NCBI GenBank assembly: GCA_031263195.1
Contig: JAISGD010000007.1
Span: 1-44,024 of the forward strand
DNA length: 44,024 bases
Source of the DNA: Campylobacteraceae bacterium
GTDB taxonomy: Bacteria; Campylobacterota; Campylobacteria; Campylobacterales; Campylobacteraceae
Reading direction: 5' to 3'
Below the pieces are notes generated by a model. The model had not been told where the DNA came from, ran no database searches, and was given only the letters and a program-made list of their open reading frames with translations. This document shows positions 1 through 44,024 of this stretch, in pieces (the stretch's first letter is position 1; each line of letters starts with the position of its first letter). The position numbers and the translations under genes are program-made.

Positions 1-119
1 GGACAATCTTCATTGATAATAAAATAATATTTATTGCCAAATTCTCCCGGTTCGTGATAAATGATTGTTCCATAGCATAAACTTATAAAGATACAAATAA
101 GTAATGATATCTTTTTCAT
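1..119 (-). CDS. Secreted protein of unknown function, 5' part only
   Basis: The minus strand opens with ATG at 119, preceded by an AAAGG ribosome-binding site about 7 nt upstream, and reads 39 codons before leaving the window. The N-terminus (MKKISLLICIFISLCYG) is a short Lys-Lys start followed by a hydrophobic stretch, i.e. a Sec signal peptide. The Cys near its end does not fit a lipobox well. The mature part visible is too short to assign to a family. It has the look of the small secreted or periplasmic proteins found near toxin loci, but that is only a guess. Confidence 0.6.
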   Translation of the reverse strand, partial: MKKISLLICIFISLCYGTIIYHEPGEFGNKYYFIINEDC

Positions 120-671
120 TTAAGACCTTTTGATATAAGAATAATTTACCAAGTTTAACTAAACTTATATTATAAAATAATAAAAACCTTCATATAAAGA
201 TAATAATTGGTAAGATTATATTATTTAGCTTATTATTTTTATTCGCAGCGGTAGTTCTAATTACAAGTAGCTTCTATATTATAAATCCGGCTTCAGTTAA
301 AAAGTTTGATAAAAAACAAAAATAAACTAAATGAAGCTAAGATTTTGGCGTGAAATTTTGCAGTTTATATATAATTGTGTTTTTGAAAAACAAGAAGGAA
401 GAAGCTGAATAATCGCAATGATATCATTGCCGTCGTTTTGCGAAATATATTTCATAAGTGTTACTTATAGAAACAGTTTTGGTATAGAAGACACTTAGAA
501 TTAATATTGAAGATATGAAAGAATGAAAATGTAATTTTAGAAATATTTTTATTATTTAAGAAAAAGAAGGATTTTATAGTCTGACAATATACTATTTAAA
601 AGTTTGACATATATTGAGTATACTAAAAGCGTAAATTTGATACAATTGGATATTTTTTTAAAGGTATTTTT
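120..671. other. Gene-poor stretch with a possible gene remnant
   Basis: No complete gene is visible in these 550 bases. Frame 206-325 (+) is open and would encode a hydrophobic segment ending IINPASVKKFDKKQK, but it has no ATG, GTG or TTG start and no ribosome-binding site, so it may be the tail of a lost membrane-protein gene. A perfect 16-nt palindrome lies at 415-430. The promoter of hldD should lie in the last 100 bases; TATACT at 619-624 is one candidate -10 element. Confidence 0.4.
415..430. repeat. Perfect 16-nt palindrome
   Basis: GCAATGATATCATTGC reads identically on both strands. It sits alone in the non-coding stretch upstream of hldD. It could be an operator for a dimeric regulator or chance; no second copy was noticed. 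Confidence 0.4.
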
Positions 672-1682
672 GTGAAATATATAAATGATAACAAGCTTGA
701 AAATAAAACTGTTTTGATTACGGGCGCGGCTGGTTTTATAGGGAGTAATTTGGCTTTTTATTTTCAAAAAAATTACCCAAAAACACGCGTTGTGGCATTT
801 GATATATTTAGAACGGATGAACGATTTAGTAATGGGAATTTAAAAAGTTTCGGACATTTTAAAAATTTGATAGGCTTTAAGGGTGAAATAATAAGCGGTG
901 ACATCACAAAGAAAGAAGATCTGTCACGTCTTGAAGCTTATGACATTGACTATATATTTCACGAAGCCGCTATCTCAGACACAACCGTTTTAGATCAAGA
1001 GATAATGATAAAAACCAATGTAAACGCTTTTGTTGATTTGCTGGAATTTGCCAAAAAGAAAAACGCTAAGATGATATACGCCTCTTCGGGAGCCACTTAC
1101 GGCGATACGCCAAGTCTGCAAACAGTAGGAGTAGAAAATCCGCAAAACGTGTATGGGTTCAGTAAACTCGCTATGGATAATATCTCAAGAGAATACATAA
1201 AAAGATTTGGTATGAGCATAGTCGGACTTAGATATTTTAACGTCTACGGCAAAAACGAATATTTTAAAGAAAAAACCGCCTCTATGGTATTGCAACTTGG
1301 GCTTCAGATATTAAGCGGCAAAGCTCCGCGTCTGTTTTTTAACTCCAATAAGATTTTACGCGACTTTGTCTACATAGACGATATTGTCCAAGCGAATATT
1401 CTATCTATGGGCGCAAATGTTAGCGGCGTTTACAATGTAGGCACAAGCGAACCGCGCTCTTTTCAAGATATAGCTGATATTTTGCAAAAAGAGCTCGGGA
1501 CGGACTATAAAACAGATTACTTTGAAAATCCGTATAAAGCCTATCAAACGCATACACAAGCAAATATCACCTCTACATGTAAAGAACTTGGATATGAGCC
1601 TAAATTTTCATTAGAAGATGGCATAAGAGATTATGCATCTGAAATCAAAAGAATATATGAGAGCGAAGTAAAAAATGTATAA
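672..1682 (+). CDS. hldD: ADP-L-glycero-D-manno-heptose 6-epimerase
   Basis: Cytoplasmic SDR-family epimerase that converts ADP-D-glycero- to ADP-L-glycero-manno-heptose, the donor for LPS inner-core heptose. An N-terminal NAD(P)-binding Rossmann motif GAAGFIG is at residues 18-24, and the YxxxK catalytic pair is Y161/K165 (YGFSK). The length of 336 aa is normal for RfaD/HldD. The start is GTG at 672, supported by AAGG at 661-664. The 3' end overlaps hldE by 8 nt and gmhA follows, so the three consecutive ADP-heptose steps appear to be one translationally coupled operon. Confidence 0.93.
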   Translation: MKYINDNKLENKTVLITGAAGFIGSNLAFYFQKNYPKTRVVAFDIFRTDERFSNGNLKSFGHFKNLIGFKGEIISGDITKKEDLSRLEAYDIDYIFHEAAISDTTVLDQEIMIKTNVNAFVDLLEFAKKKNAKMIYASSGATYGDTPSLQTVGVENPQNVYGFSKLAMDNISREYIKRFGMSIVGLRYFNVYGKNEYFKEKTASMVLQLGLQILSGKAPRLFFNSNKILRDFVYIDDIVQANILSMGANVSGVYNVGTSEPRSFQDIADILQKELGTDYKTDYFENPYKAYQTHTQANITSTCKELGYEPKFSLEDGIRDYASEIKRIYESEVKNV

Positions 1683-3093
1683 GATATCAAAAATTCCGAA
1701 AATTTTAGTGATAGGCGACTTGATGATAGACCACTATCTTTGGGGAAGCTGCGAGCGAATCTCCCCTGAAGCGCCTGTGCAAGTAGTGGATATAAAAAAT
1801 GAGACATCGGCGCTTGGAGGAGCGGGAAACGTTATATCAAACCTCGTAAGTCTTGGTGCAAGCGTTGATGTAGCGAGCGTTGTGGGTGACGATGAAAACA
1901 GAAATGATCTAATAAGCATGTTAAAAAAACTAGGCGTAGGAACTGGCATGCTGCTTTTTGAAAAGGAACGAAAAACTGCCAAAAAAAGTAGAGTTATGGC
2001 GTCTCACCAACAAATTATAAGATACGATTTGGAGTCAAAAAACGATATAAGCTTCGAAAGTCAGGAAAAATTGCTAAAAGCCGTGAACGACACTATTTTA
2101 AAGTACGATTTGATATTGATATCAGATTATGCCAAAGGCGTTTTAACTAAAGAGTTTACGAGCAATATCATAAAAATAGCAAAAGAAAAAGGCAAATTAA
2201 CGCTTATTGACCCAAAAGGCGAGGATTATTCAAAATATAAAGGCGCTACCCTTATCACGCCGAATAAAAAAGAGGCGTCAATAGCCGGCAAAATAAAAAT
2301 AACGGACGATAAATCACTAAAAGAAGTCGGCGAAAAATTAAAAAAAGAGTTGGGATTAGATTTTGTCATTATAACTTTGTCTGAAGATGGAATGGCTATC
2401 TTTGATGAAAATATGACAAAAATACCCACAATAGCAAGAGAAGTTTATGATGTGACAGGTGCAGGAGATACTGTTTTGGCGGCTTTGGGGGTAGGATTGG
2501 GCGTAGGATTTGACATTTATAAAGCCGTATTATTCGCAACTTCCGCCGCCGCCGTTGTCGTGGCAAAACTTGGAAGCGCAACGGCGTCCGTAGACGAGAT
2601 AAACAGATACGAAAATCAAAAGCTTCATTTTGACTATGAGAGTAAGATATTAAACGTAAACGAACTTCAAAAAACGCTCGAACATAAAGACAAAAAAACA
2701 AAGATAGTCTTTACAAACGGTTGTTTTGACATACTACATGTAGGACATGTAAAATATCTGCAAAACGCTAAAAATTTAGGCTCTTTGCTTATCGTCGGAT
2801 TAAATTCGGACGCGAGCGTTAAAAGACTGAAAGGCGACGATAGACCGATAAATAACGAACAAGATAGAGCTGTTGTGCTCTCTTCTTTGGGATTTGTCGA
2901 TTATGTGGTAATTTTTGAAGAGGATACCCCGTACGAATTAATACGAAAATTAAAGCCTGATATTTTAGTAAAAGGAGCTGATTACAAAGGTAAAGAGGTT
3001 GTTGGGAGCGACTTGGTGAAAGAGGTTGTTTTAATAGATTTTATAGAGAACAAAAGCACTACAAATATAATCAAAAGGATACAAAAACAATGA
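1675..3093 (+). CDS. hldE: Bifunctional heptose-7-phosphate kinase / heptose-1-phosphate adenylyltransferase
   Basis: Two-domain enzyme of ADP-heptose synthesis. Residues about 1-320 are a ribokinase-family kinase, with the substrate-binding GGAGN near residue 48 and the catalytic DVTGAGDT near 260. Residues about 343-472 are a nucleotidyltransferase with the HxGH motif ([11 protein letters not shown]). Total length 472 aa matches HldE/RfaE. The ATG at 1675 lies inside the end of hldD, and the stop overlaps the gmhA start as ATGA, which suggests translational coupling. No gmhB phosphatase gene is seen in the window. Confidence 0.95.
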
Positions 3094-3656
3094 TGAAGAT
3101 GATAAGAAGCGAGATAAGTTCGCATATAAAAACCGCACAGCAAACTTTAGAGGATTTACAAAGCTACATTTACACGGCTTGCGTCATCGCGACGGATACC
3201 ATAGCCAAAGGAAATAAAATATTGATTTTCGGAAACGGCGGAAGCGCGGCTGACGCACAACACATAGCGGCAGAACTTGTCGGACGGTATAAAACTAAGC
3301 GGAAGGGCTTAAGCGCTATCGCGCTTACAACGGATACTTCAGCGCTTACGGCTATAGGAAATGATTTCGGATATGAGAGTATTTTTGAAAGACAAGTTGA
3401 AGCTTTAGCAAGAGAGGGCGATTTACTTATAGGTATCTCGACAAGCGGCACAAGCGCAAATGTGGTGCGAGCGTTAAAATTGGGACGTGAGATAGGTTGT
3501 CGATGTGTAGGGCTTAGCGGAAAAAACGGCGGAGTTATGGATGAAGTTTGCGATATAAATATAGTGATACCGTCCTCGGATACACCGCGTATCCAAGAAA
3601 TGCATATAATGATAGGACACATTATCTGCCAAGCGATAGACAGCGTCAATGGTTAG
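3090..3656 (+). CDS. gmhA: Sedoheptulose-7-phosphate isomerase
   Basis: First enzyme of ADP-heptose synthesis: sedoheptulose 7-phosphate to D-glycero-D-manno-heptose 7-phosphate. It has a SIS domain with the [19 protein letters not shown] sugar-phosphate binding segment and [10 protein letters not shown], typical of GmhA, and a normal length of 188 aa. The start is an ATG overlapping the hldE stop by 4 nt; another ATG follows directly. The stop overlaps the end of the convergent wecA-like gene by 4 nt, so there is no room for a terminator between the two operons. Confidence 0.94.
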
Positions 3657-4654
3657 CGTTTTCGCAATTTAATAAGTCTGAAATATATAAAATTGTACAG
3701 TAAAACAAACAGTAAAACTGTAGCTATTAGTAGTTTTGTGTGCCACATGTATAATAATGGGATAAATATAAACGGCGCGGCTATCATCCATACTAAAATA
3801 GAAGTTTTGTAATTATTTTTAGTAATCTTTCTAAAGATAACAGTATGTAGATGCATTTTGTCCGGATACAGAGGCGATAACCCTTTTCTTTTTCTGCGAT
3901 ATGCTGAAAAAAGTACTTCATACACAGGGTATATCATGATACAAAGTACAAACCATGATGAAATTTGTTCATGTTTTTGGCTAAGCAGTATCGCTATCTC
4001 TACAATACAAAAACCTAAAAAATAGGCTCCTCCATCTCCCAAAAAAATTCTGCCTTTCGGAAAATTTAAAACAAAAAAGCCCAAACTCGCGCAAAGTACA
4101 ATCAAACTTATATATAAAAGCTGCATATCATCTACTATATAAGCGCAAAATGAGAGCGATATCAAAACCATAATGGAAATGCCTGACGCCAATCCGTTAA
4201 AGCCATCTATAATATTTATGGCGTTGATTGAGCCCACAACGGCAAATACTGTAAACAGGATGCTTATTATGAGCGGAAATTGCCATGATATACCGATATC
4301 AACTATAATGGCGTTAAATAAAATCATACCTAAAACAGCAGACAAAGATTGTATCAAAAGTCTTTTTTTTGGAGAGAGAGTTCCTTTTAAATCTTCAATC
4401 AATCCTGCTGCAAATGTTATAAATCCGGCAAGCAAAAAAAACAGCGTGAACGGAAAATAGGATGCACATATTAAAATGCTGCCGCAAAATATTCCAAGTC
4501 CGCCGGCTCTTGATGTGGGTGTATTGTGGACTTTTTGCGGTTTTGAGGAGTCGTAAGAATCTAAAAAAATGCTGTGTTTTTTTGTAAAATATATAATGCA
4601 AAGACACGTTATAAATGAAACAGTAAAAGCAATTAACGGTGCAATGGGGTACAT
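3653..4654 (-). CDS. Undecaprenyl-phosphate sugar-1-phosphate transferase (WecA/MraY family)
   Basis: Integral inner-membrane enzyme of 333 aa with roughly ten hydrophobic helices. Family motifs are visible in order: the N-terminal [18 protein letters not shown] segment, the cytoplasmic loop [13 protein letters not shown] with the catalytic Asp, and [13 protein letters not shown]. These place it in the polyprenyl-phosphate HexNAc-1-P transferase family (WecA, WbpL, MraY). In the context of the pglB/pglK operon it probably starts lipid-linked glycan assembly, the job done by the unrelated PglC in C. jejuni. The sugar it transfers cannot be read from sequence. It lies 44 nt downstream of galE on the same strand. 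Confidence 0.85.
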
Positions 4655-4698
4655 GTATCCCTTTTTGTTATTTTTAAAATCATATTTTACACTATATT

Positions 4699-5679
4699 TT
4701 ATTTTTTGTGTCTTTTTCTAAATTCCAAATCACTCAAAATAATATCTGATAGTTCTCTTTTGGGCATCCATCCAAGAATCTCTTTTGCTCTTTCATTGGA
4801 AGCTATGAGTTTTGCCGGATCGCCTTCTCTTCTATCACCATACTCATAATTTACAGGATAGTGTTTTTCTACTTCGCTTATAATATTTTTTACGGAAAAT
4901 CCTTGATTTGAACCTAAATTTATTATTTCCGACACATTTTTTTCGACGATATGTTTCATTCCAAGTACATGTGCGTACGCGATGTCGCTTACATGTACGT
5001 AATCTCTTATGCAAGTACCGTCCGGAGTGTCATAATCCGCGCCAAAAACGGTAAGCTTTTCTCTTATGCCAAGCGCCGTTTGTATGGTTACTGGCACAAT
5101 GTGCGTAAGATTGTCTCGTAACAAACCTATCTCAAGAGTTTTATGAGCTCCCGCGACATTAAAATATCTGAAAATACAATAATTCATACCATATGCGTTA
5201 GCAAACCAGCCTATCATTTTTTCGCTTGTAAGCTTTGTCTCGCCGTAAGGATTTATCGGCTTTGTTTCGCTCTCCTCGCTGCAAACGCCGTCTTTTGCCT
5301 CGCCGTAAACTGCCGCTGTAGATGAAAATATTATGTTTTTGATGTTATGTTTGACCATAACGTCAAGCAAAGTTCTTACCCCTTCAACATTATTGTAATA
5401 ATATAAGCTTGGATTTTTTACGCTTTCAGGCACAACTATTTTCGCGGCAAAATGCATTACCACATCAAAAGGTTTTTTTCTATTCTCATCCGCTACAATC
5501 TTATCAAGCGAAGCAAAATCGGTAATATCCCCTTCGTAAAACAAAGCCTCTTTATGCACGGCTTCTTTGAGCCCGGTTGAAAGATTGTCCACAACAACCA
5601 CTTCGTGCCCCGCGTCAATCAATTCATAAACAGTGTGCGAACCTATATACCCCGCTCCGCCTACAACGCATACTTTCAT
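4699..5679 (-). CDS. galE: UDP-glucose 4-epimerase (internal start within a longer open frame)
   Basis: NAD-dependent SDR epimerase interconverting UDP-Glc/UDP-Gal (or the GlcNAc/GalNAc forms). It starts MKVCVVGGAGYIGSH with the GxxGxxG motif, and carries the TAAVYGE serine region and the NPYGETK YxxxK pair. From the ATG at 5679 the protein is 326 aa, a normal GalE length. AAAGGAT lies 7 nt upstream of this ATG, so independent initiation is very likely. There is no stop codon between it and the preceding glycosyltransferase, so the same frame also encodes a longer fusion. Confidence 0.9.
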   Translation of the reverse strand: MKVCVVGGAGYIGSHTVYELIDAGHEVVVVDNLSTGLKEAVHKEALFYEGDITDFASLDKIVADENRKKPFDVVMHFAAKIVVPESVKNPSLYYYNNVEGVRTLLDVMVKHNIKNIIFSSTAAVYGEAKDGVCSEESETKPINPYGETKLTSEKMIGWFANAYGMNYCIFRYFNVAGAHKTLEIGLLRDNLTHIVPVTIQTALGIREKLTVFGADYDTPDGTCIRDYVHVSDIAYAHVLGMKHIVEKNVSEIINLGSNQGFSVKNIISEVEKHYPVNYEYGDRREGDPAKLIASNERAKEILGWMPKRELSDIILSDLEFRKRHKK

Positions 5680-7617
5680 TTTTTTATCCTTTTTCGATAC
5701 TATTGCCAATAAAATACATGCTGTAAAAAACAGAATCTTATCTCTTAATCTTCTTCTGCATTGATTAGCATGAAAAGCTAATTTTACCATATCAAGTCTG
5801 CTGAACTTTGACCACATAATAACAAACCGGTTATTTTTCAACCCCGTGAGATTTGCTATTTTAAGTGATTGTCCGAATGCATTATCAAAAAGAACGGCTT
5901 TTACTCTATTTTTAAATGCTGCAAATCCATTATTGGCGCCCATTTGATTATTTTCATGCTGTCTATACCTCATACTGCAAAAATCGTCGATATACCATTT
6001 AAATCCGTTTGCACGAGCAAATGCGTAACAAAACCAGTCGTGAGACCATAAATCGCTGACGTTATTAAAATTTTTAATAACACATTTTTTAAATTCCTGA
6101 GCTAATTTTTTTGCCATTACATATGTACATCCTGCTCCTGCTGCCTCAAAAAGATAATCATATTTTACTTGCGGTTGTGATTTGACAATCATTTTTTCTT
6201 TACCGCTCTCCCAAAATGCTAAAACATTACTTGAATACCCGAAACATTTTTGTTCGTCGATCATCTGTACGGCGCGGCTTAATTTGTTCGGATACCATAT
6301 ATCGTCTTGGTCGGCAAAGGAGATAAAGTCATAATGCGAAAAATCAACATCTCTTATAAGCCGCATAAAATTTTTTGTAGCATTCCCAAACCGTCCGTCA
6401 TCATTGAGTAAAATTACGGAACGATTGTTTTTATATAATTTCTCCAGATACTCTCTTGTATTATCCGTAGAAGTGTCTATACTAATAAAAATAGTTGTAT
6501 TAACATCCTCTTGTTTCAGTATAGTATTAATCTGTTCTTTGATGTATTTTTTGCCGTTATACGCGGCAAGTAAGATGGCTATCGAAGGTGAGCTTTTGTC
6601 GATTGTTTTTGTTTTGATATTATCAAAAATATTTGCGATATATTCCGCCTTTATAGCTTTCATGCATATATACTCAAACGATTTTCCAATACATTTAGGT
6701 TTGTTATAACACGGATGATATTTGCATTTGTACCCCATCTCAACAACTTTTGTATTGGGAGGCGCCCAAATTTTTGCATCATTTGCCCCATTAAGCATTA
6801 TTTTATAGGGAACATTTTTATAATACGCCGCGTGTATGGAAAAACTGTCAAGCCCTATAAAAACCTTTACTTTCTCAAGTTTTTTCAGAAATACTTGAAT
6901 CTCTTCAACAACTATCTCTACTTTATCAGCGATTTTGATAAAAGCTGCTTCAACCTCAGCTTTTTCGTTTTTCGTGCAAAAAATTAAGATTTTATCATTT
7001 TTATATATTCTTTCAATCAATTCCACCCAGTTTTTATATTCCCAAAATTTACACTTTACACTTGCTGCAGGATGAATCGCTGTTTTTGTTCGATTATTGC
7101 ATGTTGGCAATATTTTAGCAGCTATTTTTGCTTGCAAGATATTTTCGGCTATATATTTTTGTATATCGTATATATTGATAATATTATTTGGGATATTTAT
7201 GTATTTATCAACCAAAAAACTGCATCCCGGTTTAATTAAATTAGTAAAATGGTGCTTTTTGTCAAAACGAACGCTCATATTTGTTTTACCGCCCGAGAAC
7301 CAACCTATAGCGTTTTCTCTAAAATCGCCGATATTATTTAAAACTATATCATATTCATTTTTTTTAAAAGAAGCAGTTTTTGCTAAAAATCTAAAATGTG
7401 AAATTAACGACAATTTAGCCGTCCATCCTCTACTTGTAAGCAGACACTCATTTGAAAAAACATGATTTACGTGGATATTATTATAAAAAAACGGTTCAAA
7501 TTGCGGACGCGTAAAAATATCAATCTGTATATTGCTGTCGCTTGATAAATATTCAATCAATTTCAGTGCTATAATGCAATCACCGTAACTTCTAAAAGAT
7601 AGTAATAAAATTTTCAC
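4699..7617 (-). CDS. GT9-GT2 double glycosyltransferase, in frame with galE (no stop between)
   Basis: A single 972-codon frame. Residues about 1-325 resemble GT9 ADP-heptose:LPS heptosyltransferases (N-terminal LLLSFRSYGDCIIALKLIEY, later FIGLDSFSIHAAYY). Residues about 340-640 are a GT2 glycosyltransferase (SIAILLAAYNGKKYI, then the metal-binding FADQDDIWYPNKL). Residues 647-972 are GalE. The start is GTG at 7617, overlapping the stop of the upstream GT9 gene as GTGA. The GT2 part ends with a basic/hydrophobic tail just where GalE begins, as if only its stop codon had been lost. The likely natural product is the ~646-aa GT9-GT2 protein; whether the triple fusion is made is unknown. Confidence 0.75.
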   Translation of the reverse strand: MKILLLSFRSYGDCIIALKLIEYLSSDSNIQIDIFTRPQFEPFFYNNIHVNHVFSNECLLTSRGWTAKLSLISHFRFLAKTASFKKNEYDIVLNNIGDFRENAIGWFSGGKTNMSVRFDKKHHFTNLIKPGCSFLVDKYINIPNNIINIYDIQKYIAENILQAKIAAKILPTCNNRTKTAIHPAASVKCKFWEYKNWVELIERIYKNDKILIFCTKNEKAEVEAAFIKIADKVEIVVEEIQVFLKKLEKVKVFIGLDSFSIHAAYYKNVPYKIMLNGANDAKIWAPPNTKVVEMGYKCKYHPCYNKPKCIGKSFEYICMKAIKAEYIANIFDNIKTKTIDKSSPSIAILLAAYNGKKYIKEQINTILKQEDVNTTIFISIDTSTDNTREYLEKLYKNNRSVILLNDDGRFGNATKNFMRLIRDVDFSHYDFISFADQDDIWYPNKLSRAVQMIDEQKCFGYSSNVLAFWESGKEKMIVKSQPQVKYDYLFEAAGAGCTYVMAKKLAQEFKKCVIKNFNNVSDLWSHDWFCYAFARANGFKWYIDDFCSMRYRQHENNQMGANNGFAAFKNRVKAVLFDNAFGQSLKIANLTGLKNNRFVIMWSKFSRLDMVKLAFHANQCRRRLRDKILFFTACILLAIVSKKDKKMKVCVVGGAGYIGSHTVYELIDAGHEVVVVDNLSTGLKEAVHKEALFYEGDITDFASLDKIVADENRKKPFDVVMHFAAKIVVPESVKNPSLYYYNNVEGVRTLLDVMVKHNIKNIIFSSTAAVYGEAKDGVCSEESETKPINPYGETKLTSEKMIGWFANAYGMNYCIFRYFNVAGAHKTLEIGLLRDNLTHIVPVTIQTALGIREKLTVFGADYDTPDGTCIRDYVHVSDIAYAHVLGMKHIVEKNVSEIINLGSNQGFSVKNIISEVEKHYPVNYEYGDRREGDPAKLIASNERAKEILGWMPKRELSDIILSDLEFRKRHKK

Positions 7618-8660
7618 TGTTTTAACTCTGATACATTAATAATTTTTACATTTGCGGCATTTAACGGAGAAAATTTTTCAGAGGGATAAACATAAAAAGA
7701 TACTGTTTTAACGCCTGTCATACCGGCTAAATGAGCTGCTAGACTTTCTACGGTATATATCATTTTAGCTTGACACATCAAAAGATATAACTGCCGAACG
7801 TTTAATAGGCCAAACAATGGTATTGTATTTTCGCGATTGATTGTTAATTTATCAAGCAATACTTGTTCGTTCTTAAGGCCGGTAAAAACTATTTTGCAGC
7901 TATTGTCTATTTTTTTTATGATATTGTCCCACTTGCGGCTATCCAAAAGCCTGTTTTTATCCCCACTTCCTAAATGTATCAGTACAAATTCACCACTCAT
8001 GATATTGTTATCTTTCATGATATTTTTAATGCTATTTTGATCATCATTTGTAGTATAAAGTTCGCATTTTAATTTACCTATGTTTTCTATACTTATGGCT
8101 TTGCACAATGATATAAAGCTATCTGCCTCATGAACGATGCTGCTGCAGTCAGCTTCCAAATCAAGCAGTACACCTCTACCTCTTGTGCCGAAGCCTACCG
8201 AATATGTTGGTTTCATAAACCAGTGTAACGGTATAAGATTTCCCTTACTGTATCTTGCGTAAATAGATAGATCGTAATGATTTATATTTATTGCTTTTAA
8301 TGCTTTGTATGATGTACTGAAAAATTCTGCTATTTTACTAAAAATCGATATTTTTTTTCTATTTAAAATATAACTGTTTATAATAAAAATATTATTTATA
8401 TACGGGTTATTTTCTAAAATCGGAGCAGACCACTCCCCGCATACTACATCTATTTTGGTCTCGTTATAGCAGTGTTTTATACAAGGGAGTATTGCTGTCA
8501 TCATTAGCATATCTCCCATATGGTCGGGTTTGATGATCAATATCCTATGAATATTTTTAGGAAAAATCCTCTTTTTTTTGGGCAATAGAGATAAAAAAAT
8601 GTCGAATATGTAAAATATGATATATTTTATTTTACTGTTTGTTTCATATTTCTTCGACAC
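7614..8660 (-). CDS. Glycosyltransferase family 9 (heptosyltransferase-like)
   Basis: A 348-aa cytoplasmic or membrane-associated GT-B enzyme. The N-terminal IKPDHMGDMLMMTAIL and the C-terminal VESLAAHLAGMTGVKTVSFY segments are typical of GT9 (WaaC/WaaF-like), which use ADP-heptose as donor. The adjacent convergent hldD-hldE-gmhA operon makes that donor, so transfer of heptose to LPS core or to the protein glycan is plausible, but acceptor and donor are inferred. The stop overlaps the next gene's start by 4 nt. The start is ATG at 8660, with AAAAGGAT immediately upstream. Confidence 0.82.
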   Translation of the reverse strand: MSKKYETNSKIKYIIFYIFDIFLSLLPKKKRIFPKNIHRILIIKPDHMGDMLMMTAILPCIKHCYNETKIDVVCGEWSAPILENNPYINNIFIINSYILNRKKISIFSKIAEFFSTSYKALKAININHYDLSIYARYSKGNLIPLHWFMKPTYSVGFGTRGRGVLLDLEADCSSIVHEADSFISLCKAISIENIGKLKCELYTTNDDQNSIKNIMKDNNIMSGEFVLIHLGSGDKNRLLDSRKWDNIIKKIDNSCKIVFTGLKNEQVLLDKLTINRENTIPLFGLLNVRQLYLLMCQAKMIYTVESLAAHLAGMTGVKTVSFYVYPSEKFSPLNAANVKIINVSELKQ

Positions 8661-8749
8661 TTTTATATCCTTTTCACAATATAGGACTACTATAAGTTAC
8701 TTTATAAATTATTTCAAGACCATCGCAAATAGTTTTTTCTTAAGATGTA

Positions 8750-9625
8750 TCACTGTATAGTCAGGATTTGCTTCTTTAATGAGTTTTTCAAGTACTTGCG
8801 GATCATCAGGCAAATGATATGTGCAAATAGCAAGTTTCGGAGCAAAATTTTTAAGCACCCAAGCCCCCCCCTCAGCATATCTCTCTCAGCTCCTTCTATA
8901 TCTGCTTTTATAAAATCTATTTTTGTTAGTTTGTTTTCCTGTGCAAATTTATCCAATGTAGTAAGCTGTATCATCTCCGTGACTGTATTTGCAGATACTT
9001 CATTTAATAACGAAATAGTATTACCGCCACTGTTATGTTCATTGATATGGATCAGTTTTTCGCATTCGCTGTCACTCAAGCCTTTTAGAATAGGATAAAT
9101 AGCGTTGTTATTTAATTTTGCTGTTTTTTGTAAAAGTTTAAATGTTGAGCTTGTAGGTTCAAACGCATAAGCAATAGCTTCTTTTGAGGCTGCATAGGCG
9201 CTGAAATCTCCTATCCATGCTCCGGCATCTATAACCGTATCACCCTTTTTTACAGTTACGTCAAACTTTCCATCGGTATAGCCGTATGGCCCCTCGGGCA
9301 TATATTTATCAAGTTCTTCAACGATAGATTTATCATAGTTATCATTAAGATAGCAGCTGATAAAAAACGTATCTTCAAAAATGGTGCTTAAAATGACCAT
9401 ATCATTTATATTATCTGAAATATCAGGAAGTTTTGCGCCGTTAAAATCAAAATAACGGCTATTGTCATCTGTTTTAAGCCACTTTTGCATCTGTTTTGAA
9501 ATAGCTTTAGCATATCCATTGTGCCCAAATAGCTTTTTCATTATATACCTGTAAATAGCTTGCCGAAAAGCATTATAATACTTTGACATAAAATAGATTC
9601 TTTTAAGTCTATAATATAATTTCAT
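8750..9625 (-). CDS. FkbM-family methyltransferase, out of frame at a poly-G tract
   Basis: SAM-dependent methyltransferase, probably O-methylating a sugar of the glycan made by this operon. The SAM site DTVIDAGAWIGDFSAYAAS and the later FIKADIEGAERDML are canonical FkbM. The start ATG at 9625 has AAGGGGAT upstream. As written, the frame runs through eight G (minus strand) after ERDML and ends with a divergent tail at 8750. With one extra G the frame continues as AWVLKNFAPKLAICTYHLPD and stops at 8709, giving the usual FkbM C-terminus. The gene is therefore best read as a phase-variable locus caught OFF, with full extent 8709-9625; a sequencing error in the tract is the alternative. Confidence 0.85.
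   Translation of the reverse strand: MKLYYRLKRIYFMSKYYNAFRQAIYRYIMKKLFGHNGYAKAISKQMQKWLKTDDNSRYFDFNGAKLPDISDNINDMVILSTIFEDTFFISCYLNDNYDKSIVEELDKYMPEGPYGYTDGKFDVTVKKGDTVIDAGAWIGDFSAYAASKEAIAYAFEPTSSTFKLLQKTAKLNNNAIYPILKGLSDSECEKLIHINEHNSGGNTISLLNEVSANTVTEMIQLTTLDKFAQENKLTKIDFIKADIEGAERDMLRGGLGCLKILLRNLLFAHIICLMIRKYLKNSLKKQILTIQ
8864..8871 (-). repeat. Poly-G tract, 8 nt, probable phase-variation switch
   Basis: Eight C on the plus strand (G on the coding strand), the only such tract in this AT-rich window. G tracts of 8-10 nt in surface-glycan genes are the classic slipped-strand switches of Campylobacter and Helicobacter. Nine G (or six) would put the methyltransferase gene in frame; seven would stop it at once. 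Confidence 0.85.
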
Positions 9626-9692
9626 GAATATCCCCTTTTAATAGTTTTTGTTTATCATCATTCGATTGTAAATTCAATTTTATATCTAAATA

Positions 9693-11375
9693 TTATAATC
9701 TGATATTTCTATCACACTTTTCCACCGTACTTAATCTGTGAGCGATAACTATCAATGTTTTATCTTTGGAAATATTATATATTTCATCCATTATCTTACT
9801 CTCGGTTTCATTATCCAAAGCTGACGTTGCTTCGTCTAATACTAAAATTTCGGGATTACTATATAAGGCTCTAGCTATGCCAATTCTTTGCTTTTGTCCA
9901 CCGCTAAGCTGTACTCCGCGTTCCCCAACTATAGTATTTAAACCGTCCTTCTCACTTAAAAAATCCCAAATATTTGCTGTTTTCAGTACATGTATAGCTT
10001 TTTTCTCATCAACATCCGAGCCAAACATTACATTCTCACCAACTGTACCGTCAAACAGATAGATATCTTGCGGAATATAACCGATTTTTGCTCTCCAAGA
10101 GCGAATATTTTGCAAAGTTACAGGCGTACCGTCTATCAAAATCTCTCCGCTTGAAGGATAATTTATACCCATTATCAAATCAACCAAGGTGGATTTTCCT
10201 CTGCCGCTTTTACCCGTAAAAGCCACTTTCTCACCCTTTTTTATCTCTAAAGAGACATTGTCTATAACTTTCGTTTTATCATTATACGAAAAATCAACAT
10301 TCTTTAAAACAATCGAATTATTAAAGCTTATATTTTCATTTCCATACTCTTCGGTATAGTTATTTAAATCTTTATGTACAATATCCAATGACTTTTTAAA
10401 AAACATGATTTGGTTATAATTTCCAAGCACTCTTGAAATCCCAGGAAGCATTCTGTAAAGCGCTAACGCGTACATTGAGATAACGGGAATAATCATATCC
10501 GGACTCTCATATCTTAGCAAAAGATACAAAACAGCCGCCAAAAGCGTTGAAAAGCCTATGGATTCTATAATATATCTTGGAGCAAATGATATTGTATAAG
10601 AATTTATATATGATTTTGAAAAATCGCTGCTCTCTTGAAAAAAAGTTTGCGTTAACTCTTTTTCATTGCCTTTTAATTTTAAAATTTTAAAATTTCCAAA
10701 CGACGCGGTTATAAGCTTTAAAAAATTCTCTTGTGATTTGCTTCGTCTTTCTCCTTGCACGCTTGCCATTTTATGAATAATCTTTATAACAAAAAATACG
10801 CTTACTCCCATCACTAAAGTTAATCCCAACGTCATCTTAAATCTTACATACAGTAAGAGTATATAAAAAATAACGATTGTAAAAATTTCAGAACATAACA
10901 GTAAAATATTTTGTATTAAAAAACTTAAATTCAGAGTATCGCTGGATACTATTTTTATGATGGTAGAAGAGTTGTATTTTACGATATTTTTATATGGCAT
11001 ATTAAGATAATTTTGAAACAGCTTATTTGCAAATTTACTGAAATTATCAAACGAAAATTTATTTAAAAAATATGTATAAAGGAGCGAGTACATGCCTCTA
11101 AAAAGATAAAAAATCACAAGAAAAACGCCAAAATATAAGATAAAGCTCTCTTTATTGTTAAATTCAAAAAAATCGTAAGCAACTTTATAATATCCGCTAT
11201 CTATGATACCAGGATTTGATGCCATAGAGATAAAAGGCATAATGGCGGAAATACTAACCATTTCAAGTATAGAAAATAAAATAGTGCAAAAAAGCATAAT
11301 AAGCAGTAGTATCTTGGTTTTTTTATCTAAAATAACTCTTAGCTTTTTAATTATGCCTATTTTATCTTTTTTCAT
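9693..11375 (-). CDS. pglK: PglK-type ABC transporter / lipid-linked oligosaccharide flippase
   Basis: Half-transporter of 560 aa. Residues about 1-330 form six membrane helices, and residues about 345-560 form the ATPase domain with Walker [10 protein letters not shown], the signature [16 protein letters not shown] and Walker [13 protein letters not shown]. Sequence and domain length match C. jejuni PglK/WlaB closely, including the ISKDKT...IAHRLST end. The family flips undecaprenyl-linked oligosaccharide from cytoplasm to periplasm for PglB. The protein stops shortly after the H-loop (CDRNIRL), about ten residues shorter than I recall for PglK. Its 5' end overlaps fcl by 14 nt. Confidence 0.88.
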
Positions 11376-12321
11376 TAAAAATTTTATATACCTCTTTTAT
11401 GCCCTCTTCCAGTGAAGTTTTATGCTTCCAACCTAAACTCAAGAGCTTTGTCGTGTCTAACAGTTTTCGCATAGTGCCATCGGGCTTTGTCGTGTCAAAT
11501 CTGAACTCTCCTTCAAATCCGACAACTTTTTTAATTATATTCGCCAACTCTTGTATCGTTAAATCCTCTCCCGTTCCTATATTAATATGCGTATTTCGTA
11601 TTTCGTTTTTATCTTTGATCAAGTCTTGAAAATTGATATTTTCCATAATAAACACGCAAGCATCCGCCATATCTTCGCTATACAAAAACTCTCTTTTTGG
11701 AGTGCCGCTACCCCAAATCTCTACATATTTCAAGTTGTTTATTTTGGCTTCGTGTATTTTTCTAAGTAGTGCCGGCAATACATGTGAGGTATTTAAATCA
11801 AAATTGTCATTTGGTCCATAAAGATTTGTTGGCATAACGGATATAAAATTGGTGCTGTATTGCAAATTATAACTCTCGCACATTTTTATTCCGGCGATTT
11901 TTGCTATAGCATAAGGTTCGTTTGTATACTCCAAAGGACTTGTCAAAAGAATCTCTTCATTTATGGGCTGAGGCGCGTTTTTAGGATAAATGCAGCTTGA
12001 ACCTAAAAACAGCAACTTTTTTATACCGTTTAAATAACTTTGGTGAATAATATTATTTTGAATTTGTAAATTCTCATATATAAAATCTGCTCTATACGTA
12101 TTGTTCGCTAAGATACCGCCAACTTTAGCGGCGGCTAAAAAAACATATTCGGGTTTTTCTTTTGCAAAAAAATCTCTAACTTCTTGCTGCTTAGTCAAAT
12201 CCAACTCGTTGTGAGTTTTTACAACTATATTTTTATACCCTTTTTCAAGCAGATTTTTAACTAGCGCGCTTCCGACTAAACCTCTATGTCCGGCTACATA
12301 AATCTTACTGTTTTTATCCAT
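11362..12321 (-). CDS. fcl: GDP-L-fucose synthase
   Basis: Bifunctional 3,5-epimerase/4-reductase turning GDP-4-keto-6-deoxymannose into GDP-L-fucose. It is an SDR protein of 319 aa with the NADP motif [10 protein letters not shown] near the N-terminus, [14 protein letters not shown], and the YAIAK catalytic Tyr/Lys. The motif [12 protein letters not shown] is characteristic of Fcl/WcaG. It lies directly downstream of gmd (2 nt gap), the previous step of the pathway, and overlaps pglK, so GDP-fucose or a derivative is likely used in the glycan that PglK flips. Confidence 0.93.
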
Positions 12322-12323
12322 TA

Positions 12324-13439
12324 TTATTCAAAATACCTCAAAGTTTTAAAACCTTTATCTTGTAGATACAAATCTTTTCTGGCTAAGTTTATATCGCTTT
12401 CTATCATCTCTTTTATTATATCTTTCAAGGTATATTCCGGTACCCAACCCAGTTTTTCTTTTGCTTTTGTAGGATCTCCTATAAGTAAATCCACTTCCGT
12501 AGGTCTGAAATATCTCTCATCTACCGCTACAACTTCTTTGCCTATTTGCAATTTATAATCAGGATTCGCACAGGATTTTACAAGCGCTTTTTCGTTTAAT
12601 CCATCTCCTATAAACTCCAATTTAATCCCAACCTCTCTGAAAGCAAGTCTTACGAACTCTCTGACCTCTGTTGTAACTCCTGTGGCTATTACCCAATCTT
12701 CAGCTTTATCGGCTTGTAAAATCATCCACATCATACGAATATAATCTTTTGCATGCCCCCAATCTCTTTTTGAGGATAAATTTCCAAGATACAGTTTATC
12801 TTGAAGTCCAAGCGCGATTTTACTAACGGCTCTTGTTATTTTTCTTGTTACAAAAGTCTCTCCTCTTATCGGCGACTCGTGATTAAATAAAATTCCATTG
12901 CAAGCGTATATATTATAAGCTTCCCTGTAATTAACGGTTATCCAATACGCGTACATTTTTGCCACAGCGTAAGGCGAACGAGGATAAAACGGCGTTGTTT
13001 CGCTTTGCGGAATCTCTTGAACTTTTCCGAAAAGTTCGCTTGTGCTTGCTTGATAAATTTTTGTCTTTTTAGTAAGACCAAGTAACCTTATAGCTTCTAA
13101 AAGTCTTAATGTGCCTATACCATCGGCATTTACAGTATATTCCGGCGTTTCAAAGCTTACATGTACATGACTCATAGCGGCAAGATTATAGATTTCATCG
13201 GGTTGAATCTCTTGTATTATCCTTGTTAGATTCATACTATCCGTCATATCTCCATAATGGAGAATAAAATTTAATCTTTTTTCGTGCGGATCCTGATAAA
13301 GATGGTCTATTCTGTCCGTATTAAATAAAGATGCTCTTCTTTTAATACCATGAACTTCATAACCTTTATTTAGTAAAAATTCCGCCAAATATGCTCCGTC
13401 TTGTCCTGTAACTCCTGTAATTAACGCTACTTTTGACAT
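12324..13439 (-). CDS. gmd: GDP-mannose 4,6-dehydratase
   Basis: Converts GDP-D-mannose to GDP-4-keto-6-deoxy-D-mannose, the branch point to GDP-fucose. Motifs are [15 protein letters not shown] at the N-terminus, the [12 protein letters not shown] segment, STSELFG, and YAVAK (YxxxK), with RPTEVD in the C-terminal part. Length 371 aa is typical. It lies between manC (6 nt upstream) and fcl in pathway order, which supports one co-transcribed GDP-fucose module. Confidence 0.95.
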
Positions 13440-13445
13440 ATTTTA

Positions 13446-14792
13446 TCACCTTTTGAAATCATCTTCTATCCTTATAATATCATCTTCGCCTGTATATTTT
13501 CCAACTTGCGCCTCTATTAAAACGAGCGGAATTTTACCGGGATTTTCCAATCTATGAATATCGCCCGATCTTATATATGTAGACTCGTTTTCTCTAACCA
13601 AAAAAACTTTATCGTTTATAGTAACTTTGGCTGTTCCGCTCACAACTATCCAATGCTCGTTTCTATGAAAATGTTTTTGCAAACTTAGTCGTTTGTTTGG
13701 CTTAACCTCTATTTTTTTTATCTTGTATCCATCGCCGACTTCCAAAACTTCATAAGTTCCCCAAGGTCTATTGGCTTTTACATGTAACGAGGTTAAATCT
13801 TTTTTTTCACTTTTTTGGAGCGATACGACGATATCTTTAACTTTTTGAGAACTTCCCTTTTTTGACACCAAAAGAGCGTCTTTCGTATCTATAATTATCA
13901 AATCATTAACGTCAATAAGAGCCACCTCTTTATTTGCCAAAACAAAATTATTTGACACATCGCTTGTTAATTCGCGAGATAAAGCTTCAAAACTTCCCAC
14001 ATCGCTCCAATCAATATCGCTTGGAACAACAGCGACATTTGAGCTTTTCTCCATTAGAGCATAATCTATACTAACGTCATCTATACGCATCATACTTTGC
14101 ATATCTATGCGAATAAGTTTTTCAAAACAACCTGTTTTTGCGTCTATTTTCGCATTATTAAACGCTTCTAAAGACGCGTTATAAATATTGGGAGCGTGTT
14201 CTTTCAACTCTTTTAGAAAAGTTTTAACCTTAAAGCAAAACATACCGCTGTTCCAATAATAATTACAGCTTTTTATATACTCTTCGGCGGTTTTAATATC
14301 CGGCTTTTCTTTAAAACTCTTTACATGTAAGCCGTCAGCTTCAATATATCCAAAACCTGTTTCGCAATAAGTGGGCTTAATGCCAAAAGTCACCAAAAAA
14401 CCCTCTTCTGCCAAATTCCCAGCTTTTTGCAACGCTTCTTTATAACTTTCCTCATTTTTTATCAAATGGTCGCTTGGCGTCACAAGTACGATATCATTTT
14501 CGTCAAGTTCAAAAGACGCCAACGCTATAGCAGCGGTTGTGTTTCTTCCTATGGGTTCCAAAATACAACTGCTGTTATTTATGTTTAACTCCTCAAGTTG
14601 ATCCATAGCCAAAAAATATTGCTCTAAATTTGAAACTATGATAGAGTTTTCACAAAATGAAGCGTTTCGCTCAACTGTTAATTGAAACAGGGATTTATCA
14701 TCAAAAAGTTTTAGAAATTGCTTTGGCATTAACTTGCGAGATAATGGCCAAAGTCTTGTGCCGCTGCCGCCTGATAAAATAATATTTGTCAT
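13446..14792 (-). CDS. manC: Mannose-1-phosphate guanylyltransferase / mannose-6-phosphate isomerase
   Basis: Type II phosphomannose isomerase/GDP-mannose pyrophosphorylase of 448 aa. The N-terminal nucleotidyltransferase domain has the signature LSGGSGTRLWPLSRKLMPKQ and the FKEKPD segment. The C-terminal cupin isomerase domain has RPWGTYEVLEVG and LQKHFHRNEHWIVVSGTA. It supplies GDP-mannose from the Man-1-P made by the adjacent manB product. The start overlaps the manB stop by 4 nt (ATGA). Confidence 0.95.
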   Translation of the reverse strand: MTNIILSGGSGTRLWPLSRKLMPKQFLKLFDDKSLFQLTVERNASFCENSIIVSNLEQYFLAMDQLEELNINNSSCILEPIGRNTTAAIALASFELDENDIVLVTPSDHLIKNEESYKEALQKAGNLAEEGFLVTFGIKPTYCETGFGYIEADGLHVKSFKEKPDIKTAEEYIKSCNYYWNSGMFCFKVKTFLKELKEHAPNIYNASLEAFNNAKIDAKTGCFEKLIRIDMQSMMRIDDVSIDYALMEKSSNVAVVPSDIDWSDVGSFEALSRELTSDVSNNFVLANKEVALIDVNDLIIIDTKDALLVSKKGSSQKVKDIVVSLQKSEKKDLTSLHVKANRPWGTYEVLEVGDGYKIKKIEVKPNKRLSLQKHFHRNEHWIVVSGTAKVTINDKVFLVRENESTYIRSGDIHRLENPGKIPLVLIEAQVGKYTGEDDIIRIEDDFKR

Positions 14793-16159
14793 AAATCGTC
14801 TACTATTTTTGTTACCGCTTCTTGCATCGCGTTTTGATACTCTCGCATTTTTTCTTCACTTTTAGCTTCAAAACGCGCTACAAGCACGGGCGTTGTATTT
14901 GAAGCTCTTATCAGCCCCCAGCCATCTTGAAATATAACTCTCACGCCGTCTATCGTGATAATATTTTCTATTTTAGGGAAATCTTTTGGCGGATTTTGCA
15001 AAAAGAGTTTGAGTTTTTCTATAATACGAAATTTTTCACTCTCTTTGGTTGGAATTTTCAGTTCATCCGTTGAATACATTTTAGGTAAATAGGATAACTC
15101 TTCATCCAAATCAATCCCATTTTGCAACAATTCAAGCGTTCTTAACATCGCGTAAATCGCGTCGTCATATCCAAAATACCTGTCGTTAAAAAATATGTGT
15201 CCGCTAACTTCGGCTGCGATATCTATTTTAGTCTCGTGCATTTTCATCTTAAGATTGCTGTGTCCCGTTTTGTACATGTAAGCATGACCTCTTTTATTTA
15301 TCTCGTCGTACATCACTTGCGAACATTTGACTTCGCCTAAAATTTGCGGATTTTTAAGAATTTTTGAGTAGAAAATAACAAGTTCATCGCCTTTGAAATT
15401 ATTTTTTTGCGTCAAAACGGCAATTCTATCCGCGTCTCCGTCAAACGCAAATCCTATATCGTAACTTCCGGAAGTGAGCTCTTTTTTAATATCTTTAAGA
15501 TTTTTCTCTTCTGTGGGATCTGGATGATGATTTGGAAAGGTGCCGTCCGGTTCCTCAAAAAGAATCTTAGCGTTTAGATTTAACTGTTTAACAAGTTCTG
15601 TGACAACAACTCCAGCCGCGCCATTTCCGCAATCTATAACAATTTTAGTTTTTAAATTTTTTAAATGCTTAAAGTGTTCGACGAGAAAATTTATATACTC
15701 TGTTTTAGTATCAATCTTATCGCAAGTCATATCGCCCCAAATTTTTAACTTCTCGCACTCTTTGATTACTTCAAGACCCAACTTTTCTATATCCGCGCCA
15801 AAAAATGGTAAGCGATTCATCGTAATCTTAAAACCGTTGTATTCGGGCGGATTGTGAGAACCTGTTATCATAATGGTCGCGTCTACTCTGTCTTCGCCTT
15901 CAAGAAATCCAGCGAAATAGTTGCACGGCGTTGGTACAAGCCCCATATTTTTTACTTTCACGTCTGCGTAAGTAAGCCCTGCGACAAGATAACTGAAAAG
16001 CTTTTTTGAATGAGTTCTGGCGTCGTATCCAACGCCAACTTGAGTGCCGATTTGCAAAATCTTTTTCCCAAGAAAATAACCTATTGCTTTTACGCTTTTT
16101 TCATTCAAGTCTTTTTCAAAAATGCCTCTTATATCATACTCTCTAAAAATGTGCTTCAT
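14789..16159 (-). CDS. manB: Phosphomannomutase (phosphohexomutase family)
   Basis: Interconverts mannose 6- and 1-phosphate, and in AlgC-like members also glucose phosphates. The catalytic phosphoserine loop TGSHNPPEYNGFK lies around residue 100, and the metal site is FAFDGDADRI. Length 456 aa fits the bacterial PMM/PGM class. It starts 1 nt after the pglB stop and overlaps manC, so it belongs to the same transcription unit. A dual PMM/PGM activity cannot be excluded. Confidence 0.93.
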   Translation of the reverse strand: MKHIFREYDIRGIFEKDLNEKSVKAIGYFLGKKILQIGTQVGVGYDARTHSKKLFSYLVAGLTYADVKVKNMGLVPTPCNYFAGFLEGEDRVDATIMITGSHNPPEYNGFKITMNRLPFFGADIEKLGLEVIKECEKLKIWGDMTCDKIDTKTEYINFLVEHFKHLKNLKTKIVIDCGNGAAGVVVTELVKQLNLNAKILFEEPDGTFPNHHPDPTEEKNLKDIKKELTSGSYDIGFAFDGDADRIAVLTQKNNFKGDELVIFYSKILKNPQILGEVKCSQVMYDEINKRGHAYMYKTGHSNLKMKMHETKIDIAAEVSGHIFFNDRYFGYDDAIYAMLRTLELLQNGIDLDEELSYLPKMYSTDELKIPTKESEKFRIIEKLKLFLQNPPKDFPKIENIITIDGVRVIFQDGWGLIRASNTTPVLVARFEAKSEEKMREYQNAMQEAVTKIVDDL

Positions 16160-16160
16160 G

Positions 16161-18374
16161 CTATATCTTTAATTTATATATTTTAGCGTATGGGTTACCC
16201 GAAATGAACTCAAAGAGATTTTCGTCATACTCCTCCAGATAAAAGAGTTTAAAATAGACAGAGTTATACATGGCTTCATCTATAACTAAAAAGGCATTGT
16301 AAGTACGTAAATATACGAGCGAATATACTCCGTTAAAATGCATATTTTGGATATTTTTATATAGCGCGCCTTTATCATCATAACCTATAACTACGAATCT
16401 TTTAAGCGGTATGCTATTGTTGTTCGGCGGTGGAGTGATTAGTTTCCCTTGCTGCTTGTCGATATAAAAATAACTCTTTCCTCTGCTTCTATCTAAAAAT
16501 AATGTTGCGCTTGTATCCTCGAAATTTCTTGATATATAGAAAAACGGTTGTCTTGGTTCGCCGTTCATCAAATCAAGATGGCTGAAATTCATAATAGTAG
16601 GATAAATATCAAGCATTCTATACGGTAGATAAAAGTAGATATCTCTTGTTTTCTCCGGCAATTGTATATCTGTTTTTAATGAGAGTACAAAATCGTTTGA
16701 ATCCGTAAAACTGTACTCGTTCATTATCCAAGCGACATTGTTGTTTGGTATGGACTGGTTATTTTTGATAACTTCGGCTCTTTTTTCGGTATATTCCACA
16801 TCAAGTCTTGCCATTTGCGCTGCGCTTTTTTGGTCGTGAGAAAGTGCAAAACTAACGGGAAAATTAACATCACCGTCATGTTTTCCACCATCGACGAGCG
16901 TTTTTACATCGGCATAATAACGTATAGGATATCCGTAGTCCCACCATGTAATAACATAATCCTCTCTACTGACATTCCCCCCAAAATTCTCTATCAAGCC
17001 CACTTCTTCTCTATTAAAAACAGAGTATGATTTATAATCCCACGCCACTTTTACAAGGGGATACAAACTCAAAACAGTCATCACGCACACAAATGCCAGT
17101 GAGGTGAAAAAAGCGGTTTTTTTATTGTTCACATATGCATTTATAAGTTCTGTGATTCTTAGGATAAAAAATCCCATTCCAAATGCACCTACAGGTATAG
17201 CGTACATTACAAAACGAAGTCCTCCGCTTAATGATAAAAGCCCAAGTCCTAAAAGCGGCAGCATAATAAGCATAACAGGCTGCCTTAAGCAGAGCCAGAC
17301 ATAACCTATGATGCTAATAACGAACAACAACGCACCTCCGCTCATTTTTGAGGCTATCTCATATATATCGATAGTTTTTGCCTCTACTATTGTTTGAGCT
17401 ACAGAATAGAAGTGCAACGCCCCGTCCGCTACAGTGCCGTCTCTTTGAAATATAAAGACATTAAGTCTATACATTATAGGGTTTATTCCCCCTGCTAAAA
17501 AGAAAATAATACCGCACGCTATCAAAATGTAGAGACTAAATCTATTTAACTCTTCTCTTAGCGAAATAAGATAAACAATTATTACGCCGCCAAATCTAAA
17601 TGCAAACGGCAAATCTACCATACCGATAAGCATAATAGATAGTAACTGATAATGGAAAATGCTCTTGCGTTCATAGATTAGCGTATATAACAGTACAAGA
17701 GCCAAAAACGCGCACTCCAGCGAATAACTTTGCGGGTAACACCATCTATATACTGCTATCTCTATACCTGTCAGCAATATATATGACTTCGTTTTTGTTT
17801 TAAGAGCCAGAGTTAGCGACCAAACAAGCAGCATTGGAAAAAAGAGATTAAAAATATCAGTATCGTAGTATCCCAAAACCGTACGTGAATAGTAGCTTGT
17901 GCCTACACTTGCGATTAATGCGGCGATAAAACCAGCTAACAGTAGATGTAGCCGTTTACCTATCAAAATAAACGGTATTACCAGTAAAGAACCTGCGAAT
18001 GCAGGCATATAAAACATAATCGTCTCTAATGAAAATGGTAATACATTGTAAAGTGCCTGCGTTATTATTGGCAATGATTGGTCTACAGGAGAGAGGTCAT
18101 TTTCCTGATGGCAATTTTGCTGATAGTACTCGCCGGCACTTGCACTATCTTTGTCGCAAAAAATTAAATCTCTCGCACCCTCCGCCCAATAATACGAATC
18201 ATTGGTTGTTACCATAAATTCATCATTCCACTTAAAAGCGCTGCCGTCTATTGTATTGGTAGCCCAGTAAGCCCAAGTTAACCTTACACTCACGGAAAAG
18301 AGAAAAGCAAAAGCGATGAGAGCAAATATATATATATTTTTTGTTGTTTCGGCAGGTTCCATGGAGAATTTCAT
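16161..18374 (-). CDS. pglB: Oligosaccharyltransferase PglB (STT3 family)
   Basis: Inner-membrane enzyme that transfers a lipid-linked glycan to asparagine in periplasmic proteins. It has about 13 membrane helices, then a periplasmic C-terminal domain. Key sites: metal/acceptor Asp in TTNDSYYWAEGARD (D59), the second motif GYYDTDIFN (D171/D173), the TIxE motif TIVE with E331, and WWDYG at 477-481. Length 737 aa is close to the 713 aa of C. jejuni. By position relative to E331, the residue equivalent to the acceptor-selecting Arg (R331 in C. lari) is K343. The start ATG at 18374 has AAGGAT upstream. It is the first gene of the long glycan operon. Confidence 0.95.
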   Translation of the reverse strand: MKFSMEPAETTKNIYIFALIAFAFLFSVSVRLTWAYWATNTIDGSAFKWNDEFMVTTNDSYYWAEGARDLIFCDKDSASAGEYYQQNCHQENDLSPVDQSLPIITQALYNVLPFSLETIMFYMPAFAGSLLVIPFILIGKRLHLLLAGFIAALIASVGTSYYSRTVLGYYDTDIFNLFFPMLLVWSLTLALKTKTKSYILLTGIEIAVYRWCYPQSYSLECAFLALVLLYTLIYERKSIFHYQLLSIMLIGMVDLPFAFRFGGVIIVYLISLREELNRFSLYILIACGIIFFLAGGINPIMYRLNVFIFQRDGTVADGALHFYSVAQTIVEAKTIDIYEIASKMSGGALLFVISIIGYVWLCLRQPVMLIMLPLLGLGLLSLSGGLRFVMYAIPVGAFGMGFFILRITELINAYVNNKKTAFFTSLAFVCVMTVLSLYPLVKVAWDYKSYSVFNREEVGLIENFGGNVSREDYVITWWDYGYPIRYYADVKTLVDGGKHDGDVNFPVSFALSHDQKSAAQMARLDVEYTEKRAEVIKNNQSIPNNNVAWIMNEYSFTDSNDFVLSLKTDIQLPEKTRDIYFYLPYRMLDIYPTIMNFSHLDLMNGEPRQPFFYISRNFEDTSATLFLDRSRGKSYFYIDKQQGKLITPPPNNNSIPLKRFVVIGYDDKGALYKNIQNMHFNGVYSLVYLRTYNAFLVIDEAMYNSVYFKLFYLEEYDENLFEFISGNPYAKIYKLKI

Positions 18375-18467
18375 ACCGCATTATCCTTTTGGTAAATATT
18401 GACTAAAGGGGGTATTGTAACTAATAATAACTAAAAAAACAAATTATATAAAGACGATGGCTAAGGT

Positions 18468-18710
18468 CTATTTGACCTCAGCCTCTTGTTTGATGACTTC
18501 TAAAAGTTTATCGCCTATGCCTTTGACTTTTATGACGTCATCTATTGTTGTAAATTTCCCGTTTTTTTCGCGATATTCCACGATAGATTCGGCTTTTTTC
18601 TCGCCTACACCTTTAATAGACGCTAAAGTTTCGGCGTCAGCACTATTGATATCTATCTTCGCGAACAAAGAGACAACTAAAAACACCAAAAGAAGCAAAA
18701 CTCTTCTCAT
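18468..18710 (-). CDS. ComEA-like secreted helix-hairpin-helix protein
   Basis: An 80-aa protein: signal peptide (MRRVLLLLVFLVVSLFA) followed by a ComEA-type tandem HhH DNA-binding domain (IDINSADAETLASIKGVGEKKAESIV ... FTTIDDVIKVKGIGDKLLEVI, described here in two parts). Such proteins bind incoming DNA in the periplasm during natural transformation. The start is set at the ATG at 18710 because GGAGG lies 5 nt upstream; the longer frame from 18743 lacks such a site. It lies 93 nt upstream of pglB on the same strand and could share its transcript. Confidence 0.85.
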   Translation of the reverse strand: MRRVLLLLVFLVVSLFAKIDINSADAETLASIKGVGEKKAESIVEYREKNGKFTTIDDVIKVKGIGDKLLEVIKQEAEVK

Positions 18711-19342
18711 AAAAACCTCCATATACATAAATTTTATAAACATGAATTATACATATATATAACTTAAAAATAATTAAACTATTTTGCTTTTAAACTTGAT
18801 TTTTTAGACCTAAAGTCATTAAAGCCATATTGTTTAATACTCTTTTTTTCATTTTTCACTATTTATATTCAAAAACTCTTGTTTTAATTTTCAATATAAA
18901 AATAATATATTTGTTATTTATTTATTTTTTATACCAGGTAGTTTAAAATACTGGTATTGTTAAGAGTTTGAGTTGACAATATTGATTTTTGTAGTCTGAA
19001 GAGTTCTTTAACACAAATACAAACATACACTTACGGAATTTGACTTTGTGCAAATAATACGAAGTGCTATTTGGGAAACGAGTTGTCTTGCTGTAGCCGA
19101 CATATCCGATGGAATCTTGCCCATATGTATAATCTCTGTTTTTAGGATTGGATAATGCGCAATTAAGCCGTAAAAGAAGGTTTGCTCTACCTTGACAGTA
19201 TGAATATTTACAAGTAGTAACACTTATCATGCATGATTTGGTAAAACATTCTATACTTTTCTCTTTTTTTAAATAATTAAGAAAATAATAGGTAAAATCA
19301 CCTACTTTTATAGATAAAAATTGATTATAAGGATGAGTATTT
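18711..19342. other. Intergenic region upstream of the pyruvate oxidoreductase gene
   Basis: About 630 bases without a gene I can support. Frames on the minus strand here (up to ~140 codons) lack ribosome-binding sites, recognisable domains or normal composition. A short inverted repeat TAGGT-aaaatc-ACCTA at 19289-19304 lies about 40 nt before the start codon and could be an operator. The last bases carry the ribosome-binding site AAGGATGAG of the downstream gene. Confidence 0.45.
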
Positions 19343-22300
19343 ATGGCTAAGATTATGAGAACAATGGACGGCAATGAGGCTGCCGCTTACGCCGCTTACG
19401 CATTTACTGAAGTTGCGGGAATATATCCTATAACTCCCTCTTCCCCAATGGCTGACTTTACTGATATATGGGCTGCGCAAGGCAAGAAAAATCTTTTCGG
19501 AATGCCGGTTAAAGTCGTTGAGATGCAAAGTGAAGGCGGCGCTGCCGGCACCGTGCACGGTTCTTTACAAGCAGGTGCTTTAACTACGACGTATACGGCT
19601 TCGCAAGGATTGCTTTTAAAAATCCCAAATATGTATAAAATAGCCGGACAACTGCTTCCAGGAGTCATACATGTAAGTGCCAGAACGCTTGCTACGCACG
19701 CACTCTCAATTTTTGGAGATCACCAAGATGTTTATGCATGTAGACAGACGGGCTTTGCTATGCTCTCAACAGGTTCCGTACAGCAAGTTATGGACTTGGC
19801 GGGCGTCGCGCACCTTAGCGCGATAAAGGGCAGAGTGCCGTTTTTACATTTTTTTGACGGATTTAGAACTTCGCACGAAGTGCAAAAAATTGAGGTTATG
19901 GATTACGCCGTATTTGATAAGCTTTTGGATAGAGCTGCTTTGCAAACATTTAGAGACGAAGCTTTGTCTCCTGACAATCCGAAAACCAGAGGAAGCGCTC
20001 AAAATGACGATATATACTTTCAAGGACGCGAAGTTCAAAATAAAATTTATGAAGCGTTGCCTGATATTGTCGCTGAATATATGCGCGAAATTTCCAAAGC
20101 AACCGGCAGAGAGTATGCCCCGTTTGTGTTTTACGGACACAAAGAGGCTGAAAATATCATAATAGCTATGGGTTCGGCTACCGAGTGTATTAAAGAGGTT
20201 GTTGATTATCTAACGGCGCAGGGCAAAAAAGTGGGACTCATCATACCTCATCTTTATAGACCTTTTAGCTTAAAATATCTGTTTGAAGCTATGCCAAAAA
20301 CCGTTAAAAAGATAGCTGTGCTTGATAGAACAAAAGAGTCCGGCTCTATAGGCGAACCGCTGTTTTTGGATATAAAAGCCGCGTTTTACGGCAAAGAAAA
20401 TGCGCCTTTGATAGTTGGCGGCAGATACGGACTTGCTTCAAAAGATGTGAATCCTTCTCATATTTTAGCGGTATTTAGAAATTTAGACGAGAAAAATCCT
20501 AAAATGGATTTTACTATAGGCATAACGGACGATGTTACGTTTAAATCGCTCGAATCTGTAAGCGATATTGATTTGAGCGATGAGGATACTAAAGAGTGTC
20601 TTTTTTACGGGCTTGGCGCGGACGGAACGGTTGGAGCGAATAAAAGTTCCGTTAAAATTATCGGCGATGAAACCGACATGTATTCGCAAGCTTATTTCGC
20701 GTACGATTCTAAAAAATCGGGCGGTTTTACAAGATCGCATTTGAGATTCGGTAAAAAACCTATCCGCTCTACCTATCTTGTTTCAAATCCGCATTTTGTC
20801 GCATGTTCTGTCGCGGCGTATTTGGATCTGTATGACGTTATCGACGGCATAAGAAAAAAAGGCACGTTTTTATTAAACTCTATTTGGGATGCAAAAGAGA
20901 CAATCGAGAGAATTCCAAATAGAGTTAAAAAGATTTTAGCGCGTCAAGAGGTAAATTTTTATATTATCAATGCTACCAAATTAGCGCGTGAAATTGGTCT
21001 TGGAAATCGTAGCAATACGATTATGCAATCGGCATTTTTTAAATTAGCCGATATCATTGATTATGCAAAAGCGCAAGAGTATATGAAAAAGCAAGCCTAT
21101 AAAGCTTACGGCAAAAAAGGCGATCAGATAGTTGAGATGAATTATAAAGCTATAGATTCAGGTGCGGAAGGGTTGGTAAAAGTTACCGTTGATCCAGCGT
21201 GGGCAGATTTGCCTGATGAGAAAGGCTTGAAAAATGACAACTATAAGGGCACGGAATATGTAGAAAAGATAGCCAAACCCGTGAATGCCGCCAGAGGTAA
21301 CTCGCTTGCTGTTTCGGTATTTGAAGGTTACGAAGACGGTTCGATGGAGCACGGTTCAAGCGAATATGAAAAAAGAGGCGTTGGCGTTACCGTGCCGGAA
21401 TGGATAGAGGAGAACTGTATCCAATGTAACCAATGCGTATTCGTATGTCCGCATGCGGTTATAAGGGGATTTTTGTTAGATGATAAAGAGCTTGAGGCGG
21501 CTCCGGAAGGCGTAAAAACTCATGTTATAGACGCTAAAGGTAAAGGCGTCGAGGGACTTAAATATAAGATTCAAGTATCTCCGCTTGATTGTACGGGCTG
21601 CGATTTGTGCGTAGCGGCATGTCCTACCAAAGAGAAATCTTTGCAAATGGTTCCTTTGCAAGAGTCGCTTGACGCGCAAGAACAAGAAAACGCGGATTAT
21701 CTTTTCAAAAAAGTTACTTATAAAGACGATATTTTAAATAAAAACAGCGTGAAAGGCATAGGATTCGCTCAGCCGCTATTTGAATTTCACGGCGCGTGTC
21801 CTGGATGCGGCGAGACTCCCTATATAACGCTTGTGACAAGGCTGTTTGGAGAGAGTATGAGCATAGCCAATGGTACAGGCTGTTCGTCTATTTACGGTGC
21901 GTCGGCTCCGTCAACGCCATATCGCAAAAACGCTGATGGCAGAGGACCCTCATGGGCAAATTCGCTTTTTGAAGACAATGCTGAATTTGGACTTGGTATG
22001 AAAGTCGCCACTGAGACGATAAGACATCGCATATTGGATTTGATGGAAAGCGCGAAAGATAAAGTGCCAAGCGAATTATCGTCGCTATTTAAAGAGTGGA
22101 TTGATTTTAGAGACGATAGAGTTCAAAGCTTAAAAATTAGAAACGCTCTTGTGCCGCTTTTGGAAAAAAATACGCAAATTTCTGAAGTAAAAGAGATACT
22201 AAATCTAAAAATGCATCTTGCCAAACGCTCTCAATGGATAATCGGAGGCGACGGTTGGGCTTATGATATAGGTTACGGCGGGCTTGATCATGTATTGGCA

Positions 22301-22894
22301 AGTGGTGAGAATGTAAATATAATGGTGCTTGATACGGAGGTTTACTCAAATACCGGCGGTCAAAGCTCAAAATCTTCAAGAGTAGGTTCGGTAGCGCAAT
22401 TTACGGCGTCAGGCAAAGCGGTGCAGAAAAAAGATTTGGGTTATATAGCTATGACTTATGAAAATATCTATATCGCGCAGATAAATTCCAACGCGTCCGC
22501 CGCTCAAACCATTAAAGCCATTGAAGAGGCGGAGAATTATGACGGGGCGTCTTTGATTATAGCTTACTCTCCTTGTATTGCTCACGGCATAAAAGGCGGA
22601 CTCGGTAAATCAGGTAATCAAGCCGAACTTGCCACAAAATGCGGTTATTGGCCTTTATATACGTATGATCCAAGACTTAAAAAAGAGGGTAAAAACCCTA
22701 TAAAGATTACCGGTAAAGAGCCAGATTGGTCATTGTATGAAGAATTTTTAAATAACGAAGTGAGATATACTTCGTTGAAAAAGTTAAATCCAGCGCACGC
22801 GCAGGAGCTTTTTAATCGCAACAGAGAAGACGCGAAACGCAGATACAGGCAATTAAAACGTTTAGCGCAAGCCGATTACTCAAATGAAATATAA
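19343..22894 (+). CDS. nifJ: Pyruvate:ferredoxin (flavodoxin) oxidoreductase, single-chain
   Basis: Cytoplasmic enzyme joining pyruvate, CoA and a low-potential carrier: pyruvate oxidation to acetyl-CoA and CO2 or the reverse carboxylation. All domains are in one 1183-aa chain. The N-terminal pyrimidine-binding domain begins GNEAAAYAAYAFTEVAGIYP. A two-cluster ferredoxin domain has CIQCNQCVFVCP near residue 692 and CTGCDLCVAACP near 750. A C-terminal TPP domain has CPGCGETPY near 819, GGDGWAYDIGYGG and DTEVYSNTGGQSS. The flavodoxin gene at 32487 encodes a likely electron partner. Start ATG 19343 follows AAGGATGAG. Confidence 0.96.
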   Translation: MAKIMRTMDGNEAAAYAAYAFTEVAGIYPITPSSPMADFTDIWAAQGKKNLFGMPVKVVEMQSEGGAAGTVHGSLQAGALTTTYTASQGLLLKIPNMYKIAGQLLPGVIHVSARTLATHALSIFGDHQDVYACRQTGFAMLSTGSVQQVMDLAGVAHLSAIKGRVPFLHFFDGFRTSHEVQKIEVMDYAVFDKLLDRAALQTFRDEALSPDNPKTRGSAQNDDIYFQGREVQNKIYEALPDIVAEYMREISKATGREYAPFVFYGHKEAENIIIAMGSATECIKEVVDYLTAQGKKVGLIIPHLYRPFSLKYLFEAMPKTVKKIAVLDRTKESGSIGEPLFLDIKAAFYGKENAPLIVGGRYGLASKDVNPSHILAVFRNLDEKNPKMDFTIGITDDVTFKSLESVSDIDLSDEDTKECLFYGLGADGTVGANKSSVKIIGDETDMYSQAYFAYDSKKSGGFTRSHLRFGKKPIRSTYLVSNPHFVACSVAAYLDLYDVIDGIRKKGTFLLNSIWDAKETIERIPNRVKKILARQEVNFYIINATKLAREIGLGNRSNTIMQSAFFKLADIIDYAKAQEYMKKQAYKAYGKKGDQIVEMNYKAIDSGAEGLVKVTVDPAWADLPDEKGLKNDNYKGTEYVEKIAKPVNAARGNSLAVSVFEGYEDGSMEHGSSEYEKRGVGVTVPEWIEENCIQCNQCVFVCPHAVIRGFLLDDKELEAAPEGVKTHVIDAKGKGVEGLKYKIQVSPLDCTGCDLCVAACPTKEKSLQMVPLQESLDAQEQENADYLFKKVTYKDDILNKNSVKGIGFAQPLFEFHGACPGCGETPYITLVTRLFGESMSIANGTGCSSIYGASAPSTPYRKNADGRGPSWANSLFEDNAEFGLGMKVATETIRHRILDLMESAKDKVPSELSSLFKEWIDFRDDRVQSLKIRNALVPLLEKNTQISEVKEILNLKMHLAKRSQWIIGGDGWAYDIGYGGLDHVLASGENVNIMVLDTEVYSNTGGQSSKSSRVGSVAQFTASGKAVQKKDLGYIAMTYENIYIAQINSNASAAQTIKAIEEAENYDGASLIIAYSPCIAHGIKGGLGKSGNQAELATKCGYWPLYTYDPRLKKEGKNPIKITGKEPDWSLYEEFLNNEVRYTSLKKLNPAHAQELFNRNREDAKRRYRQLKRLAQADYSNEI

Positions 22895-22904
22895 AGCATA
22901 AAGT

Positions 22905-22937
22905 GACTGTTTTTAGATATTGACTCTAAAAACAGTC
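22905..22937 (+). terminator. Hairpin after the pyruvate oxidoreductase gene
   Basis: A perfect 12-bp stem (GACTGTTTTTAG at 22905-22916 with its complement at 22926-22937) and a 9-nt loop, 11 nt after the stop codon. The following T content is modest (TAAGTTTT), so it is a weaker intrinsic terminator or a 3'-end stabilising hairpin. Confidence 0.6.
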
Positions 22938-23041
22938 TAAGTTTTAGCTTTTTAAACTACGAAATTAACAGCCCATTAACAGCTGCATTTTATACTTTCA
23001 TTCGTCTTTTTGTTTTGTATTATATAAATAAGGCTTTTTAA

Positions 23042-24208
23042 ATGAAGAAAAAAATTCTCTTTGGTTTTGTGGCGGCGATAGTTTTTTGCACAGCTTTTTT
23101 TAGCTATAAGATACTCTTCTCATCAACTTCTGAAAATAACAGTGTAACTCTTGTGCGTGTCGTAAAAGGTGATATAGAAAATACTGTAACGGCTACAGGC
23201 ATGGTTAGCCCGAAATCATATGTTGATGTCGGAGCTCAGGTATCGGGGCAGATTATGCAACTGTATGTTGAAGCGGGAGATATCGTGCAAACAGGTGATT
23301 TACTTGTCGAGATTGATACGACGGTACTTGAAACAAAAGTAGAATCAAGTAAAGCCGAGCTTGTCTACCAAAAAGCGCAGTTAAAAGATAGAGAGTCCAA
23401 GCTCACATTGGCTAAGCTTGCTTTTGAGAGGCAAAAAGAGCTCTTAGCGAGCGACGCCACAAGTAAAGAGGCTTATGAAAATGCTGAGGCTGCACTGTTT
23501 TCGGCTGAAGCAAGTATTGATATGATAAAAGCTCAAATTAAACAGACAGAATCATCCCTCAAAGAGAATCAAGCCAATCTAAAATATGCCAAAATATACG
23601 CTCCCATGAGCGGTACGGTATCGACTATGAGTGTAAAAAAAGGGCAAACATTAAATTCAAATATGAATACTCCTACTATTTTGCAAATAGCAGACCTCTC
23701 TACGGTAACTATTGGAGCGGAAGTATCAGAGGCTGATGTGGCAAAACTGAAAAGAGGTATGGATGTATATTTTAAGACTTTAGGCAGCCAAAATGTATGG
23801 CGTACGAAACTTTCAAAAATAGAACCGACGCCTACCGTCACTAATAATGTTGTTCTGTATAAGGCGATATTTGATGTGGAAAACAGTTCGGGTGAACTTA
23901 TGAACTCCATGACAGCTCAAGTCTTTTTTGTTATTTCATCCGCAAAAGATGTATTTCTTGTTCCTATAACGGCGATATCAAAAACGGACGATGAGCATGC
24001 TTTAGTAATGCTTCGAAAAGCAGATGGTACATTTGCTCCCGTGCCGATTGAGATTGGGGTCAGTAATCGTGTGCAGGTTGAGGTAAAATCAGGATTAAAC
24101 GAGGGAGATGTGATAGCTTCAAACTTCATGGCGCTTGAAGGCGCAAAAAAGATTGGCGCTCAACCTAATCGTACTAACTCCCGTTTATCGTTTGGTATGA
24201 TGAGATGA
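23042..24208 (+). CDS. macA: Periplasmic adaptor of an ABC efflux system (MacA-like)
   Basis: Membrane-fusion protein of 388 aa. It has an N-terminal membrane anchor (residues about 5-25), a lipoyl half-motif ([20 protein letters not shown]), a long coiled-coil hairpin (about 85-190), the second lipoyl half ([19 protein letters not shown]), then beta-barrel and membrane-proximal domains. It would link the MacB-like ATPase-permease to an outer-membrane channel; both genes follow directly. The stop overlaps the macB start by 4 nt. Substrate unknown: macrolides, peptides or lipoprotein-like cargo are known for the family. Confidence 0.88.
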
Positions 24209-26166
24209 GTTTGATAGAGTTATCGCATATATATCGCCATTTCGGTAACGATGAGAATCGGGTTACAATTTTAGATGATGTCAATTTAACAATAGACGAG
24301 GGCGAATTTGTAGCTATTATCGGTGCATCGGGGTCCGGTAAAACTACTTTAATGAATATCATAGGCTGCCTTGATAAACCTACAAGCGGTGTATATAAAT
24401 TTAATGGTAAAAATATAAGCGATTTTAGAAAAGATGAGTTATCCAAGCTTAGGCGCGAGTCGTTTGGATTTGTTTTTCAAAATTATCATTTGATACATTC
24501 ACTCACGGCTATTGCGAATGTTGAAGTACCTTCCGTATATGCGTTTACACCTAAAGATGAGAGAAAAAAAAGAGCTGCTTCCGTACTAAACTCTTTAGGG
24601 CTTGGCGACAGGCTTAATTTTTACCCTTCACAGCTTTCCGGCGGACAACAACAGAGAGTTTCCATAGCACGTGCCTTGATGAACGGCGGAAAAATCATTT
24701 TAGCCGATGAGCCGACCGGCGCGCTGGATAGTAAAAGCGGCGAAGATGTAATGAAACTTTTATTGAAACTTTCCGATATGGGGCATACTGTCGTTTTAAT
24801 TACACATGATGCTAAAGTAGCCGCTAATGCGCATAGAATCATCGAGATAAAAGATGGCAAAATTTTATCAAATCCCACCTCTAAATGCATGAAGGATAGC
24901 AATAGTGATAAAAATACCATACAAAAGCAATCTTTTAGACAGAAAAAATCTGCTAAAATGCCGTTCAATATATTTATGTACGAGATAACAGAGGCTATCC
25001 GTATGGCTATAAGTTCGCTTAGGACAAATATTTTTAGAACTGTTTTGACACTTCTTGGTATTGTTATAGGTGTGGCTTCTGTTATAGCTATGCTTAATAT
25101 CGGTGACGGCGCAAAAAAAGACGTACTTAACAGTATAAGTTCTATGGGTACGAATATGATTATGGTTTTTCCGGGTATGCCAAATAGCCGGCATGGCGGT
25201 GCTTCTATAGAGACGTTGGTTTTAAGCGATGCTGATGCGATAAATTCGTTGCCTAATATTATAGCGGCAATGCCGGAAGCAAGGCGTTCGGTTACTTTGC
25301 GCTTTAATAACAATGATAGAAGCACAACGCTTAACGCCAATTCATGGGCGTATCTGCAAGTGCGCGAATGGAGTATTGCACGCGGCGTGTTTTTTACAAA
25401 AGAAGATGAGCAAAATTATGCTAAAGTTGTAGTCTTGGGCGATAGCGTGGCGAAAGAGTTATTTGCGGAAGCCGACCCGATAGGAAAATATGTTTTGGTA
25501 AACAATATCATGTTTCAAGTCATAGGCGTTATGAGTAAAAGAGGAGCGTCCGCGATGGGAGATGATGAAGATGATGTCATATTTACGCCGTACTCTACGG
25601 GCAATTTACATATCATAGGGCAAAAGTATCTGCGCAATATTAGAATAGGCGTAGAGGATACAAATAAAATCGCCCAAACGGAAGAAAATATTAAACAGCT
25701 TTTGATAGAAAGGCATGGTATGGAGGATTTTCGCGTGTTAAATATGACCTCTTTGATAGAAAATATGGAACAGACGCAAAATACATTTACGATATTACTC
25801 GGCTCTATAGCGGCTATTTCGCTTTTAGTCGGCGGTATTGGAGTGATGAATATTATGCTTGTTTCAGTTACCGAGCGTACAAAAGAGATAGGTATCAGAG
25901 TAGCTACAGGAGCAAGAAGTAGAAATATAATGCAGCAGTTTTTAATAGAGGCTCTAATAGTATCGGCATTTGGCGGTTTTTTGGGAATGCTCTTGGGGCT
26001 GTGTGCAAGTTTTGTGATAAATTATTTTGGAATGTCTGTAGAATATAATGTTTTGCCCGTGATTTTAGCGTTTAGCTGCGCTTTTTTCACAGGGCTTATT
26101 TTTGGATATTTACCGGCGCGAAAAGCTGCGGGGCTAAATCCCGTGACCGCGCTTGCAGGAGAGTAG
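24205..26166 (+). CDS. macB: ABC efflux ATPase-permease (MacB-like)
   Basis: 653 aa. The N-terminal ATPase domain (about 1-230) has Walker [10 protein letters not shown], signature LSGGQQQR and Walker [13 protein letters not shown]. After a linker comes the permease: one helix near 270-295 ([21 protein letters not shown]), a large periplasmic MacB-PCD domain, and three C-terminal helices ([20 protein letters not shown] onward). This is the standard MacB mechanotransmission layout. It is translationally coupled to macA (ATGA) and followed 1 nt later by the outer-membrane channel gene. Confidence 0.92.
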
Positions 26167-26167
26167 A

Positions 26168-27562
26168 ATGAAGTATATATATATGGTAACAGTTGTGATT
26201 TTTATTGGAGGGTGCTCCATACATCCTGATGCGCTTCAGAGTAGTTTTGAGCCGCCGAAGGAGTTTAGTTTAGCGACATCAAACAGCAGTAATATCTCAA
26301 AAATCTGGTGGCAAAATTTTGATGCGCCGACTCTAAATTCACTTATGGAACAAGCGCTTGAAAATAATCCTGATATTCTGATAGCTTATGAAAATATTGT
26401 TCAAGCACGCTTACAGCTTGGCATAAGTGAAGATGCATATTTGCCGCAAATTTCTGCAAGCGGCAATACCGGCGGTTCGCAAACGGAAGCTTCAGGTAGC
26501 GATGCTCGTACTTCCAGATCAACAAGTGCAACGCTTAGGATAAGTTATGAGATAGATTTGTGGGGCAAGATAGCCGCGAACAATGAACAGGCACAGGCGC
26601 GGTTTAACGCCACAAAACATGATACGGATGCGGCTATACTCTCTTTGTATGCTTCTGTTGCACAGAGTTATTTTAGCTTGCTAAGTACAAATGAGAGGCT
26701 TAAAATAGCAAAAGATAATCTCAATATAAGTTCCCAGCTTATGCAAATCGTGGAAGCGAAATATAAAAGCGGTAGCGTAAGTCTTTTGGATGTGAGCCGT
26801 CAAAAATCATCTCTTTTATCACAGCAAGCAAACGTAGACTCTCTTATACTCCAAGCAGCACAGGCAAAAAACGCTTTAGCGGTTTTAACGGGTAGCGCGC
26901 CGCAGGGATTTGATACGGTATTGGACTCTTTTTGGGATTTGAGTATTCCGACGGTTGAAGCTGGATTGCCTTCGGAACTTTTGTTAAACAGACCTGATAT
27001 AGCTCATGCCAAAGCTAATTTGGAAGCTTCAAATGCGGCAATAAAATCAGCCAGTGCAGATAGATTTCCAAGTTTTTCATTGAGCGGTAGCGGCGGTCTC
27101 TCAAGCGATGCTCTTTTGTCTTTTAAAGATCCTACTTCCATACTCTCTTTAGTTCTAAATGCTGCATATACTATCTTTGATGGCGGAAGATTGAATGATT
27201 TGACGGATGCGGAGATTTCAAAAGCCAAATCAGCGGTGCAAAGCTATAATAAAGCTATTTTGACAGCTTTGCAAGAGAGTGATGATGCATTGTTGAATGT
27301 AGCTCATCAAACTTCGCAAGAGACATTGCAAAAGCAGATTGCCGAAGAGTCTTTGCGCTCTTTGGATATCGCTAGTATACAATATAGACATGGTTCGGCA
27401 GATCTGACCACACTTTTAGATGCTCAAAACAAATATTTTTCATCACGCGATTCGCTTGCCGTACAAAGATTAAATCACTTAAATGCTGTTGTTACGCTAT
27501 ACAAAGTTTTGGGTGGCGGCTGGAATGAAACTGGATTGCTAATTGGCAGACAAGACTTTTGA
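26168..27562 (+). CDS. Outer-membrane efflux lipoprotein (NodT/OprM family)
   Basis: TolC-like channel of 464 aa. The start at the ATG at 26168 is chosen because AGGAGAG lies 5 nt upstream; a TTG-initiated extension is less likely. The N-terminus is a lipoprotein signal with lipobox IGGC, then SIHPDALQ. Two homologous repeats follow, each with the helix pattern typical of the family (WWQNFDAPTLNSLMEQALENN; LLNRPDIAHAKANLEASNA). With macA and macB it makes a complete tripartite efflux pump. Confidence 0.9.
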   Translation: MKYIYMVTVVIFIGGCSIHPDALQSSFEPPKEFSLATSNSSNISKIWWQNFDAPTLNSLMEQALENNPDILIAYENIVQARLQLGISEDAYLPQISASGNTGGSQTEASGSDARTSRSTSATLRISYEIDLWGKIAANNEQAQARFNATKHDTDAAILSLYASVAQSYFSLLSTNERLKIAKDNLNISSQLMQIVEAKYKSGSVSLLDVSRQKSSLLSQQANVDSLILQAAQAKNALAVLTGSAPQGFDTVLDSFWDLSIPTVEAGLPSELLLNRPDIAHAKANLEASNAAIKSASADRFPSFSLSGSGGLSSDALLSFKDPTSILSLVLNAAYTIFDGGRLNDLTDAEISKAKSAVQSYNKAILTALQESDDALLNVAHQTSQETLQKQIAEESLRSLDIASIQYRHGSADLTTLLDAQNKYFSSRDSLAVQRLNHLNAVVTLYKVLGGGWNETGLLIGRQDF

Positions 27563-27732
27563 AACCACAAGTTTCTCATTTATTTAACGTGAAGATGAGT
27601 ATGGCATTTATAAATCGAATAAAGTTGCTTATTTTACAAAATTTATAATAAAGCTAAAAAAGTATTATTGAAATTTTATTCTGCATAAGATCGAAACTTT
27701 GAAATCAAATCACAAGTGTTTGAGGATATAAA

Positions 27733-27865
27733 GTTGAACCAAAACAAAGGTTATATTAAAATACAGTAAACGTATTGCCGAGATGTTTTTCGTTAATATG
27801 TTAAAATTATAGAAATTACATTTATATATAAAAATATTGAACTGAAATAAATGCTTTATTAAGCT
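27733..27865 (+). repeat. Two degenerate CRISPR-type repeats in opposite orientation
   Basis: 27733-27762 (GTTGAACC...TTAAAAT) and 27836-27865 (ATTGAACTGAAAT...AAGCT) each align without gaps over 30 nt to the reverse complement of the repeats at 27932-28157, with roughly six to nine mismatches. The 73-nt spacing between them does not fit one repeat-spacer unit of this array. They look like fossil repeats of an inverted or rearranged array arm. Confidence 0.55.
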
Positions 27866-27931
27866 ATAAGCATGTTTTGGTTTATTGATTCAACTGCAAT
27901 ATTTACTCTATTGTTAGGATATACTGCAATG

Positions 27932-28157
27932 ATTTTAATACAACACTTGTTTCAGTTCAACTTAAAAAGCCACTGACTCTTCAAAAACAAAACACTTTTT
28001 TAAATACAACACTTGTTTCAGTTCAATAATAGTAGCAGGTTATTCCTATGGTTCATCTTAACATTTCAATACAACCTTTGTATCAGTTCAACTTTTTCGA
28101 TAGCCTCTATCACGTACATCGTCAGGTATTTCAATACAACACTTGTTTTGGTTAAAT
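27932..28157 (-). CRISPR. Small decayed CRISPR array, four repeats, three spacers
   Basis: 30-nt repeats at 27932-27961, 27998-28027, 28063-28092 and 28128-28157 share the form ATTTCAATACAAC...TTCAGTTCAAC with a few differences each. Spacers are 36, 35 and 35 nt and unrelated to each other. On the minus strand the repeat reads GTTGAACTG...GTATTGAAAT; the ATTGAAA(N) end is the usual 5' handle of type I-B/III crRNAs, and the GTTGAAC...AAAT form resembles type I-B repeats. That suggests minus-strand transcription. No cas gene is in the window. All four copies have mutations, and a further very worn copy may lie near 28188-28216, so the array is probably inactive. Confidence 0.75.
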
Positions 28158-28313
28158 GCAATAGAACCGTTTTTTGTTGCATTGTCCACAATGTTACAAC
28201 CTTTTTCAGCTATTGGCAATTACTTTTTTTGATGCTGTATTTACCGTATTGCTGCATCGTCTTTGACAATTCGGAGTGGAAATTTTCATTTATAATGATT
28301 TTTATGATTACCC

Positions 28314-29093
28314 CTAACCATCAAGTTCTTTTTTAATCGTGTCAGCAAATATTGTATAGTACTCTCTATTTTTAGGCATTTTCTCACTCATCATAAAGAT
28401 AGAACGTTTATAGTCCTCTATGGTCAAATTTCCCCTCAAAAGCTCATATTTCAGATAAAGCCAATATGTATTTAAAGTATCGCTTTCGCAGTACTCCTTT
28501 ATCTTCTCGATCTCGTTTTTAAGATATAGTCCCATCACCTGTTCGCCGCTTACGTCATATTTTCCGGGAAGTCCTATCATAACGCAAAGATGATCGAGCT
28601 TTAGCCCTCTCACTGCCCCAAAATCACTTATATGATCCATCAAGTCCACATGAAACCTGTCGCTGTAACGATATCTGTAGCTATCCCATTTACTTTTACC
28701 AAGCTCTTTGTTATCCGTGTCAAAATACGCAGGGCACGATAGATTGTAACGCATAGCACGCGTCAAAATCATAGGCATATCAAACGAGCGTCCGTTAAAA
28801 CTCACAAGTTTTGGATTTTTCCTGTCTATAAACGACAAAAATGAGCTTATTAATTCCTCTTCATTTTTGCCGTCCATGCTATTGACTCTTATAAACATTC
28901 CAAAATCGTCCGCGATTACTGCAGAGATAGCCGCCACTTGATGAAATGCTACAGGCAAAAACTCGCTTCCGCTTCTCTCTTTTTGTTCGCTCATAGCAAG
29001 AGTTGCTACATCCGCGTCGCTTCCCTCAAAACCAAAAACATCCCGTATCAAGTCAAAATCAGGAACTGTCTCGCAGTCAAACACGCAAATCAT
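28314..29093 (-). CDS. 3'-5' exonuclease of the PolB-like DEDD superfamily
   Basis: 259 aa, predicted DnaQ-fold exonuclease of the DNA_pol_B_exo2 type. Exo I is FDCET (D/E pair, residues 5-8), Exo II FNGRSFDMP, and Exo III YCESD with the YxxxD pattern of the DEDDy class; the motif order and spacing fit a complete catalytic domain. It stands alone with no polymerase domain, so a role in repair or in DNA/RNA end trimming is inferred. The start ATG at 29093 has AAAAGGAT upstream. It is divergent from the acyltransferase gene. Confidence 0.82.
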   Translation of the reverse strand: MICVFDCETVPDFDLIRDVFGFEGSDADVATLAMSEQKERSGSEFLPVAFHQVAAISAVIADDFGMFIRVNSMDGKNEEELISSFLSFIDRKNPKLVSFNGRSFDMPMILTRAMRYNLSCPAYFDTDNKELGKSKWDSYRYRYSDRFHVDLMDHISDFGAVRGLKLDHLCVMIGLPGKYDVSGEQVMGLYLKNEIEKIKEYCESDTLNTYWLYLKYELLRGNLTIEDYKRSIFMMSEKMPKNREYYTIFADTIKKELDG

Positions 29094-29159
29094 TAATTAT
29101 CCTTTTGGTTTTTTTCGTGTACAATTATACCTCATATCTTCAGCTTAAGGCTTTCAAAA

Positions 29160-30041
29160 ATGCAAAGAATAGAGTATTTAACCGTTCTATTTTTTCTAAA
29201 ACTATCCAGGATTTTGCCTGTATCTTTTGTGTACGGTATGTTTGATTTTTTTGCATTTTTATCTTTTCATATACTCAAAAAAAGGCGTGTTTTAACTATC
29301 TCAAATCTTACCTTAGCCTATCCCGATAAAAGTAAAAAAGAGATATATTTAATAGCCAAAAACTGCTTTAAGAGCGTAGCTAAAACAGCCGCTGAAATAT
29401 TTTTACTCTTCACCGACAGAAAACGCTTAGAGGATTTTATACTCAATAAAAATGAGGTGTCCGCTAAGTTGCGCAAAATAACAGACGGCAATAAAAACGG
29501 TATCATATTTATGACGGCGCATTTTGGAAATTGGGAGATTTTATCCCATTTTGTCGCGCTTTGCGGTTATCCTCTCATCGTCATAGGACGTAAAGGCGAT
29601 AACAAATATATAGAAGACAATCTAACAAAACATTTCCGCGAACGTTACGGCAGTAAAAATATTTACAAAAAAGAGGCCATGAGCAAAATGATAAAAACGC
29701 TCAAGTCAAGCGGTAATATCGGGATTTTGATAGATCAAAAAGTGGGCAGGACAAATAGCGCGAAGGGGACATTTTTTGGTATAGAGTGTTACAGTACGAC
29801 CTCCGTTGCAAATATGAAGCTAAAATATGATCCGCTGGTTATCCCCATTTTTGCCAAGCGTGAACAAAACGGGCAGTATACCATTATGTTTGAAAGTACG
29901 GCGTCTTACAAGGCAGAAGATAAAACGGACAAAGATGAAAAGATAATCTCTCTCACACAATACTATAACGATATCATCGAGCATGCCGTAAGAGAAGCCC
30001 CGGAACAGTGGTTTTGGATGCACAATAGATGGAAAGTGTAG
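29160..30041 (+). CDS. Lipid A biosynthesis acyltransferase (LpxL/HtrB family)
   Basis: Inner-membrane acyltransferase that adds a secondary acyl chain to lipid A. 293 aa, with an N-terminal membrane anchor, the catalytic HX4E motif HFGNWE, then IGRKGDNKYIE and the DQKVGRTNSAKGTFFG segment typical of LpxL/HtrB/WaaM. The C-terminus APEQWFWMHNRWK is the family signature. It sits alone between a divergent exonuclease gene and the porin gene. Which secondary acylation it performs cannot be told from the sequence. Confidence 0.88.
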   Translation: MQRIEYLTVLFFLKLSRILPVSFVYGMFDFFAFLSFHILKKRRVLTISNLTLAYPDKSKKEIYLIAKNCFKSVAKTAAEIFLLFTDRKRLEDFILNKNEVSAKLRKITDGNKNGIIFMTAHFGNWEILSHFVALCGYPLIVIGRKGDNKYIEDNLTKHFRERYGSKNIYKKEAMSKMIKTLKSSGNIGILIDQKVGRTNSAKGTFFGIECYSTTSVANMKLKYDPLVIPIFAKREQNGQYTIMFESTASYKAEDKTDKDEKIISLTQYYNDIIEHAVREAPEQWFWMHNRWKV

Positions 30042-30470
30042 TCAAAGACTAAAACCGTTCCTATCTTCTATCATTATAGCGATGCAATAGTTTTTACTAT
30101 TTTGTCACTGTAAGCTGCAACTGATCATGATGCGAAAAAATGATTTATATAATTTCGTTTGTATTTTGTTGTATATTTTTAGAGCTCAACTGCGAAGATT
30201 AAAAAAATGAGAGTGAAACCAAGTAAAATCAACTTGTGATGACAAGTAAAACAAAAACATGTCATTTTAATAATTTACTGGTATATAAGCCGTTAAACCA
30301 TAAACATATGATAAATATTTTGACAAATAAGATACTTTTTACCCTAAAAATCACTACTCCTTAAATCCTCTTTTCAAAGAAAATTTTACCCTTAACACCA
30401 CTGTTTTATAAAAAATAAAGTTATATAAACTTATAATGTTGCTCATAAATTTTATGCTTAAGGAGCAAAA
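30042..30470. other. Intergenic region upstream of the major porin
   Basis: About 430 bases with no gene or repeat seen. It must contain the strong porin promoter; the best candidate is the -10 hexamer TATAAT at 30432-30437, with start codon at 30471 and AAGGAG just before it. Confidence 0.5.
30432..30437 (+). promoter_or_regulatory. Putative -10 element of the porin gene
   Basis: TATAAT followed by G, 33 nt before the start codon. No clear -35 box is seen, which is usual in this phylum. Confidence 0.45.
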
Positions 30471-31646
30471 ATGAAATTGACTAAGTTAAGTTTAGCCGCG
30501 ATAGTCGCGGTAGGTGCTTTAGGCTCATTCGCGAGCGCTACTCCGCTGGAAGAGGCTATCAAAGGCGTTGATGTAAGCGGTTTTGCAAGATTAAGATATG
30601 AACATGATACTTTTAGTCCACAAGGTGGTGATGATCAAACAGGCGAAGGGATTAGAGTATCAGGCGAGTTAAATATAGTAGCTCCGGTAGGTGATGGATT
30701 GGCTTTCGGTACGACTTTGGCTACGGATGGATGGAATTTTCCTGATAGTCAGGCAAGCGCTCCGACAGGTGACCTTGGTATTGCGGTGGTTGACGGTTCA
30801 GGATCATTTTATTTTGATAAATACTACTTCGTATATTCAGGCGTTCAAGATTTGACAGTTATAGCAGGTAAATATACTATCCCTGCTCCATGGGCTGAGT
30901 CAGGTTTTGATGGTGCCAGAGGTAACGGTGTGGTAGCGTTGTATTCAGGCGTACCTGAGTGGACATTTGCCGGCGCATTGTATCTTCAAACAAATGGTTT
31001 TCTTGACTCCAATCTCTTAACTCCTTTAGGTAATGCTGTAGGACATGAGAATCTATATGCTGTAGGCGCTTTTGGTAAAGCTGGTCCTGTTGATTTGCAA
31101 ATCTGGGCAGCAAGTCTTGAAAAAATCATAGACACTACAGTATATGCTCAAGCTGCTTTTGCACAGGCAGGCTTTAATGTAAAAGCACAAGTTAACTACT
31201 TGAAACTTGGAGATACAGGCGTAGCTTCATTCCCTGTTGCTGATGATGCAGGTTTATTCTATGGTGTTGAGGCTGGTTATAAAAATGATCAATTCTTTGT
31301 AACCGCAGGCTATACAAAGACAGATAAAGATCAACCTGTTTATGCGCTTGATGATGACAATGACGGCTTTATCAAATTCGGTCAGCAGCTATACTATGAA
31401 ACGACAAATATACCTGATGTAGCTACGATTTTTGCAAAAGCCGGCGCTACGTTTGATAAATTTGGCGTTGAGTTAGGCTATGGTCTTGCTGATTTTGATG
31501 GCGATGACGATGCCAGTGAGATTTACGGACTTGTCTCTTATCAATTCGCTCCTAAATTTGCTGTAGAGTTATACTACTCATATCTTGACATAGATAACGA
31601 TTATGAGAACAGCCAAATCCAATTAGAGCTTAAATACGCTTTTTAA
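30471..31646 (+). CDS. Major outer-membrane porin (MOMP/PorA-like)
   Basis: 391 aa. The signal peptide is MKLTKLSLAAIVAVGALGSFA with cleavage after ASA. The mature N-terminus TPLEEAIKGVDVSGFARLRYEHD is nearly that of Campylobacter MOMP (TPLEEAIKDVDVSG...). Alternating hydrophobic strands follow and the protein ends in YAF, the C-terminal aromatic needed for BAM insertion. Asp-rich turns (DDDNDGF, DGDDDASE) may be surface loops. AAGGAG precedes the ATG by 6 nt, and a strong terminator follows, consistent with a highly expressed single-gene unit. Confidence 0.92.
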   Translation: MKLTKLSLAAIVAVGALGSFASATPLEEAIKGVDVSGFARLRYEHDTFSPQGGDDQTGEGIRVSGELNIVAPVGDGLAFGTTLATDGWNFPDSQASAPTGDLGIAVVDGSGSFYFDKYYFVYSGVQDLTVIAGKYTIPAPWAESGFDGARGNGVVALYSGVPEWTFAGALYLQTNGFLDSNLLTPLGNAVGHENLYAVGAFGKAGPVDLQIWAASLEKIIDTTVYAQAAFAQAGFNVKAQVNYLKLGDTGVASFPVADDAGLFYGVEAGYKNDQFFVTAGYTKTDKDQPVYALDDDNDGFIKFGQQLYYETTNIPDVATIFAKAGATFDKFGVELGYGLADFDGDDDASEIYGLVSYQFAPKFAVELYYSYLDIDNDYENSQIQLELKYAF

Positions 31647-31671
31647 TTTGAAGATTAGTTAAGTTTTCTTG

Positions 31672-31704
31672 ACCCTAAGAGTTGAAACACTCTTAGGGTT
31701 TTTT
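31672..31704 (+). terminator. Rho-independent terminator of the porin gene
   Basis: A perfect 11-bp stem (ACCCTAAGAGT at 31672-31682, complement at 31689-31699) with a 6-nt loop, followed at once by a T run. It starts 25 nt after the stop codon. This is the clearest intrinsic terminator in the window. Confidence 0.93.
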
Positions 31705-32447
31705 ATTTATATACCTTTGTTGTCGCAAATACAGCAGTAATATATTTAACACGTCAAACGGCTGGCAATTACATGGGTAAAATCTAAAACATTTAAAAAT
31801 CCAAATTATTTTTAACAATACGATAAAGTTTTGTTTTTTAGATAATTTTAGCAATTTCAAATTAATATTGACTTTTAGTGTTTCTCTAGGCTGCTTTCAC
31901 TCTTCACAACTGCAAAACACTATCTCACATTGCTTTCTGTCATTATGAGTTTTTATGAGGTATACAAATAAGTATATCTGTCACATTTTTATCTAAAAAC
32001 TACATTATAACTTGTTAAAAAGTGAGGCAAGAAGTATCTGCTTTTTTATCATATTACTATTAAAACAGCACAATAATCCATAAATCACTAAATTTAGATA
32101 TTCAATATTTTTGATTTCTATGGATTGCTTTGATATTTTACCTCTAACAGTGATAGAGTAGGGGATATTTTATTAATTGTCATGTAATGATAGAGTAGTT
32201 GATATTGTTTTCATCATTTGAATTGCATGCTTTTAAGATGTTTGATTATGTCCTGTTTTTGCTATTGCAAGCGAAACACATGGCAATCCATACGGGTATT
32301 ATGTTTTTTTGGGAAAAACCCCAATTTCAAGTATCACGTTATAAGCTTTCGTTATAAATTGTTTTTTGACACAAAAAACAGACCAAAAATAATGAACGAT
32401 TAAAAAAGAAACTTCTTATTTCGGAAGGAAAAAATATGTATAAGGCA
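31705..32447. other. Gene-poor intergenic stretch
   Basis: About 740 bases with no convincing gene. A 61-codon plus-strand frame at 32218-32403 lacks a ribosome-binding site and recognisable features. The only structure seen is the direct repeat at 32151-32206. Confidence 0.5.
32151..32206. repeat. Pair of 19-nt direct repeats, 37 nt apart
   Basis: TGATAGAGTAGGGGATATT at 32151-32169 and TGATAGAGTAGTTGATATT at 32188-32206 differ at two positions. The function is unknown. They could be paired regulator sites or a short duplication. Confidence 0.5.
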
Positions 32448-32474
32448 GGCTAGTTTGCGAAAGCAAAACCAGCC
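32448..32474 (-). terminator. Hairpin after the flavodoxin gene
   Basis: On the minus strand GGCTGGTTTTGC and GCAAACTAGCC pair with one mismatch and one bulge around a 4-nt loop, 12 nt after the fldA stop. A T run comes only some 20 nt later, so it is a weak intrinsic terminator or a 3'-end hairpin. Confidence 0.5.
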
Positions 32475-32486
32475 CAAGATTGGCGA

Positions 32487-32981
32487 TTAAAAAGCGGATT
32501 TTATGCTCTCCACCCATTTTTCAACTCTACTTTCAGTCAAATCCCCCTGATTATCCTCATCAACGATAAGACCCACAAATTTTCCATCCACTACGGCTTT
32601 TGAATATTCAAAACTATATCCTTCGATAGAATTTTTATCTCCTACTATTTTAGCGCCTTTTTCCAAGCTTAACTGATACAAAGTTCCAACGCCGTCGCAA
32701 AACTCGCCGCCATAACCGTCTTGATCGCCAAGACCAAAAAGCGCTACCGTCTTGCCTTCAAGATTAAGAGCGTCTTTGTTGAATGAATCCCAATCATCTT
32801 GCAATTCGCCCTCATACCAAGTTGACGTGCCTAAAATCAGCTTATCGTAACCGTTTATTTTATCCGCATCAGCTTTGCTGATATCTACCAAATCAACCTC
32901 TTTACCAAGCTTTTTTTGAATAAGTTTAGCAACACTTTCGGTATTGCCGCCGCTGCTTCCGTAAACAATAGCTATTGACAT
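32487..32981 (-). CDS. fldA: Flavodoxin
   Basis: Long-chain flavodoxin of 164 aa, an FMN electron carrier in the cytoplasm. The phosphate-binding loop is GSSGGNTE (residues 8-15). The flavin-flanking segments are GTSTWYEGELQDDW and FGLGDQDGYGGEFCDG. In this phylum it is the usual electron partner of the single-chain pyruvate oxidoreductase, whose gene lies at 19343-22894. It is the last gene of a three-gene unit with a Fur-box candidate at its head, which fits its common use as an iron-free substitute for ferredoxin. Start ATG 32981 has AGGAG upstream. Confidence 0.95.
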   Translation of the reverse strand: MSIAIVYGSSGGNTESVAKLIQKKLGKEVDLVDISKADADKINGYDKLILGTSTWYEGELQDDWDSFNKDALNLEGKTVALFGLGDQDGYGGEFCDGVGTLYQLSLEKGAKIVGDKNSIEGYSFEYSKAVVDGKFVGLIVDEDNQGDLTESRVEKWVESIKSAF

Positions 32982-32996
32982 TTTTATCTCCTAAAA

Positions 32997-33725
32997 TTAA
33001 ATGGTATATGGAACAAGCTTTACCAAAGAATCGGTAAAGCACGGGTTTTTAACCTCTATATGACGCCTAAACGCGCTATTTTTAGGAAAAACGATATACA
33101 AAGACTTAATATTGCCCTTTGCAACCATTCTCCAAGCCTCATCTATCTCCTTTTTCACGAGATAAATCTTATCTTTATCAAACCTTTTAAAACACAGCAT
33201 TACGTTAAGCAAACACTCGCTATTTTTCTCAATAACAATCAAACCGTCTTTAAAATAGACGTCTTTATCCGGGTTTTTACGCGCGATTTTTTCCAATACA
33301 AACTCCGAAAAAAGAGTTTTGGCGTCAAATATTATTCCGCAATTTTCAGATGAGAATATTCGAAAAATCAGCATTGCTTGAGGAAGTTTAGGCAAAAGTG
33401 CGTTCGCTTTTATTATCATTCTAAGCTTGTCAAAATCCTTTTTTGCAAAAAGCGCTATTAAAAGAGCCGAATACGGATCAAACATCTTAAGCCTATTTTC
33501 GCGAAGTCTGTTTTTTACTTTCAGTCCCAATAAAATTTTATTTTGAAAAATCTCAAAAAGAGTAAAGCTAAAATCGTTTTTTACGGCGATTCTCTCACTG
33601 TCATTTACGCAACAATTATACTGATTGATAAAAAACTCACGCTGTTCTTTAGGCGAAAATGATTGAAACAGCGCCGGAACTCTCTCAATCCACTTTCCGT
33701 TTATCCTCTCAAAACCAAAAAGCAT
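32997..33725 (-). CDS. Conserved hypothetical protein between the DUF2325 gene and fldA
   Basis: Not recognised as a known family. 242 aa from the ATG at 33725, which lies 1 nt after the stop of the upstream gene; this start is preferred over longer ones that would overlap that gene. The protein is basic, without membrane segments or signal peptide, and mixed alpha/beta in character (LYIVFPKNSAF; a repeated pattern of Lys-rich helices). It lies 15 nt upstream of fldA. From memory, C. jejuni has the same order (Cj1384c-Cj1383c-fldA), so a role linked to iron or flavodoxin physiology is possible but unproven. Confidence 0.8.
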   Translation of the reverse strand: MLFGFERINGKWIERVPALFQSFSPKEQREFFINQYNCCVNDSERIAVKNDFSFTLFEIFQNKILLGLKVKNRLRENRLKMFDPYSALLIALFAKKDFDKLRMIIKANALLPKLPQAMLIFRIFSSENCGIIFDAKTLFSEFVLEKIARKNPDKDVYFKDGLIVIEKNSECLLNVMLCFKRFDKDKIYLVKKEIDEAWRMVAKGNIKSLYIVFPKNSAFRRHIEVKNPCFTDSLVKLVPYTI

Positions 33726-33726
33726 T

Positions 33727-34053
33727 TTAAAAACTCTTTTGACATTCGTCGCAGTCATACTCTTTGTTCAAACCAAATACTTTGCAATATTCGCTGTATA
33801 CGCAACTCACGCTTCTTTTCGCGCAAACTACCGGAATATTGCGTTTTTTAGCTTGAGATTTGAATAGCTTCATGGTATTATGATTTAAAAAACTTGTCAA
33901 CATTACGACGCATTCGGTATTTTGCGGAATAATCTTTCTATTAACGCTACTCTTCTTTCTAGCGTCCCAATGTAAAACCTCATCTGCTCCAAGATCGCTT
34001 AAAACTGCTCTTATCGGATTTATCTCATCGGCGCCTATGACAAGTACGGACAT
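33727..34053 (-). CDS. DUF2325 family protein
   Basis: 108 aa, starting MSVLVIGADEINPIRAVLSDLGA, with the internal VVMLTSFLNHNTMKLFKSQAKK and AKRSVSCVYSEY typical of DUF2325 domains. Several Cys occur near the C-terminus (CVYSEYC, CDECQ), which could bind metal. Function is unknown in the family. Strong ribosome-binding site GAGGAGG before the ATG. It is the first gene of the unit leading to fldA and lies just downstream of the Fur-box candidate. Confidence 0.82.
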   Translation of the reverse strand: MSVLVIGADEINPIRAVLSDLGADEVLHWDARKKSSVNRKIIPQNTECVVMLTSFLNHNTMKLFKSQAKKRNIPVVCAKRSVSCVYSEYCKVFGLNKEYDCDECQKSF

Positions 34054-34081
34054 AACTTCCTCCTCTTGAATATCTTTTTTT

Positions 34082-34100
34082 GATAATGATTATTATAAAT
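34082..34100 (-). promoter_or_regulatory. Fur box overlapping the promoter of the DUF2325-fldA operon
   Basis: GATAATGATTATTATAAAT matches the 19-nt Fur consensus GATAATGATAATCATTATC at 14 positions, with the first nine identical. On the minus strand a -10 hexamer TATAAT (34092-34097) lies inside it, 39 nt before the start codon at 34053. Iron-bound Fur would block RNA polymerase here, giving induction on iron starvation. Confidence 0.7.
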
Positions 34101-34330
34101 AAAAAAGCTGAAACCCCGCTTATTATAGTACCAATTATCAAAAAAATTTGAGATTTTTTCGCTCCTCAAACGAAAAAGTAATTGTAGCGTATTTTTTATA
34201 GATATACAATAGTATTCTGATATATTTAATATATTATTGAAAGAAGAGGGCATCTCGATGAATAATAAGGCTAAATAAGCATGGTTTGGTAAAAAATATG
34301 TTATCCTAATGAAAAATCAGGAATGCAATA

Positions 34331-36106
34331 GTGCAAAAAGTCTTTTTGATAGTCGGATTGGCGCTCCTTGCGTATCTATTTTTTAAGAGTGAAAATATAT
34401 TGCTTTTAAGCGCCGGTATCGCGATTTTTATCTTTGGTATGGTAATAATGGGGGAGGGCTTTAAAAGTTCAGGCGGCGGCGCATTGGAGCTGTTTTTACG
34501 CCGTCAAACGTCTACAAAATTAAAAAGTATATTTTTCGGTATAGTGGCTACTGCTATTATGCAATCATCCACACTTGTTTCACTTCTTAGTATCTCATTT
34601 TTGAGTGCCGGATTTATTAGTCTTACGCAGGGTATCGGTATACTGTTCGGTTCTCAAATAGGCACGACTTCCGGTGCGTGGCTTGTAGCCGGTCTTGGCG
34701 TTAAAGTAGATATAGCCAAATACGCTATGCCTGTCATTATCTTCGGTGTTATATTTTTATTGCAGTCTTCTAAAAGATTTAAAAGTATTGGACAGGTGCT
34801 TATCGGTATCGGTTTTTTGTTTCTGGGTGTAGCTTATATAAAAGACGGTTTTGAGGCGATAGGGAATGATTTTAACCTCGCGCAGTATTCTATAGACGGT
34901 ATGACGGGAGTGGTTATATTTTTTGCTATAGGCGCTCTTATCGCTGTCGTTACGCAATCTTCTCTTGCCACGATAGTATTGACTATAGCGGCGCTGAACG
35001 CCGAACAAGTGAGTTATATAAACGCTTTGGGTATTGTTATCGGGGCAAATCTTGGTACGACCATGACGGGATTAATCAGCTCTCTTGGTTCTAATGTAGA
35101 TGGTAAACGGCTCGCGTTTTTATATCTGACGTTTAATATATTTATATGCGTTTTATCTATCGTGTTTATCTATCAGCTTGTAACACTTATCAAATACGAA
35201 GCTATTGCGCTTGGTATAGGTGAGAATAATTACGCTTTAAAATTGGCGCTGTTTCACACTAATATTAATTTTTTTGGAGTAGCATTTTTGTATCCGTGGA
35301 TAGAAAATATCGCTGCTATCACGCAAAAGTTCATACGCCAAAAGACTAATGCCGAAGACGATGTTTTGTACTTAAACAGTTCCATTATGCACGAAAAAGC
35401 TATACGCGAGGCGGTACGCAAGGAGATTTGCCATCTTTATCAAAATGCCGCGAATATAATGGCTCTTGGCATACATGTCACGCCTCAAGATTTGCGTTCT
35501 GATGAAAGTACGGAGGAGGTGATAAGACTTCGTTCCAGATTGCTGGATTTTGACTATGAACAGATGTATCAAAAAAAGATAAAAACTATTTACGGCAAGA
35601 TAGTAAACTTTATAGTCATTTCGCAAAGTATGAGTGAGAGCGAGAATATAGTTAAAGATTTGACGCAGTTGCAAAAAGCTACTCACGGTGTCGTTGAAGC
35701 GCTCAAAGATGTTAAGCATTTGCAAAAGAATCTGACAAAATATATGGCAAGCCCGAATGAAGGCATTAAAAATAGTTACAGTCTTATCAGAGAGTATCTT
35801 TTGACACAATTTAGGATATTGGTAAAAGTATTTGAGAGCGATGAGGAAGATCTTATCATTGTGCTTATAGCGCAGCTTGAAATGCTTAGCGAAAAGTTTG
35901 ATAAAAACGCTTTGCTAACGCTTGGTACGCTGTTAAGGGCAGGGAGTATATCGCCGCTTATGGGGAGTTCTTTGATGAATGATAACGCTTATGCCGCGCA
36001 GATATCAAAATCTCTTATACAGGCGGCTAAAATCATATTTATTCATAAAGACATGGAACAAAAGGAAACAATGCAGGCGGTGCTATCTGACGGAAAGGAA
36101 CAGTGA
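34331..36106 (+). CDS. Na+/phosphate cotransporter family protein with PhoU-like tail
   Basis: 591 aa. The N-terminal half has two inverted Na/Pi cotransporter repeats with QSS motifs (TAIMQSSTLVSLLSISF and VTQSSLATIVLTIAAL) in about nine membrane helices. Residues about 350-590 are soluble and helical, like the PhoU-type domain of NptA/YjbB proteins. Probable role is sodium-coupled phosphate (or related anion) movement across the inner membrane. The start is GTG at 34331 with AGGA 8 nt upstream. The stop overlaps the next gene's ATG by 1 nt. Confidence 0.87.
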   Translation: MQKVFLIVGLALLAYLFFKSENILLLSAGIAIFIFGMVIMGEGFKSSGGGALELFLRRQTSTKLKSIFFGIVATAIMQSSTLVSLLSISFLSAGFISLTQGIGILFGSQIGTTSGAWLVAGLGVKVDIAKYAMPVIIFGVIFLLQSSKRFKSIGQVLIGIGFLFLGVAYIKDGFEAIGNDFNLAQYSIDGMTGVVIFFAIGALIAVVTQSSLATIVLTIAALNAEQVSYINALGIVIGANLGTTMTGLISSLGSNVDGKRLAFLYLTFNIFICVLSIVFIYQLVTLIKYEAIALGIGENNYALKLALFHTNINFFGVAFLYPWIENIAAITQKFIRQKTNAEDDVLYLNSSIMHEKAIREAVRKEICHLYQNAANIMALGIHVTPQDLRSDESTEEVIRLRSRLLDFDYEQMYQKKIKTIYGKIVNFIVISQSMSESENIVKDLTQLQKATHGVVEALKDVKHLQKNLTKYMASPNEGIKNSYSLIREYLLTQFRILVKVFESDEEDLIIVLIAQLEMLSEKFDKNALLTLGTLLRAGSISPLMGSSLMNDNAYAAQISKSLIQAAKIIFIHKDMEQKETMQAVLSDGKEQ

Positions 36107-36345
36107 TGGAAAATAAAAACGGATTTTTAGAAGGACTTAAAAACATGCTTGGACTTCAAAAAAATGAGAATGAAAATCTCTCCTCTTTGATAGATAAGTT
36201 GCACGCCAGAAGAGTCGCGTTAAAAGCGGAGCTTGATGAAAAAGCCGGCGAAGAGGAAAAAGTCAAAGAGTTAAAAGAGATTATCCAAGTTGTTGATGAG
36301 CAGATAAAAAAGTGTGAAAAGATACTCGTGGAGAATAATTCGTAA
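36106..36345 (+). CDS. Small coiled-coil protein of unknown function
   Basis: 79 aa, very rich in Glu and Lys. Residues about 25-75 show a heptad-like pattern (LSSLIDKLHARRVALKAEL ... VKELKEIIQVVDEQIKKCEK), so a coiled coil is likely. The ATG at 36106 overlaps the transporter stop (TGATG) and has AAGGA 6 nt upstream, so the two genes are translationally coupled and the protein may assist the transporter. No family recognised. It is convergent with fabH, 6 nt away. Confidence 0.75.
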   Translation: MENKNGFLEGLKNMLGLQKNENENLSSLIDKLHARRVALKAELDEKAGEEEKVKELKEIIQVVDEQIKKCEKILVENNS

Positions 36346-36351
36346 TTGCCG

Positions 36352-37341
36352 TTATTTGCCGCCAAAACGAAGCAGTGCGCTTCCCCAGGTAAATCCGCCG
36401 CCAAATGTATCAAGCAGTATCAAATCGCTATGTTTTATCCTGCCTTCTTCATAAGCATCATTCATTGCCATAGGGATTGACGCAGCTGATGTATTGCCAT
36501 ATTTTTGTACAGTCAGAACAGTTTTGTCATGTGGAAGATTTAACTTTTCGCGTACAGCTTCTATGATACGTAAGTTTGCTTGATGAGGTATGAAATGGTC
36601 TATTTGGTTTGAGGATATATGGTTTTTTCGCAAAATCTCCACTACATCATTTGTGAGTGTCTTAACTGCTGCTTTGAAAACTTCATTTCCCGCCATTTGC
36701 AAATACTCAAGCGTTCTGTCGTCTTTCGGATACATCACCCTTGAACGCGGAGCTACTAAAAGATGCGCGTAGTCTCCATCCGCGCTTATTTGTATATCTA
36801 TTATCGCTTCGTTTTTATCTTCTGTTGCGCTTATGACTGCTGCACCCGCACCATCTCCGAATAGTATGCAAGTGTTTCTATCGGTGTAATCTATAACAGA
36901 GCTCAATTTTTCCGCACCGATAATAAGTATATTTTTGTGAAGTTTGGATTCTATGAGAGATTTGGCGAGGTAGAGTATGTAAACAAATCCGCTGCAAGCC
37001 GCACTAACGTCAAATGCCAGAACATTTTTAATGCCAAGCTTTGAGGCCATAATGCAAGCAGTTGCCGGCATACATAAAAAGTCAGGTGTAAGTGTAGCGC
37101 AAATAATAGCGTCAATATCGCTTGCTTTTATGCCTGCTCTTTTGATAGCTATCTTGGCGGCTTTTAGTCCAAGGTCGCTTGTAAATTCACTCTCAGAAGC
37201 TAATCTGCGTTCTTTTATACCTGTACGTTGCACTATCCACTCGTTTGTGGTTTCGACCATTTTCTCCAAATCACTATTGCTTAAAATCTTTTTTGGAGCG
37301 TAAGCACCGATAGATTTGAAGCAGGCATAAATTTTATTCAA
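36352..37341 (-). CDS. fabH: 3-oxoacyl-ACP synthase III
   Basis: KAS III, condensing acetyl-CoA with malonyl-ACP to start fatty acid synthesis. 329 aa, with the active-site Cys in [12 protein letters not shown], His in [11 protein letters not shown] and Asn in GNTSAASIP. Near the N-terminus [16 protein letters not shown] is a family signature. It overlaps plsX by 8 nt and is the last gene of the fdxA-ndk-rpmF-plsX-fabH stretch. Confidence 0.96.
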
Positions 37342-38326
37342 ATTCCGCGATCTCTTCTTCTATAGCTTGTGTTACACGTGAATCTGCGAATTTAAGAGCT
37401 TGAAAAATGGCATTTTTGATAGCTTTGGCATTACTTTTGCCGTGGCTTATAATGACGCATTTTTTCACACCCATTAAAGGTGCGCCGCCATATTCGGCGT
37501 AATCGACCTGTTTTTTGAGTATTTTAAAGACTTTTTTCATCAAAGCCGCACCGGCAATCGCAAGTGGGGATTTTTTGACATTCATTTTTATGATATTGGT
37601 GATGGATTCTGCTACGCCTTCACTCGCTTTTAGCAAAATATTGCCCACGAAACCGTCGCAAATAACTACATTTACAGAAGCATCAAAGATATTGTTACCC
37701 TCAACATTTCCAACAAATGAGTTGAGTTTTGCCATCATCTCGTATGTTTCTTTAGTAATATCATTACCCTTACTGCTCTCTTCGCCGTTTGATAAAAGCC
37801 CGATTTTCGGTTTTTTGATACCCATTACATTTCTAGCGTAGCACTCGCCCATTATGGCAAATTGAAATAGATGCTCAGCTTTGCAGTCAACATTTGCGCC
37901 GACATCCAAAACAAGCGTTGAGACATTATTGTGTACGGTTGGCATTAAAGTGGCGATAGCAGGTCTTGACACGCCTTTAAGCCGTCCCACGCGAAGAGTG
38001 GCTAAACTCATAGTCGCACCGCTGTGCCCGGCCGATACAATTGCATCGGCTTTACCTTCTCTTACCAAATCCACTGCTTTATATATAGTGGATTCCTTGC
38101 GTTTTAAGACATCAGTGGCAGATTCGTGCATATCAAACACATCGTCAGCTTCGATAAACTCTACTCTATCTTGCATAATCGGTGAAATAAGCGGTTTGAT
38201 AATGTCTGTTTTACCTACCAATATCGCCTTAAAATCGTCCCTTTCCGCCAAAGCTTTTATAGTTCCTTCTATAATGGGGGCAAAGCCTAAATCTCCGCCC
38301 ATAGCGTCAATAGCGATTTTTAGCAT
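37334..38326 (-). CDS. plsX: Phosphate acyltransferase PlsX
   Basis: Makes acyl-phosphate from acyl-ACP for phospholipid synthesis. 330 aa, starting [20 protein letters not shown], with [35 protein letters not shown] and the late [14 protein letters not shown], all typical of PlsX. It lies 10 nt after rpmF and overlaps fabH; this rpmF-plsX-fabH order is widely conserved in bacteria. Confidence 0.96.
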
Positions 38327-38336
38327 CTATATCTTC

Positions 38337-38483
38337 TTAATATTCGCCGCTGTTTTTATTGATACGATGAGGCATTTTCCAAGTACCGTCGCTTGCTTTC
38401 ACAGGCATCGGTAATGTGATTTTATAGTGAGTTCTGCGTTTTGCACCTCTTGTTTTACTCACTCGTCTTTTTGGGACTGCCAT
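38337..38483 (-). CDS. rpmF: 50S ribosomal protein L32
   Basis: 48 aa. It begins [20 protein letters not shown], the L32 signature, and ends GEY. Very basic. It lies between the DUF177 gene and plsX, the standard bacterial context. AAGGAG lies upstream of the ATG at 38483. This is a cysteine-free version of L32, without the zinc-ribbon Cys pairs seen in some bacteria. Confidence 0.95.
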
Positions 38484-38496
38484 TGTATTCTCCTTG

Positions 38497-38847
38497 TTAA
38501 TTTTTGCATTTGCTGCAATAGTGATAGCCGCTCTTGATAGACTCTATTTCACTTTGCAAAATTTCATTAAAATCGATAACTCCGCCGTAAAACTCTACGA
38601 CATCAATCTTATCTATTTCACCTTTATAAATACCGTCTGAAAGAAATATCTCAAGCGGTTCATTTATTTCCAGACTTAACTCATTGCCGCATCTATCGCA
38701 TATATGGCTGACTTGCCCGAACATATCGGCTTTGAGTAAAACCAAATCAGGAGATTTTCTAAAAACTGCGCCTGAAAGTTTCATATTTTCATTTAAAAGT
38801 TCAAAATTTAAAACTTCTTTGGCGATTTTTTTAAAAGCTATCTCCAC
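38497..38847 (-). CDS. DUF177 (YceD-like) protein
   Basis: 116 aa, with two CxxC pairs (CDRCG near the middle and CSKCKN at the end) that could form a zinc site. Together with its position directly upstream of rpmF this identifies the DUF177/YceD family. The family is linked to 23S rRNA or ribosome assembly in bacteria and plants; the exact role here is inferred. The gene lies 4 nt downstream of ndk. Confidence 0.88.
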
Positions 38848-38851
38848 AATT

Positions 38852-39265
38852 CTAAGCCAATTCTCTTTTTGAAAAAAAGAATGCTATTTCCGTTGCTGCA
38901 TTTTCTAAACTATCACTTCCGTGAACGGCGTTTGCGTCAATACTCTCGGCAAAGTCAGCGCGAATAGTGCCTTTTTTTGCATCTTTGGGGTTTGTTGCAC
39001 CCATAAGCTCGCGATTTTTAGCTACCGCATTTTCACCTTCAAGCACCATAACGACGACGGCTCCGCTTGTCATAAATTGAACCAAATCTTTAAAAAAAGG
39101 TCGTTCTTTATGCACAGCGTAAAATTTACCTGCATCTTCTTCGGATAGTTTCAATTTTTTTATAGCTGCTATTTTAAGATTATTACTCTCAAATCTGTCA
39201 ACAATCTTCCCGACGACATTTTTCGCCACTGCATCAGGCTTGATAATAGATAACGTTTGCTCCAT
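38852..39265 (-). CDS. ndk: Nucleoside diphosphate kinase
   Basis: 137 aa, starting [21 protein letters not shown]. The active-site His is in NAVHGSDS. The [12 protein letters not shown] and [14 protein letters not shown] segments are the Ndk nucleotide-binding signature. It balances NTP pools by phosphate transfer through phosphohistidine. The gene starts 114 nt downstream of fdxA, with a hairpin in between, so it may have its own promoter. Confidence 0.97.
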
Positions 39266-39342
39266 GATTAGATGTTCCTTGGCAATGATATTTTAAATAA
39301 AGGGTGAAATTATAGCAGATTTTTTTTTATTTTACATAAAAT

Positions 39343-39377
39343 CGTGCGCTGTGACTATAAAAATCGCAGCGCGCACG
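39343..39377 (-). terminator. GC-rich hairpin after fdxA
   Basis: Minus strand CGTGCGCGCTG pairs with CAGCGCACG (two-base bulge) around a 15-nt loop, starting 3 nt after the fdxA stop, followed by ATTTTAT. It stands out in AT-rich surroundings and probably separates fdxA from ndk. Confidence 0.55.
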
Positions 39378-39379
39378 GT

Positions 39380-39664
39380 TTATGAAGCCGCTGAAGTGTC
39401 ACCTTTGCGTTGCTCCATGTCTATTTCGGAGCGAAACGGTTGACCGTCCACTGCCAAATCCCATACTATACAGCCGTCTGTCGGACAGCTTGCCGCGCAA
39501 GCAGGCTGGTCATGGTAACCTACACACTCAACACATTTATTGGCATAAACATAATATATTCCATCTCCTGTTGGATTATCACTGTCATCAACAATCGCTT
39601 CAACAGGGCATTCGTCAATACAGGAACCGCAAGATATACATAAATCTGTAATTTTAACCGACAT
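39380..39664 (-). CDS. fdxA: 2[4Fe-4S] ferredoxin, Alvin type
   Basis: 94 aa. Cluster motif one is CISCGSCIDECP; motif two is CVECVGYHDQPACAASCP, with the extra residues between the second and third Cys and the C-terminal extension that mark Allochromatium-type ferredoxins. Electron carrier in the cytoplasm. Divergent from ahpC, as in C. jejuni, where I recall FdxA is iron-induced and tied to oxygen tolerance. AAGGAGAG precedes the ATG, and TATAGT at 39694-39699 (minus strand) is a candidate -10. Confidence 0.92.
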   Translation of the reverse strand: MSVKITDLCISCGSCIDECPVEAIVDDSDNPTGDGIYYVYANKCVECVGYHDQPACAASCPTDGCIVWDLAVDGQPFRSEIDMEQRKGDTSAAS

Positions 39665-39853
39665 ATTCTCTCCTTTAAAAAAATGGGATTCTACTATAAC
39701 AAACTCTTATTTAAATGGCTATTAAAAGAGCTTAGAGAAAATAAAATGTAACTTTTTGTGTTACTATTTTGTTTTTCAGAATTTATAATCTCAAATAAGA
39801 TAAAAAATATCGTATCCGTTAAAAAATTAAACAATAACTTATGATTTTAATGA

Positions 39854-39859
39854 TATAAT
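39854..39859 (+). promoter_or_regulatory. Putative -10 element of ahpC in the fdxA-ahpC divergent region
   Basis: TATAAT preceded by GA, 37 nt before the ahpC start. The 231-bp divergent region also holds a short inverted repeat GTAAC-N7-GTTAC at 39748-39764. No clear Fur or PerR box was recognised there. Confidence 0.5.
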
Positions 39860-39895
39860 TTCTGACTTGATAAAATTTATTATTTGGAGAAGCAA

Positions 39896-40492
39896 ATGTT
39901 AGTAACAAAAAAAGCGCCTGACTTTACGGCAGTAGCAGTTTTGGGAGATAATCAGATAGTTGGAGATTTTAATCTTTATAAAAATTTAGGCGAAAATGGT
40001 GCTGTAGTCTTTTTTTATCCTATGGACTTTACTTTTGTTTGTCCATCTGAGATCATTGCGTTTGACAAAAGACTTGATGAGTTTAAAGCGCGCGGCGTTA
40101 ATGTGATAGGCATTTCATGCGATACGCAGTTTTCTCATTTCGCATGGAAAAATACGGAGGTCAAAAACGGCGGCATTGGCAATATCCGCTACCCTCTTGT
40201 AGCTGATGCCACAAAGAAGATCGCTCGTGATTTTGATGTGCTTTTCAACGAAAGCGTTGCGCTTCGCGGCTCATTTTTGATCGATAAAGACGGCACTGTA
40301 AGACACGCGGTGATAAATGACCTTCCACTTGGCAGAAACATTGACGAGATGTTAAGAATGGTTGATACTGTGATATTCACAAATAAATACGGAGAAGTTT
40401 GCCCCGCAGGCTGGCATAAAGGTGATGAGGGCATGAAAGCCGATACACAAGGCGTAGCGGAATATTTAGCTAAAAATGCAGAAAAACTATAA
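39896..40492 (+). CDS. ahpC: 2-Cys peroxiredoxin (alkyl hydroperoxide reductase C)
   Basis: 198 aa from the ATG at 39896, chosen because GGAGA lies 5 nt upstream; a TTG 12 nt earlier is unlikely. The peroxidatic Cys is in FTFVCPSEI and the resolving Cys in GEVCPAGW; DLPLGRNIDEMLRMVD and the FAWKN segment match C. jejuni AhpC closely. It reduces peroxides in the cytoplasm. Divergent from fdxA. Downstream lies the convergent Rhs region. Confidence 0.96.
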   Translation: MLVTKKAPDFTAVAVLGDNQIVGDFNLYKNLGENGAVVFFYPMDFTFVCPSEIIAFDKRLDEFKARGVNVIGISCDTQFSHFAWKNTEVKNGGIGNIRYPLVADATKKIARDFDVLFNESVALRGSFLIDKDGTVRHAVINDLPLGRNIDEMLRMVDTVIFTNKYGEVCPAGWHKGDEGMKADTQGVAEYLAKNAEKL

Positions 40493-40516
40493 CAAACAAT
40501 ATACACACTCCTTCAA

Positions 40517-40539
40517 AACCCGTGTTAATAGCGCGGGTT
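40517..40539 (+). terminator. Hairpin after ahpC
   Basis: An 8-bp stem (AACCCGTG with CGCGGGTT, one G-T pair) and a 7-nt loop, 24 nt after the stop; a T run follows 10 nt later. A plausible but imperfect intrinsic terminator between ahpC and the convergent Rhs cassettes. Confidence 0.55.
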
Positions 40540-40572
40540 CATAAATCCATTTTTTAAGTATGTGAGTAGTTT

Positions 40573-41247
40573 TTACTGTCTTTTGTCGGCGATATTACTC
40601 TTAAAGCATATATTTTGATAACATGATTCGAATTTGATTAACTTAGTATCCTTATCGTATAATCCGTCTGCAAAGCCAAACGGAATGTCAAGAGTTGGAT
40701 TTGTATCATGTATGATATTGCCGTAATATATATTATTGATACTATTGTCAATCACTAATCCAAACTTGTTTAAATTCATTGGTTTTTTATCCCAGAAAAA
40801 AATCGAACTAACACCTTCATACTTAAAAAGCTCAATACTGTCATATTTTATATTTATAGTTGAACTATTATTGTCATAACAGTCAAAATATCCTTTACCG
40901 CAAGCCGTTTGATAAGCTCCTGCGCGAATTAACTTTATTCCCATAACGTCTTTATAATTGATATCTATTTTATCTGTTAATAAGTAATGCTCAAATTTAT
41001 TTTCTCCAATATTGAGCATTGCAATTAAAATTAGTTTTTCACAGTTTTCAGAAATTTTTATTTGTGCCGTATCTTCCCTATAATCACCATTAAAATCGCC
41101 ATTAACACTCAAATATTTATTGATATCATTATTACGCCATTCTTCACTTATTGTAACATTATGATCTATATGTCGTTGACAAGTTGCAAACGATATTTGA
41201 GACAAACAAGCGATAATCAATGTAAAGATAAAAAATGACTTTAACAT
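40573..41247 (-). CDS. Putative periplasmic immunity protein with Rhs-core sequence fused to its end
   Basis: 224 aa from the ATG at 41247, which overlaps the stop of the M15-toxin frame by 1 nt. The signal peptide is MLKSFFIFTLIIACLSQISFA. The mature part has an FG-GAP-like calcium-loop segment (SVNGDFNGDYREDTAQI) and Cys pairs, as expected in the periplasm, the place where a peptidoglycan-cutting toxin would act. From about residue 170 the protein becomes Rhs core (NIIHDTNPTLDIPFG, then [14 protein letters not shown]) and ends in an unrelated tail. The natural stop of the immunity gene seems lost by recombination with the next core seam. Immunity function is inferred from position. Confidence 0.65.
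   Translation of the reverse strand: MLKSFFIFTLIIACLSQISFATCQRHIDHNVTISEEWRNNDINKYLSVNGDFNGDYREDTAQIKISENCEKLILIAMLNIGENKFEHYLLTDKIDINYKDVMGIKLIRAGAYQTACGKGYFDCYDNNSSTINIKYDSIELFKYEGVSSIFFWDKKPMNLNKFGLVIDNSINNIYYGNIIHDTNPTLDIPFGFADGLYDKDTKLIKFESCYQNICFKSNIADKRQ
40628..40735 (-). repeat. Rhs core seam, partial copy D
   Basis: About 105 nt encoding NIIHDTNPTLDIPFG and [14 protein letters not shown], nearly identical in part to copies B and C. It ends abruptly at 40628, where the expected GYREYD is replaced by unrelated sequence. It is read in frame at the end of the putative immunity gene. Confidence 0.75.
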
Positions 41248-41788
41248 TAACGCACTCCATGAGCAAAACCAGTTGAATTGTTTCGTCCGGGCCTTGTTTG
41301 TATATGATAATGATTGCCTTCTTCTTGTCCATATGCATTGTTCGGCGCGCACTGAGTAAAACATCTTTCAACTTCATTTCGCGACAACCCGGGATTAGAA
41401 TTTTTCCCTATATCGCAAGCTTGTCCTGTTTCATGGGCGCTACCTGGAGAATGTCCGCCTTCTGTAGCTCCGGTAATTACCAAATTGCGTCCAATACAAG
41501 TATCCATGCAAGAGATTACTGCTTCTGTTGCTCCGTCAGCAGGCGTACCTGCTCTTGAAGTATATTCAAATAACCCCCAAGGATCCACCCCATTCACCGG
41601 ATCACCACCACATACCCATAAAGGTTTGAGTCTCCTCCCTCAAAGTCAATAGGATCCTTACTTGTCCATCTGCCTGTTTGTGAGTCATATTCTCTATAAC
41701 CGAATTTGATTAGTTTTGTGTCTTTGTCGTATAATCCGTCTGCAAAGGTTTTAGCTAATGGGTAGCCGTCATATCTTTGTAAACTCAT
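41247..41788 (-). pseudogene. Displaced Rhs tip with M15-type peptidase toxin, frameshifted
   Basis: The first frame (41788-41594) is Rhs core seam: [38 protein letters not shown], then it derails as VVIR and stops. The second frame (41597-41247) resumes as NGVDPWGL and carries the toxin. Compared with the two sister copies the seam lacks one base near 41603-41612. The toxin has SAHETGQACD, an exact SxHxxGxAxD zinc motif, and EGNHYHIQ near its end, as in M15 D-Ala-D-Ala peptidases/VanY. The two frames overlap as GTGA, so reinitiation could still yield the toxin domain. A small periplasmic-type protein gene follows at once. Confidence 0.75.
41582..41755 (-). repeat. Rhs core seam, copy C
   Basis: About 170 nt closely similar to 42869-43045 and 43908-44024, covering the codons from FADGLYDKD to DPVNGVDP of the Rhs core. 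It contains the one-base deletion that breaks the reading frame. Such direct repeats allow recombination that swaps toxin tips. Confidence 0.8.
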
Positions 41789-41790
41789 GC

Positions 41791-42153
41791 TTAATTGTCT
41801 TCTTGTTTTAAGCGTTCTTTAAAGAAAAAATGCCATATTTTGAAAATCTCTATTATGCTAAATAAAAATCCATAAGCAAAAATTACTCCATAAACAACAA
41901 TAAAACATCCTTGTAGTAGATGATTATCTAACGGTAAAATGCTTAGTATAAACATTATAGGCAATACCACTAAACTTAACTTGAATACATTACCAACTAT
42001 ATGCTTGAGTTTATCGTATTTGTGATCTGATGATAGAAATGGATATTCACACATCATAATATAAAATAACGTAATAAACCCAACTTTGATTAATGTACTT
42101 AATTTATGTTTCTTATATATGCCATGCTTGAAACTTAATCTCTTCGTGGCCAT
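41791..42153 (-). CDS. Membrane protein, possible immunity protein
   Basis: 120 aa with about three hydrophobic segments ([47 protein letters not shown]) and a charged C-terminus ending KERLKQEDN. No family recognised. It overlaps the upstream membrane-protein gene by 19 nt and ends 2 nt before the next Rhs seam, i.e. it occupies the immunity slot of the glycine-rich tip cassette. No good ribosome-binding site was seen, so it may depend on translation of its neighbour. Confidence 0.6.
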
Positions 42154-42386
42154 TTTGCAAACAATAAACGTATAAAAAGATAGGCGGCATAAAAAGAAAT
42201 GATAAACATAGATGTTATAGCTAATATTACGACTATAGCGCCTATTAGCGCTAATATAGGATTTTTAAATATATGCCAGCTTAGAAGACTAATAATAGCT
42301 CCTATTAAACTAAAAAGAAATGCAATAAACATTCGTTTTATACTGTTATAATATTTTTTAGAAATCTCATAACCGTCATTTTTCAT
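42135..42386 (-). CDS. Small two-helix membrane protein, possible immunity protein
   Basis: 83 aa from the ATG at 42386 (MKNDGYEISKKYYNSIKR), favoured over a longer frame that would run into the Rhs tip gene. Two membrane helices: MFIAFLFSLIGAIISLLSW and ALIGAIVVILAITSMFIISF. It lies 28 nt after the stop of the glycine-rich Rhs tip, the usual place for an immunity gene. Family unknown. Confidence 0.6.
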   Translation of the reverse strand: MKNDGYEISKKYYNSIKRMFIAFLFSLIGAIISLLSWHIFKNPILALIGAIVVILAITSMFIISFYAAYLFIRLLFAKWPRRD

Positions 42387-42414
42387 TTTATATCCATTGA
42401 AATATATCTGATAG

Positions 42415-43053
42415 TTACTTTCTAAAAGGAGATGTAACCCATTCCCACATTTCACCTATTGTTGGTGATGTTATAGTTGTTGTAGTAGATACTCCACCAG
42501 ATATTCTTACCCCACCGCCAACGCCAAAATATCCTCCAATGCCATTAGCAATACCTATATTGGTGAGAGATGAACCTTCAATTGAGCCACCAAAGGAATA
42601 AAACAATGCTATATCGGCAGAACCTATTGCTTGTGTCTCGGTTTTTATACCAGATTCTGATGGACAATCTGAATGAGAAATACCAAGATTTGCACCAACT
42701 CCACCATATATACCGCCTCCAGCTTGAGTATTAGCCGTCACTCTAATAAAAAATCTACCATTACTTGTAATACCAACTGATGTTCCGCCTCCACCGAATA
42801 TACCAACACCCATAGAACCGCTAACTCCTCCAGAAATTTGCCACTCTAGTCCATTGAAATCAATCAAATTCACCGGATCACCCAACACATACCCATACAG
42901 ATTTAAACTTCCACCATTAAAGTCAATAGGATCTTTGCTTGTCCATCTGCCTGTATAAGAGTCGTATTCTCTATATCCGAATTTGATTAACTTGGTATCC
43001 TTATCGTATAAACCACCTGCGAAGGGTATTGGAATGTTTAAAATAGGTTTCAT
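42415..43053 (-). CDS. Displaced Rhs tip with glycine-rich toxin domain
   Basis: 212 aa. Residues about 10-70 are Rhs core seam ([57 protein letters not shown]). The rest is a glycine-rich domain without charged clusters (GGVSGSMGVGIFGGGGTSVG; GGGIYGGVGANLGIS; GGYFGVGGGVRISGGVS). Gly-rich amphipathic domains of this kind may insert into membranes, which fits the two membrane proteins that follow. The ATG at 43053 has no clear ribosome-binding site, so this is probably a silent spare tip rather than an expressed protein. Confidence 0.7.
   Translation of the reverse strand: MKPILNIPIPFAGGLYDKDTKLIKFGYREYDSYTGRWTSKDPIDFNGGSLNLYGYVLGDPVNLIDFNGLEWQISGGVSGSMGVGIFGGGGTSVGITSNGRFFIRVTANTQAGGGIYGGVGANLGISHSDCPSESGIKTETQAIGSADIALFYSFGGSIEGSSLTNIGIANGIGGYFGVGGGVRISGGVSTTTTITSPTIGEMWEWVTSPFRK
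42869..43045 (-). repeat. Rhs core seam, copy B
   Basis: About 175 nt closely similar to copies C and A, intact in frame. It joins the glycine-rich tip to sequence (ILNIPIPFAGG) that corresponds to the internal part of an Rhs core. Confidence 0.8.
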
Positions 43054-43167
43054 ATATACAATTATTTCTGTAATCCAATATAATAATATATATATTTTAT
43101 TTATAATACATTTCTCAATATAATTCCTTGATTATCATAACTGAACATGATGACAGTTTTTCGCTCT

Positions 43168-43527
43168 TTACTTTGCTTGACATTTTTTTATAGCTTCTAA
43201 TATTTCTAATTTCCTATACGATGGTATAGGATATAATCTTATTAATAACAAACAAACTACATCATTATTTAAATACGAATATTTTAGTAAAAAATTTACA
43301 GTATTTAATCGCTTATTGTAATCTGTATTTCTATCTACATTGTCATAATAATAGTAGTATTGATAGAACATTTCAGAACTATTTTTTTCAAGCATAAATA
43401 AGTATTTTTGCTCATCTTTTCTATTTTCAATATTACTAAAAGTCTGCCTTGCAATCAAAAAGAAAATGTTTATTATTATAAGAAATACGATTATTAAATA
43501 TAATATGACTTTAATCGCTCTTTTCAT
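43168..43527 (-). CDS. Membrane-anchored putative immunity protein
   Basis: 119 aa. One N-terminal membrane helix (VILYLIIVFLIIINIFFLI) followed by a Tyr/Lys-rich helical domain, probably periplasmic. It starts 3 nt after the stop of the Rhs toxin gene, the classical immunity position. No family recognised; the role is inferred from position only. Confidence 0.65.
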   Translation of the reverse strand: MKRAIKVILYLIIVFLIIINIFFLIARQTFSNIENRKDEQKYLFMLEKNSSEMFYQYYYYYDNVDRNTDYNKRLNTVNFLLKYSYLNNDVVCLLLIRLYPIPSYRKLEILEAIKKCQAK

Positions 43528-43530
43528 CTT

Positions 43531-44024
43531 TTATTTCTCGGGAAAAAATGGACGCAATCCTTGACCATTTCCTGTTGTTCCAAATGGGTAAGTATATATG
43601 TCTGTCGGTGCATAAACTTTGACTCCTAATTTATTGGCAAGTTTCTGTGGCAAGTCACCATTGCCTAGATTGCAACCCAATAAACTAACGGGACCACCTT
43701 CATATCCATTATTTTTCATATCATCAGCTAATTTATCTGCAGCTTTATCGTTGGTACAAGTATCATATTTGATAAAACCGCATGAATCTGCATGCCCACC
43801 TATTGTAAAACCTGGACTAAACATTCCGGTAGTTGGCAAATCAGTTGTCCAATAATTTTTTTCATGAGAATCAAATAAGTTCATATCTAAATACAGTCCG
43901 TTAGGATCCACCCCATTCACCGGATCACCCAACACATACCCATAAAGATTTAAACTTCCTCCTCCAAAGTCAATCGGGTCTTTGCTTGTCCATCTTCCCG
44001 TATAACTGTCATATTCTCTATATC
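43531..44024 (-). CDS. Rhs-family polymorphic toxin, C-terminal part
   Basis: The frame is open at the window edge and enters as Rhs core ([16 protein letters not shown], then [20 protein letters not shown]), so the main Rhs protein lies mostly outside. After the VDPNGL boundary comes a toxin domain of about 120 aa. It contains [10 protein letters not shown] and later [24 protein letters not shown]. The His-then-Cys order, with Cys after a hydrophobic strand, is what clan CD cysteine peptidases (CHAT, C80) show, but this assignment is tentative. It ends FFPEK at 43531 and is followed 3 nt later by an immunity candidate. Confidence 0.75.
43908..44024 (-). repeat. Rhs core seam, copy A (cut by window edge)
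   Basis: The same seam as copies B and C, here as part of the main Rhs gene that continues past the edge. It encodes the stretch from YREYD to NGVDP without frameshift and serves as the reference for the broken copy C. Confidence 0.8.

Follow-up and report, generated by a model that had tools for sequence, protein, structure and literature searches.

Poly-G contingency genes are well known in Campylobacter. Phase variation through G tracts has been studied mainly in vertebrate-associated bacteria, where the usual explanation is immune evasion; insects have no adaptive immunity. The pgl locus of C. jejuni carries a PglC-type initiator.

The PhasomeIt catalogue used a cut-off of seven G and gives variation as recorded for every tract of at least 8 G in C. 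jejuni NCTC 11168; it also cautions that short tracts may mutate too slowly (PMC6321876). Phase-variable structures in C. jejuni include the capsule heptose O-methyl and MeOPN modifications (PMC9561416) and the flagellar glycan, through Cj1295 (PMC3068675). Its N-glycan also phase-varies, by way of a GAT repeat in pglI (Nothaft 2021, as related in PMC9561416). Here we analyse an FkbM-family methyltransferase gene (fkbM) in a pgl locus of a Campylobacteraceae bacterium, the reading frame of which is interrupted at a run of eight G. The window referred to throughout is the whole 44,024-nucleotide stretch of DNA that was analysed.

The pgl locus and its variable cassette

The minus strand of the window carries, in order, pglB, manB, manC, gmd, fcl, pglK, fkbM, a GT9 gene, a GT9-GT2-GalE fusion and a WecA/MraY-type initiator gene, and this cluster faces hldD-hldE-gmhA (Table 1). 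The profile matches of these neighbours back the pgl operon context that an earlier note on this DNA had assigned to fkbM. PglB and PglK are both encoded in the cluster, as in pgl loci, with scores that do not reach the NCBIfam equivalog cut-offs for either; in place of a PglC-type initiator there is one of the WecA/MraY type.

Table 1. Positions of the pgl locus genes, the G tract and the two fkbM frames in the window
Feature	Position	Strand	Evidence
hldD-hldE-gmhA, ADP-heptose synthesis, convergent neighbour	672..3656	+	TIGR02197, TIGR02198/02199, TIGR00441, over cut-off
WecA/MraY-type initiating phosphoglycosyltransferase	3653..4654	-	PF00953 2e-32
GT9-GT2-GalE fusion, 972 aa	4699..7617	-	PF01075, PF00535, TIGR01179
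GT9 (heptosyltransferase-like) glycosyltransferase	7614..8660	-	PF01075
Conserved FkbM C-terminal segment, other frame	8709..8861	-	congener tails 86-88% identical; invariant residues
FkbM-family methyltransferase as assembled, 291 aa, last ~38 residues foreign	8750..9625	-	profiles; AlphaFold tail of low confidence
G8 tract	8864..8871	-	sequence; comparison with about 55 relatives
pglK, flippase of lipid-linked glycan	9693..11375	-	NF050066 1e-165, under curated cut-off; 82-95% identity in congeners
fcl, GDP-L-fucose synthase	11362..12321	-	NF047922 6e-147
gmd, GDP-mannose 4,6-dehydratase	12324..13439	-	TIGR01472 1e-178
manC, mannose-1-phosphate guanylyltransferase	13446..14792	-	TIGR01479 1e-155
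manB, phosphomannomutase/phosphoglucomutase	14789..16159	-	
pglB, oligosaccharyltransferase	16161..18374	-	STT3-PglB core 6e-53; NF050801

In a profile search, the genome contained neither a PF02397 initiator nor a Wzy_C ligase, and control genomes matched both. Because these are absent, PglB is the only visible user of the lipid-linked glycan made by the cluster, and this gene content supports the N-glycan as the product that would be decorated. The PF13425 ligase profile matched neither this genome nor the control genomes and is hence uninformative. Candidates for the methylated sugar are fucose, to judge from gmd and fcl, or heptose, to judge from the hld genes and GT9. Co-occurrence was tried as a guide to fucose as the methyl target and was rejected, since a GT11 fucosyltransferase was found in only 3 of 80 related loci, all Campylobacterota, and the association is thus not a general one. 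A GT11 gene adjoins fkbM in congeners G007 and G008.

As far as their contigs reach, the congener clusters examined contain the same framework genes at 69-98% identity (PglB, 63-70%), and between pglK and galE they have a cassette that varies. One of the cassette genes is fkbM, found in 3 of the 14 genomes of the genus; in the nearest congener, G004, a GT11 fucosyltransferase gene takes its place. GalE is stand-alone in the congeners, and in G013 a GT2 that is 83% identical to the GT2 of the fusion is a separate ORF. PglB is 63% and manB 95% identical to G004 (window 16161-18374 versus L208 10-1176), and this divergence beside a conserved manB suggests that pglB may have been exchanged by recombination.

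Directly before fkbM in G007 and G008 lies a ~65-80 bp piece of the pglK 3′ end (L156 5863-5940 and L155 13306-13380), with a complete pglK one or two genes further upstream. This piece looks like a recombination scar, a putative trace of cassette shuffling in the N-glycan locus, and it suggests that in these congeners, too, fkbM once stood directly behind pglK, the order found in the window. Before the G007 scar comes another fragment, ~58 bp from the start of a GT11 gene.

A G8 tract separates fkbM from its conserved C-terminus

The fkbM product belongs to the FkbM family, as the earlier note had it, matching PF05050 with 55.3 bits (cut-off 22.7; 1e-14) and TIGR01444 with 78.8 bits (cut-off 37.7; 5e-22). 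In the assembled frame, the C-terminal core is incomplete: the Pfam match ends at 134 of 173, compared with 160 in the congeners, and the core becomes complete only if two frames are joined across a G tract. This tract (C8 on the plus strand) is the longest G/C run in the window and falls within the codons after DIEGAERDML, where the minus-strand letters read ...GAGAGAGATATGCTGA-GGGGGGGG-CTTGGGTGC.... Sequence and frame reading agree with the earlier account of eight G after ERDMLR on the coding strand, followed by a foreign tail (RGGLGCLKILLRNLLF...) and a stop that ends at 8750. Past the tract, a second frame reads WVLKNFAPKLAICTYHLPDDPQVLEKLIKEANPDYTVIHLKKKLFAMVLK for 50 codons to a stop at 8709, and the third frame reaches a stop within four codons. 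The hypothesis of a poly-G switch hung in part on the second-frame tail aligning with FkbM proteins, and it survived this check: the tail does align, and relatives, congener tails and invariant residues all support it as the true C-terminus of the family.

A search among 60 related genomes found fkbM in two congeners, G007 and G008, with 54% identity up to about residue 262 of the assembled frame. A second match, in another frame, runs from about residue 242-252 to the end. Its overlap with the foreign tail arises because the query was the assembled protein of the window, and congener DNA read in the same wrong frame resembles that tail. Both congener genes are single open frames of about 310 aa that have KGAAW and no G run at the site, and read DIEGAERDMLKGAAWVLKNFAPKLAICTYHLPDDPQVLEKLI.... 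Relative to them, the window has one base fewer across the tract, and its other-frame tail is 88% and 86% identical to their tails, with dN/dS of about 0.09 and 0.17.

The tract site was then compared over 80 related loci with a motif pattern. In the ~57 readable loci, congeners included, no G run longer than five was found at this site, and all stay in the homologous frame over it (L099 stops further on and L095 ends with its contig). A tract shared with relatives is therefore ruled out and, because about 55 further relatives have no such run, the tract is new in the lineage of the window. With no relative carrying a tract at the site, comparison gives no hint that the tract has been selected for.

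No part of the family is better conserved than the segment that follows the site, and it is this segment that aligns with 2py6, a solved FkbM structure. Eleven of its residues are invariant in 35 sequences (G008 numbering: P267, C272, T273, Y274, H275, D278, D279, N291, Y294, K302 and A305). As read from its sequence, fkbM is otherwise intact, with a conserved tail, no second lesion and no decay. AlphaFold gave the intact G008 homologue a methyltransferase fold (pLDDT 90; best solved match 2py6) in which strands 268-272, 295-298 and 302-306 all lie past the tract position. In the model of the assembled window protein, the tail has a pLDDT of 47-58 and there are no strands beyond residue 241. 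Given this lost structure and the shortened profile match, the assembled form would likely lose activity.

Tract counts were obtained by pattern searches and set against a first-order Markov model built from the window. One run of at least G8 was seen in the window versus 0.07 expected, and 13 in the genome versus about 2.8; for runs of at least G9, the genome has 7 versus 0.5 expected. The locus thus has a coding-sequence homopolymer above chance (G8), at which a change in length would toggle an intact and a broken frame, with the conserved tail in the other frame and single-frame genes in the congeners. A lone G8 somewhere in a genome is not rare. What is rare is a G8 that breaks an otherwise intact gene at its best-conserved segment, in a genome with several such genes.

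G tracts in the genome and the genus

Seven of the 13 genome tracts of at least G8 sit in other conserved genes, all in frame (G8-G9), and homopolymer miscalling is therefore not general in the assembly. These genes are ftsW, a DJ-1/PfpI gene, virB4, recJ, two TonB receptors and an autotransporter-like gene; the identity of ftsW was checked against Pfam, and the other six were named from sequence reading. The interrupted tract genes are fkbM, a C5 DNA methyltransferase and an Rhs core/tip junction, which are kinds known to phase-vary or diversify. In the C5 DNA methyltransferase (L035; G000:C25, 70901-70909), the two halves lie in two frames flanking a G9, which makes it a candidate phase-variable gene. 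Two G14 tracts, for which about 1e-4 were expected, are both in frame (L016, G000:C14; L025, G000:C16), in genes for a Citrate_ly_lig-domain protein and a second, weakly FkbM-like methyltransferase.

The Rhs-type core end (TEN_YD-shell, a weak match) occupies 1159-1709 on the minus strand of L032 (G000:C18, near 69075) and is followed by a G8. Past this tract, the other frame matches a Serum amyloid A domain (PF00277, 2.7e-27), the frames having been searched separately. One possible reading of this arrangement is a bacterial Rhs protein with a serum-amyloid-A-like tip at a poly-G switch.

Tracts of at least G9 occur in 13 of the 14 genomes of the genus, at 0-16 per genome. Among the tracts checked, the affected genes include type III Mod genes and a type ISP restriction-modification gene split around a G14, as well as TonB receptors, a polysaccharide pyruvyltransferase, a GT1 glycosyltransferase and genes with a YrbL or an OmpA domain; other tracts are intergenic or at contig ends. 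At one homologous site (DDAQRAV..MGGG..NFAFHTDKEQNPWWEL) the tract is G9, G12 or G14 depending on species or paralogue, with some copies open and some interrupted, and the Citrate_ly_lig-domain gene has G14 in the genome of the window and G9 in G012. Compared between genomes, these sequences show that tract length turns over within the genus, at sites other than fkbM. No G tracts were found in the pgl-cluster cassettes of the congeners. On G008:C38 (L154, 19500-27500), four tracts (G10, G13, G14 and G9) lie within 5 kb. Two of these fall in paralogues that encode a galactose-binding-like domain, of which one is open and the other interrupted.

Host lineage and gene pool

The best named relatives are Campylobacteraceae MAG records, JAITAB and JAISXY. 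Campylobacterota MAGs have been described from termite guts (Arora et al. 2022; PMC9137090) and, going by this and by the record series, these MAGs appear to come from termite guts. Relatives of fkbM with 50-65% identity are found in Bacteroidota, Spirochaetota, Elusimicrobiota, Fibrobacterota, Planctomycetota, Margulisbacteria (Termititenax), Synergistota and Holosporales, for the most part in that record series, which suggests an fkbM gene pool common to this habitat. The FkbM subfamily with the tail APKLAICTYHLPDDP (L040-L119) spans at least eight phyla, mostly as MAGs of one apparently termite-gut series. In the fkbM tree, the window, G007 and G008 fall inside a mixed, mostly Bacteroidota clade with moderate support. 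Independent transfer of fkbM into the genus was considered and set aside, as a single Campylobacterota clade was not rejected (p-AU 0.46).

A probable phase-variable switch and its alternatives

We consider it probable that fkbM is a translational poly-G contingency locus, assembled in its OFF state, and that it encodes a sugar methyltransferase acting on the lipid-linked N-glycan. DNA polymerase slippage in the G tract would alter its length, and in one length class the ribosome would read the intact FkbM protein (ON). In the assembled class, the Rossmann-like core would end early, a foreign tail standing in for three strands, two helices and the 11 invariant residues, and the protein should be inactive. 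Methylation of a sugar of the glycan transferred by PglB would then be confined to ON cells. The tract, its frames, the homology, the intact homologues, the genomic context and the poly-G tracts across the genus are observed; reversible switching, loss of activity, N-glycan methylation and the identity of the sugar are inferred. One assembly of the species was compared, and the tract length is that of this assembly. Support for the switch comes from the excess of poly-G tracts in this genome and across the genus, their place in classic phase-variable kinds of gene, and homologous sites that differ in length between species. The N-glycan context draws on pglB and pglK in the cluster, on the conservation of the gene cassette in congeners, on the pglK scars and on the lack of PF02397 and Wzy_C. 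Against the switch counts the length of the tract, since G8 is among the shortest poly-G lengths known to vary. The earlier claim is partly supported: phase variation by poly-G stands as the best explanation in the light of the genus-wide poly-G gene set, and under it the tract length would vary within the population and the N-glycan would carry a methyl group in some cells.

A fixed frameshift, in which fkbM is a recent pseudogene of this lineage and the G run merely an indel spot without a useful switching rate, is unlikely, but it is the strongest competitor. It would fit the short tract, the OFF form being the only one seen, and the patchy distribution of a gene (3/14) that is absent in the nearest congener and so seemingly dispensable. 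However, a decaying gene accounts poorly for a break placed exactly at the only long G run in the window, with the tail still conserved and no further lesion, and elsewhere in the genus genes with tracts look phase-variable. An assembly or sequencing error, with the real fkbM in frame, is considerably less probable still: homopolymers are the commonest site of indel errors, but none of the seven G8-G9 tracts in other conserved genes breaks its frame, and the broken tract genes are of the kinds expected to vary. Recoding by transcriptional slippage or a -1 ribosomal shift, which would give some full-length enzyme and a low rather than an off state, is very improbable. In its favour, one G re-read on the run would lead exactly into the conserved tail frame. 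Against it, relatives need no such event and no unusual RNA structure lies downstream (z-score -0.24); programmed frameshifting was rejected for this absence of a stimulatory structure.

Comparison with known systems

A literature search that covered few subscription papers turned up neither a description of a G tract within a PglB locus nor one of phase variation among termite-gut bacteria. This kind of switch has precedents in Campylobacter; what is new is its target, an N-glycan methyltransferase, and the host lineage. Tentatively, and with rather less confidence than in the switch itself, we suggest that this may be the first case of an N-linked protein glycan under a poly-G switch, and that it occurs in insect-gut symbionts whose phase-variable genes form a set of the Campylobacter type. 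If so, a switch in the PglB locus would turn the N-glycan, usually regarded as constant, into a variable structure, and its purpose may differ from immune escape in vertebrates. As the G tracts of this apparently termite-gut genus lie in DNA methyltransferases, TonB receptors and glycan genes, phages and microbial neighbours offer a testable other driver, and a switch on a methyltransferase common to gut bacteria of many phyla may serve phage or microbe recognition or gut residence.

Like genes of the Campylobacter phasome (PMC6321876), fkbM has a G run in its coding sequence and an out-of-frame state, the targets in the genome are surface-glycan and DNA methyltransferase genes, and the bacterial family is the same; in contrast, the tract here is known from one length, at the short end, and the genus consists of apparently termite-gut rather than vertebrate MAGs. 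Within the FkbM family (PF05050/TIGR01444; 2py6), the protein shares the domain, the DIEGAE motif and the C-terminal segment aligned with 2py6, whereas the assembled frame is without that segment. As in the modification of the C. jejuni capsule and flagella, homopolymeric tracts affect genes for small decorating groups on surface sugars, although here the locus is that of an N-glycan and not of capsule or flagellin O-glycan. On the available account of pglI, both that gene and, by our proposal, fkbM belong to a PglB N-glycan pathway and carry a repeat as the switch, but pglI is a glucosyltransferase gene in which a GAT codon repeat changes one Asp, whereas here a G run would shift the frame of a methyltransferase.
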